Shown here in pieces: positions 1-44,809 of a DNA stretch of 44,809 bases. How positions within the stretch are numbered: the stretch's first letter is position 1; each line of letters begins with the position of its first letter. Location: contig JASGVX010000034.1 of assembly GCA_030054735.1 (NCBI GenBank), positions 1-44,809 of the forward strand, given 5' to 3'. A program made the translations under genes and the position numbers. Under the pieces are notes generated by a model. That model was not told the DNA's origin and did no database searches. It saw only the letters and a list, made by a program, of their open reading frames with translations. The DNA comes from Methanobacteriota archaeon. GTDB lineage: Archaea > Halobacteriota > Methanosarcinia > Methanosarcinales > Methanosarcinaceae.

Positions 1-2
1 AT

Positions 3-158
3 ATAGAATGTACAGGAAGAAGGATTGCTGACATAGAGACTTTGGTTCATGAAGTAGGGGCGTGGAATAAAAGAAGGAACGAACATGAAAGAAAGATAAA
101 ATGGAAATTTACGCGAAAAATTGCTGATGAGAAAATGTCCAAATATTATGCGATGTAA
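3..158 (+). mobile_element. IS630-family transposase, C-terminal end (cut by window edge)
   Basis: An open frame runs in from the window edge and ends at TAA 156-158. It encodes the last 51 residues of a DDE transposase of the IS630/Tc1-mariner group. The segment RRIADIETLVHEVGAWNKRR followed by KIKWKFT matches the usual IS630 end, in which a helix of the form 'IPDIETLRREVAAWNxxRN' is followed by 'I.W.FT'. The rest of the gene lies outside the window, so I cannot tell whether the element is intact. The DNA just after it (from about 174) is a repeat also found at 3911, which suggests the IS ends near 174-175. Confidence 0.75.
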
Positions 159-175
159 TTAAATTGTTATGATAC

Positions 176-388
176 TAGAAATGAGATTGAAGTTTGGTTA
201 ACATGTGGCTCAACTATCACCACATATATAACTACTGTATCGTTTTTTTATAAAAATTTAGTATGAGATATTGTTAATTGATCATATGTAAACCTAAAAG
301 TTATGTACAAATACTATGCATTATTTCAAAATAGGCATCAACAAAAATTATGAAAAATTAAATGTCTACCTGATGAAAGAAGGTTAAA
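176..388 (+). repeat. Promoter-like repeat family, copy A
   Basis: This is one of four related copies; the others are 3911-4194, 36691-36816 and, inverted, 37266-37439. The match to copy B starts at TAGAAATGAGATTGAA and continues, diverged but easily aligned, to about 388. It contains an imperfect hairpin, ATGTGG...CCACAT (about 203-224), that runs straight into the TATA-like string CATATATAA. Compared with copy B it lacks the first ~75 bp, and IS630 DNA abuts it instead. No gene starts within 400 bp downstream; the next is ftr at 843. Confidence 0.75.
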
Positions 389-482
389 TGTATCACTGAG
401 ATTGTGACACTGTAAATATGTGGCTTTTTCTATATGGCACAAGAAATACAGCCGAGCATTGTCAAACAGCGTGGAACGACCA

Positions 483-633
483 ATTTAAAACAGCATAGAT
501 TTAAAACAGCATAGATTTAAAACAGCATAGATTAAAAGCAGCATAGATTTAAACAGTATAGATTTAAACAGTATAGATTTATACAGTATAGATTTATACA
601 GTATAGATTTAAACAGTATAGATTTAAACAGTA
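483..633 (+). repeat. 15-16-bp tandem repeat (minisatellite) upstream of ftr
   Basis: There are about ten head-to-tail copies of a 15-16-bp unit. The left half has the form ATTTAAAACAGCATAG and the right half ATTTAAACAGTATAG or ATTTATACAGTATAG. The drift from CAGCATAG to CAGTATAG along the array suggests local expansion of two variants. No spacer separates units, so it is not a CRISPR. It lies 210 bp before the ftr start codon and could be part of a long ftr leader, but nothing shows that directly. Confidence 0.9.
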
Positions 634-842
634 CAAATAGTTCAAGAATATCTAAAGCAAGCTAAAAATAAATAACTAGATGAACTGCGCTGGAACATGC
701 TGGACTGGAATATTCTAGAATGTACTAATGCAAATATACTAGCATAATTTTAGATGCTAAACCGAACTGAAATATGCTGTTTATAGAAGGCATCAAGCCT
801 AGACGTTATAAAAAACAACGAAATTTAAACCAGGGGAATTTC

Positions 843-1736
843 ATGGAAATTAACGGAGTAGAAATTGAAGATACATATGCAGAAGCGTTTCCGATCAAGA
901 TTGCACGAGTGCTCATAACAGCAGCCACAAAACGCTGGGCTCAGATAGCAGCCACTGAAGCTACTGGCTTTGGGACATCAGTTATAATGTGCCCTGTAGA
1001 AGCGGGGATTGAAAAATTCGCAAGCCCCAGTGAGACTCCTGACGGGAGACCTGGCGTCTATGTTCAGATCTGTACTTTCAAATATGAAGCTCTCGAAGAA
1101 CAGCTGCTCGAAAGGATAGGACAGTGCGTGCTTACCGCTCCTACAACTGCAGTCTTTAATGGGCTGCCTGATTCTGAGAAACAGTTTAATATAGGCTTTA
1201 AACTCAAATTCTTCGCAGACGGCACGGAGTCGGAAGCCGAGGTTGCAGGCCGCAAAGTGTACAAAATCCCTATCATGGAAGGAGACTTTGTGACTGAAGA
1301 TAACATCGGAGCAATGACTGGAATTGCAGGCGGGAACTTCTTTATCTTCGGAGACTCACAGATGAGTGCCCTGAGCGCAGCCGAAGCCGCTGTAGATGCA
1401 ATTGCAGAACTTGAAGGTACAATTACCCCCTTCCCTGGAGGCATTGTTGCAAGCGGTTCCAAGTCTGGAGCAAATAAGTATAAATTCCTGAAAGCTACTG
1501 CAAATGAAAAATTCTGCCCCTCCATAAAGGACAAAGTGGAAAACACAGAAATTCCTGCCGATGTAAATGCTGTTTATGAAATTGTCATCAACGGGCTTGA
1601 TGAAGCAAGCATAAAAGCAGCCATGAAAGCCGGAATAGAAGCTGCAGTAACTGTCCCCGGAATCAAGAAGATTTCCGCAGGCAATTACGGCGGCAAACTG
1701 GGTAAGTACCAGTTCAAACTTCACGATCTCTTTTGA
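843..1736 (+). CDS. ftr: Formylmethanofuran:tetrahydromethanopterin formyltransferase
   Basis: The 297-residue product is a full-length Ftr. This cytosolic enzyme transfers the formyl group from formylmethanofuran to tetrahydromethanopterin (tetrahydrosarcinapterin in Methanosarcina), the second step of CO2 reduction to methane, and runs in reverse during methylotrophic growth. The start is set at MEINGVEIEDTYAEAFPIKI, the conserved N-terminus of the family, preceded by AGGGGAA. An upstream in-frame ATG at 774 would add 23 basic residues not seen in the family. Conserved stretches include TGFGTS, IPIMEGDF and the C-terminal GNYGGKLG. The gene stands alone, followed by a hairpin terminator and a convergent gene. 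No defect is visible. Confidence 0.97.
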   Translation: MEINGVEIEDTYAEAFPIKIARVLITAATKRWAQIAATEATGFGTSVIMCPVEAGIEKFASPSETPDGRPGVYVQICTFKYEALEEQLLERIGQCVLTAPTTAVFNGLPDSEKQFNIGFKLKFFADGTESEAEVAGRKVYKIPIMEGDFVTEDNIGAMTGIAGGNFFIFGDSQMSALSAAEAAVDAIAELEGTITPFPGGIVASGSKSGANKYKFLKATANEKFCPSIKDKVENTEIPADVNAVYEIVINGLDEASIKAAMKAGIEAAVTVPGIKKISAGNYGGKLGKYQFKLHDLF

Positions 1737-1750
1737 GAATTCAGATTTCA

Positions 1751-1783
1751 TGAGCTCTTTTGAGCTCAAAAATTCTCTTTTTT
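1751..1783 (+). terminator. Hairpin plus T-run terminator after ftr
   Basis: A perfect 7-bp stem TGAGCTC / GAGCTCA (1751-1757 and 1762-1768) closes a four-T loop. AAAATTCTC and a run of six T's (1778-1783) follow. It lies 15 bp past the ftr stop and 58 bp from the end of the convergent traB-like gene, so it probably ends ftr transcripts. Confidence 0.6.
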
Positions 1784-1841
1784 AGCAATCTATTTCTTAT
1801 TCATCTACAGAAAAATTCATCTACAGGAAAGCTTTTTTCTA

Positions 1842-3383
1842 TCAGATTCCGAGTGCATTAAACCCGGAAAGGAGAATATCCCTGGGGTCAATGCCAGTGA
1901 CGTGTATCATAACATAAGCTCCAATAAAAGTCCCTGCCATGCTTCCTATATTTGCAAAGCTTGCGACAAGGAGGACTCGCATAAACCTGTTTTTAAACAT
2001 CTCCCTGAAAGTTTCTATTCCTGCCAGGGCTTTTATGTCTGCGGTAGTAGGGTTTCGCTGTTTTGCTTCTACAAGGCCAGCAAACCAGCCTGCGGCAATT
2101 AGAGGGTGCAGAGTGGTTAGCCATGCAACCAAAAAGGCAGTCAGAACCGAGTAAGGATGGCCTCCTGCAAGCATGGTGCCGAATGCACTCAGCGTTCCTG
2201 TAATAATGAACCACCACCCGAAAGCTATTAAAATGATCTTCATCGGAACACCAGAAAGCAGGAGCAGCAAAAAGAAAGCAAATATAATGCCGACAAAAAC
2301 AAAGCCGATAATTTTCCCAACGCTAAATCGCTTTTTAGGAATATCCATGAGAGAGTTAAGAGGCGGAACACTCTTTGGGTTCTTCAGGTAATTAATTACC
2401 CCTGGTTTATGCCCGGCTCCAATAACTGCAACAATAGTTTTGTTTCCGCCCGCAGCCGTCCTGAGAATATTTCCTGCAAGGTATGCGTCCCGTTCATCTA
2501 TAAGAGTTTCAGCTGCAGTTGGGGCAAATTCTCTGAGCTCATTAACAAGGGCTGTGACTACATCCTGCTGAGTAATCTGATCTATATCAATCTCGGCTCC
2601 TTTTCCTATTCCTATCAGACCGCCCAGGAGAGAAGCAAGCATCTTTATTTTCTCGGTGAATTTCATGCGGCCCCAGAAACGCTGGAGCGTTACCTGAATA
2701 TCCCTGTCGATTAAAGCTACTTTAGCTCCTGAAGCTTCTGCTTCTTCGATTGCGGAAATCATCTCGGAACCGGGTTTTACACCTATATCATCACCGATTT
2801 TATTCTGCACATAAGCAAGCAGCCAGTGGACAAGGTAGTAATACACTTTTCCTTCGGTGAGAATTTCCTTTATTGGAATCTGGCCCGTTTCCGGAACATT
2901 TCCTTTCAGAGAATCATAACGTGCTCTGCAAAGCTCGACAGCTACGATATCGGGTTTAAGATTTCTGATTGTGTTTCTGACTTCATCTACGCTCTTTTCG
3001 GAAACGTGTGCCGTACCTATAAGCACAATTTTTGAAGGTTGAAGTTCAACAGCGGGATTGTTCCCTTCCGGAATTTGAGGCTGGGAAGAAGGAATTGAAA
3101 GTTCTGAAGCTGAAGCAGGGAGAGGCTCTGGAATAGGCTCAGCACCTGTATCGAGTTTCACTTCACCTTGTCCGAATTCTGCTGTAGATACCGGCACAGA
3201 AGTCCCTGATTCCTCTTGCCTGTTGATCGAAGAATCGGAAAATTTAAACTCCCCGTCAGAAACATTGTTTTCCCTGGATTCTGTTGTGGTTTTGTCCATA
3301 GAGTATATTGACTCCTGAGATGAACTATGAGAATTGTATTCAGGATCCATGTCCTGAGAATCTGTAATTTCGAATTTTTCCAT
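1842..3383 (-). CDS. TraB/PrgY-family membrane protein
   Basis: The 513-residue product has three parts. Residues 1 to ~118 are acidic, Ser/Glu/Pro-rich and probably disordered. Residues ~120-350 are a TraB domain, with GTAHVS at about 123-128, the conserved VAVELCRARYDSL, LIDERDAYLA and GAGHKPGV. The last ~150 residues contain several strongly hydrophobic segments. The family is named for enterococcal PrgY/TraB, which reduces pheromone activity; it is related to the Tiki/GumN metalloprotease-like fold, and its role in archaea is not established. I chose the ATG at 3383 because it precedes MEKFEITD. A further upstream ATG at 3443 would add 20 residues of no obvious family resemblance. The long N-terminal extension is the unusual part. 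Confidence 0.85.
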   Translation of the reverse strand: MEKFEITDSQDMDPEYNSHSSSQESIYSMDKTTTESRENNVSDGEFKFSDSSINRQEESGTSVPVSTAEFGQGEVKLDTGAEPIPEPLPASASELSIPSSQPQIPEGNNPAVELQPSKIVLIGTAHVSEKSVDEVRNTIRNLKPDIVAVELCRARYDSLKGNVPETGQIPIKEILTEGKVYYYLVHWLLAYVQNKIGDDIGVKPGSEMISAIEEAEASGAKVALIDRDIQVTLQRFWGRMKFTEKIKMLASLLGGLIGIGKGAEIDIDQITQQDVVTALVNELREFAPTAAETLIDERDAYLAGNILRTAAGGNKTIVAVIGAGHKPGVINYLKNPKSVPPLNSLMDIPKKRFSVGKIIGFVFVGIIFAFFLLLLLSGVPMKIILIAFGWWFIITGTLSAFGTMLAGGHPYSVLTAFLVAWLTTLHPLIAAGWFAGLVEAKQRNPTTADIKALAGIETFREMFKNRFMRVLLVASFANIGSMAGTFIGAYVMIHVTGIDPRDILLSGFNALGI

Positions 3384-3910
3384 GATCAGTCTCTTGCTGC
3401 GGCAGATTAAAAGTGCCGGATAAAAATTTATGGAATAGAGCATTTCATTGTGTTGATATGTACGCTGTTCGAGTACATTATCTGCATTCAGCCCATTACC
3501 AGAATATACTACTTTATCCGTATATACTTCCGAATTTAAACACTTACTGCTACGAATTTGAAAATATCAAATGAACGGTTTAGCGTACAAGTAATTTAAT
3601 GCATTATATTATTAAACTATACATATTGAATAAGTTATACATGTTGTATTATTTATCTGTAAGCAGCTGATCTAGCAGCTGATCTGTAAAATATCAATCT
3701 AAACATAAGCAATCTATACGTACGAATCTGTTGATCTGAATATGAGACAATTTGTGCCGTAACGTCAAATACTTAAATTGTATTGCGTGGTACCAAACTC
3801 ATAAGCAGGATATTAAATCAGGGACATTAAACTATACTTCAAAAATATAAAACTATACATTTAAGATTAAACTACACTTCAAAGGTATTAAACTATATCT
3901 TAAACTATAA
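3384..3910. other. AT-rich intergenic region with short imperfect repeats
   Basis: No convincing gene is present. The stretch holds a duplicated 12-mer (AGCAGCTGATCT twice near 3665-3690). From about 3825 it holds several degenerate copies of ATTAAACTATACTTCAAA, which lead into promoter-like repeat copy B. Confidence 0.6.
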
Positions 3911-4006
3911 TCCTACATTCAGCAGGTCGACATTAAAAATCAGAACATTTTTCTTGATGTCGTTTTATTGCATCCATTGGGTAGAAATGAGATTGAATGT
4001 TGCTTA

Positions 4007-4040
4007 ACATGTGGCTCAACTATCACCACATATATAAATA
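4007..4040 (+). promoter_or_regulatory. TATA box abutting a hairpin/operator-like inverted repeat
   Basis: The inverted repeat ATGTGG (4010-4015) / CCACAT (4026-4031) runs directly into TATATAAATA, a good match to an archaeal TATA box. Transcription would start about 25 bp downstream, giving a leader of roughly 130 nt before the ATG at 4199. The hairpin and TATA box are kept in all four repeat copies, which favours a functional promoter over chance. A symmetrical site this close to TATA could bind a repressor; that is inference. Confidence 0.55.
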
Positions 4041-4174
4041 CTGGATCATTTTTTCATAAAAGTTTAGTATGTGATATTATTAATTGATCATATGTAAACA
4101 TAAAAGTTCTGTACAAATACCAGATATTATTTCAAAATCGGCATCAACAGAAAATATGAAAAATTAAATGTCAA

Positions 4175-4189
4175 CCTTCCGAAAGAAGG
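4175..4189 (+). promoter_or_regulatory. Small hairpin covering the ribosome-binding site
   Basis: CCTTC (4175-4179) pairs with GAAGG (4185-4189) around a CGAAA loop. The GAAGG arm is the only Shine-Dalgarno-like sequence for the ATG at 4199, so a folded leader would hide it. In repeat copy A the left arm is mutated (CTACC...GAAGG), so the pairing is not conserved across the family. Confidence 0.4.
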
Positions 4190-4198
4190 ATAGAAGAA

Positions 4199-5173
4199 AT
4201 GAGGCTGATGGAAAAAATGAGTTATCAAAAGCTATTGGAAATCAGTGATGACTGGCTGAAATATGCAATCCGTCTTAACCTGGGACATGAACCTAAGAAC
4301 GATCTTGTTGAAATCAGAAATGCGGCATTAGCTGATGACCGCATAAAAAGATACCTTTCAGATATTGTGAATTTTCATGAAACCCTGGTAACATATCATA
4401 AAAATCCCGTTTTGCCGATACAAAAACTGCTGTTTCTGCTCGATCTCGGATTTGATACGGAAGTTCCGGAAATCAAAGCGGCTATTGAAGAAATTCTAAA
4501 GCACCGGGACGAGCACGGTATTTATCAGTCTATGAGCAATGTTCCCAAGCATTTTGGAGGTAGCGGTGAAGATGTATTTAGCTGGTGTCTATGTGACGCG
4601 CCCTTGCTTTTGCTCGCTCTATTAAAGTCGGATATTGATTATCGTAAATACATCAAACCCGGTGTTGACCATCTGGTATCCTTATGCCGTGATAACGGAT
4701 TCCCTTGCGCCGTGTCACCTGAGCTGGGCAAGTTTCGCGGACCAGGGAAAAAGGCTGACTGCTGCCCATATGCGACGCTGATTATGGCTGATTTGCTGTC
4801 ATATATACCGGAGTATCGGAATTCACAGGCTGCGGTTTCTTCCGTCAAAGCGCTGCTCAGCTTATGGGAAAACAGCCTTACTCAGCATCCATACATGTTC
4901 TTCATGGGCAGGGACTTTCGTAAGCTGAAAGCACCTTCGTGCTGGTATGATATTGTCAGCGTAGCTGGAGTTCTTAGTAAATACGAGTTTGTGCGAGAAG
5001 ACCCGCATTTTCTTGAAATGATTAAACATATAAAAGGCAAACAAGATAAGGATGGTCTTTTTACACCTGAATCAGCATACCAGAAATTAAAGGACTGGGA
5101 TTTTGGACAGAAGAAAGTGCCGTCTCCTTATTTGACATACCTTTGCTATCAAATTTTTAAACGACTGGAATAG
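4199..5173 (+). CDS. Uncharacterised alpha-helical protein, possibly alpha/alpha-toroid fold
   Basis: The 324-residue product has no signal peptide or clear membrane helix. It alternates helices with WCLCDAPLLLLALLKS, DKDGLFTPESAYQ and repeated 'GFPCAV..ELGKF'-like turns. This is reminiscent of the alpha/alpha toroid of prenyltransferases and terpene cyclases, but no catalytic motif (such as DxDD) is visible, so I do not assign an enzyme. The start follows GAAGGATAGAAGAA. Codon use differs from neighbours: CAA, CTA, TTG and a mix of CGT/CGC/CGG arginines, where neighbours favour AGG and CAG. A dispersed repeat ends 4 bp before the start and a MITE begins right after the stop. Acquisition from a bacterium is plausible. 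Confidence 0.65.
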   Translation: MRLMEKMSYQKLLEISDDWLKYAIRLNLGHEPKNDLVEIRNAALADDRIKRYLSDIVNFHETLVTYHKNPVLPIQKLLFLLDLGFDTEVPEIKAAIEEILKHRDEHGIYQSMSNVPKHFGGSGEDVFSWCLCDAPLLLLALLKSDIDYRKYIKPGVDHLVSLCRDNGFPCAVSPELGKFRGPGKKADCCPYATLIMADLLSYIPEYRNSQAAVSSVKALLSLWENSLTQHPYMFFMGRDFRKLKAPSCWYDIVSVAGVLSKYEFVREDPHFLEMIKHIKGKQDKDGLFTPESAYQKLKDWDFGQKKVPSPYLTYLCYQIFKRLE

Positions 5174-5410
5174 GGTCGTGTCCCTGAATTATAGATCAAT
5201 TCTGGAAAAGCGAGTACATCCCATATATTCGATGAATATACTAAGGAATAGTTGAAATATGACTTCAAGTTTTCACTTTGCTAATGGCTCTATAATTGCA
5301 CTTCCCAATATCATTAATGATAATATGGGGTATAAGTGTTTGAAATTAAATTTTCATCATCCCTAAGAGATTCTTATGCTTTCGATTTTCAATGATTCAG
5401 ACCCACGACC
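5174..5410. mobile_element. MITE-like element (about 114-bp family), interrupted copy
   Basis: The terminal inverted repeats are GGTCGTGTCCCTGAATTAT on the left and the complement of GGTCGTGGGTCTGAATCAT on the right. An uninterrupted copy of 114 bp lies at 25128-25241. Here the same sequence is split by the 119-bp element at 5245-5363. It begins immediately after the TAG stop codon of the upstream gene and has no coding capacity. Confidence 0.8.
5245..5363 (+). mobile_element. 119-bp MITE nested inside another MITE
   Basis: The element has terminal inverted repeats GGAATAGTTGAAAT and the complement of GGGATGATGAAAAT. It interrupts the 114-bp element, and comparison with the empty copy at 25128 shows a duplicated TAA on both sides. 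A second copy of exactly 119 bp, inverted, lies at 16438-16556. It encodes nothing. The ends and short TA-rich duplication resemble IS5-group elements, but no autonomous partner is in the window. Confidence 0.85.
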
Positions 5411-5499
5411 AAATATTGATATATCGATAAACACAACCTTGCAAAAAACTGAACGATAAGATACTTAACCATTTCTTCGAAACACCGGTCAGGGCTTAG

Positions 5500-7773
5500 A
5501 TGCATCAGAAAAAAGAAAAATACCAGACTTCCAGCTCACAAAAACAAAAAAGAAAGAATCAGGATAGAAAGGATCCGCAAACTCGCGAAAAACGGTCAGA
5601 ACATAGGCCCCGTGACATTAAAAAAACCTCTGCCAGAAAGAGCTATGGCTCTGAAAAATCTTCAGGCATAAAAGACTTTTCAAAGAAAAAAACTGTCCCT
5701 CGGTTCGAATATGAAGATGATTACATTTTTTGGTGCAGGAAATGCAACCTTCCTCTTATAGGTGAAGAGTGCGGAACCTGCGGCCGCAAAGGCGAAATAC
5801 TCCATATTTCCCAGCCTGCCGATATAAGGTTTTGTTCCCCTTATGAGCGTGAAGTCCTTGCATGGCAGCTGATTTCTTCATTTGGCTGTGATCCACTGGG
5901 AGACAGGCTCGTTCTCCTGAATAAAATCCCTGGAGAAGACAAAAATGATGAGGTCATTGTTGACGGCTTCATTTTCGGGGTGATCAGTTTCGAACTTTCC
6001 AAAATGGATTACCGTTTTGAGCCTTCCCTTCAGGGAGCAAAAATTCTCCTCAAACATACTGAAAGCAAAAAAGTCGAGATCAAGAAAACAAAAAACAGGC
6101 ATCTTAATGGAAAAAATATGCCAGCAGAACTTATTGATTCTTTCGCCTGTGATATAAAAGCAGGGGATTTTGTCCTTGTGACTGCGGGCAGCTTTAGCGG
6201 ATATGGTATTTCTTATATTGATGGTGCGGATTTTGCAGACCTGGAGAGCCTGTCAAAACCTGAAGCTCCTCCTGAGACCGGAATTCAAGCTGAGGCCAGA
6301 TCCCAATCTGAAGTTAGAGCCTTATCGGAAGTTAGAGCCTTATCGGAATCCGGACCTTCCTCCGAAACCGGCGCAAAAGTTCTCAGGGTTAAAAAGGTTG
6401 ACAGAAGCGAGTCTTTCCTGCATCCCGAGACTCCGGATTTAAGGGCATGTATAGAAGCTAATAGAAAGCACCTGCAGACCCTTGGGAAAAATGCCATCAA
6501 TACCATCCGCGGAATTGTTTCAAGAAACGAATACAGGGATCTGCCTGTCTATGTGTCTTTCAGCGGTGGAAAAGACAGCCTTGTGGTGCTTGACCTGACA
6601 GGGGCTGCTCTCAAAAAGAGGGAGTTCAAAGCTTTTTTCCTGAACACGGGGATAGAATTTCCCGAAACAGTGGAGTTTGCCCGGAGTTTCTGCAAAGAAA
6701 TGAAAATCCCTCTGGAAGAAATGAGTTCGGGTTCTGCTTTCTGGGAGCAGGTCGAAAAGTTCGGGCCTCCTGCAAAGGATTTCCGCTGGTGCTGCAAGGT
6801 CTGCAAGCTGGCTTCGGCAGGGGACCTTGAAACAGGAAAAGGAACCTCTTCTATTTCGGTAAAGGAGTCTGCAAGTGCAGTTGCTTACCTGACAATAGAC
6901 GGCAAGCGAAAACACGAATCATTTTCAAGGGCAAGGATTTCAGCAAATGAAACAAACCCCTTTGTCCCTTCACAGCTCAACATTTTCCCAATTCGGGACT
7001 GGCGTGCTCTTGAAGTCTGGTTATATATCCACTGGAGAGGGCTTTCCTACAACCCTCTCTATGACCTTGGTTTTGAAAGGGTCGGGTGCTGGCTCTGCCC
7101 GTCTTCCCTTGCTGCCGAATATGCCAGGGTAAAAGAGCTGCACCCTGAAATGCATTCCAGGTGGAACGCTTTTCTGCTCGACTGGGCAAAAACACGCGGG
7201 CTTTCGGAAGAATTCATAGAACACGGGTTCTGGCGCTGGAAAGAGCTGCCTCCGAAAATGCTCAGGCTGGCAGATGAGCTTGGAATCTCTGTCCTTGCAA
7301 AAGAAAAAGATGAAAAGTTTGAAATCGAGGTCGTTTCAGGGATTTCTCCCTGCAGAGCCGGAGGTTTTTCCGTCGAGGCAGGGGTTAAAGGCATTAGGGA
7401 AAAAGAAGCCGCAGACTTCATTAATGTGCTCGGAAAGACTGTTTATGCAGAAGAACTGGGCATGCTGCTGGTAAAAACCGGAACCGGGACTGTGAAGTTT
7501 TTCTCTAATGGAAACCTGCTTGTTAGTTCGGAATCGAAAGAAAAGGCTGTCAGACTTTTTAAGGAGACTGCAAAACAGTTCATGAGACTTTCCCGCTGTA
7601 CTGGCTGCGGGATCTGTGAAAAAGCCTGTCCTGTCGGAGCGGTGTCGATTAAAGACGGAAAACCGCATGTAAGTGAAGCCTGTATAAGGTGCGGAAAATG
7701 CATAGAATCCTGTGTGGTAAGCAGATACTTTAATAAAATCGTTCCCGGGCTGGATGAAATATTGAAGGTTTGA
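5500..7773 (+). CDS. PAPS-reductase-family iron-sulfur protein with zinc ribbon, PUA-like and ferredoxin domains
   Basis: The 757-residue product has a lysine-rich tail (1-70), a zinc ribbon (C79, C82, C91, C94), a PUA-like region (~140-235), a low-complexity linker with repeated SEVRALSE (~258-275), an adenine-nucleotide alpha-hydrolase/PAPS-reductase domain with the PP-loop SGGKDS (345-350), and a C-terminal 2x[4Fe-4S] ferredoxin (C700/703/706/710 and C728/731/734/738). Cysteines CC at 421-422 and CxxC at 520-523 reproduce the CC..CxxC pattern that binds [4Fe-4S] in APS reductases. The substrate is uncertain: related methanogen proteins are annotated as PAPS reductases, but the zinc ribbon and PUA region also suggest RNA binding and a sulfur-transfer role. 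The gene stands alone with no strong ribosome-binding site. Confidence 0.85.
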   Translation: MHQKKEKYQTSSSQKQKRKNQDRKDPQTREKRSEHRPRDIKKTSARKSYGSEKSSGIKDFSKKKTVPRFEYEDDYIFWCRKCNLPLIGEECGTCGRKGEILHISQPADIRFCSPYEREVLAWQLISSFGCDPLGDRLVLLNKIPGEDKNDEVIVDGFIFGVISFELSKMDYRFEPSLQGAKILLKHTESKKVEIKKTKNRHLNGKNMPAELIDSFACDIKAGDFVLVTAGSFSGYGISYIDGADFADLESLSKPEAPPETGIQAEARSQSEVRALSEVRALSESGPSSETGAKVLRVKKVDRSESFLHPETPDLRACIEANRKHLQTLGKNAINTIRGIVSRNEYRDLPVYVSFSGGKDSLVVLDLTGAALKKREFKAFFLNTGIEFPETVEFARSFCKEMKIPLEEMSSGSAFWEQVEKFGPPAKDFRWCCKVCKLASAGDLETGKGTSSISVKESASAVAYLTIDGKRKHESFSRARISANETNPFVPSQLNIFPIRDWRALEVWLYIHWRGLSYNPLYDLGFERVGCWLCPSSLAAEYARVKELHPEMHSRWNAFLLDWAKTRGLSEEFIEHGFWRWKELPPKMLRLADELGISVLAKEKDEKFEIEVVSGISPCRAGGFSVEAGVKGIREKEAADFINVLGKTVYAEELGMLLVKTGTGTVKFFSNGNLLVSSESKEKAVRLFKETAKQFMRLSRCTGCGICEKACPVGAVSIKDGKPHVSEACIRCGKCIESCVVSRYFNKIVPGLDEILKV

Positions 7774-8218
7774 ATAAAAACACGAACACTAAGAGCCAGG
7801 GCAGCATGGTAGATCTCCACTGGATAAACCTATTTTCGTTATGTTCCCGCCAGAATATTGGAAAAGTCAGATCCCAGACCTTCCGTGTCTCGCTGCTCTA
7901 TTCTGTATCCCGATAAATGCTCCGGGTGTCCTGCCTTGCGGAGGCTGCTGCAGTTCAGAATGCCGTGCATTATATAATAAAAAAGTTACGTCGTTTTAGA
8001 GTCTGCCGGAAATAATTAACCTTATTTTGTCAATAACTCGCACCCACTACCTGAAAAAGAACATGAGAAGTAACACCAGAGTCCTGGTATGATATTAATC
8101 TGGATGTTTGGGACATAAGCGAGAGCAAAAGAGTTGAGGATGAAATCCAGCAAGGGTGTCAAAGGAATAATGTGCAGCGAGCCACTTCCCAATTGCATCA
8201 AATCTGTGAGGATGATAA
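7774..8218. other. Intergenic region without recognisable features
   Basis: About 445 bp in which I see no gene, clear repeat or RNA structure. A short ORF on the opposite strand that runs in from 8550 has no family resemblance and overlaps the sensor relict. Confidence 0.5.
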
Positions 8219-8640
8219 ATGAATGCAGTCAAAGACATCCAAAAATGGCTGACATTCAGGTTGAAAGCGGAGCAGGAAGATCGCTTTAGAAAGACCAGCT
8301 TTGGTGCAGACGTCAACCACACCCGGATTTTCATTGTTCTGACCCTCCTGCCCCTTTTGCACTCACTCATATTACATTGAATGCGACACGGCCTGCTGAC
8401 TTCATCGATCATACCATCATTGTAGTTCTCGCTATTTTCGTCATGTGTATCGCCATCCCAAATAGTTTCGCCAGCCAGTTTGTTCTGTCTCTGATGTACA
8501 CTGTCGGGGAGACATTGCTTATTGTACCCAGTTTTTGGATATCGCCACAAACTTCTTTTGTGCTGCTTCTTAACATCTTCATTGCAAGTATTTGCTTATT
8601 AACCGTTTATATAGTTCGCTATTCAGTATTACGTTTTTGA
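8219..8640 (+). pseudogene. Relict of a membrane-sensor N-terminal domain, frameshifted
   Basis: An ATG at 8219 with GAGGATGAT upstream opens a 53-codon frame (MNAVKDIQKWLTFRLKAEQE..) that ends at TGA 8378-8380 inside a hydrophobic stretch. The hydrophobic sequence continues in the +2 frame to 8640, with FIDHTIIVVLAIFVMCIAIP followed by N.F..Q and further membrane segments ending RYSVLRF. The pattern of a charged 'FR..FGADVNHTRI' segment followed by membrane helices and an 'IPN.F' turn resembles the input domain of bacterial-type sensor or cyclase proteins. No output domain follows. It is best read as a truncated, frameshifted remnant. Confidence 0.5.
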
Positions 8641-8670
8641 ACTGATTGAATCGATATATACACACATCAT

Positions 8671-8681
8671 TTTATATATTA
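8671..8681 (+). promoter_or_regulatory. TATA box for the AI-2E permease gene
   Basis: TTTATATATTA lies 24-34 bp before the ATG at 8705. With normal archaeal spacing, transcription would begin at or a few bases before the start codon. No Shine-Dalgarno sequence is present between them. A leaderless or nearly leaderless mRNA is therefore likely. Confidence 0.5.
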
Positions 8682-8704
8682 AGAAATTCTAACTGTCGTA
8701 TAGA

Positions 8705-9835
8705 ATGCCGAAAGATGTAAAATATGATAGGCCAATTTTCCAGCCGGAACACCTGGACGGTGTGAGTCAACTAATTGCCAGTCGCTGGAAAATAGGAGCA
8801 GCTATTCTATTAGCCGTGCTTTTGTTCTTTGCTTTCCTGATCCTGCTGCCCCTGGCAGATGGAATAGTGCTCGGGTTAGTCTTTGCTTATATTGCCAGGC
8901 CTATCCGGGTAAGGTTTGGAAAGTACAAAAAAATCGGAGCTCTGGCCGCTAGCCTCTGCATTTTCATCCCTATAGTGTTTATTGTAGGGGCCGGAATTAT
9001 TGAGATCATTGAACAGGTCTCCTGGTTTATTGACCACCAGGCTCCAGTAATGAGTGGTATTCTGGATTTTATACATTCACTGGAAATTCCGGAAGCATAT
9101 GTTGACAGGATAAATAATTTAATCTGGAACCTTTTTACCTCCCTTCTTCCTGCAGTTGGCAACATAGGGCTGATATCATATGCCTGGAGTATAGGGCTTT
9201 TTTTCATTAATTTTATAATTTCGATTCTCTTCTGTTATTTTCTGCTCGCTGATGGAGACAGGCTTTACTACGCTTTTGTTGGCATAATACCCGGAGATTA
9301 CCGTCCCATTATCAACCGATATGCTGATCACCTGGACCTGATACTGAAAGGGGTTTTCATAGGAAATGCGTATTCTGCTCTCATAGTAAGTGTGACTTCA
9401 GTCTTTGTCTTTTATGCTTTCGGATTTGCTCATGTACTGGCTCTTGCGACCCTGATCTTCATAGCCTCGGTTGTCCCTCTTTTTGCCGGATATATGGTAC
9501 TCGTGCCCCTGGCTATAATACGCTATTTTGATCAGGGATTTGAAAGCGCATCACTTTTTTTTGTAGTCTCTTCCCTTGTTATTTACGGCCCCCCCGAACT
9601 TATACTCAGACCTTACCTTACCAGCCTTACGTCAAAGATCCATCCGATGCTACTAATGCTTGCGTTCATTGGAGGGGCTTTTATAGGAGGAATTGCAGGT
9701 TTTTTTGCAGCCCCCATTCTCCTGGGAGCGCTCGTTGCAGCTTACAGGGTTTATCAGGAGCAGATCCATCCAGAACTGGCGGCTCAAGCTGATCCAGAAC
9801 TCAAAAATATGGCAGAACCCTGCAAGAAAGATTGA
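8705..9835 (+). CDS. AI-2E/UPF0118-family membrane transporter
   Basis: The 376-residue membrane protein has about eight hydrophobic segments: an N-terminal pair (~28-70), a central soluble-looking stretch (~105-145), and a C-terminal bundle with FIASVVPLFAGYMVLVPLAI and GGAFIGGIAGFFAAPILLGA. This layout and the glycine-rich C-terminal motif are typical of the family named for E. coli TqsA/YdiK. Some members export autoinducer-2 and others move ions; the substrate here cannot be told from sequence. The gene appears monocistronic. The start is the first ATG and fits the TATA position. The C-terminal ~30 residues are hydrophilic. Confidence 0.88.
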   Translation: MPKDVKYDRPIFQPEHLDGVSQLIASRWKIGAAILLAVLLFFAFLILLPLADGIVLGLVFAYIARPIRVRFGKYKKIGALAASLCIFIPIVFIVGAGIIEIIEQVSWFIDHQAPVMSGILDFIHSLEIPEAYVDRINNLIWNLFTSLLPAVGNIGLISYAWSIGLFFINFIISILFCYFLLADGDRLYYAFVGIIPGDYRPIINRYADHLDLILKGVFIGNAYSALIVSVTSVFVFYAFGFAHVLALATLIFIASVVPLFAGYMVLVPLAIIRYFDQGFESASLFFVVSSLVIYGPPELILRPYLTSLTSKIHPMLLMLAFIGGAFIGGIAGFFAAPILLGALVAAYRVYQEQIHPELAAQADPELKNMAEPCKKD

Positions 9836-9997
9836 ATAAATAGTCTTTAATGAAGCGAAAGGGATTGTTTTATATCATTGCAGGATATTAGGACTGTCAT
9901 ATATTCTTCCTTAATTCCTGTAATCAAGACCTATTGACGGGTACAGACCTCAAACAGCTCTAAATTCATGTCATAGTATTAAGTCATTTAAGCAGTA
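9836..9997. other. Intergenic spacer before the 88-bp element
   Basis: AT-rich spacer with no gene seen. Together with the element that follows it separates the permease gene from thrS. Confidence 0.4.
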
Positions 9998-10085
9998 CTA
10001 GTGTCTCGTCAATCCCCAAGGATTAAAGGATTCTGAATAGCTGTAACTGACTATATGTGACATTTTACTGCCGACGTGACACTAG
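9998..10085. mobile_element. 88-bp MITE-like element, copy 1
   Basis: The element starts CTAGTGTCTCGTCA and ends GACGTGACACTAG, so both ends are CTAGTGTC-type inverted repeats. A second copy of exactly 88 bp, inverted, lies at 44254-44341, with shared internal blocks such as CAAGGATTA and TGCGACAT/TGTGACAT. It has no coding capacity. It lies 91 bp upstream of thrS, so it could influence the thrS promoter. Confidence 0.75.
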
Positions 10086-10126
10086 GGTAGTAATTAATAC
10101 TGTTTGGTTCTCTGTTTGACTAAGAA

Positions 10127-10160
10127 CCGAAGCTAATTCGGAATCCATATTCGGTTTAGA
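10127..10160 (+). promoter_or_regulatory. Possible leader hairpin upstream of thrS
   Basis: AACCGAA and TTCGGTT flank a ~18-nt interior just upstream of the thrS ribosome-binding site AGGTGAT. The stem is only 7 bp and I see no T-box features, so a regulatory role is only a possibility. Confidence 0.25.
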
Positions 10161-10176
10161 AAACACAGGTGATAGA

Positions 10177-12081
10177 ATGCAGTTATTGCTCATTCACTCT
10201 GATTATATTGAATACGAAACCAAAAAACAAACTCCAGTTGCTGAAAAAATAGAAGAGTCATTGAAGTCGGGAAGACTTGAAGAAGCCCTCACGGCTTTTA
10301 CGGCTGTTGAAAGTGCAGATGAAGCCAATCCAGAAGGAGCTATAGAAAAGGCCGTTTCTGAAATAGAAAAATTTGCAGCCCAGGTAAAAACAAACCGTAT
10401 AATGCTTTATCCTTATGCTCACCTGAGTTCAGACCTTTCCTCTCCGAAAGCTGCAGTTCAGGTTTTAAAAGATATGGAAAAGGCTCTTTCAGCTAAATAC
10501 GAGGTTAAAAGGGCTCCGTTTGGATGGTACAAGGCTTTTACCGTAAGCTGCAAAGGACATCCACTTTCTGAACTTTCCCGGAGCATCTACCCTGAGGGTG
10601 CTGCAAAACCTTCAGTCAAAACCGAAGCAGGTGAAAAAGAAGAAGTCGTTTCCGAAGCTCTGAAAGCCGAAGGTACTGCAAAATCTTACTGGAAAATCCT
10701 TACCCCGGACGGAGAACTCCATGACGTCGAGGGTTTTGACCTTTCTCATTATCCGAAACTGCAGAAACTTGTGAATTATGAAATTTCCAAAAACAGGGCA
10801 GTTGAGCGGGCTCCTCCTCATGTCGAGCTTATGCGCAGGCTTGAGCTTGCGGACTATGAACCTGGGTCAGACTCTGGAAACATGCGCTATTACCCTAAAG
10901 GGAGGCTTGTAAAATCCCTCCTTGAAAACTACGTTCTTGATGTCGCAACAGATTTCGGGGCAATGGAAGTCGAAACCCCAATTATGTATGACATGAACCA
11001 CCCGACCCTCAAGAACTACCTTGACAGGTTCCCTGCAAGACAGTACTCCATTGAGTCGGACAAGAGGCAAATGTTCCTGCGTTTTGCAGCCTGTTTCGGG
11101 CAGTTCCTTATGAACCACGACATGACGATCTCCTACAAGAACATGCCACTCAGGATGATCGAAATGACCCGCTACAGTTTCAGAAAAGAACAGCGTGGGG
11201 AACTTGTGGGCTTAAGGAGGCTCAGAGCTTTTACCATGCCGGATATGCATACCCTCTGTGAGGATATGAGCCAGGCTGTAAGCCAGTTCAAGGAACAGTA
11301 TGACCTCTGCATCAATGTGCTTGATAATGTGGGTATCCATGTTAACGATTATGAGGTTGCCATCCGCTTCACAAAGGATTTTTATGAGTCTAATAAAGAC
11401 CTTATATTCAACATGGCAAAAACCGTCAACAAGCCAGTACTTGTGGAGATGTGGGACACCCGTTTCTTCTACTTTGTGCTCAAGTTCGAATTTAATTTTG
11501 TAGACGCCCTTGCCAAGGCTAGCGCACTGTCGACTGTCCAGATCGATGTGGAAAATGCCGAAAGGTATGATATTTCCTATGTGAACGCCGACGGCAAGCT
11601 GGAGAGACCTGCAGTGCTTCACTGTTCGCCAAGCGGCGCAATAGAACGCTGCATATATGCCCTCCTTGAAAAGGCTGCAATGGAAACCGAAGAAGGAAAG
11701 GTCCCAATGCTGCCTGTCTGGCTTTCCCCCACTCAGGTCAGGATTGTGCCTGTTTCTGAAAAACACATTGCTTTTGCCGAAGATGTTTCAAAGAAACTGG
11801 AATGCAGGGTCGATATTGACGACCGCGACATGTCCTTAGGAAAGAAGGTAAGAGAAGCTGGCAGAGAATGGGTGCCTTATGTTGTGGTCATAGGAGATAA
11901 GGAAATGGAGGAAGGCACGATTAACGTAAGCGTCCGTGAAGAATCCGAACAGGATAAACCAAAAAAAGTTCAGATAACTCCGGAAGAGCTCAGTGCCCGC
12001 ATAAAAGAAGAAACCGCCGGCAAACCCTACAAGAAGCTGCCTCTTGCAAAATACCTTTCAGCAAGACCAAAGTTCTTATAA
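10177..12081 (+). CDS. thrS: Threonyl-tRNA synthetase, archaeal type
   Basis: The 634-residue enzyme charges tRNA-Thr with threonine in the cytosol. It has the archaeal N-terminal editing domain (~1-145, [14 protein letters not shown], related to D-aminoacyl-tRNA deacylase) rather than the bacterial N1/N2 pair. The class II catalytic core (~210-520) has motif 2 around [11 protein letters not shown], and a C-terminal anticodon-binding domain (~525-634) contains the [18 protein letters not shown] segment. A Lys/Glu-rich linker (~145-165) joins the editing and catalytic parts. The start is supported by AGGTGAT 6 bp upstream. The gene is complete and stands alone behind a MITE. Confidence 0.97.
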
Positions 12082-12574
12082 ACAATTCTGGATTTCGTTT
12101 AGATTTCATTTCAGGAAGATTCAAAGGACCTGCTCTGCAGTGAGCTTTTCCTTTGGCTTTTCCTTTGATCTTTAAATCCTCTACTTTCAAAAAGGTTATA
12201 TTTTTATAGTTACTATATTTTAGAGCTGTATATTCCACAAATTTATATTGTTGTAACTCTTATAGCGCCGTAATTCTTATATTACCGTAGTCACTATTAA
12301 TGAAAAGGGATCCCTTTTAACTCTAAAAAGTTCAGAAACACTCTTTTCTATTTCAAAATGAAAGGAGATAGTCCAGTTTTACTCCAGTTTTCTCGACTGA
12401 AGATTCTTGTTTGTTATTTTACAGTGAGGGGAGTTAATTTTTAGAATCTTTCCAGTTGCATGCACTGTTTCCTGTGCATGGAACATGCAGTTTTCCAGAA
12501 GACTCTTTTAAAGGCAGCTTTCTGGTTTTTGTATATTAAAAATATTATAAAGTTTAAAGCATAAGGACCGCGTA
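12082..12574. other. Intergenic region, no gene seen
   Basis: About 490 bp with T-rich tracts after thrS (near 12150-12210) that could help end transcription. No coding frame, repeat or RNA gene is recognisable. Confidence 0.5.
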
Positions 12575-12577
12575 GTG

Positions 12578-14776
12578 ATGACAATTTCAAATGAAGCCGC
12601 AGCCGAAATAACAACCGGCATGGAGACAGTAGAACTTGAGCCCCTGAGGGAAGATAAGAAGAAAATCTTTAATGATATTCAGGGATATTTTGAAACCCAT
12701 CAGAGAGGCTACATTAAGGTTCCTACGGGCTGGGGCAAGACTTTTCTTGCAAAACACATAATGAAAAAATACTACGAGGATGGAAAACTCGTACTTTTCC
12801 TGGTCTCAAAAAACAACCCTCTTCTTAGCCAGACTTATTATGACAGGAAGAAAAATCAACCTCTTTTTCCCAATAGTGATCTTCTCTCTTCCGAACATAA
12901 GGGGGATAGAAAGGAGCTTGCTGAAGCTTTGAAGGCTTTTGGAGCAGGGAAAAGTAAAGGTTTTGTGCTCTTTGCTTCTCTTCAGACAGTACTTGGAAAG
13001 CAGTCCTCTGAAATCAAAGAATTAATTCTTGAATATACCGACATTGCAATTGTGGACGAGATCCATAACTTCATCAACAACAGAGGAAATGATTTCCTCA
13101 ATGAGTTCGGAGAACAGACTAAAATCCTGGGGATGACTGCAACTCCTTTCCAGGGTGTTGTCGGAAATGTCAAGTTCGTGGACGAAATCTCCGGGGATAT
13201 GAGGGAGGTCTATGCAAAGACTCTTCCTGAGTGTATCCTTGATAATGAACTTGCACCTCTCAAGTATACGATTGCTGAAAGTTCGGAAGATATATTTGAG
13301 ATCTTTGACTTTGAAAAGGGTCTCGATGAACTTGACAAACAGGATCTTTTCCTTGATTGCAGCACTGCTGCCAAATTGAAAAAAGTTGTCCGCAGAACCC
13401 AGCTCGCAAAAGATGTATACGATTCGATGATAAAGCAGAAGCATAGAAAGACCCTCGTCTTCTGTGCTCCTGTCCGGAAGCGTGTGTATGGAGCCGGAGC
13501 GGGCGGAAAAGAAATCAATGCTTTCCATGCAAAACTTACTGCATCTGTTTTTAACGGAGAAATATCGGCTCAGAAGCTTGAAAAAGATCCTGATCCTGTA
13601 TTACCTCTCGATTTTGATAATTATACTCCTGATGGGGAATTCAAAAATTCAGCTTTTATAACCTCTGAACTGTCCAAAGATGAACAGAGCGCCCTTCTTG
13701 CAGCTTTCAGGGACGCAGATAAACCGCCTTATATCTTATGTACGGTCGGCATGCTTATCGAAGGTTTTGATTTTCCGGGACTTGAAACCCTTATGCTGCT
13801 GCGTCCCACCCTGAGCATGCGGCTCTTTGAGCAGCAGGTAGGAAGGGTTATAAGGCTATCTCCTGGTTCCGGAAAAGATAAAGGAAACATCTTTGAGATT
13901 TCGGACAGCATCGATTCCCTCTACCAGCGCTTCGGAGATGGTGTTTTTAACGGGGAAAAGGTTGACCAGGTCCAGATGCTCCAGCCTGAAATCCGCCTCG
14001 ATGAGCTTTTCTCTGAAGGAGATGCAGCCCGGGCAATTGAGGAAGGAAAAATAGAGATCAATAAGGTAAACTTCAGAGCTGTCGGAAATGGCAGAGGAAA
14101 AGGTGCACAAATAAGGGAAATGCCTGTAAGGCTCCCTCCAACTGCCATCAGGTCAAAGTATTTCTCACGCCTTCTTGCTCTGACCGAAGAAAAAGACATC
14201 GGAGCTTTTGAGCGGGAAAAGCGGGAACTTATGAGGGCTACCCTGCGGTTTAGAGTAAGGGAACTCAGGGATGCCGAGGAGATTTCCGAGCTTTCAGCCA
14301 GTATAAATAAGCTCAAAAGAGAAGCTTACGAAGACCGCAGGTTAGGGAATGTTTCAAGGAAGCACAAGCCCAAGGTTTTTGGGGAAGTAGAATGGCTCCT
14401 GAAACTTCAGGCCTTGAATTCCCTTAAGTATGATTGCGGGCGCATCTCTATATCCGAGAAAAATAAAATTTTAAGTACCCTGGGTTTTGAACCTGATATG
14501 AGGAAGATAAACAGCCACAGGCTTAAATGCCTTAAACTCGGTTCTGCCCAGAAGACTATTCCTGAGCTTATCAAAGTGCTCGGTTTCGTAAGCCGCCTCT
14601 CGTCTCCTGAAACCTACCAGTTCCTCGATAAAAAGAAAAAAGAACAGTGGAAACGGGAGTTTTTGCCTGCAGTTTACTGGGGCTTCTGTTTCATAGATGA
14701 CTCACCGGAAATCAGGGAGCTTTTCGAGTCCACGGAATGGGACAGGCGGGTCAAAAATATTATCAGGCAAAAATGA
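12578..14776 (+). CDS. SF2 DEAD/DEAH-type helicase with uncharacterised C-terminal domain
   Basis: The ~732-residue protein carries a superfamily 2 helicase core: Walker A PTGWGKT (~50-56), DEIH box in VDEIHNF (~160), motif III-like GMTATPF (~186), and motif VI QQVGRVIRL (~420). This arrangement resembles the SSL2/restriction-subunit branch that moves on duplex DNA. The C-terminal ~250 residues are highly charged and helical (AFEREKRELMRATLRFRVRE and neighbours) and I do not recognise them. A GTG 3 bp upstream is an alternative start; AAGGAC at 12563 fits either. No methylase, nuclease or other defence gene is adjacent, so a repair or antiviral role cannot be chosen. Confidence 0.85.
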   Translation: MTISNEAAAEITTGMETVELEPLREDKKKIFNDIQGYFETHQRGYIKVPTGWGKTFLAKHIMKKYYEDGKLVLFLVSKNNPLLSQTYYDRKKNQPLFPNSDLLSSEHKGDRKELAEALKAFGAGKSKGFVLFASLQTVLGKQSSEIKELILEYTDIAIVDEIHNFINNRGNDFLNEFGEQTKILGMTATPFQGVVGNVKFVDEISGDMREVYAKTLPECILDNELAPLKYTIAESSEDIFEIFDFEKGLDELDKQDLFLDCSTAAKLKKVVRRTQLAKDVYDSMIKQKHRKTLVFCAPVRKRVYGAGAGGKEINAFHAKLTASVFNGEISAQKLEKDPDPVLPLDFDNYTPDGEFKNSAFITSELSKDEQSALLAAFRDADKPPYILCTVGMLIEGFDFPGLETLMLLRPTLSMRLFEQQVGRVIRLSPGSGKDKGNIFEISDSIDSLYQRFGDGVFNGEKVDQVQMLQPEIRLDELFSEGDAARAIEEGKIEINKVNFRAVGNGRGKGAQIREMPVRLPPTAIRSKYFSRLLALTEEKDIGAFEREKRELMRATLRFRVRELRDAEEISELSASINKLKREAYEDRRLGNVSRKHKPKVFGEVEWLLKLQALNSLKYDCGRISISEKNKILSTLGFEPDMRKINSHRLKCLKLGSAQKTIPELIKVLGFVSRLSSPETYQFLDKKKKEQWKREFLPAVYWGFCFIDDSPEIRELFESTEWDRRVKNIIRQK

Positions 14777-14778
14777 TC

Positions 14779-14898
14779 TGATGGTTCCTGACCACTAATG
14801 GTTTCTGACCACTGATGGTTTCTGACCACTTGATGGTTCCTGACCACTGATGGTTTCTGACCACTGATGGTTTCTGACCACTGATGGTTCCTGACCAA
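14779..14898 (+). repeat. 17-bp tandem repeat immediately after the helicase gene
   Basis: Seven contiguous copies of TGATGGTTTCTGACCAC occur. The variable position reads TTTC or TTCC, and one 18-bp copy has an extra T. The array starts two bases after the helicase stop codon. Units are contiguous without spacers, so it is not a CRISPR. Confidence 0.92.
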
Positions 14899-15340
14899 TC
14901 GATTGAATTAGTCATAACATCTGCAGGCAGGAACCTTTTCTTTTCTGCACATTGCAGGATAGATATCGGCTCTCTCTGTTGCAGCAGTTCCGATTTGCTG
15001 TAGTTTCGAACGACTATTTCTAATCATTTCTGATTTTTTCCCAATATTTCAGAAAAAACACATATTTGATGTACGTTCTACTTTCTTATTTTTTAATTTA
15101 TATTGATCTGATAGCTTTGCCTGAAAAATCAAGGTTCCTTTACTGGTTTTGAAGAACCTAACTTTTTATATTTTCTCAAGACCTAATACTTTAATCTCGT
15201 AATATTTAAATCAAATTCAATAAGAAAAAAATATTTATCTTTGTAATCATAATATCATTTATTCATATCAATATTAAATTTTGTATTACACATTTAACTG
15301 ATGATATGGAAAAACGAGGTCAATTGTGAGGAGCGGATTA
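14899..15340. other. AT-rich intergenic region
   Basis: No gene is recognised. The 3' half is very AT-rich and probably holds the promoter of the 15341 gene; no single TATA box stands out. Confidence 0.4.
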
Positions 15341-16336
15341 ATGGAGCAGGAAACTTGGGGAACAAGAGCAAAAAAGGCTTCTCCAAAGGAAAAAGTTGAT
15401 TTGCACGCACATAGTATACGGGGAAATTTATCCTCTGCGGTTTCGTCGTTCCCGTATCTTGTCCCGGTATTTTCTCCTGTTTCGTTTCCTGTACCCAATT
15501 ACCTGTTCTTTTCTCCCGGGTATCTTCAGCTTGACCTTAACATTTACCGTGAACCTATGATAAAAGCCCTTATCAAAGAACAGAGTGAGGACCTGTACCG
15601 GCTGATAAAAAAAGTTCACTTTGACGGGAACTATTATAGAGTAAAAAGTGTAGATTCCGGAGAATGGGAATACTGCTGGGACCTGGCAGTCAGGGTTCAG
15701 TTCTTCGGAAAGCTTCAGGGTTTAACTTTCGAGCCAGAGAGAATCGTTTCTAGAAAAAACAGAAAAATAATCTACAGATTCCTCATCCTGGTAAATCCTC
15801 ATGAACTGTGGGATAAAAAACTGGTCGAAAGAGTGTGGAGCATTCAAGAAAGAATTGAGTTTCTGATTGCAAAAATCCTTTTCCACGAGTGCATCCATGT
15901 CCTTATCTTCCTTGGAAAGAATCTGCCGTCGGGTTTCAGGCAGACAGATTTTTTCCTTGAATTCAGTGAGATGCTTGAGTTTGCAAACTCTGAAATACTC
16001 TGCCCGGAAAGTTGTGCTGTCAAGTACCACCTCAGGAATCTGGCTTTTCTTTCCCCGGACTTTCATGAAAGCTCCGGAAAAATACTGGCTAAGGTCCCTG
16101 AACTCTATGAATTCCTGATCCACGAAAAATACAGCATCAAAAAAACCGATCAGGCTTTTGGCCTTCCCTGGAGCAACAGGAAAGTTTCTCGCAACTATGC
16201 GAAGATGGCAGCTTTGAAGATGGGCCCCTGTACGGAGTCCGGTAAAGAGGATTGGGAAAAGGAAGTCCTCAGACTTAAAAGGGATTTGAAAAACCTTTAT
16301 GACAGGATAGATGAAGATTATGGTTTATTTTTATGA
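15341..16336 (+). CDS. Uncharacterised protein with an HExxH zinc-protease-like motif
   Basis: The 331-residue product contains ILFHECIHVLIFL at roughly residues 180-192. HECIH within a hydrophobic helix is the classical zincin signature. A third ligand could be one of the downstream acidic residues in FLEFSEMLEFAN (about 18-25 residues on), as in gluzincins; this is inference. No signal peptide is present. The C-terminus is charged and coiled-coil-like (WEKEVLRLKRDLKNLYDRID). I chose the ATG at 15341 because GTGAGGAG lies 7 bp upstream. The first ~70 residues are low complexity, and an internal ATG at 15557 (MIKALIKEQSEDL) could be the ancestral start. No operon partner is visible. Confidence 0.65.
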   Translation: MEQETWGTRAKKASPKEKVDLHAHSIRGNLSSAVSSFPYLVPVFSPVSFPVPNYLFFSPGYLQLDLNIYREPMIKALIKEQSEDLYRLIKKVHFDGNYYRVKSVDSGEWEYCWDLAVRVQFFGKLQGLTFEPERIVSRKNRKIIYRFLILVNPHELWDKKLVERVWSIQERIEFLIAKILFHECIHVLIFLGKNLPSGFRQTDFFLEFSEMLEFANSEILCPESCAVKYHLRNLAFLSPDFHESSGKILAKVPELYEFLIHEKYSIKKTDQAFGLPWSNRKVSRNYAKMAALKMGPCTESGKEDWEKEVLRLKRDLKNLYDRIDEDYGLFL

Positions 16337-16346
16337 TTTACTCCAT

Positions 16347-16437
16347 TTAATGGCACTTTTTATCTTCTTCCAGCAACGTCTTCAGGTATTTCCTTTCTTC
16401 TTTCATATGCAGCCTGATATCCTCAGCTCTCCTTTTA
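16347..16437 (-). pseudogene. Possible 3' fragment of a gene cut by a MITE
   Basis: The minus strand holds a short frame encoding RAEDIRLHMKEERKYLKTLL and a few more residues, ending at the complement of TTA at 16347-16349. Its composition looks protein-like. It runs directly into the inner edge of the 119-bp MITE. Removing the MITE in silico keeps the frame open for about 16 more codons but reveals no start codon. It is either a gene remnant or a tiny ORF starting at the internal ATG. Confidence 0.3.
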
Positions 16438-16556
16438 GGAATGGTGAAAATTTAATTTCAAACACTTATACCCCATATTGTTATTAATTATATTGGGAAG
16501 TGCAATTATAGAACCATTAGCAAAGTGAAAACTTTAAGTCATATTTCAACTATTCC
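16438..16556 (-). mobile_element. 119-bp MITE, second copy
   Basis: This is the reverse complement of the 119-bp element at 5245-5363, with the same length and terminal repeats GGAATGGTGAAAAT / GGAATAGTTGAAAT. It is flanked by TTTTA on the left and TAAG on the right. About nine tenths of positions match by eye. Confidence 0.85.
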
Positions 16557-16624
16557 TAAGCAATAGTAGAGTGGGAACAGAAATACTTGAAATTATATTC
16601 AGTAGTTCTTATCAACCATTGAAA

Positions 16625-16921
16625 CTAACCCGCCAAACCGGAATGAAAGCGTAGCAGTAAAAACTCTCCACCTTTGGAAGGCTTTATGGAAAACGAGCCA
16701 CCCAAACATATGATGGATTCCGGAAACAACACCTTATGCCCAATTAATTCATTCCATATACAAATGGCAATCTCAATGATTATCTTTTCCAGTTTGACTC
16801 CGAGGTATCCCTCTGCATAAAGCACGGAGCCTTTTTCAAAATTTTCATTTGATCTTCTTAGCAAGCACGTGGTCTTTATGCCAGTCTTTTGTATCATTCT
16901 ATACCCGTATTTTTGTATCAT
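16625..16921 (-). CDS. Hypothetical small protein downstream of the ECF ATPase gene
   Basis: A 98-codon frame starts 10 bp after the end of the ECF ATPase gene on the same strand, so it could be its last operon member. The product has no membrane helix strong enough to be an ECF substrate-binding subunit and no motif I recognise. Its body (GSVLYAEGYLGVKLEKIIIE.., ending RFHSGLAG) looks like ordinary globular protein. A second start lies at 16897. No good ribosome-binding site is visible. It may also be a degraded gene end. Confidence 0.35.
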   Translation of the reverse strand: MIQKYGYRMIQKTGIKTTCLLRRSNENFEKGSVLYAEGYLGVKLEKIIIEIAICIWNELIGHKVLFPESIICLGGSFSIKPSKGGEFLLLRFHSGLAG

Positions 16922-16931
16922 ATCATTTATC

Positions 16932-18707
16932 TCAATCCGTAAGCTCAGGACAGCGAGCCCTCAGGAAACTTTTCAGTTCGGAAACAGTGAGCAACGGGGG
17001 AATTTCATGTCCCTGTATTCTGAGATCCCTGGCAAGCCTTGCAGGAAGAGGAGGGATAAGCCCGGCTGCACCCAGGTCCGGACTTGAAAATACCTCTGCT
17101 GTCGGGCCGTCCAGGAAGATTTTTCCCTGCTTCATCACGACAACCCTCTCCGCATATTCTGCTGCAAGCTCCATATCATGAGTTATTAGAACCACTGTTT
17201 TCCCAAGCCTGTTAAGTTCCCGGATCTTATCCAGAAACTTGCGAATATGCCCCCTATCCTGCCCTGTAGTGGGTTCGTCCAGGACAAGCAGGTCAGGCTC
17301 AAGTGCAAGAATGGAGGCGACTGCCAGACGCTGGCGCTGTCCTCTTGAAAGGGCGTGCGGGTGTCTCTTCCTGTAAGCTGAAAGTTCCATCATTTCAAGG
17401 GCAGAATTTACCCTCCTTTTAATTTCTTCTTCGGGAATTCCAAGGTTCTTGAGTCCGAAACGGACTTCTTCAAACACGCTGTCCGTAAAAATCTGTGAGT
17501 CAGGGTTCTGGAAAAGGTATCCCACCTGCTTTGAGAGCTGGGATGTAGAATACATGCTTATGTCATTTCCATAAAGGAGAACTTTTCCGGAGACGGGCCT
17601 GCAAAAGCCCATAAGGTGGCCTGCAAGGGTAGTCTTTCCAGCCCCATTGTGCCCCAGCAGGGCAAGAAACTCTCCATGTTTGATTTCAAGGTTGAGGTTT
17701 TCAAACAGTTCTGTACCGCCTTCATGCCTGTAGCAGAGACCCTCGATCCGGACATGGGGGATTTTTTCCTGGGAATGCAGCAGAGACGCAGAGATTTCCG
17801 GTTCTGCCTGTTTTTCAGGCTTGCATTCACCTGCATGTGCCCTGAGAAGTTCAGCCAGGCGCTTCAGGAGAGTATCATAGTCAGGGATGCGGGAAAACTC
17901 AGATGCCATGCCCAGAAAGCTTGCAATCTCGGTGAGCTGAGGAGGATGAATACCGAGATTTCGGAGTTTTTTTTCTTCGAAACACAGGATTTCAAAAGGT
18001 TTTCCGTCAAGAATGATCCTTCCTTCGTCCATAACAAGCATACGGTCTGCTATTTCAAAAACGGCGTCCAGTTTGTGTTCTATCAGGATGATGGTAGTCT
18101 GTTTTTCTTCATTCAACTTCCTGAGAAGCTCAAGCACTTCCATGGTGCCTGCAGGGTCGAGGTCAGAGGTCGGCTCGTCAAGGACAAGGATCTCAGGCTG
18201 CATTGCCAGGTTTCCCCCTATCGCAGTCCTCTGTTTTTCTCCTCCTGAAAGCGTGAAGATAAAATGCTCCCTCAACCTTTCAAGCCCTACATTTTTGAGT
18301 GATTTTTCCACTCTTGCCCTGATTTCCTGCCTTGGCAGACCCAGATTTTCAGGCCCGAAGGCAAGGTCTTCAGCTACTGTCAGGGAAAACAACTGGGTCT
18401 CTGGGTTCTGGAATACCATTCCCACTTCAAGGGCCAGCTTGTGAACTTTTTCGTTCCTGATGTCTTTTCCCCGGATCATAACGCTACCCGAGAGGATGCC
18501 TCCTGAAATCTCGGGTACCAGCCTGTTAAGGCAGCGTACGAGAGTGCTTTTTCCACAGCCGCTGGGGCCTACCAGAAGCACGAATTCCCCTTTTTTGAGC
18601 TCAAGATCCACATCACAAAGGCTAGGAATATCCGAATAAGGGTAACTGTAGTTGAGTTTTTCAAGCCTGACATGCGATGCTGTGTATGTTGCGGAGTCCA
18701 TGATCAT
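16932..18707 (-). CDS. ECF-type importer ATPase, two fused ABC domains (EcfA-EcfA')
   Basis: The 591-residue protein holds two complete ABC ATPases. Domain 1 has Walker A GPSGCGKST, signature LSGGEKQR and Walker B ILVLDEPTSDLDP. Domain 2 has GHNGAGKTT, LSRGQRQR and LLVLDEPTTGQD, with LITHDMELAAEYAERV after it. Fused ATPases like this power energy-coupling-factor importers of vitamins and metals such as cobalt or nickel. The matching membrane protein EcfT is transcribed divergently from 18813. No substrate-specific S subunit is in the window, so the cargo is unknown and the module may serve several S proteins. ATG 18707 was taken as the start; ATG 18701 is equally possible. Confidence 0.92.
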   Translation of the reverse strand: MIMDSATYTASHVRLEKLNYSYPYSDIPSLCDVDLELKKGEFVLLVGPSGCGKSTLVRCLNRLVPEISGGILSGSVMIRGKDIRNEKVHKLALEVGMVFQNPETQLFSLTVAEDLAFGPENLGLPRQEIRARVEKSLKNVGLERLREHFIFTLSGGEKQRTAIGGNLAMQPEILVLDEPTSDLDPAGTMEVLELLRKLNEEKQTTIILIEHKLDAVFEIADRMLVMDEGRIILDGKPFEILCFEEKKLRNLGIHPPQLTEIASFLGMASEFSRIPDYDTLLKRLAELLRAHAGECKPEKQAEPEISASLLHSQEKIPHVRIEGLCYRHEGGTELFENLNLEIKHGEFLALLGHNGAGKTTLAGHLMGFCRPVSGKVLLYGNDISMYSTSQLSKQVGYLFQNPDSQIFTDSVFEEVRFGLKNLGIPEEEIKRRVNSALEMMELSAYRKRHPHALSRGQRQRLAVASILALEPDLLVLDEPTTGQDRGHIRKFLDKIRELNRLGKTVVLITHDMELAAEYAERVVVMKQGKIFLDGPTAEVFSSPDLGAAGLIPPLPARLARDLRIQGHEIPPLLTVSELKSFLRARCPELTD

Positions 18708-18812
18708 CTGTCATTTTTCTTAGACCTCTAAGCTTAAAATCATTATGAAAAGTAAGAAATAATAGGATTAATATCCTCCCTGGTACGAATTAACTGGAGG
18801 AGGAATTGAGAT
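18708..18812. promoter_or_regulatory. Divergent promoter region of the ECF importer genes
   Basis: This 105-bp gap separates the oppositely directed EcfA-A' and EcfT genes, so both promoters must lie here unless they overlap the coding regions. An AT-rich core (AAGAAATAATAGGATTAATAT, near 18753-18773) is the best TATA candidate. GGAGGAGG at 18796-18803 is the EcfT ribosome-binding site. Shared control of the two subunits is the natural inference. Confidence 0.4.
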
Positions 18813-19676
18813 TTGAAGTGGCTTTTTCGTTATGAACAAAAAGACAGTCTGCTTCACAGGCTGGACCCTCGGGTAAAATTGCTCTGGCTCTTTGGAGTAT
18901 CGGTACTGAGTGTAGTACTCGGGACTCCTTATTTGCTTGTTGCCCTCTTTCTCTCAACCCTGCCTTTCTGGTTCATTCTGAAGCCCTCAAAAAGCAGAAT
19001 AAAGGCAATGCTCCTGGTCTTCGGGAGTATTGGACTGGGTTTTACTCTCTCGCAGGCCCTCTTCTATTATTGGGCAAAAGACCCGCTGTTAACTCTCATT
19101 CCATCTTCTTTTCCTATACTGGGGCCCCTTACTGGAGGAGTCTATTTCTATGCGGACGGAGCTGTATATGGGCTGTACCAGTCATTCCGATTTATGACAT
19201 CGCTTAGCGCTGCACTGCTGTTGCTTGCCACAAGCCACCCTTCAAAGCTTATCTCCGGGCTTGTCAATTTTTTTGAAATAAATATAGGAGGTAAAAATTA
19301 CAGGATAGGCCTTCCTTACGAAATTGCATTCATGCTCTCTTCCGCAGTCAGTTTTGCCCCAACTATGCTTGAAGAATGTGGAGTAATTCTTAATGCCATG
19401 CAGGCGAGAGGACTTGAGTTAAAAGGCGGGGTCCGCGCTAAAATAAAAGCCCTTAAATATATCCTTGTCCCGCTCGTGGTTAATATACTTCGATCAGGAC
19501 GAAAACTCGCCGTAGCTGCCGACACACGGGGCTTTCGGGCAAGCAGGCACAGGACCAGCTTAAACGAACTCAGCTTGAAAAATAATGATTACCTCTTTCT
19601 GGCATATACAATCCTTTTTACGGCAGGCGGGCTCTACCTGAGCTACTCAGGCTTTGGAGGGTCAGTCCCGATTTGA
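18813..19676 (+). CDS. ECF importer transmembrane subunit EcfT
   Basis: The 287-residue integral membrane protein starts LDPRVKLLWLFGVSVLSVV after a short cytosolic tail and has about five to six hydrophobic segments. The coupling region has the ARG-type signature: MQARGLELKGG near residue 195 and AADTRGFRASRH near 235. In EcfT proteins these two helices contact the ATPases. The start codon is TTG, chosen because the strong GGAGGAGG lies 9 bp upstream and no ATG is in frame. It pairs with the divergent fused ATPase gene. Confidence 0.9.
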   Translation: MKWLFRYEQKDSLLHRLDPRVKLLWLFGVSVLSVVLGTPYLLVALFLSTLPFWFILKPSKSRIKAMLLVFGSIGLGFTLSQALFYYWAKDPLLTLIPSSFPILGPLTGGVYFYADGAVYGLYQSFRFMTSLSAALLLLATSHPSKLISGLVNFFEINIGGKNYRIGLPYEIAFMLSSAVSFAPTMLEECGVILNAMQARGLELKGGVRAKIKALKYILVPLVVNILRSGRKLAVAADTRGFRASRHRTSLNELSLKNNDYLFLAYTILFTAGGLYLSYSGFGGSVPI

Positions 19677-19713
19677 GAAGGCAATTCTACAGAAGAAAAA
19701 AACTTTAAAAAGA

Positions 19714-19765
19714 AAATCCAGAAAAAGGAGTTTTTATTTTCTGTATTTTTTTATTTTCTGGATTT
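19714..19765. terminator. Inverted repeat between convergent genes
   Basis: AAATCCAGAAAA (19714-19725) and TTTTCTGGATTT (19754-19765) form a 12-bp perfect stem around a T-rich loop. It lies between the end of EcfT and the end of the convergent DUF3344-like gene and overlaps the last codons of the latter. It can act as a bidirectional terminator. Confidence 0.5.
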
Positions 19766-21016
19766 ATACTTTCGGCTCTTTGAAGCCAGTTTAGCTCCTG
19801 TTAAAAGGGTGATAAGGGTAAAAACGAATCCACATCCGGGAGTCTTCTCTGACTTAATGCTGGAAGTTTCCGGGGCTTTCACAGTATTTGTTTCTTCCGA
19901 ATTCTCTGAGCTCTTCTCTGAAGGGGTCTGCACTTTTTCAGCAAGGGAATCCCTTTCAACCACGAGGAATGTTCCTGAAGGCACCACATAATCACCTACA
20001 GCCTGTAATTGAATGGAATTTTCTCCGGACTTCAGGAAGTCTTTGATTTCCCTTACATCAATGTCTAGATCTTTATAGGGCTTTCCCTTGCAGATTCCAG
20101 TGAACCGTTTGTCATTAACCAGAAGAGTATTATCTTCCCAGTTTCCGGACTGAATTATACTCCAGAGAGTTGCACTGCGGACAGGAAGCTCTAGATTAGG
20201 CCTGAGCATATCACATATCGTCTGGTTTGGTGTAGCATAGTAAAGCGGGTTTCCATTTTCATCCATCTGAGAATTGAGCATATCAGCTCCTTCACTGACC
20301 CAGTATTCAATATATTTCCCACTCGGGTCATTATATACAATAAGCAGCCCCACACCGTCAAAACAGACGTAAGAAGAAGCGGGACCTGTATTTTTAATAT
20401 CTGTGCTGAAGGTGCCTGAACCAGGGACGTAAGCGCTCACATCGTAAGCCCATGTGCCTGTGGGGTAATTATAAATGCCCCAGCCTTTCCTGTCGCTGTA
20501 CTCTTTTTCAGGTTTAATCTCTTCTCCGTTAAAAATAACGTTCATCTCAGGGTACCTCCCCACAACCCCTTCGGCGCTCCAGGTCCAGTAAACATAGAGC
20601 CTTGCAAATTTTACCTTCGCCCCTTCAGGGAGCTTGGCAGTGTGGATCACGGAATATACATCACCGGGGTAGACCTTTTCACTGTAATAACTGTTTCCTA
20701 CAGTATAGAAGAGGTCTCCCTGAATTGTATCATGGCTGTACAGTTCAAGAGGCTTATCTGCCACGTAACCGTTATATTCAGGAGCCTGAGCCTGGACAGG
20801 GGAAGCCAGTAGGCAGCATAACACTGCTATCAGGCAGGACAGTCCTGCCGCAAAACAAAGTATATTCCTGATACTGTCATACCTGGCACTGGCAGGTTTT
20901 TCCCTTCTGCCCTTATGCCCGTTTTTTGCTTTATACCCTGCATTTATTTCCAGGTTCCTTTCTATTCCATAATTCATCCTTTGGAGCCCATTTCTCTCTA
21001 TAGTTACAGCCTGCAT
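19751..21016 (-). CDS. Secreted DUF3344-like protein with C-terminal archaeosortase-type signal
   Basis: The 421-residue protein has a charged N-terminal extension, a signal-type hydrophobic stretch (~52-73) and a beta-rich domain (~78-340). The domain shares YVYWTWS, GVGLLIVYND and EYWVSEGADML with the protein at 23259, marking the two as paralogues (DUF3344 family, named from memory). The C-terminus is a Ser/Glu-rich spacer, PGCGFVFTLITLLTGAKLA, then basic residues. This is the shape of a PGF-CTERM signal cleaved by archaeosortase A, but with Cys in place of the usual Phe. The protein is probably a surface protein; its ligand is unknown. It lies back-to-back with the 21503-24962 operon and tail-to-tail with EcfT. 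Confidence 0.8.
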   Translation of the reverse strand: MQAVTIERNGLQRMNYGIERNLEINAGYKAKNGHKGRREKPASARYDSIRNILCFAAGLSCLIAVLCCLLASPVQAQAPEYNGYVADKPLELYSHDTIQGDLFYTVGNSYYSEKVYPGDVYSVIHTAKLPEGAKVKFARLYVYWTWSAEGVVGRYPEMNVIFNGEEIKPEKEYSDRKGWGIYNYPTGTWAYDVSAYVPGSGTFSTDIKNTGPASSYVCFDGVGLLIVYNDPSGKYIEYWVSEGADMLNSQMDENGNPLYYATPNQTICDMLRPNLELPVRSATLWSIIQSGNWEDNTLLVNDKRFTGICKGKPYKDLDIDVREIKDFLKSGENSIQLQAVGDYVVPSGTFLVVERDSLAEKVQTPSEKSSENSEETNTVKAPETSSIKSEKTPGCGFVFTLITLLTGAKLASKSRKYKSRK

Positions 21017-21493
21017 ATTCCATCATCTCGCCTGCAAACAATTTTTGAAATTCCTTTATGATAATGTTAATCAGTAAATATAAAATAGATTAAAAGAATA
21101 TAAGTTTTTTTAAAAATTATATATTTATAGATTTTACATAACATTAATTGTTACAATTTATAAAGTTAGATCTACATTAATTGATGTTCTTTTTATATTT
21201 CAACTGAATTGCAGGCATTTTTCTAAGGTCTGTTTCAGCAGAATTTTCCTGTATTTTGCCACAGGATGCATGGTTTATCTTCATCTTTTTAACCTTATCA
21301 GAAACTTTTATTTGTATTAATTCACACAATAAAGAAAAATAGTAATATTTAATTACCTTTAATTTATTGTTAATTATTTAATGATATGAAGTTTATTTGA
21401 TTAATCTCTCTTCAGGGGCAGAAAGGTATCAGAATAGAAAACCAGAGGCAATTCAAGCTTCCCCTGATTTAGATCTTTCACTCTGGTAAGAAA
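21017..21493. promoter_or_regulatory. Divergent intergenic region between DUF3344-like genes
   Basis: This 477-bp AT-rich gap separates two oppositely directed gene sets with related products. Several TATA-like strings occur, for example AATATAAAATAG near 21077 and ATATATTTATAG near 21119. No gene or clear operator was seen. Confidence 0.4.
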
Positions 21494-21502
21494 GTGACGC
21501 CT

Positions 21503-23290
21503 ATGAAAATGAATCCTGTAAAGATGACCTTACTTTTTATCCTCCCGTTCTTATTCCTGCCCTTAACCCTTCCTGCCGGGGCCAGCTACTCATATGACGG
21601 CTTATCCCTTACTCCGGACGCTCAGGGTACATTTAGAGGGGAGGTCTACATAGACGGAGGGCATGGACTATCATTTCCTCCTTACTCTCAGAAATTTGAT
21701 GTGCCGGAAGGTACTCTTCGCTGGGCCTATCTGTATATAGGAGTATGGGGTGGTACAGAAAATTATGAAGGTTGGGTTCAGCCCGAGTTTAACGGGCAGA
21801 TTCTTGAAAAGTTGCAGCTTGCAGGGAAAAATGACGAAAACGAGAATGTATACTGTGCAGGCCATGGAGTCTACTGGATAGCTTATGACGTAAGCAACGT
21901 TACTAAAAATGGGGAAAATACGGTAGAGGTCCTTACAAGCAGCGGTGAGCCCGGGAACAAACTGGACGGTAGAGTCTATGGGGCAGTGCTTGCCGCGGCC
22001 TGCGAAAACTCAAAAGCTCCAGTAGCTTCTTATAAGCTCCTTAGCGGGAACGTAAACCTACATGGGAAGGGCTGGAGCGGAACCCTGGCAAATGTCAATG
22101 ATCGGGAAGATGTTTACTTTAGCTCAGGACAGGCTTTGAGCAGCATTAAGACTGCAAGACTTTCGGTAGTATATCTTACCGGGACAAAAGGACTGCCTGA
22201 TTATTTGAGTTTCAATGGAAAAATGCTTGGAACCCCACCGGAGTACCTGTCTGAGAGTTTTGGTGGAAAAGCAATCGATATTGCCAATGAAGTGAGCCTC
22301 GATGCCTCTGGAGATAAAGGGTTTTCTTCCAGTTACTTTGATATAGAGCATTTTGACGTTCTTGCTTATCTGCAGGCCAATAATTCCGTGTCTTTTATAA
22401 GAGGACTTGACCTGGACGGGGACGGAGAAATTGGCATTCAGGAAGGAGAAGATTACCTGCACCCTGTCCTGGCAGCCCTGGTACTGAAGTCAGGAAGTAC
22501 TGCTCCCGTACTTCCTGACCTCTACCCTGAAATGAAAATCTCAGAGGAAGAACTGGTTGATGAAAAACCTGCGGAAATTTTCTTTACAATATACAATCCA
22601 GGAGGAATCTGCGAAGAGAACGTCACAGTAAGCTTCCGGGCAGATGGAACTGAGGTCTTAGCTTTTCCGGTCAGGATGGAAGCCTCCGGAGTATACAGAT
22701 CCAAATTCTCCTGGCCTGCTGTCAGAGGGGAGCACCTGCTTGAACTCTCTGTGAACCCTGACAACAAAATAAAAGAATCGGATAAGGAAAATAATGCCTG
22801 TACATTAAATGTCAGCGTCAGGTCAAAGCCGGACCTTTCGGTTTCTCTCGGAGAACCCGTTAAAATAGAAACTCAGGAAAAGACCGCATCAGCTTCACTA
22901 ATCTTTCTTGCTTTCCTTTCATTCTTCGGAGCCAGGAGAAAAAAAGCTCTTCCCCTTCTATTACTCGCAGTGCTTGCTGTAACAGTATTTAGTGGCTGCA
23001 TTGAAGAAACCCGTGCAACAGAAAAAGCTGCTTACTCTATCCCGGTGAAGATTATGAATAACGGAGAAGCTTCAGCCAGGGACTTTGACGTAAACCTCTA
23101 TCTTGATGGAAAAAGTGTTACGGTCCTGAATATCCCGGAACTTGCAGGCCAGAGTTCGATTGAGGAACAGATAAGGGTTGAAGCCCTTAAAGGTGAGCAC
23201 ACCCTCAGCGTTAAGGTAGACGAGCATAATAATATAATTGAATCGGACGAGGATAACAATGGATTTGAAAAAAGCTGTTATTTTAGTTAA
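21503..23290 (+). CDS. Secreted DUF3344-like/CARDB protein with an internal lipobox
   Basis: The ~595-residue product has an N-terminal signal (LLFILPFLFLPLTLPAGASY), a DUF3344-like region (~30-340, with RWAYLYIGVWGG), a CARDB-type beta domain (~345-450, ending DNKIKESDKENNACTL), then ASLIFLAFLSFFGARRKK. A second hydrophobic segment, LLLAVLAVTVFSGCIEE, follows and contains the lipobox-like FSGC. A second CARDB-type domain (~520-595) ends the protein (DEHNNIIESDEDNNGF). The middle looks like the tail of one surface protein joined to the signal of a lipoprotein. A GTG at 21494 is an alternative start. The gene end overlaps the next gene by 32 bp, so the two are probably translationally coupled. 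Confidence 0.78.
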   Translation: MKMNPVKMTLLFILPFLFLPLTLPAGASYSYDGLSLTPDAQGTFRGEVYIDGGHGLSFPPYSQKFDVPEGTLRWAYLYIGVWGGTENYEGWVQPEFNGQILEKLQLAGKNDENENVYCAGHGVYWIAYDVSNVTKNGENTVEVLTSSGEPGNKLDGRVYGAVLAAACENSKAPVASYKLLSGNVNLHGKGWSGTLANVNDREDVYFSSGQALSSIKTARLSVVYLTGTKGLPDYLSFNGKMLGTPPEYLSESFGGKAIDIANEVSLDASGDKGFSSSYFDIEHFDVLAYLQANNSVSFIRGLDLDGDGEIGIQEGEDYLHPVLAALVLKSGSTAPVLPDLYPEMKISEEELVDEKPAEIFFTIYNPGGICEENVTVSFRADGTEVLAFPVRMEASGVYRSKFSWPAVRGEHLLELSVNPDNKIKESDKENNACTLNVSVRSKPDLSVSLGEPVKIETQEKTASASLIFLAFLSFFGARRKKALPLLLLAVLAVTVFSGCIEETRATEKAAYSIPVKIMNNGEASARDFDVNLYLDGKSVTVLNIPELAGQSSIEEQIRVEALKGEHTLSVKVDEHNNIIESDEDNNGFEKSCYFS

Positions 23291-24245
23291 CTTCTTGCTG
23301 CTCATCACCCCGGCTCAGGCCTCATATGCCGGAGACAAGCCTCTGCAGACTATCCTGCATGACGAGCACCGCGGGGCTATTGATTTTACTCTGGGGGACA
23401 GCAGGTACAGCGGAGAACTTGAGTTTAATGAAAGCTATCGGGTTAATTTTAGTGTCGAGCCCCCTGCGGGGAGTTCTATCAAATTTGCAAAGGCTTACAT
23501 TTACTGGGTCTGGAGCAAAAAAGGGCTTGAAGGCATTTATCCAGAATTTAATGCTTCTCTTGGACATTCAGCTACTGTCGTGCCCCTTCAGAAGGGACAG
23601 ATGTACACGGACACGAAAGGTTTTGTGTCCAGGTACGACTTTTTTTCAGGGGCGCATGCTTATGACCTGAGCGAGGAAATTTCCGGAGCAGGCAATTATT
23701 CCATTTCACTTGTGAATACTGCAAAAGACGGAAGTACCTTTTGCTTGCAGGGCATAGGGCTTCTACTCGTCTATGAAAATTCGGACCTGCCAGTGATTGA
23801 ATACTGGATCAACGAAGGCTGCGACATGCTATACGCAATACACGGGATAGACCCCAAAATGGCTACAACAACAGTTTACTTTGAGGGGGATATTAACCTG
23901 GAGAATGTTGCAGATGCAAGTTTGATAACAGTTTCCCCTTCAGGGGGCTACACTTCAGGGGCAGAAGCCCGGAACAAACTATTCTTTAATCAAAAAACCA
24001 GTAGCATTCCGATAATTGGAGATATCATACAACTCCTTTTTGGAGGAGGAAAAAGCTGGAAGAACGTATACCAGACAGATGAAACTCTCCAGGTCGCTCT
24101 GGATAAGAGGCCTGTGCTGGCTTATCTGGAGCCAAGAGGGAATTTTGCCAGTGTTCAGGATAATGGAGACTATCTACTGGTGACAAACGCATTACTTGTA
24201 ATTGAATTTAAGGAGACTGATGCCCTCAAAAAGAGAACTGGCTAA
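23259..24245 (+). CDS. Secreted DUF3344-like protein, second operon member
   Basis: The 328-residue product begins with a signal peptide (DLKKAVILVNFLLLITPAQA, cleavage after A). It then has a single DUF3344-like domain with YIYWVWS, GIGLLLVYENS and EYWINEGCDML, close to the protein at 19751. It lacks any C-terminal anchor or PGF-type signal, so it is either released or held by a partner. The ATG at 23259 was chosen because CGAGGA lies 5 bp upstream; the open frame extends 7 codons further only through a TTG. The overlap with the preceding gene and the 33-bp gap to the ATPase gene make a three-gene operon. Confidence 0.8.
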   Translation: MDLKKAVILVNFLLLITPAQASYAGDKPLQTILHDEHRGAIDFTLGDSRYSGELEFNESYRVNFSVEPPAGSSIKFAKAYIYWVWSKKGLEGIYPEFNASLGHSATVVPLQKGQMYTDTKGFVSRYDFFSGAHAYDLSEEISGAGNYSISLVNTAKDGSTFCLQGIGLLLVYENSDLPVIEYWINEGCDMLYAIHGIDPKMATTTVYFEGDINLENVADASLITVSPSGGYTSGAEARNKLFFNQKTSSIPIIGDIIQLLFGGGKSWKNVYQTDETLQVALDKRPVLAYLEPRGNFASVQDNGDYLLVTNALLVIEFKETDALKKRTG

Positions 24246-24278
24246 ATTTTTCAGAAAGGATAAGTAAAGGGATCGAAA

Positions 24279-24962
24279 ATGACTTTCATTGAAACTAGAG
24301 ATCTGGAAAAGTATTACACTTTTGGTTCGGGCTTGCGTGTTGATGCCCTCAGAGGCGTAAACTTGAAAATTGAAGAAGGAGAATTTGTTTCTTTCATGGG
24401 GCCTTCCGGATCCGGAAAATCTACCCTTCTTAATATTATCGGATGCCTGGATAAACCCAGTTCTGGTAGGGTATTTATAGAAGGCAATGAAGTTGATTAC
24501 AGGAATTCTTCCAGCCTTGTTAGCCTCCGCAGGCAGACAATAGGTTTTGTTTTTCAGGCTTTTAACCTGATTTCTACAATGAATGCCATGGAAAATATCT
24601 GCTACCCCATGCACTTTAACAGAATTCCCACTTCCCGGCAAAAGCAGAGGGCAACCGAGCTTCTTAATCTTGTTGGACTTGGGGACAGAATGAAGCACCT
24701 GCCCTCGGAGCTATCCGGAGGGGAACAACAAAGGGTCGCCATAGCAAGGGCACTTGCGAATAGTCCAAGGCTTATTCTGGCAGACGAGCCGACTGGAAAC
24801 CTTGATTCAGAAACCGGGAAAAAGATTGCTAGCCTTATGAGAAAAATCAACCAGGAGCATGGGGTAAGCTTTGTTGTTACGACTCATGACCTTGAAATGG
24901 CAAGGACTGCGGACAGGGTGGTAAAGCTAAAGGATGGAAAAATAATTTCAGAAGCTTTTTAA
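24279..24962 (+). CDS. ABC transporter ATPase, LolD/MacB type
   Basis: The 227-residue cytosolic ATPase has Walker [10 protein letters not shown] (~41-49), a Q-loop in FVFQAFNLI, signature LSGGEQQR, Walker [14 protein letters not shown] and H-loop VTTHD. The short length and DEPTGNLDS are characteristic of the LolD/MacB/FtsE group, which drives FtsX-type permeases to extract or push out proteins and lipids rather than pump them across. No such permease follows: the next 880 bp contain only MITE debris and a tiny ORF. Its place behind two secreted DUF3344-like genes suggests a role in their export or release from the membrane, with a permease encoded elsewhere or lost. Confidence 0.9.
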
Positions 24963-25127
24963 GCCTGTGTTTCCCTTTCAGGTAGGCCTAAAAAAATTGC
25001 AACCGGACCTGTTTTCAAGCTTCATCAAGGTAAAATGAGTGATTATTTGGGATTAATAATTAATGTTTATATTGTCCAGTAGGCCCTCAAACCTGCCGTG
25101 AACTAGAAAAAAGTTGATATAAATTCC
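24963..25127. other. Spacer between ABC ATPase gene and MITE
   Basis: No gene or permease fragment is visible here. The sequence is unremarkable up to the start of the 114-bp element. Confidence 0.4.
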
Positions 25128-25241
25128 GGTCGGGTCCCTGAATTATAGATCAATTCTGGAAAAGCGAGTACATCCCATATATTCATGAATATATTAAGAG
25201 ATTCTTATGCTTTCGATTTTCAATGATTCAGACCCACGACC
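25128..25241. mobile_element. 114-bp MITE-like element, uninterrupted copy
   Basis: Ends are GGTCGGGTCCCTGAATTAT and the complement of GGTCGTGGGTCTGAATCAT. It matches the split copy at 5174-5410 almost base for base and serves as its empty-site reference: here TATTAAGAGATTC runs straight through the position where the other copy holds the 119-bp element. It has no coding capacity. Confidence 0.82.
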
Positions 25242-25286
25242 AAAAATTGACACTATTGTAGAATTAACTTTATTTTTGAGACAGTC
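25242..25286 (-). mobile_element. End fragment of the GGCTGTCTC-type element
   Basis: The complement of this stretch reads GACTGTCTCAAAAATAAAG, then TTAATTCTACAATA. This is the same as the left end of the 157-bp element at 32379. Only about 45 bp is present, and it is cut off exactly by the 114-bp MITE. The MITE therefore appears to have landed inside or beside an older copy. Confidence 0.6.
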
Positions 25287-25388
25287 TGTTGAGGTGATTA
25301 TTTTAAATTCTTCAACTCATATTACAGGGAACACTTCAAGACAGCACAAATCAATAATAATAAAATTGTAAGCTGTATAATCTTTTAT

Positions 25389-25553
25389 TTACTCCACATC
25401 ATATACAGTAACCACAAGCCCACCACCAGCATCAAACAACTGGTTAGCAACTTTCAGCCCATTTGTATAGCCCTCCTTTTCCACCTGTTTCCATCTTTCA
25501 CATAATTTAGAAATGTTTTCGAGTTCAAATATTTTTATGCCCAATAAAAGCAT
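25389..25553 (-). CDS. Hypothetical 54-residue protein or gene end
   Basis: A short frame encodes MLLLGIKIFELENISKLCER followed by WKQVEKEGYTNGLKVANQLF and a glycine-rich end. The composition looks like real protein and the frame is the only coding-like sequence in an 880-bp gap. There is no clear ribosome-binding site, and the frame stays open 10 codons upstream of the ATG. It could be the C-terminal remnant of a larger protein. No family is recognised. Confidence 0.4.
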   Translation of the reverse strand: MLLLGIKIFELENISKLCERWKQVEKEGYTNGLKVANQLFDAGGGLVVTVYDVE

Positions 25554-25863
25554 GTTTTTCAATTCTGGAGCATGAGAATATTAATATGTTTTAGATGTAG
25601 CAAACATTATATATAGAGAGATCGATTAGAAACATAGATAAATATTTTGAGGAAGATAAGAATCTGAAAGATTAAATTTAAATAGCGTTATTAAGTTTTA
25701 TTATTTTAAATAGTTGAATTTGGATTGAAGTTGCTGTATTATCAAACAAGACTTTACTGCACCATTCATTTCAACAGAAAATAAATCGTATGGCTAGATG
25801 ACCAAAAGTCAATTAATGATATAAAACAAAATAGTTAGATTTATCAGATTGAAACTTAGCTTT
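25554..25863. other. AT-rich region upstream of the PAP2 gene
   Basis: No gene seen. ATTATATATAG near 25607-25617 is a TATA candidate but lies far from the start of the PAP2 gene. No repeat is recognised. Confidence 0.35.
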
Positions 25864-26481
25864 ATGAGTATGGAGCCTAATCTTACATTATTTCATGCCA
25901 TCAATAATTTGGCTGGAAATAACTCTGCTCTCGATAGTATGATGATATTTGCAGCACAGTACCTTATTTGTATTTTTGCTGTTTTTCTTGTATATACATG
26001 GCTTGCCAAAAAAAAATACAGGCAAGAATCACTGTTTGCAGGATATGCAGCTCTTCTTGGTCTGGGAATAAATTTCATCATTACTTTATTCTATTTTCAT
26101 CCGAGACCTTTTATGGTCCCCACAGGTACACTCCTTATAGCACATGCAGCCGAGTCTTCATTTCCATCTGACCATGCTACTATAATGTTTTCGGTATCTA
26201 TTATGCTCCTCAGATTCAGAGACTTGAGGCGTAGCGGTGCTGTATTTTTTGTTCTTGCGTTCATCAGCGGGTTTGCAAGAGTTTATTCCGGATTGCATTT
26301 CCCTATGGATATGGCTGGTTCTCTACTTGTTGCTTTGTTTTCGACTGGTATTTTGCTTGCCCTGAAAGATTATCTGATTCCAGTTAATCGGATATTCATT
26401 GCTTATTTTGAAAATATTGAGAAGATGATCACAAAAAAATATGAAAACGTCCTGATAGTTTTCAGAAAATATTTCACCTGA
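25864..26481 (+). CDS. PAP2-family phosphatase, BcrC-like
   Basis: The ~205-residue membrane protein has about five helices and the three PAP2 motifs: HPRPF (motif 1 Arg-Pro), FPSDHAT (motif 2 with catalytic His) and RVYSGLHFPMD (motif 3 with the nucleophilic His). The short length and the start LTLFHAINNLAGNNSALDS match BcrC-type undecaprenyl diphosphatases. In an archaeon the substrate is more likely dolichyl or another polyprenyl diphosphate used for glycan transfer. The active site would face outside. Possible starts are TTG 25849, ATG 25864 and ATG 25870, none with a strong ribosome-binding site. The C-terminal ~35 residues are a charged cytosolic tail. Confidence 0.85.
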   Translation: MSMEPNLTLFHAINNLAGNNSALDSMMIFAAQYLICIFAVFLVYTWLAKKKYRQESLFAGYAALLGLGINFIITLFYFHPRPFMVPTGTLLIAHAAESSFPSDHATIMFSVSIMLLRFRDLRRSGAVFFVLAFISGFARVYSGLHFPMDMAGSLLVALFSTGILLALKDYLIPVNRIFIAYFENIEKMITKKYENVLIVFRKYFT

Positions 26482-26595
26482 ACTTTTTTGAAATGTCTCT
26501 GAATCTACATAAGTTGTGAAATCCTGCAAAACAGAGTTGAAGATGCAGAAATCTTCATTGACTACATTGGCCATTTATAGCATGAGTTCCCAAAA

Positions 26596-26729
26596 TTTAA
26601 GCGCAAAAATCTAATTTCACTAATCTACTATGATCAGATGATTGTTATTTTAAATTAGAACTTATTATTTATGCGCTTAAGTTTAAGCACATAATAGGAT
26701 ATCAAGAGAACCTTATGCGCTTAAAAAGG
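26596..26729. promoter_or_regulatory. Cluster of GCGCTTAA-type inverted repeats upstream of glycogen phosphorylase
   Basis: A near-perfect palindrome, TTATGCGCTTAA / TTAAGCACATAA, lies at 26669-26694. The half-site recurs as TTTAAGCGCAAA (26596-26607) and CTTATGCGCTTAA (26712-26724). Three related sites in 130 bp within an otherwise empty 514-bp gap (26482-26995) look like a multi-site operator for the gene starting at 26996. That assignment is inference. Confidence 0.4.
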
Positions 26730-26995
26730 TGGAAGGTCAGATTAAACGCATTAAATTCTTTTTTTAAAAAATTACTTTACTTACTCAGACATTCAACTTT
26801 CTAAAATCTCCTGGTGCTCTTATCAGGTCATATATAAAACACGGAGTTTCTCCCTCATTATCCTAAAAAGGTAGAATTATATATCACTGCAGACATCTTT
26901 CAAAATATTGTTAGAAGAACTTTTAAAATATTTAGTACATAAAATATTTGTAGAAATCATTTCTAAATGATAAAAAAAGGCAGGGATTTACATAT

Positions 26996-28675
26996 ATGGT
27001 AAATGATCTTCAAGGAGTACTGAAAGGGCAGAAGATAGCTTATTTTTCTATGGAGATCGGGCTTCACAATGAAATTCCGATATATTCAGGAGGTCTTGGA
27101 GTGCTGGCAGGTGATACGATCCGCTCGGCTGCAGACCTCAAAATTCCGCTGGTAGCAGTAACTCTGATTAGCAATAAAGGCCATTTCAGGCAGAGCCTTG
27201 ATGCCTTCGGTACTCAGACAGAACTAACTGAAGAGTGGGACCCTTCAAATTTCATGAACCGGCTTGAGCAGGAAGTGAGCGTCAGAATTCAGGACAGAGA
27301 TGTCAAAATACAGGCATGGCACTATGATTGCAAAAGCCTGACCGATGGCCAGATACCTATTATTTTACTCGATACCAACGTGGAAGGAAACTCCTGGGAA
27401 GACCGCAAGATCACAGATTTTCTTTATGGAGGTGACCATCCCTACAGGCTCAAGCAGGAGATAGTTCTCGGGATAGGTGGAGTGCGCATGCTTGATGCAC
27501 TTGGCTTTAAGGTCAGAAAATACCATATGAATGAAGGGCACTCAAGCCTGCTCGCCCTGGAACTTTTAAAAATGAATGGGAAAGATTGTTCAAAGGTAAA
27601 GGAACTCTGCATTTTTACCACTCATACCCCCGTAGAAGCCGGGCATGATAAGTTCGATTACGGGCTTGTCAAAGACATGATCAGGGATGAGGACGATGTA
27701 AACACCCTCAGAAGTTTAGGAGGAGAAGGCCGTTTTAATACGAGCCTTTTTGCCCTCAACCTGTCCAACTATGTGAACGGCGTCACAAAAATGCACAGCC
27801 AGGTTTCATGTGAACTCTTTCCAGGCTACTCAATTCAAGCAATAACAAACGGCGTCCACTCTTATACCTGGACCTCCCCTTATTTCAGGAAGCTTTTTGA
27901 CCAATATATTCCCGGATGGGCAAATGAACCCGAACTCCTTGTAAGAGTAGGAGGAATCCCGGATGAGAAAATCTGGGAAGCGCGCCGAAATGCAAAAAAA
28001 ACCCTTATAGATGAAGTGAATGAAAGAACAGGGGCAGGTATGGACTATGAGACCCTCACTATAGGTTTTGCACGGCGTATGACATCGTATAAAAGGGCAA
28101 CTTTAATCCTTTCCGACATTGAAAGGCTCAGGAAAGTAAACCAAAGAGGCAAAATTCAGCTTATTTTTGCAGGAAAAGCCCACCCTCATGATGGGGCAGG
28201 AAAACAGCTTATAAGGGATATTTTCAAAAGCATAGAAACGCTCAAAAACGAGATCAAAATCGTCTTCCTGGAGAATTATGATATGAACCTGGCTGCGAAA
28301 ATGGTCTCCGGCGTTGATGTCTGGCTGAACACTCCAACCCGCCCATATGAAGCCTCGGGCACAAGCGGCATGAAAGCTGCCCATAATGGAGTAGTGAATT
28401 TCAGCATTCTTGACGGCTGGTGGATTGAAGGATGGATTGAAGGTGTAACCGGCTGGTCCATAGGCCCTCGGCCCGAAGAACATCTTAGCATAGAAGATGC
28501 AAGGCTTGCTGAGCTTGACGATCTTTACAACAAACTCTACTACATTATCATCCCAATGTATTACGAGCGCAAAGACGAATGGTTAAAACTGATGAAAAAC
28601 TCAATTGGCATGATTGCCTATTATTTCAACAGCCACAGGATGATGAGGCGTTATGTCACGCATGCATATCTGTAA
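26996..28675 (+). CDS. glgP: Alpha-glucan (glycogen) phosphorylase, short archaeal type
   Basis: The 559-residue cytosolic GT35 enzyme releases glucose 1-phosphate from glycogen or maltodextrin. It is the short form lacking the N-terminal regulatory extension of animal and E. coli enzymes. Conserved parts include the N-terminal FSMEIGLHNEIPIYSGGLGV, MNEGHSSLLALELL, TTHTPVEAGHD and, near residue 465, EASGTSGMKAAHNG, which carries the lysine that holds pyridoxal phosphate. The gene is monocistronic with an upstream cluster of inverted repeats and a GC-rich hairpin downstream. Methanosarcina stores glycogen, so the role is likely reserve use during starvation. Confidence 0.93.
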   Translation: MVNDLQGVLKGQKIAYFSMEIGLHNEIPIYSGGLGVLAGDTIRSAADLKIPLVAVTLISNKGHFRQSLDAFGTQTELTEEWDPSNFMNRLEQEVSVRIQDRDVKIQAWHYDCKSLTDGQIPIILLDTNVEGNSWEDRKITDFLYGGDHPYRLKQEIVLGIGGVRMLDALGFKVRKYHMNEGHSSLLALELLKMNGKDCSKVKELCIFTTHTPVEAGHDKFDYGLVKDMIRDEDDVNTLRSLGGEGRFNTSLFALNLSNYVNGVTKMHSQVSCELFPGYSIQAITNGVHSYTWTSPYFRKLFDQYIPGWANEPELLVRVGGIPDEKIWEARRNAKKTLIDEVNERTGAGMDYETLTIGFARRMTSYKRATLILSDIERLRKVNQRGKIQLIFAGKAHPHDGAGKQLIRDIFKSIETLKNEIKIVFLENYDMNLAAKMVSGVDVWLNTPTRPYEASGTSGMKAAHNGVVNFSILDGWWIEGWIEGVTGWSIGPRPEEHLSIEDARLAELDDLYNKLYYIIIPMYYERKDEWLKLMKNSIGMIAYYFNSHRMMRRYVTHAYL

Positions 28676-28806
28676 ACATCAGGAAGTTCGTCCTGAGATT
28701 AAGCAGTTTTAGTACAGAACAACCGGGGATACAGACAGCTAACTGCTTTAAGAAATACCTTGGCATTTTTATAAACCGAGCCTTAATCCAGATGAAAATC
28801 TGACAT

Positions 28807-28829
28807 GGCCGCCAGCTTATCTGGCGGCC
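28807..28829. terminator. GC-rich hairpin downstream of glycogen phosphorylase
   Basis: A perfect 9-bp stem GGCCGCCAG / CTGGCGGCC closes a CTTAT loop, standing out in AT-rich DNA. It lies 131 bp past the phosphorylase stop and 114 bp before the end of the convergent TPR gene. It has no strong T-run, so it may be a terminator, an mRNA 3'-end structure or part of a small element. Confidence 0.45.
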
Positions 28830-28942
28830 TTCCAATAAGAAGATAGAAGCTGAATGAATAAAAATTAGAAGAAAAATCTTGGAGAAATATTGCAAAACGG
28901 TAAAAAATTAAGTTGTTATTTTCCTGTTCTTTTTGTTTTTGT

Positions 28943-30124
28943 CTACAGCCCGCTCCCCAGCTTTTTAACCCTTTCACTGGCACTTTCTGCTTTTGTTTTG
29001 GCCCCTTTACTATCCCAGAGGCTTGCTGCAATCTTAAAAGCGTTTTCTGCCCCTTTCATGTTTCCAAGTTTAATGAATACGTTTCCTTTTTCATACCAGG
29101 CTTCGGCAAAATCAGGCTTAAGGCGGATTGCCTTTTCAAAAGCATGCAGAGCTTCCTTTTCCAAACCAGCTTTAAAGAAGACCTTTCCCCGCAATTGCCA
29201 GGCTTCTGCATTTTCAGGTTTTATCTCGAGTGCTTTTTTAAAATCCTGCATAGCTTTATCCTGTTCTCCAAGCCTGAGGTGGAGTTTGCCTTTTTCAAAT
29301 AGGGCATCAGGATCCTCAGGGTTTTTTTCCAGAGCTTCTTCAAACTCTTTGAGCTTCTCTTCACACAGGTGTATTCTGGCAAGCACTGCATCCTTACCTT
29401 CCCAGGCATTTTTCTGCACAGGGTTTAAAGATATTGATTTCTCGAAAGCACCAAGCGCGTCCCGGAAGCGCTCAAGTTTTGTTAAAACAAATCCAAGGTT
29501 AGTCCAGAGCCCTGAATTTTCAGGGTTGATTTCCGAAGCCCTTTCAAACGTATCAAGAGCTTCTTCATAACGCTTGAGTTTCAGCAGGGAATTTCCTTTA
29601 TGGAACAGGACTGCAAAATCAATAGGGTCTTCTTCAAGCACACGGTCAAAAGCCTGAAGAGCCAGTCTGAGCCTTCCCTGCCTGTAAAGAGTCACTCCTT
29701 TTTCGTAGAGGGTCCTGGCCCCTGTATTTTTCGGATTCTTTTCTTTTTCCCCTTCACTTTCGACATAATCTTTTTCAAGCCCGGTTTCAGAAAGGTATCT
29801 GAATTCTGCCGAATCTTCCTGGCCAGGACTGGCATCAATGTATATAAACTCCTCTTTTGGAACAAAGGACTTGCAGATCCAGTCTGGATCGACCCTCCTG
29901 CAGGTAATGACACAGTATCCGTTAACGTACTTAGAACACAGCAAACAGCAGTAGATATGCCTATCGAGCCGGAATCTGATCTGGTCGAGTTCGATAGTAA
30001 CCAGTCCCTGGTTCAACCTTGTTTTGAAGGTTTTATAAGGGATATTTTTTATTTTGATATAGACCGTTGAAGGAGCAGGCGGGTCCCATTCACAGGACTT
30101 TTCAGTTTGCATTTTGCGGATCAT
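28943..30124 (-). CDS. TPR-repeat protein with N-terminal cysteine cluster
   Basis: The 393-residue product has two parts. Residues ~20-90 contain a cysteine cluster, C59 C60 C63 C71 C75 C84, of metal-binding or zinc-finger appearance. Residues ~140-380 are about seven tetratricopeptide repeats, recognisable by WYEKGNVFIKLGNMKGAENA and similar 34-residue units ending in P. TPRs form protein-binding superhelices, so this is probably an adaptor; the partner is unknown. An acidic linker joins the parts. The start may be ATG 30124 or ATG 30112; the second has TGATCC 5 bp upstream. The upstream DNA is a 16-bp tandem array. Confidence 0.82.
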   Translation of the reverse strand: MIRKMQTEKSCEWDPPAPSTVYIKIKNIPYKTFKTRLNQGLVTIELDQIRFRLDRHIYCCLLCSKYVNGYCVITCRRVDPDWICKSFVPKEEFIYIDASPGQEDSAEFRYLSETGLEKDYVESEGEKEKNPKNTGARTLYEKGVTLYRQGRLRLALQAFDRVLEEDPIDFAVLFHKGNSLLKLKRYEEALDTFERASEINPENSGLWTNLGFVLTKLERFRDALGAFEKSISLNPVQKNAWEGKDAVLARIHLCEEKLKEFEEALEKNPEDPDALFEKGKLHLRLGEQDKAMQDFKKALEIKPENAEAWQLRGKVFFKAGLEKEALHAFEKAIRLKPDFAEAWYEKGNVFIKLGNMKGAENAFKIAASLWDSKGAKTKAESASERVKKLGSGL

Positions 30125-30156
30125 ATTTATTGTGGTTTTTATTTTGTTGAATCTGG

Positions 30157-30290
30157 TTTTATCGATGTTTAATTTTGTCGATGTTTAATTTTGTCGATGT
30201 TTAATTTTATCGATGTTTAATTTTATCGATGTTTAATTTTATCGATGTTTAATTTTATCGATGTTTAATTTTATCGATGTTTAATTTTTA
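30157..30290. repeat. 16-bp tandem repeat upstream of the TPR gene
   Basis: Eight contiguous copies of TTTAATTTTRTCGATG occur; R is G in the copies nearest the gene and A in the rest. A further partial unit, TAATTTTGTCGA, lies at 30403, past a 112-bp inserted element. The array is without spacers and lies 33 bp upstream of the TPR gene start. Confidence 0.92.
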
Positions 30291-30402
30291 GGACTTACAC
30301 AGTTGAATTGAAAAACACGAGCGGAAGTAACTTAACTGTATAAAATCAAATAATGTTGACTAGCCCGTTGTGTCTGATTTTACATTTCAAGTGCGTAAAT
30401 TC
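30291..30402. mobile_element. 112-bp MITE-like element inserted in the 16-bp array
   Basis: The left end GGACTTACACAGTTGAATTG and the complement of the right end, GAATTTACGCACTTGAAATG, match at about 15 of 20 positions. It is flanked by TAATTTTTA (30282-30290) and TAATTTTGT (30403-30411), consistent with a duplicated target of about 8 bp, though both also match the array unit. It encodes nothing. Confidence 0.6.
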
Positions 30403-30672
30403 TAATTTTGTCGAAATCTGTATTTTATGCGAAATGACCTCTATAAAAACATATATAACCTTATATAGATGGTCTTAAGGGTACTCCTGAGCCTGAGAAA
30501 ATAATTCATTTCAACCTGTAATTACTTTTTTGCGCCAATTACGAGTTATTTAAGATGTACCAGTAAAACAAAAAAGACGTGCTAATAAGAATCACAAAAG
30601 GCACTAAAAAATAAATTAACCGGATATTTTCCGCTTATTAACTCCAAAAACCTTCAGCAATCAGGCAGAAAG
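30403..30672. other. AT-rich spacer
   Basis: No gene is recognised between the MITE and the end of the Ig-like gene. ACATATATAACCTTATATAG near 30450 is a TATA-like string with no gene to serve nearby. Confidence 0.35.
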
Positions 30673-32007
30673 TTATGTGGTATTTGTATCCTCAGTTTCT
30701 GTGCTGATGTCAGGCTGAGAAGTGAAAGTCCACCAGCTACTCTTACTGCTTTCCGTGCCTTCGGGACTTACAGCCCAGACCCGCCAGCGGTACTGTTCTA
30801 CTCCCTCCAGAAACTTAAAAGAATAGCTACTTCCTGTTATCCCGGAAACTACATAGTACCCGGAAGATTCTGAAAGCCACTTACCTGTATTTGAATCATA
30901 AGAGTCGATTTCTAAAGTGTAGTTTTCAGCACCCGAAACAGTTTTCCACTTGAGTACAGCCTGCGTTGTAGAGTTATCAAATACAGTTCCACTTGACGGG
31001 GAAACCTGCTCAGGAGTGGAAAGAGGCACAGAAGAAGGCGGTATGGAAGGTCCTTTCACATGCACGATTTTGCTAGCTCTAACACTGCCTGCCCTGTTTC
31101 TAGCTGTCAGGGTGTAAGTGGTGTTTTCTTTGGGAAATATTCTCTGGCTGCCGGTAAGACCTGCAGTCCCTATCCCTGGTTCAATGACAACTTCTGTAGC
31201 ATCGGAAACACTCCAGATTAAATTGGAACTCTCTCCTTTTGCAATGACATCAGGGTCCGCATTAAAAGAGGCGATAGAAGGCAAGACGTCAGAAGGCAGG
31301 TTTTCTGAAGAGGGTTTTTCTTCCGATGCTGGCAGATTTTCAGCAGGGGTTGAAGCTTTTTCTTCCTCAGATGTCATGCTCTCTTTAGGTGGCAGAGGAT
31401 TTTCTTCAACTGCAACCGTGCAATATGCCACATCTTCTTTATTGCTATTTGAAGCTGTGAGCTTATATGAAGTGGTAGTTGAAGGAGATACATCCAATGT
31501 CCCGGCGGGTTCTACGGCCCCGATATCAGGCTCTATATTAACCTTTGAGGCTCCTGAAACGTGCCAGTTAAGGACAGCACTTTCTCCTGGTTTGATGGAA
31601 TTTGGACTTGCAAGAAAAGAACTGATAAGCGGATCCTTTTCTTCAACCTTAACCGTGCACGTAGCTATTTTTTTATCCCCTTCGCTTGAAGCCATCAGTT
31701 TATAAGTCGTTGTTTCAGAAGGAGAAACAGAAAAAGATCCGTTTGAATTTACGGCTCCGATATCAGGTTCTATAGTAACATTCGTTGCCCCTGAAACATC
31801 CCAGCTTAAAACAGAAAGTTCTCCTGGTTTGATAATTTCAGGACCTGCATCAAAAAAATTAACCCCCACTGCTGATGCAGGGAACAGGACTTTAAGAGCA
31901 ATGGCTATACTCAAGATGGTACCAAATAATTTTATGGCTTCTGGTAATGAGCTCCATAAAGTCCTGACGCGGTCCAGCAATGACTTTTTATTGTCCTTTT
32001 CATCCAT
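30673..32007 (-). CDS. Membrane-anchored protein with three Ig-like repeats and an FN3-like domain
   Basis: The 444-residue protein starts with a short cytosolic tail rich in K/D, then one membrane helix (~22-45, IKLFGTILSIAIALKVLFPA). Three copies of an ~80-residue beta domain follow, each with 'PGE.S.L.W.VSGAT.V.IEP.IG' and a later 'TTTYKL.A'. The first two are adjacent; the third comes after a Ser/Glu/Pro linker. A fibronectin-III-like domain closes the protein (LKWKTVSGAENYTLEIDS.. YRWRVWAVSPEG). Basic residues before the helix predict the bulk lies outside the cell. It is probably a surface or adhesion protein. GGGGGGTT lies just upstream of the ATG. The first ~125 codons and upstream DNA are duplicated in front of the M3 peptidase. 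Confidence 0.82.
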   Translation of the reverse strand: MDEKDNKKSLLDRVRTLWSSLPEAIKLFGTILSIAIALKVLFPASAVGVNFFDAGPEIIKPGELSVLSWDVSGATNVTIEPDIGAVNSNGSFSVSPSETTTYKLMASSEGDKKIATCTVKVEEKDPLISSFLASPNSIKPGESAVLNWHVSGASKVNIEPDIGAVEPAGTLDVSPSTTTSYKLTASNSNKEDVAYCTVAVEENPLPPKESMTSEEEKASTPAENLPASEEKPSSENLPSDVLPSIASFNADPDVIAKGESSNLIWSVSDATEVVIEPGIGTAGLTGSQRIFPKENTTYTLTARNRAGSVRASKIVHVKGPSIPPSSVPLSTPEQVSPSSGTVFDNSTTQAVLKWKTVSGAENYTLEIDSYDSNTGKWLSESSGYYVVSGITGSSYSFKFLEGVEQYRWRVWAVSPEGTESSKSSWWTFTSQPDISTETEDTNTT

Positions 32008-32378
32008 AAATAACCCCCCCGGAAACCTGCAAATCAGTGTAGAGAAGTCAGTTATCGTCGAAAAATCATTTTATCGTGAAGGGAAAAATCGGCTTTAGAG
32101 CTTTATTCGAAAATAATTATTATTAAAAATTTGATATATAACTCTGCTTTCCCATATTAACTTTCAGGTTTAGACGTCCAGAATCCTTATTCAAGACTAT
32201 AACTGACGCTTCATGCTGTGCAGATTATTAATTATACAGTTTTAAAGCCGAAGCAAAGATAGTAGCAATGATAAATAATACCATATATATTAATTTTGGC
32301 TTATACTTTTAAAATATAATTAAAGGCTTCTTAAACGAGCAGGCACTTGTGCTTGAATTCATAAAAAATTCCTTTTCA
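31631..32378 (-). repeat. 750-bp segmental duplication, copy 1
   Basis: This segment covers the first ~125 codons of the Ig-like gene, its leader, promoter and about 240 bp more upstream. It aligns with 34417-35169 in the same orientation with few differences. Similarity ends at GGATC..CTTCAACCTT inside the coding region and at TTCCTTTTCA upstream, where a MITE follows. Confidence 0.93.
32134..32144 (-). promoter_or_regulatory. TATA box of the Ig-like gene (duplicated)
   Basis: On the minus strand the sequence reads AGTTATATATC about 130 bp before the start codon. The same TATATATC lies at 34924-34935 in front of the peptidase gene. A start ~25 bp downstream gives a leader of roughly 100 nt ending in GGGGGGTT. 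Both genes should share control. Confidence 0.5.
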
Positions 32379-32535
32379 GGCTGTCTCAAAAATAAAGTTA
32401 ATTCTACAATACTGTCAATTTTTTCCACTATAAGGTTGATTTATCTCTAAATTTCTCTATTTTAAGTGGGCTTGTTCTTAAAGTTAATGTATCTTATTAT
32501 CCAATTGTAGAAATGCTTTGATTTTTGAGACAACC
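32379..32535. mobile_element. 157-bp MITE-like element with GGYTGTCTCAAAAAT ends
   Basis: Both ends read inward as GGCTGTCTCAAAAAT and GGTTGTCTCAAAAAT, followed on both sides by TTCTACAAT-like sequence. It is non-coding. The same end occurs as a fragment at 25242-25286, and a related end (GCTGTCTCATAAC) flanks the IS1182-type transposase at 44392. It splits the duplicated upstream segment from the 20-bp tail array. Confidence 0.75.
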
Positions 32536-32540
32536 TGTTT

Positions 32541-32640
32541 CCAACTTATTCAGATACTTTCCAGCTTATTCAGATACTTTCCAGCTTATTCAGGTACTTT
32601 CCAGCTTATTCAGGTACTTTCCAGCTTTTTCAGTTCCTGT
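32541..32640 (-). repeat. 20-bp tandem array at the 3' end of the M3 peptidase gene
   Basis: Five exact 20-bp units of the type CCAGCTTATTCAGGTACTTT occur. The peptidase stop codon (complement of TCA, 32610-32612) falls in the fourth unit, so the array has grown from the gene's last codons. A sister array with the same core (TCCAGCTTATTCAG) lies at 35171-35288. Confidence 0.93.
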
Positions 32641-34802
32641 ATTCTCAACTCCACAATATCCATAGCATCTTCAAAGAGCTGCCTGTTAATTTCGATCCCG
32701 AAGTATTTTTTGAGCTTTTCTTCAGGTGGCATCACTGAACCTTCAGAGAGGTAAGTAATGTAGTTTTCATTGAAGGTTTTCGGATCTTCTTTGTATTGTT
32801 TGAAGAGAGAAAGAGTTATTGCCTTTGAAATCGCGTAATTAAAAGTATAGTAGTTGTCTGTAAAGTAGATGTGGTTAATGTCGGCCCATCCCGCAGAGTC
32901 TTCTGTATAATATTCAATGGACTTGCTCCTGTATTCTTTAGCTAAACCTGTCCAGAGAGCGTTGAGTTCAGCTCCGCTGACATTCCCTTTTTCAGAGCAT
33001 AGCTGGTGGGCCTTATATTCGAATTCCGTAATCATGGGCTGGCCGATAAAGTAGCTCTGGTATTCACCTATATGATCGGCAAGCACAGCAACTGCTGTTT
33101 CCTTATCGGAGTTTTCAATAATATAATCAACAAAGAGTTCTTCATTGAAAGTAGAAGGGATTTCCATTTCGTAAATCTGGCCCGAGCAATAGAAATAATC
33201 CGTGAAATTGCCCATAAGATAGAAATGAATTCCATGCCCGAGTTCGTGAGTAAGGGTCTTCTGGTCACCGATAAGGCCGTTATAGTTCATGAAAATCAGA
33301 GAAGGGGACTTCAGGGCACTGAGCCCGTAACAGTAGCCTCCTGGCTGTTTTCCGTGATCGGGGTCAGGATATACATCTATGAAATTACCTGTTACCATTT
33401 TTAAAAATATTTCATTGAAACTGGGGTCCATCTTTGAATAGGATTTCTGGATATCCTGCAAAGCATCTGTGTAAGTATAGTTTTTACCGGGTTGATCCTC
33501 CAACTGCAGCGAAAGATCATAAGGCCTGAGCGTTTCAAGCCCGAGTTTTCTCCTCCTGAACTCGTTATAGTCCTCAAATACATCTTTCCTTTCCTTGAAA
33601 ACCGTGTTCATATCCTCAACCTGGTCTTTTGTAAGGTAAAGGCTGTACAGCCTGGATTCATAAGAGTCCCTGTATTTTAGCTCTCTTGCAACAAGGTCGT
33701 CAAGCCGTGCCTTTTCGGAGTAGAGAGATGCCATTGAGTCAGATTCGGATATAAGGTGGTAAAACAACTTATCATAACACTTTTTCCTGTTTTCTCTGTT
33801 CTGGTCTGTTGAAAGCAGAGTATAGTAGGACTGAGAGTTGACCTGAAATTCTTCCCCGCTCTCAAGAGTTATATTGCCTGCCATAGTGACTTCATTGGTA
33901 ATCTTAGAAAGTGCCTCAGTTTCTAGTTTCATACGCTGATTTCCGATTTCTGCAAGATACACAACCTGGGCTTCATCCACCGGCCTGTGCTCTATAAACC
34001 TCATATAGTTTGCTTCAAAGAAAGGCCGATACATTTCAAGCCCAGGTTCTTCGGAAAAGAGCCTTTCCCACTCATCTTTATTGAGCGAGGACAATTTTAC
34101 GGTTGCAAATGCAGTGGCTTTATTGTGTTCTGTTAGCAGGTCCTGAGATTCAGCAAGAAGAGAATTAAAAAACTGATCATTAACGTTTTTACTTTGCTGA
34201 GTGTATGCATAAATATAGAGAACCTCAATAGATTTTGAAAACTCTTTTTCAGTTTCCAGATAATCAAGTAAAATAATGCCGGATAAATTCTCAAACTCCG
34301 GACGGAAAGTCGTATTTATTTCTTTTGATCTCTCTTTTAACATCTCAAGTTTTTTAAGTGCATCGTCCTTGCTCTTGAAAAGATATGAATCATTCCATTC
34401 CGTAGTAATCTTTTCAGGATCAAGCTCTTCAACCTTAACCGTGAATGTAGCTATTTTTTTATCCCCTTTGCTTGAAGCCATCAGTTTGTAAGTCGTTGTT
34501 TCATAAGGAGATACAGAAAAAGATCCCTTTGAATTTACGGCTCCGATATCAGGTTCTATACTAACATTCGTTGCCCCTGAAACATCCCAGCTTAAAACAG
34601 AAAGTTCTCCTGGTTTGATAATTTCAGGATCTGCATCGAAAAAATTAATCCCCACTGCTGATGCAGGGTACATGACTTTAAGGGCAATGGCTACAATGGC
34701 TATACACAGGATGATAGCAAATAACTTAATGGCTTTTGGCAATGAGCTCCATGAAGTTCTAACGTGATCCAGCACTGACTTTTTATTGTCCTTTTCATCC
34801 AT
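32610..34802 (-). CDS. Membrane-anchored M3 oligoendopeptidase (Ig-anchor/PepF chimera)
   Basis: The 730-residue protein has a fused architecture. Residues 1 to ~122 repeat the N-terminus of the neighbouring Ig-like protein (cytosolic tail, membrane helix ~20-45, first Ig-like domain). From ELDPEKITTEWNDSYLF onward it is a complete M3-family oligoendopeptidase F, with zinc motif HELGH in THELGHGIHF near residue 518 and downstream Glu candidates in FNEELFVDYI. M3 enzymes cut short peptides and are usually cytosolic. Here the anchor predicts an extracellular, membrane-tethered peptidase, perhaps for nutrient peptides or surface proteins. The start is the ATG after GGGGGGTTTATTT; an ATG 8 codons upstream lies before that site. 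Zinc ligands are intact, so it should be active. Confidence 0.9.
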   Translation of the reverse strand: MDEKDNKKSVLDHVRTSWSSLPKAIKLFAIILCIAIVAIALKVMYPASAVGINFFDADPEIIKPGELSVLSWDVSGATNVSIEPDIGAVNSKGSFSVSPYETTTYKLMASSKGDKKIATFTVKVEELDPEKITTEWNDSYLFKSKDDALKKLEMLKERSKEINTTFRPEFENLSGIILLDYLETEKEFSKSIEVLYIYAYTQQSKNVNDQFFNSLLAESQDLLTEHNKATAFATVKLSSLNKDEWERLFSEEPGLEMYRPFFEANYMRFIEHRPVDEAQVVYLAEIGNQRMKLETEALSKITNEVTMAGNITLESGEEFQVNSQSYYTLLSTDQNRENRKKCYDKLFYHLISESDSMASLYSEKARLDDLVARELKYRDSYESRLYSLYLTKDQVEDMNTVFKERKDVFEDYNEFRRRKLGLETLRPYDLSLQLEDQPGKNYTYTDALQDIQKSYSKMDPSFNEIFLKMVTGNFIDVYPDPDHGKQPGGYCYGLSALKSPSLIFMNYNGLIGDQKTLTHELGHGIHFYLMGNFTDYFYCSGQIYEMEIPSTFNEELFVDYIIENSDKETAVAVLADHIGEYQSYFIGQPMITEFEYKAHQLCSEKGNVSGAELNALWTGLAKEYRSKSIEYYTEDSAGWADINHIYFTDNYYTFNYAISKAITLSLFKQYKEDPKTFNENYITYLSEGSVMPPEEKLKKYFGIEINRQLFEDAMDIVELRIQELKKLEST

Positions 34803-35169
34803 AAATAAACCCCCCGAAACCTGCAAATCAGTATAGAGCAGTCAGTTATCGCCGAAAAATCATTTTATCGTGAAGGGAAGAATCGGCTTTAGAGCTTTAT
34901 TCGAAAATAATCATTATTAAAAACTTGATATATAACTCTGGTTTCCCATATTAATTTTCAGGTTTAGACGTCCAGAATCCTTATTCAAGACTATAGCTGA
35001 CGCTTCATGCTGTGCAGATTATTAATTATACAGTTTTAAAGCCGAAGCAAAGTTTGTAATAATTGTTAAATAGTACCATATATATTAATTTTGGCTTATA
35101 CTTTTAAAATATAATAAAAGATTTCTTAAATAAGTGGGTACTTGTGCTTGAATTCACAAAAAAATTCCT
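34417..35169 (-). repeat. 750-bp segmental duplication, copy 2
   Basis: This is the same sequence as 31631-32378 in the same orientation, here feeding the M3 peptidase gene. It carries the same TATA box, the run of C's that becomes the ribosome-binding site, and ~125 codons of anchor and Ig-like domain. The inner edge is the junction with the peptidase body; the outer edge meets the 20-bp array at 35171. Confidence 0.93.
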
Positions 35170-35170
35170 T

Positions 35171-35288
35171 TCAAGATTATTCAGTTTTTTTCAAGTTTAT
35201 TCAGTTTCTTTCCAGCTTATTTAGTTTCTTTCCAGCTTATTCAGTTTCTTTCCAGCTTATTCAGTTTTTTTCAAGTTTATTCAGTTTC
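35171..35288 (-). repeat. 20-bp tandem array, sister of the 32541 array
   Basis: Six 20-bp units such as TCCAGCTTATTCAGTTTCTT occur. The shared core with the array at 32541-32640, and the equal position relative to the duplicated segments, show it was copied with them. Its right end overlaps the stop codon of the PepF remnant. Confidence 0.9.
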
Positions 35289-35369
35289 AACGTCCATGCT
35301 GTTGAAAAGATAAGAAATATTCCATTCCATAGTAATCTCTTCAGGATCAAGTTCTTTATTTTGTCCCAT
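35277..35369 (-). pseudogene. 30-codon remnant of a PepF (M3 peptidase) gene
   Basis: The minus strand encodes MGQNKELDPEEITMEWNISY, then LFNSMDVETE and a stop. From ELDPE on it matches the chimera's ELDPEKITTEWNDSYLFKSKDDA, so this is the start of a peptidase gene. After FNSMD the frame jumps straight into the 20-bp tail array that normally follows the peptidase stop. The middle ~570 codons are therefore deleted. It is preserved as a minigene with its own ATG, and supplies the ancestral, unanchored N-terminus. Confidence 0.75.
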
Positions 35370-35716
35370 TAAATCCTATCCCCTCATATCTATCAATTTG
35401 TTACTTAAACACAGTTCATATGACTGAGAGTATATACAAACTGATTCATATTTAACCTGATGTCAAAAATCAATTAAAAACGAAATCGAAATTTAAATTC
35501 ACAGCACAGGTCTGTTTTGTAAAAGTAAGAAGGTTTGCTGGATAAAGGTTAAGAAGGCTGTTGAACAAGGTTAAGAATACTGCTAAGCAAGGTTCAGAAT
35601 ATGCTGAACAAAGGTTAAGAAGCACGATCAAAAGAGAAAGGTTCTTCAGGTCATTATTTATACATGCTCCTTCATTAAGTGCTTTAGAAAAGATTAGTTC
35701 TTGAAAGGTAAATTCT
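35370..35716. other. Intergenic region with 22-bp repeats
   Basis: This lies between the PepF remnant and the TM2-like gene. Its main content is the repeat at 35547-35634; the remainder is AT-rich without recognised features. Confidence 0.4.
35547..35634 (+). repeat. 22-bp degenerate tandem repeat
   Basis: Four consecutive 22-bp units of the form GGTTAAGAATACTGCTAAGCAA occur, diverged from each other but in register. They lie 83 bp upstream of the TM2-like gene. Confidence 0.75.
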
Positions 35717-35926
35717 ATGAACTATTGTAGAAAAACACATGGAGTTCCCGCCCTATTTTCTTTTTTCGTACCCGGTCTGGGTCAGCTTGTAAAGGGACAG
35801 ATTTTAAAGGCGCTTTTCATCTGGATAGCTTTCGCGCTTGCCGGAGCCTTACATATTATCGGATTTGGATTTTTAATATGTACGGTTATATGGGTCTGGC
35901 AGATTTATGATGCATATAACGCCTGA
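35717..35926 (+). CDS. Small TM2-like membrane protein
   Basis: The 69-residue product has a basic N-terminus, FVPGLGQLVKGQILKALFIW and a second hydrophobic segment (IIGFGFLICTVIWVWQIYDA) ending YNA. Two helices joined by a short turn with the GLGQ..KGQ motif and a terminal W..Y.AY are typical of TM2-domain or related small proteins. Function is unknown for most. The GAAAGG 11 bp upstream is a weak ribosome-binding site. It stands alone. Confidence 0.75.
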   Translation: MNYCRKTHGVPALFSFFVPGLGQLVKGQILKALFIWIAFALAGALHIIGFGFLICTVIWVWQIYDAYNA

Positions 35927-36104
35927 TAATTGCATCAGATATATCAATATTTATCAATATCTATCAAATTGATAGAAAAAATATGATTTTGAGAAGGTGA
36001 GTGAGTAAGCGAATGATCCCCTTTTCAAAATTGGGAATGTCATCCTTAAGTCTACCAAAAAAGCACTCTCTATCAAAACATTATCAAACAAGCCCTAAAA
36101 TTTA
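35927..36104. other. Short spacer
   Basis: 178 bp containing repeated TATCAATATTTATCAATATC. No gene is supported; an ORF from 36001 lacks family features and runs antisense into the phosphatase gene. Confidence 0.35.
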
Positions 36105-36659
36105 TCAGTATTTTCTTATCATTTCTGCCTGCCATTTGGTCTCCGGCCACCCTCTAAATCTTCTGTACATATTTATTTCGTTAAGATAATTCACTACCTC
36201 ATCCGCCGAAAAACCAAGGTCTTTGAGTACACATCCGAGAACTGTGCCTGTTCTGCCTCTGCCTCCTATGCAATGGACAACGATTCCTTCTCCTTCATCC
36301 ATTTTATCTCTTATAACAGCAGTTGCCTGTCTGACGAGCCTTTCCTCCCTTTCAGGGTCAACCGGTCTATAACCATGACTAAGATTTTCTAAGTCTGCAG
36401 AGAACAGCACTTTGAGAGGATATGGGTCGTAATAAACCGCTAAACTGCTGAGACAGACTACATTTGAAAAACCAGCTTCGCCAATTTTTTCCCACGGCGT
36501 AGACATCCCAGGACGAGACATGCCAGCAAGAAGAACAGGCTCTTTAAGTACAACATAGAAATTCAGTGGAATTTGGATACCTTCTATTGAAGGCATCTCC
36601 CTGGGGCTTAATAAAGGGGGCATGATGCTAAGATTATGGGAGGAGATATAAATTTTCAT
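36105..36659 (-). CDS. Protein-tyrosine/dual-specificity phosphatase
   Basis: The 184-residue cytosolic protein carries the phosphatase signature VHCIGGRGRTGTVLG near residue 125, with nucleophilic Cys and phosphate-binding Arg in CX5R. An upstream Asp in the EEGEGI/DPEREER region may act as general acid. The N-terminus MPPLLSPREMPSIEGIQIPL after the first 13 residues may be an alternative start. It is a cysteine-dependent phosphatase, probably on phosphotyrosine or phosphoserine; the target is unknown. Its 5' side faces the large nested inverted-repeat element, whose copy D promoter points toward it. Confidence 0.85.
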   Translation of the reverse strand: MKIYISSHNLSIMPPLLSPREMPSIEGIQIPLNFYVVLKEPVLLAGMSRPGMSTPWEKIGEAGFSNVVCLSSLAVYYDPYPLKVLFSADLENLSHGYRPVDPEREERLVRQATAVIRDKMDEGEGIVVHCIGGRGRTGTVLGCVLKDLGFSADEVVNYLNEINMYRRFRGWPETKWQAEMIRKY

Positions 36660-36690
36660 CTATTCATTTGTGAGGACTGGAAGGTTATAG

Positions 36691-36816
36691 CCTACATTCG
36701 GAAGGTCGACATTAAAAATTAGAACATTTTCCCTGATCCTGTTTCATGCTATCCTCTAGATAGAAATGAGATTGAAGCTTGGTTAATATGTGGATCAACT
36801 ATCACCACATATATAA
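36691..36816 (+). repeat. Promoter-like repeat family, copy C
   Basis: The copy begins CCTACATTCGGAAGGTCGAC, contains TAGAAATGAGATTGAA and the hairpin, and is cut right after ACATATATAA by the inner element. It matches copies B and D. It points rightward, toward the nuclease gene at 37546. Confidence 0.8.
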
Positions 36817-37265
36817 CCTTAACTCCAACTTTTTATGGGGAATATAATAGAGCTTTTCATGAAAAACATGTTTTTCAACAACAAGCGCTAGAAAGCCAAA
36901 AGAATAGTAGTTTACTTCATAAATTATTCCCATAATTTTCGAATGTTCGATAAAAAATTAAAACTGTAAATGCTTTTGTAGCCAAAACTAAAGAGAAATA
37001 AAACCATTTCTTCCTCAAATTTCTTCTAATCTTTAGTAAAATCATTAAGTTTACGAAAACTACAGATTTAATTTATTGGAAAACTGATTTATTTTCAAAT
37101 GCAATTGACTTGATTACGGAAAAGCACATGTTTGATATATCCCCTATTGAGTAAGGATATATTTTTCATCCATTTTTTCATCAAAATCACAATCAAAAGG
37201 ACTGAAAGAACTTATAAAATATATATTGATTTTAGTGTATTCCATACAAAAAGTCGGAGTTAAGG
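36817..37265. mobile_element. 449-bp non-coding element with CCTTAACTCC terminal inverted repeats
   Basis: The left end is CCTTAACTCCAACTTTTTAT; the complement of the right end is CCTTAACTCCGACTTTTTGT. GGAAT follows shortly on both. I find no protein-coding frame inside. It separates repeat copies C and D. It behaves like a MITE or the shell of a deleted insertion sequence. Confidence 0.65.
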
Positions 37266-37439
37266 TTAATAATATCTCATGCTAAACTTTTATGAAAAAA
37301 TGATTCAGTATTTATATATGTGGTGATAGTTGAACCACATGTTAACCAGCTTTTAATCTCATTTCTAGACAGGGGATACCATAAAACGACATCAAGAAAA
37401 ATGTTCTGATTTTTAATGTCGACCTGCCGAATCTAGGAT
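37266..37439 (-). repeat. Promoter-like repeat family, copy D (inverted)
   Basis: On the minus strand it reads TCCTAGATTCGGCAGGTCGAC, then TAGAAATGAGATTAAAAGC, the hairpin and TATATAAATACTG, as in copy B. It faces copy C, so the two form long inverted arms around the 449-bp element. It keeps ~45 bp downstream of the TATA box that copy C has lost. Confidence 0.8.
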
Positions 37440-37512
37440 TAATTTTAAAAATCTGTTTCAGAAGCCTTCAAACCAAAATATTTAATTGCTTTAAAAATAT
37501 ACAGATGTTCGT

Positions 37513-37526
37513 ATAAATATAATATA
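37513..37526 (+). promoter_or_regulatory. TATA box for the YhaO/YhaN-like operon
   Basis: TATAAATATAATAT lies just before an ATG at 37528. A start site 25 bp downstream would fall after that ATG, so the next in-frame ATG (37546, with AGGGGC upstream) is the likelier translation start. Confidence 0.5.
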
Positions 37527-37545
37527 TATGTTAGGGGCATCTCCA

Positions 37546-38859
37546 ATGAAAAATAGAAATAAGTCGGCAGGCTCTGGCATGAATGGAATTTTGAGTTTTG
37601 TCCATGCTGCGGATCTACACCTTGACAGCCCATTTACAGGAATTTCCGGGATTGACCCGGAGCTGGGAGAAAGGCTCTCTAAAGCTACTTTTCAGGCTTA
37701 TGAAGCTATTATCGAACTCTGTATGGCTGAAGAGGTTGACTTCCTGCTTATCGCAGGGGATGTGTACGACAGTGCCGACAAGAGCCTTTATGCACAGGTC
37801 AAATTTATAGAGGGTCTCCGGAAGCTTGAAACTGCCGGGATTCAGGTTTTTATCTGCCATGGGAACCATGACCCTCTTGACGGCTGGTCGGCAAGCCTGA
37901 AATGGCCCGGAAACGTGCACGTTATGAGTGGGGACGGGGCCGAAGCAGTGGAATTCAAAAAAGAAGGGAAAACGGCCGCCGTTATCGTTGGGATGAGCTA
38001 TCCTGAACAGCACATAATGAAAAATCTTGTGAGAGGCTTCCAAAAAAAAGAAGACGACTGGCCATTTACTATAGGGCTCCTGCACTGCAGTGTGGGAAGC
38101 AACCCGGAACATGCACCGTACGCACCCTGTACCCTGCAGGACCTCAGGGAGACCGGCTACGACTACTGGGCCCTGGGCCACATCCACACTCCTTCTATAA
38201 TTTGTAAAGAAGCCCCCACTGTGATATATCCAGGCAACCCTCAGGGCAGGCATCCCGGAGAGCTTGGGGAGAGGGGTTGCTTTCTTGTGGATGTATCTTC
38301 AGGAGGAGCCATATCTACAAGGTTCATCGAGACCGACTCTGTCCGCTGGCATATCAGGGAAATTTCCATAGAAGGCCTGGAAAAAGAAGGGGAACTGATA
38401 GAAGAACTTCAAAGCCAGCTTGATGACATAAGAGAAAACGTCGGGGGAAGGTCTGTGATTTGCAGGCTGGTCCTCAGCGGAAGGGGACCACTGCACCATA
38501 ATATCAGGGAAGGATGTTTTCTTGAGGAGATCCTCCACCTGCTGAGGGAAGAAGAAATCCTGAGCCGGCAGTTTGTTTGGGTAGAGCGTATTGAAGACGA
38601 AACACGCATTCCCATAGAAAGAGAGGACCTTCTCAAAAGGGAAGATTTTGTTGGAGACCTGGTTAAAATCGTGGAGGGACTGAAGACAGATAAAACGGCT
38701 CTTGATGAATTCCGGGAAAACCTTGCTCCTCTCATGAATTCCAGGAATGGAAGAAAGCTCATTTGTAATATTGACGATGAAGAGATGAACACCCTGCTTC
38801 AGCGCGCTGAAAATATCCTGCTTGACGCCCTGCTCACAGAGGAAGACCATGGAAATTAA
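37546..38859 (+). CDS. SbcD/Mre11-like nuclease, YhaO type
   Basis: The 437-residue product is a calcineurin-like phosphoesterase of the DNA-repair exonuclease group. Metal-binding motifs are ADLHLDSPF (I), AGDVYDSADK (II), CHGNHDPLDG (III) and, later, ALGHIHTP (V). The wording DLHLDSPF, where classical SbcD has DxHxG, and the paired gene's structure place it with YhaO rather than the Mre11 of Mre11-Rad50. The start at 37546 was chosen over 37528 from the TATA position. The last codons overlap the next gene by 11 bp, so the two proteins are made together and probably form a complex. Confidence 0.88.
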   Translation: MKNRNKSAGSGMNGILSFVHAADLHLDSPFTGISGIDPELGERLSKATFQAYEAIIELCMAEEVDFLLIAGDVYDSADKSLYAQVKFIEGLRKLETAGIQVFICHGNHDPLDGWSASLKWPGNVHVMSGDGAEAVEFKKEGKTAAVIVGMSYPEQHIMKNLVRGFQKKEDDWPFTIGLLHCSVGSNPEHAPYAPCTLQDLRETGYDYWALGHIHTPSIICKEAPTVIYPGNPQGRHPGELGERGCFLVDVSSGGAISTRFIETDSVRWHIREISIEGLEKEGELIEELQSQLDDIRENVGGRSVICRLVLSGRGPLHHNIREGCFLEEILHLLREEEILSRQFVWVERIEDETRIPIEREDLLKREDFVGDLVKIVEGLKTDKTALDEFRENLAPLMNSRNGRKLICNIDDEEMNTLLQRAENILLDALLTEEDHGN

Positions 38860-41800
38860 TGCCATTTATATCGACGGATTCGGCAAATTTTGCAGGCTGT
38901 CTTTGGAAGACCTGCCCTCAGGCCTGGTCATATTCACAGGAGCAAATGAGGCAGGGAAGTCAACATTATTCACATTTATAAGGAGGATGTTTTTTGGCAT
39001 CCCCAGCACAAGGCTCTATAACCCCTATCCCCCGTTTGAAGGAGGCCAGCATGGGGGGAGGCTTGTAGTTATTGATTCTTCCAGAGACCGCTGGGTCATA
39101 GAGAGAAATGGAGGCCGGAAAGATGACGTTAAAGTTGTGCTGCCAGATGGAAATACAGGGGGCAGAACCGAACTCCTCAAACTCCTGGGCCATGCGGACA
39201 GAAACGTCTTTGAAAACATCTATGCCTTTGGCCTTGAAGAGCTTCAGAGTTTTGAGACCCTGAAGGACCAGAGCATCAACAGTAAACTCTATAGCGCGGG
39301 CACAGGAGTTGGAGTATCCATTCCCGGGCTGATAGAGTCCATCAACAGCAGGGAAAGCAGCCTGTACAAAAACAGGGGCATCAAACCACGTATAAATATG
39401 CTGTTCAGGGAAATCGGGAAAATTGACGAAAAAATTGCTGAAATTGAAGGGGCACAGAAACAATACGATTCACTTAATTTTGAACTGGAACAGAAGACCA
39501 GGGATATTGACCAGTTAAAAGAAAAGTCTCAGAAAATACAGAAAAAATTAAACCGCATTCGTAACCTGCTTTCCGTATGGGAAGACTGGAGGGTACTGCA
39601 GGAGTCAAAAACCGCCCTTGAAGGCTTACCAGGACTTGAAAGTTTCCCGGAAAATGGGGAAGAAAAACTTGCGAGGCTTCAGGAGAGAATTGAAGAAATA
39701 AGGGAGATCATTTCCGGGCTGGAGCAGGAACTGGAGAAAAATGCCCTTACAAAAAAAAGTATTTCTCCGGACGAGAGGCTTCTTGGGCAGAAAGATGCTG
39801 TACTGGAACTGGAAAGCGAGATTGGGAAGTACAGGTCAGAAGTACAATTGCTCCCAACCCTGAAAATGAAACTCAGTCAGGAAAAAGAAGGGCTTTACGC
39901 TCTCCTTCTGGAGCTGGGCCCTGCCTGGGATGAGGAGGCTCTGGACTGCTTTGACCGTTCTATCCCTGCAAAGGAAAGCGTCCTCCAGATGCGGAGGTCA
40001 GTAGAGAAAATTGAGGATAAAATAACAGAGACCGAAAACGACCTCAAACAGGTCCTTAACAGTATCGAGCGGACCCAGCAGGAAAAAGGTGTTTTTGAAG
40101 AAAGCCTTCTGGCGCACAGAGACAGGGTAATCGGACTTGGAAACGGGATAGAAAAATACAGAGCAGATAAAGATTTCCTGATTTCAGGGGCTCAGGAAGT
40201 TCAGACCAGAAAAAACGAACTGGGGAAGACCCTGTCAGAGCTCGGGAAGGGCTGGGACGAAAGCACCCTTGCCGGCTTTGAGCATTCAAACTCTTCAAAG
40301 GAAAACGTGTTCAGGAAACGGAGGGAAATTGAAGAATCGGAAAAAATAATTGAGAGGTTACGCGACAGGCTTGGACTTGCCCTTGTAGAAATCAAAGAAG
40401 TCCGTGGGGAAATCGAAGCCCTTGAAAAAGAGCTTCGGGCCTTTTCAAACCTTCCCGGTCCGGATGAGGTAAAACAGGGGCTTGAGGCCGTAAGCTACAT
40501 AAGAGTAAAGTACTCCCTCCTCAGGGAAAAGGAAATCGAACTCAAAAACCTGGAAAAAGACCTGGAAAAAGAAGAGATGCTTTTTGCAGAGTTAAGGCCC
40601 CAGGCCGCTGTACATGAGGCTCCCCTCTGGCCTGCGGGAATGATTCTTTTTGCAGGTGTTATAGGCTTTGCTTTTGGGTACATGAACGATGCACTGCTTT
40701 CCGGGCTTGTCATATTTTTCCTCCTTTTTGCCACTTCTGTTGCATACTTCCTGAAAGCAAAAAAACAGTCTACCAGTTTTCCTGCCTGGGAGGATAAACG
40801 CCCGGATATAGAACCAAGAAAACAGAAAGCTCAGGGCTTAAAAGAAGAGCTGTCAGGAGAGATTGTTAGACTGAAAAAGGACATAAAAAGCCGGGCAGAA
40901 AAGTGCGGGTTTGAAGATATTCCTGACCCTTCTCTGCTGGAACAGAAAGCCAGTGGACTTCAAAGGGCTATGTTTGATCTGAAAACTGCCGGAGGGCTGC
41001 GTAAGAGGAAGGAAAATCTCCAGAAGAAGCTGGAAAATCTTTGTACCAGTTACAGGGAACTTGAAGGCAAGTTAAGGGACGGAGAAGAAGAGCAGAAAAA
41101 AGTTATCAGGGAATGGAATGAGTGGCTTCTTTCCTCAGGGCTTGACCCGGGTCTTTCCCCCGAGCATGTGCTTGAGATTCTTTCCGTTATCACGGCCTGC
41201 ATGGAAAAGCAAAAAACGATTGCGGAACTGAAAAATCAGTTAACGCTCAAAGAAGAGGCCGTTAAAAATTACGAAAAGGAAGCTTTTGGCGTTCTTGAAG
41301 CCTGTGGCAGGCCCGTTTCAGGAATTTCACTTGAAGGCGAAATAGCAAAGCTCAGAGAGGACGTAAGTTTTGCATATAACCAGGCAGAAAGGATGAAAAA
41401 ACTTAAATTTGAATCCGAAGGCTTTAATCGTAAAAAAGAAGAGCTGGAGGAAATGCTCCGTGAGGAGAAAAAGGAAAGGGACTCCCTGTCCGAAAAGTGG
41501 ACCCTCTGGCTTGAGTCTTATGGGCTCGACCCATCACTTTCCGTAGAAAGCGTACTTGAAATCTTTTCAGTGATCAGGACATGCTTTGACAGGCAGCGGG
41601 CAATACGGAGCCTTGAAGAACAGATAGCTTCCGGAAGAGCTTCGATAGAAGCTTATGAAGCAAAGGTGACCGCAGCCATGCAGGAATGCGGCAGTCCTCT
41701 TTCCGGACTTTCTTTTGACACTCAGGTTGAAAAACTCCGTTCAGACCTTGAAAAGGCATCAGATGAAGCAAGAAGCCTGCAGCAGCTGAAAACAAAATCA

Positions 41801-42709
41801 GAAGAACTTAATATTGAACTTCAGGCAGCCCGTGAGAAGTATGAAAAAGCTGCAGGAGAACTTGAATCCCTTCTTAAAGCCGGTTCTGCAGGGACAGAAG
41901 AAGAGTTCTGTGAAAATGCAAGGCTCCGGGCTCAACGGACCGGGCTTGAAAACAGGGCAATGGGGGCTGAACAGCAGATCAGGAGGGTTTCTGGTGATGG
42001 GGAAAAGTATGATATTTTCGTAGATGAACTGAAAGTTTCCAACCCCTCATGCCTGGAAGAAGAAAGCCTGAGTCTGGAGGAGGAACTGAAAACCCTTGAG
42101 CAGGACATCTCAGGAAATATCGACAGGCGTGGAGCGATACGAAACCAGCTTGAACAGCTTGAACACGGTAATGAGGGTTCTCTGGCAAGGGTAATGCGTG
42201 AAAGCCTGCAAGAAGACCTCAATGAGAAGTCAAGAGAATGGGCGTCCCTGGTCCTGGCCCGGAAAGTCCTTGAAAAGGCAATTGAGCTATATGAAAAAGA
42301 AAGGCAGCCTGCAGTTATCGTTGAAGCCCAGTCCTTTTTCTCAAAGATAACGGGAGGCAGGTACACCCGGATTTATTCTCCTCTCAATTCTTCTGAAATC
42401 TATGTTGAAGACCTGGAAGGGCGCCAGAAGAGCATCCAGGTACTGAGCCGGGGAACGGCAGAACAGCTTTATCTCGCCTTGCGTTTCGGTTTTATAAGGG
42501 AGTTTGGCAGGCATTCGGAACCTCTTCCGGTTGTTTTTGATGATATTCTTGTGAACTTTGACCCCGAACGCTGCAACAACACCTGTGAAGCCATAAAAGA
42601 CCTCGTGTCAGGCAACCAGGTCTTTTATTTCACCTGCCACCCAGAAACCGTGCAGATGCTTACAGAAAGGTTCGCAGAAGCCAGGGTTGTAGACCTTGAT
42701 GCAGTATAA
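38849..42709 (+). CDS. SMC/Rad50-like ATPase, YhaN type
   Basis: The 1286-residue partner of the upstream nuclease has Walker A GANEAGKST (31-39), long coiled coils on both arms, a signature-like LSRGTAEQLYLALRFG, and Walker B LPVVFDDILVNFDPE (~1226-1240). A hydrophobic segment of two helices (~595-638, PAGMILFAGVIGFAFGYM and the following LLSGLVIFFLLFATSVAYF) lies in the middle where Rad50 has its zinc hook, so the complex may be tethered to the membrane. It has no CxxC hook there. YhaN-type ATPases occur in many bacteria and methanogens with unclear roles in DNA or RNA processing. The start ATG overlaps the previous stop with GAGGAAGA before it. Confidence 0.88.
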   Translation: MEINAIYIDGFGKFCRLSLEDLPSGLVIFTGANEAGKSTLFTFIRRMFFGIPSTRLYNPYPPFEGGQHGGRLVVIDSSRDRWVIERNGGRKDDVKVVLPDGNTGGRTELLKLLGHADRNVFENIYAFGLEELQSFETLKDQSINSKLYSAGTGVGVSIPGLIESINSRESSLYKNRGIKPRINMLFREIGKIDEKIAEIEGAQKQYDSLNFELEQKTRDIDQLKEKSQKIQKKLNRIRNLLSVWEDWRVLQESKTALEGLPGLESFPENGEEKLARLQERIEEIREIISGLEQELEKNALTKKSISPDERLLGQKDAVLELESEIGKYRSEVQLLPTLKMKLSQEKEGLYALLLELGPAWDEEALDCFDRSIPAKESVLQMRRSVEKIEDKITETENDLKQVLNSIERTQQEKGVFEESLLAHRDRVIGLGNGIEKYRADKDFLISGAQEVQTRKNELGKTLSELGKGWDESTLAGFEHSNSSKENVFRKRREIEESEKIIERLRDRLGLALVEIKEVRGEIEALEKELRAFSNLPGPDEVKQGLEAVSYIRVKYSLLREKEIELKNLEKDLEKEEMLFAELRPQAAVHEAPLWPAGMILFAGVIGFAFGYMNDALLSGLVIFFLLFATSVAYFLKAKKQSTSFPAWEDKRPDIEPRKQKAQGLKEELSGEIVRLKKDIKSRAEKCGFEDIPDPSLLEQKASGLQRAMFDLKTAGGLRKRKENLQKKLENLCTSYRELEGKLRDGEEEQKKVIREWNEWLLSSGLDPGLSPEHVLEILSVITACMEKQKTIAELKNQLTLKEEAVKNYEKEAFGVLEACGRPVSGISLEGEIAKLREDVSFAYNQAERMKKLKFESEGFNRKKEELEEMLREEKKERDSLSEKWTLWLESYGLDPSLSVESVLEIFSVIRTCFDRQRAIRSLEEQIASGRASIEAYEAKVTAAMQECGSPLSGLSFDTQVEKLRSDLEKASDEARSLQQLKTKSEELNIELQAAREKYEKAAGELESLLKAGSAGTEEEFCENARLRAQRTGLENRAMGAEQQIRRVSGDGEKYDIFVDELKVSNPSCLEEESLSLEEELKTLEQDISGNIDRRGAIRNQLEQLEHGNEGSLARVMRESLQEDLNEKSREWASLVLARKVLEKAIELYEKERQPAVIVEAQSFFSKITGGRYTRIYSPLNSSEIYVEDLEGRQKSIQVLSRGTAEQLYLALRFGFIREFGRHSEPLPVVFDDILVNFDPERCNNTCEAIKDLVSGNQVFYFTCHPETVQMLTERFAEARVVDLDAV

Positions 42710-43233
42710 TAAAAGAACTGGAGCGGAAAAGAGCTGGATAAAAAGCAAGGCTGAACAGGCAGATAAGTGAGGACGAAAGGGGCACTTTTTCTGAAAAAGC
42801 GAAGGGAAAAACTATCAACCAGACTGTCAGGGACCTGCTCTATGTATATACCGGAGTTTATACTTTCATAGATAAAACAATATCAAGAGGCACTTTTTTT
42901 CTAGGGACTAATGAAAAATTATTTATGTTGGCAAGCAATTCCAAAAAGTTTAATACAAAATAGAGATAATTAAACCGATTCAGTTTTAGTCCTTATAGTG
43001 AAAATTGAAGACTTTTGCGACTATGGGGTCTAAAGAAGGGTAATAACTAAAATAAAACGCGGTAAAACGCTTACCTTCCCTATAAAAAGATAACAAATCA
43101 CATAAATAATTATCAAGACCTCAGAAAAGCAATTCAATATTAGGCGACAACAAGACTTTAATTAGGCGAGGTCGATAACTTAATTAATTTTTTATTAGTA
43201 TGGATCAAAAAACCGTAATAAGGTAGGATAAGG
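42710..43233. other. Intergenic region, nothing recognised
   Basis: About 520 bp. A short hairpin-like CACTTTTTCTGAAAAAG lies near 42782. No gene, repeat family or strong promoter is evident. Confidence 0.45.
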
Positions 43234-43890
43234 ATGAAAATACTTGCAATTTCCGACCCCCACGGGGATTATTCGAAAATTCAAAAGATAATAAAAAAAG
43301 CCGGGAACTTTGACCTTGTTGTGGTAGTCGGAGACATAACCAACTTCGGACCCGATGAAAAAGTAAATGAGCTTGTTGAAATGTTTGATAAGCCTGTACT
43401 TGCAATTCCCGGGAACTGCGACAAGAAGAGCGTCCTGAAAGCCCTTGACAACTCAAAAGCCGTAAACATGCACGGAAAATACGAACAGATAGGAAATATC
43501 AGGTTTATAGGACTTGGAGGCTCAAACCCCACTCCTTTTAATACTCCTTTTGAGCTATCCGAAGACGAAATTGAAAATGTCCTTGAAGAAATGGTCTGTT
43601 CAGCTGAAAACTCAGGGGAATGCGGACGAATTGTGCTCCTGACCCATGCCCCTCCCTATGGAGCCAGGGATGAACTCTCCTTCGGGCACGTGGGTAGCAA
43701 AGCCATTCAGAAATTTCTGGATCGAGTAGACCTTATCATCTGCGGACATATACATGAAGCAAAAGGCGTGGAAAAGGTAGGAAAAACGGTTGTTTTGAAC
43801 CCGGGAGAAGCCAGTAAGGGTTCCAGTGCTCTTGTAAGCATTGAAGAGACAGAAAACAAATCCATCGAAATCGAGTTCGTTGAAGTATAA
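43234..43890 (+). CDS. YfcE/MJ0936-like metallophosphoesterase
   Basis: The 218-residue cytosolic phosphoesterase has the calcineurin-like motifs SDPHGD (7-12), VVGDITNFG, PGNCD, LTHAPPYG and CGHIHEAKG. It ends with VLNPGEASKG, typical of the small YfcE-type phosphodiesterases. The natural substrate is not known. The start follows GGATAAGG. It is monocistronic. Just beyond it lies a decayed ISAzo13 transposase. Confidence 0.88.
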   Translation: MKILAISDPHGDYSKIQKIIKKAGNFDLVVVVGDITNFGPDEKVNELVEMFDKPVLAIPGNCDKKSVLKALDNSKAVNMHGKYEQIGNIRFIGLGGSNPTPFNTPFELSEDEIENVLEEMVCSAENSGECGRIVLLTHAPPYGARDELSFGHVGSKAIQKFLDRVDLIICGHIHEAKGVEKVGKTVVLNPGEASKGSSALVSIEETENKSIEIEFVEV

Positions 43891-43903
43891 CTGACTTTCC
43901 GCA

Positions 43904-44253
43904 GATGGTGGTGGAAGCAGTTCAAGCAGGCATTATATTTTCAAGGAAGACTTGGAAAAGACGGTAAACGAAATTGGAATTGAAATCAGAATGGCTCACT
44001 ATCCACCATCCACTTTGAAATACAATCCAATTGAACATAGGTTATTCTAGCATGTGACGGATGCATGCAAGAGTAGTGTTTTCACCAGTATTGATGTGCT
44101 TAAAAGTCTTGTTGATAAGACTTCTGCATCTAAAGGGCTGAAAGTGGTTTCGAAAATAAGAGATAAAGGTTATGCAACGGCAAGAAAAGTGAGTGAAAAA
44201 ATCAAGGAAAATATGAAAATTGTATTTGATGATTATTACAGTCGAATACCCCG
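43904..44253 (+). pseudogene. ISAzo13-family transposase, C-terminal fragment with a nonsense codon
   Basis: The frame reads DGGGSSSRHYIFKEDLEKTV, then a segment with AHYPPSTLKYNPIEHRLF, which is the conserved C-terminal core of ISAzo13 (Rhodopirellula-type) DDE transposases. A TAG at 44048-44050 interrupts the frame in the middle of RLF-x-HVTDAC. The sequence resumes and continues to YYSRIPR at 44253. There it meets the 88-bp element. The N-terminal two thirds are missing, so the gene is dead. Confidence 0.8.
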
Positions 44254-44341
44254 CTAGTATCGCGTCTGCGTTAAGATGTCGCATATGATCGATTATAACG
44301 ATTCAAAATCGTATAATCCTTGATGACTGACACGACACTAG
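44254..44341. mobile_element. 88-bp MITE-like element, copy 2
   Basis: The ends are CTAGTATCGCGTC and CACGACACTAG. Its complement aligns with 9998-10085 over the full 88 bp with clear shared blocks. It sits at the very end of the ISAzo13 fragment. Either it inserted there or it derives from that element's own terminal region. Confidence 0.75.
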
Positions 44342-44391
44342 CTTACTGCGGGGTGCGCCAGCACATCTTTGATTTTTAACTTTCTTCACAT

Positions 44392-44479
44392 GCTGTCTCA
44401 TAACTACTTTTTCTACAATTGGGTAATGCCCATTTCAATTTTAATTCATTTCCAAGAATAAAAGGTAAATTTTTCTCAA
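44392..44479. mobile_element. Terminal region of an IS1182-type element
   Basis: GCTGTCTCATAAC starts ~90 bp beyond the transposase stop codon and resembles the GGCTGTCTCAAAA ends of the 157-bp MITE. It is followed by TTTTTCTACAATTG, again as in the MITE. It is the probable right terminus of the IS whose transposase follows. Confidence 0.55.
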
Positions 44480-44809
44480 TCAAGATAGCGTATTTGCCAT
44501 TCTCGCTTGGATTCCCCCTTTATTCCATCCTTTACTTCCTCCTACCCCTATCATTTTCAGCACATCTTTGAGTTTTTTCCCTTCTCTTTTAATGAAATCT
44601 GCTATTTTCTTTATATTGTGTACCGTACACATCATAACAAATTCAATTCCTGTTTTCCTTTTCCCTCTCAATAGAAATTCCCTAAACCCTCTATCCTGCT
44701 TCATCTGTCCAATCACAGGTTCTACGGTAGACATTCTTTTCTGATACTGTTCTGTACCTTCCTCTGTGTTCAGTTTAGCCCTCATACTCTCCAATAAATG
44801 TTCTCTAGG
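44480..44809 (-). CDS. IS1182-family transposase, C-terminal part (cut by window edge)
   Basis: The frame stays open to the window edge and encodes the end of a DDE transposase: KRMSTVEPVIGQMKQDRGFR, FLLRGKRKTG and HNIKKI. These are the usual C-terminal motifs of IS1182/IS5-like enzymes ('R..TVEP.FG.iK...GfR.F.lRG....E.....a.HNlkk'). The catalytic Glu is that of VEP. The N-terminal part lies outside the window, so completeness is unknown. Confidence 0.8.
   Translation of the reverse strand, partial: PREHLLESMRAKLNTEEGTEQYQKRMSTVEPVIGQMKQDRGFREFLLRGKRKTGIEFVMMCTVHNIKKIADFIKREGKKLKDVLKMIGVGGSKGWNKGGIQARMANTLS

Follow-up and report, generated by a model that had tools for sequence, protein, structure and literature searches.

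The window analysed here, a stretch of 44,809 nucleotides from a Methanosarcinaceae archaeon (contig JASGVX010000034.1, assembly GCA_030054735.1), carries a dispersed repeat directly upstream of a bacterial-type gene, and raises the question of whether this repeat is a promoter that moves or a transposon that contains promoter-like sequence. A preliminary description of the window had favoured a mobile regulated promoter built around an ATGTGG/CCACAT inverted repeat fused to a TATATAA box, and had found no known type of feature to which it could be assigned. We consider it almost certain that this repeat represents a miniature transposon (MITE) of the IS1634 type, non-autonomous and mobilised in trans, and that its complete copy in the window, copy B, lies at a rearrangement breakpoint. 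The window also contains a methanogenesis gene, encoding formylmethanofuran--tetrahydromethanopterin N-formyltransferase, at 774–1736, in keeping with the Methanosarcina origin assumed in the preliminary description.

The ends of the repeat have been defined by aligning 37 near-complete copies together with their flanks. The consensus is 278 bp long and has sharp ends, beyond which the flanks are unrelated among copies. It starts with CCTACATTCGGCAGGTCGACATT and ends with the inverted form of CCTACATTCGGCAGGTCGACATT, giving terminal inverted repeats (TIRs) of 23 bp. When the genome was scanned with the TIR, allowing up to 3 mismatches, 125 matches were obtained, compared with 0 for the reversed sequence used as a control. 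The genome is a 2.88 Mb draft in 149 contigs, and a search of all of it with copy B gave 63 segments, of which 43 are substantial matches, which places the copy number at ~40 and extends the family beyond the four copies in the window. A search across relatives, which the preliminary description had proposed, matched the family in 27 of 60 genomes, nearly all of the same genus. The short, multi-copy element contains no open reading frame of note and has no coding capacity.

All four copies that had been recognised in the window are present. Copy A (176–383, plus strand) is truncated at the 5' end and lacks approximately the first 70 bp. Copy B (3912–4189, plus strand) is complete at 278 bp and is substantially matched at 42 other places in the genome. 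Its span had earlier been given as 3911–4194, which identified a real copy and missed the outer 23-bp inverted repeats. The left TIR of copy B, at 3912–3934 on the plus strand, is CCTACATTCAGCAGGTCGACATT, with 1 mismatch to the consensus; the right TIR, at 4167–4189 on the minus strand, is diverged and reads AATGTCAACCTTCCGAAAGAAGG on the plus strand, as placed by the 37-copy alignment. Copy C (36691–36816, plus strand) consists of the first 126 bp only, and copy D (37266–37437, minus strand, inverted relative to copy C) of the first ~172 bp only. These two head-to-head half MITEs are separated by an element at 36817–37265 that has the ends CCTTAACTCC..GGAGTTAAGG and a 97.6% copy in L089, and which may have inverted the DNA lying between two interrupted MITEs. 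Directly before truncated copy A, positions 1–158 resemble by eye the C-terminal end of an IS630-type transposase; the 51-residue piece encoded there has no match in Pfam. Short tandem arrays with units of 15–20 bp are also found between genes, at 483–643, 14761–14903, 30157–30300, 32538–32635 and 35169–35286.

The mobility suggested in the preliminary description is upheld, in the form of a transposon. Among 47 clean-ended copies from the own and related genomes, 22 are flanked by an exact 6-bp target duplication, whereas random pairing of left with right flanks would be expected to give 0.64. Duplication lengths of 3 to 10 were tried and gave a sharp peak at 6, with none or few at other lengths. 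An empty site has also been found. On contig C14, an uninterrupted dispersed repeat reads GGATCACAGAAAATCG and contains a single ACAGAA, while L030 on contig C131 has the same dispersed repeat with the arrangement ACAGAA-MITE-ACAGAA. The pair represents the state before insertion and the duplication produced by it. The host repeat itself (GGATCACAGAAAATCGAAGAATTTCTGGG..GCGGTC..CGCTTCGCTC..AAGAGGAC; L030 1480–1900 and L281 140–250) is very abundant in the genus, with matches in 29 of 31 genomes.

A candidate source of the transposase is found in the same genome. The identical 23-bp TIR lies ~50 bp before the start of transposases, whose first part matches DUF4277, on contigs C24, C59, C96 and C99. 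In this IS, the left end is the identical TIR and the right end (CCTACATTCGGCAGGTTAACGTT) is similar but not identical, and the transposase copies with the matching terminus have either decayed or are interrupted by the end of a contig. An intact IS1634 transposase is absent from this 149-contig assembly, in which fragments and contig-end pieces are seen, as expected for a draft in which a multi-copy IS has been collapsed. In relatives, complete elements of ~1.7 kb end in inverted repeats of this type and are flanked by 6-bp duplications. The complete element of genome G007 measures 1719 bp from TIR to TIR, and its transposase scores 389.5 bits against the NCBIfam equivalog NF033559 (IS1634 family transposase), for which the cutoff is 100. 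The duplications of the IS copies in G007 (TAGTAT), G014 and G028, which include TTATAT and GTATAT, have the length of those made by the MITE. Against this assignment, the complete IS of the relatives ends in GGTAAAC or GGTTAAC and the MITE there retains GGTCGAC, which makes the pairing of the two in those genomes tentative, and the interior of the MITE bears no resemblance to the IS. On sequence grounds, we infer that transposition of the MITE depends on an IS1634 transposase.

Elements of this kind have been published, so the repeat does belong to a known type of feature. An ISMba11-related MITE (IS1634) of M. barkeri is 247 bp long and has 23 copies, an IR of 20 and a DR of 6, and an ISMac10-related MITE (IS1634) of M. 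acetivorans is 249 bp long and has 15 copies and an IR of 18 (PMC3852290, Table 4). The element described here shares with them the genus (by gene content and kin), the transposase family, the size class, the copy number class, a similar TIR length and the 6-bp duplication. It differs in its length of 278 bp, its ~40 copies and its TIR of 23 bp, as judged from the published figures. We regard the element as an IS1634-type MITE of Methanosarcina.

The main alternative is that the element is a mobile regulated promoter, kept for its TATA box and operator-like hairpin, which would transcribe the DNA downstream, including the foreign gene at 4199. The motifs on which this proposal is based are all present in copy B (ATGTGG at 4009–4014, CCACAT at 4026–4031 and TATATAA at 4031–4037, forming a plus-strand block at 4009–4037). 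The hairpin and TATA box had been regarded as the best-conserved part of the repeat, an assessment that comparison of more copies does not bear out. In the own genome, the stretch that runs from ATGTGG through TATATAAA averages 1.70 mismatches per column and the interior 1.99. Its variation does not stand out from that of the remaining interior (permutation p = 0.30), and better conservation is seen in 84 of 248 equally sized windows. In the comparison of the four window copies, the hairpin-TATA piece happened to be a part common to all of them. Dinucleotide shuffles of the element contain a 6-bp inverted repeat in 88% of cases, TATATAA in 22% and both side by side in 2%.

Conservation across species separates the two halves of the proposed promoter. 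Of 47 full copies from other species, 41 contain YATATAA, and among 13 species consensuses the divergence of ATATAA is 0.026 and that of the stretch in columns 120–162 is 0.112, compared with an interior average of 0.176. These values favour retention of the TATA-like sequence and to that extent speak for the promoter proposal. The intact ATGTGG/CCACAT pair, on the other hand, is found in 0 of the 47 copies, where the usual sequence is CGTGTGGCTCAACTCCCACGACA, and the CCACAT arm has an above-average divergence of 0.276. These counts rule out the hairpin as a conserved operator. Other interior blocks are similarly conserved or invariant, including GTTAAC (0.000), ATGTAAACCT (0.015) and TTTCAAAATCGGCATCA (0.056), and the conservation of TTTCAAAATC is similar to that of the TATA stretch. 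As judged from these alignments, the TATA-like stretch is best regarded as one among several conserved interior blocks, and the inverted repeat as unconserved. The TIR cores, at 0.015 and 0.000 per ten-column bin, are among the least variable positions, and such invariant ends are required by a transposase.

The positions of the copies relative to genes also bear on the promoter proposal. Among 80 full copies, none interrupts an open reading frame of at least 90 codons. Of the 80 copies, 17 have a gene start within 300 bp on their 3' side and 14 on their 5' side, and copies in the own genome have 22 gene ends and 7 gene starts as neighbours, with open reading frames called mechanically and the flanks of some copies cut by contig ends. 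The lack of an orientation bias speaks against a directional promoter. The positions are those of insertions tolerated between genes, unlike those of a promoter family. The preliminary description had named, as an outcome that would refute its reading, copies placed without regard to genes and a TATA box that is not conserved. The placement is largely of this kind, although a TATA-like stretch persists fairly well from species to species. Promoter-bearing MITEs do exist, as in the Correia elements of Neisseria, whose promoters have been shown experimentally and whose copies favour positions upstream of genes (PMC10969869). The MITE described here resembles the Correia elements in being a short TIR-bounded repeat that has promoter-like sequence and sometimes lies upstream of a gene, and differs from them in having no gene-start bias and in that its promoter is putative. 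A regulated promoter as the function of the family is therefore improbable, the arrangement at copy B, which stops 9 bp short of an ATG and replaces the upstream DNA of the donor, being a further point in its favour.

The arrangement around copy B has been resolved by comparison with four relatives. Native homology of the window reaches furthest in G005, where it stops at 3911, immediately short of the MITE, and it resumes at 5411 in three relatives. Between these positions lie the MITE (3912–4189), a bacterial-type block on the plus strand (4190–5173) and, directly after its stop codon, a second, unrelated MITE-like element (5174–5410) with the TIR GGTCGTGTCCCTGAATTAT (GGTCGTG)..CACGACC. The second family has another copy at 25128–25241, plus others, and its copy at 5174–5410 contains a third, nested dispersed element (5231–5363) that recurs at 16438–16560 and many other loci. 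Homology to bacterial DNA starts at 4188–4190, so that copy B is bordered by native sequence on one side and foreign sequence on the other. The native sequences to the left of 3911 and to the right of 5411 lie far from each other in relatives whose genome is a single contig, which indicates a rearrangement and not an insertion into one site. By this comparison, copy B is taken to be a rearrangement junction beside a horizontally acquired gene, and its lack of a target duplication follows from this position. There is no support for two MITE copies having simply exchanged their flanks reciprocally, since the remainder of native locus A, on contig C50, ends in IS-like DNA and not in a copy of the 278-bp MITE.

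The close fit of the two elements around the bacterial-type block, whose limits at 4190–5173 they bound to within a few bases, could also suggest that 3912–5410 is a cargo transposon in which both MITEs jointly mobilise the bacterial gene. However, the TIRs of the two elements differ, and a single transposase would not be expected to cut both outer ends of 3912–5410. Together with the separation of the native flanks in relatives, this makes such a capture module very improbable. Least credible of all is a non-mobile repeat family with a structural or non-coding RNA role (REP-like or sRNA), which would agree with the wide distribution in the genus, the several short conserved interior blocks and the missing coding capacity, but which has no match in Rfam even to E = 1 and is refuted as a sole explanation by the clean TIRs, the 6-bp target duplications and the empty site.

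With copy B understood as a copy of an IS1634-type MITE at a breakpoint, the gene behind it can be considered in its own right. It had been described as an orphan of foreign appearance, and this has been confirmed. A search of 59 other genomes, from genus to order, gave no match to the protein, and the gene has up to 80–88% identity to genes of Bacillota/Chloroflexi, e.g. Acetanaerobacterium and Anaerobium, with DNA homology of up to 88% spanning 4188–5173. The coding sequence ends with the stop codon at 5171–5173 and may start at the ATG at 4199, 4208 or 4220; judging by the aligned sequences, the homologues appear to begin at the equivalents of 4208 or 4220. Against the four bacterial homologues tested with YN00, dS exceeds dN ~fourfold, which indicates that the protein has been under constraint, mostly in bacteria as far as the comparison tells. 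The protein contains the conserved motifs LCDAP and KDWDFGQKK, and searches of Pfam, NCBIfam and PDB sequences with it found nothing. Its predicted structure, mostly helical and alpha/alpha-toroid-like, is of high confidence (pLDDT 90), but its structural matches are weak and are to alpha/alpha-toroids, squalene-hopene cyclases among them, with a best E of 1.6e-3 and TM < 0.5.

Transcription of this gene from the TATA box of copy B is plausible. A chance rearrangement could have placed the archaeal TATA box of the MITE, and possibly a ribosome-binding sequence (GAAAGAAGG), before a bacterial gene that had arrived by horizontal transfer and lacked an archaeal promoter, so that the MITE domesticated the gene; we regard this fuller scenario as unlikely. 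In the mechanism that we propose, IS1634-family (DUF4277) transposases of Methanosarcina would recognise the ~23-bp TIRs of the MITE in trans and insert it mostly into intergenic AT-rich DNA, with duplication of a 6-bp target, and the copies would later decay and recombine. Recombination between mobile elements would then have made the junction at copy B, where the TATA box of the MITE may incidentally transcribe the newly arrived gene.

A puzzling "promoter repeat" has thus become an ordinary miniature transposon of Methanosarcina, for which the ends, the duplication length and the likely transposase are now supplied. Copy B and its junction illustrate cleanly how miniature transposons can border both a rearrangement and a gene transfer from a bacterium to an archaeon, and the junction allows a direct test of promoter acquisition.
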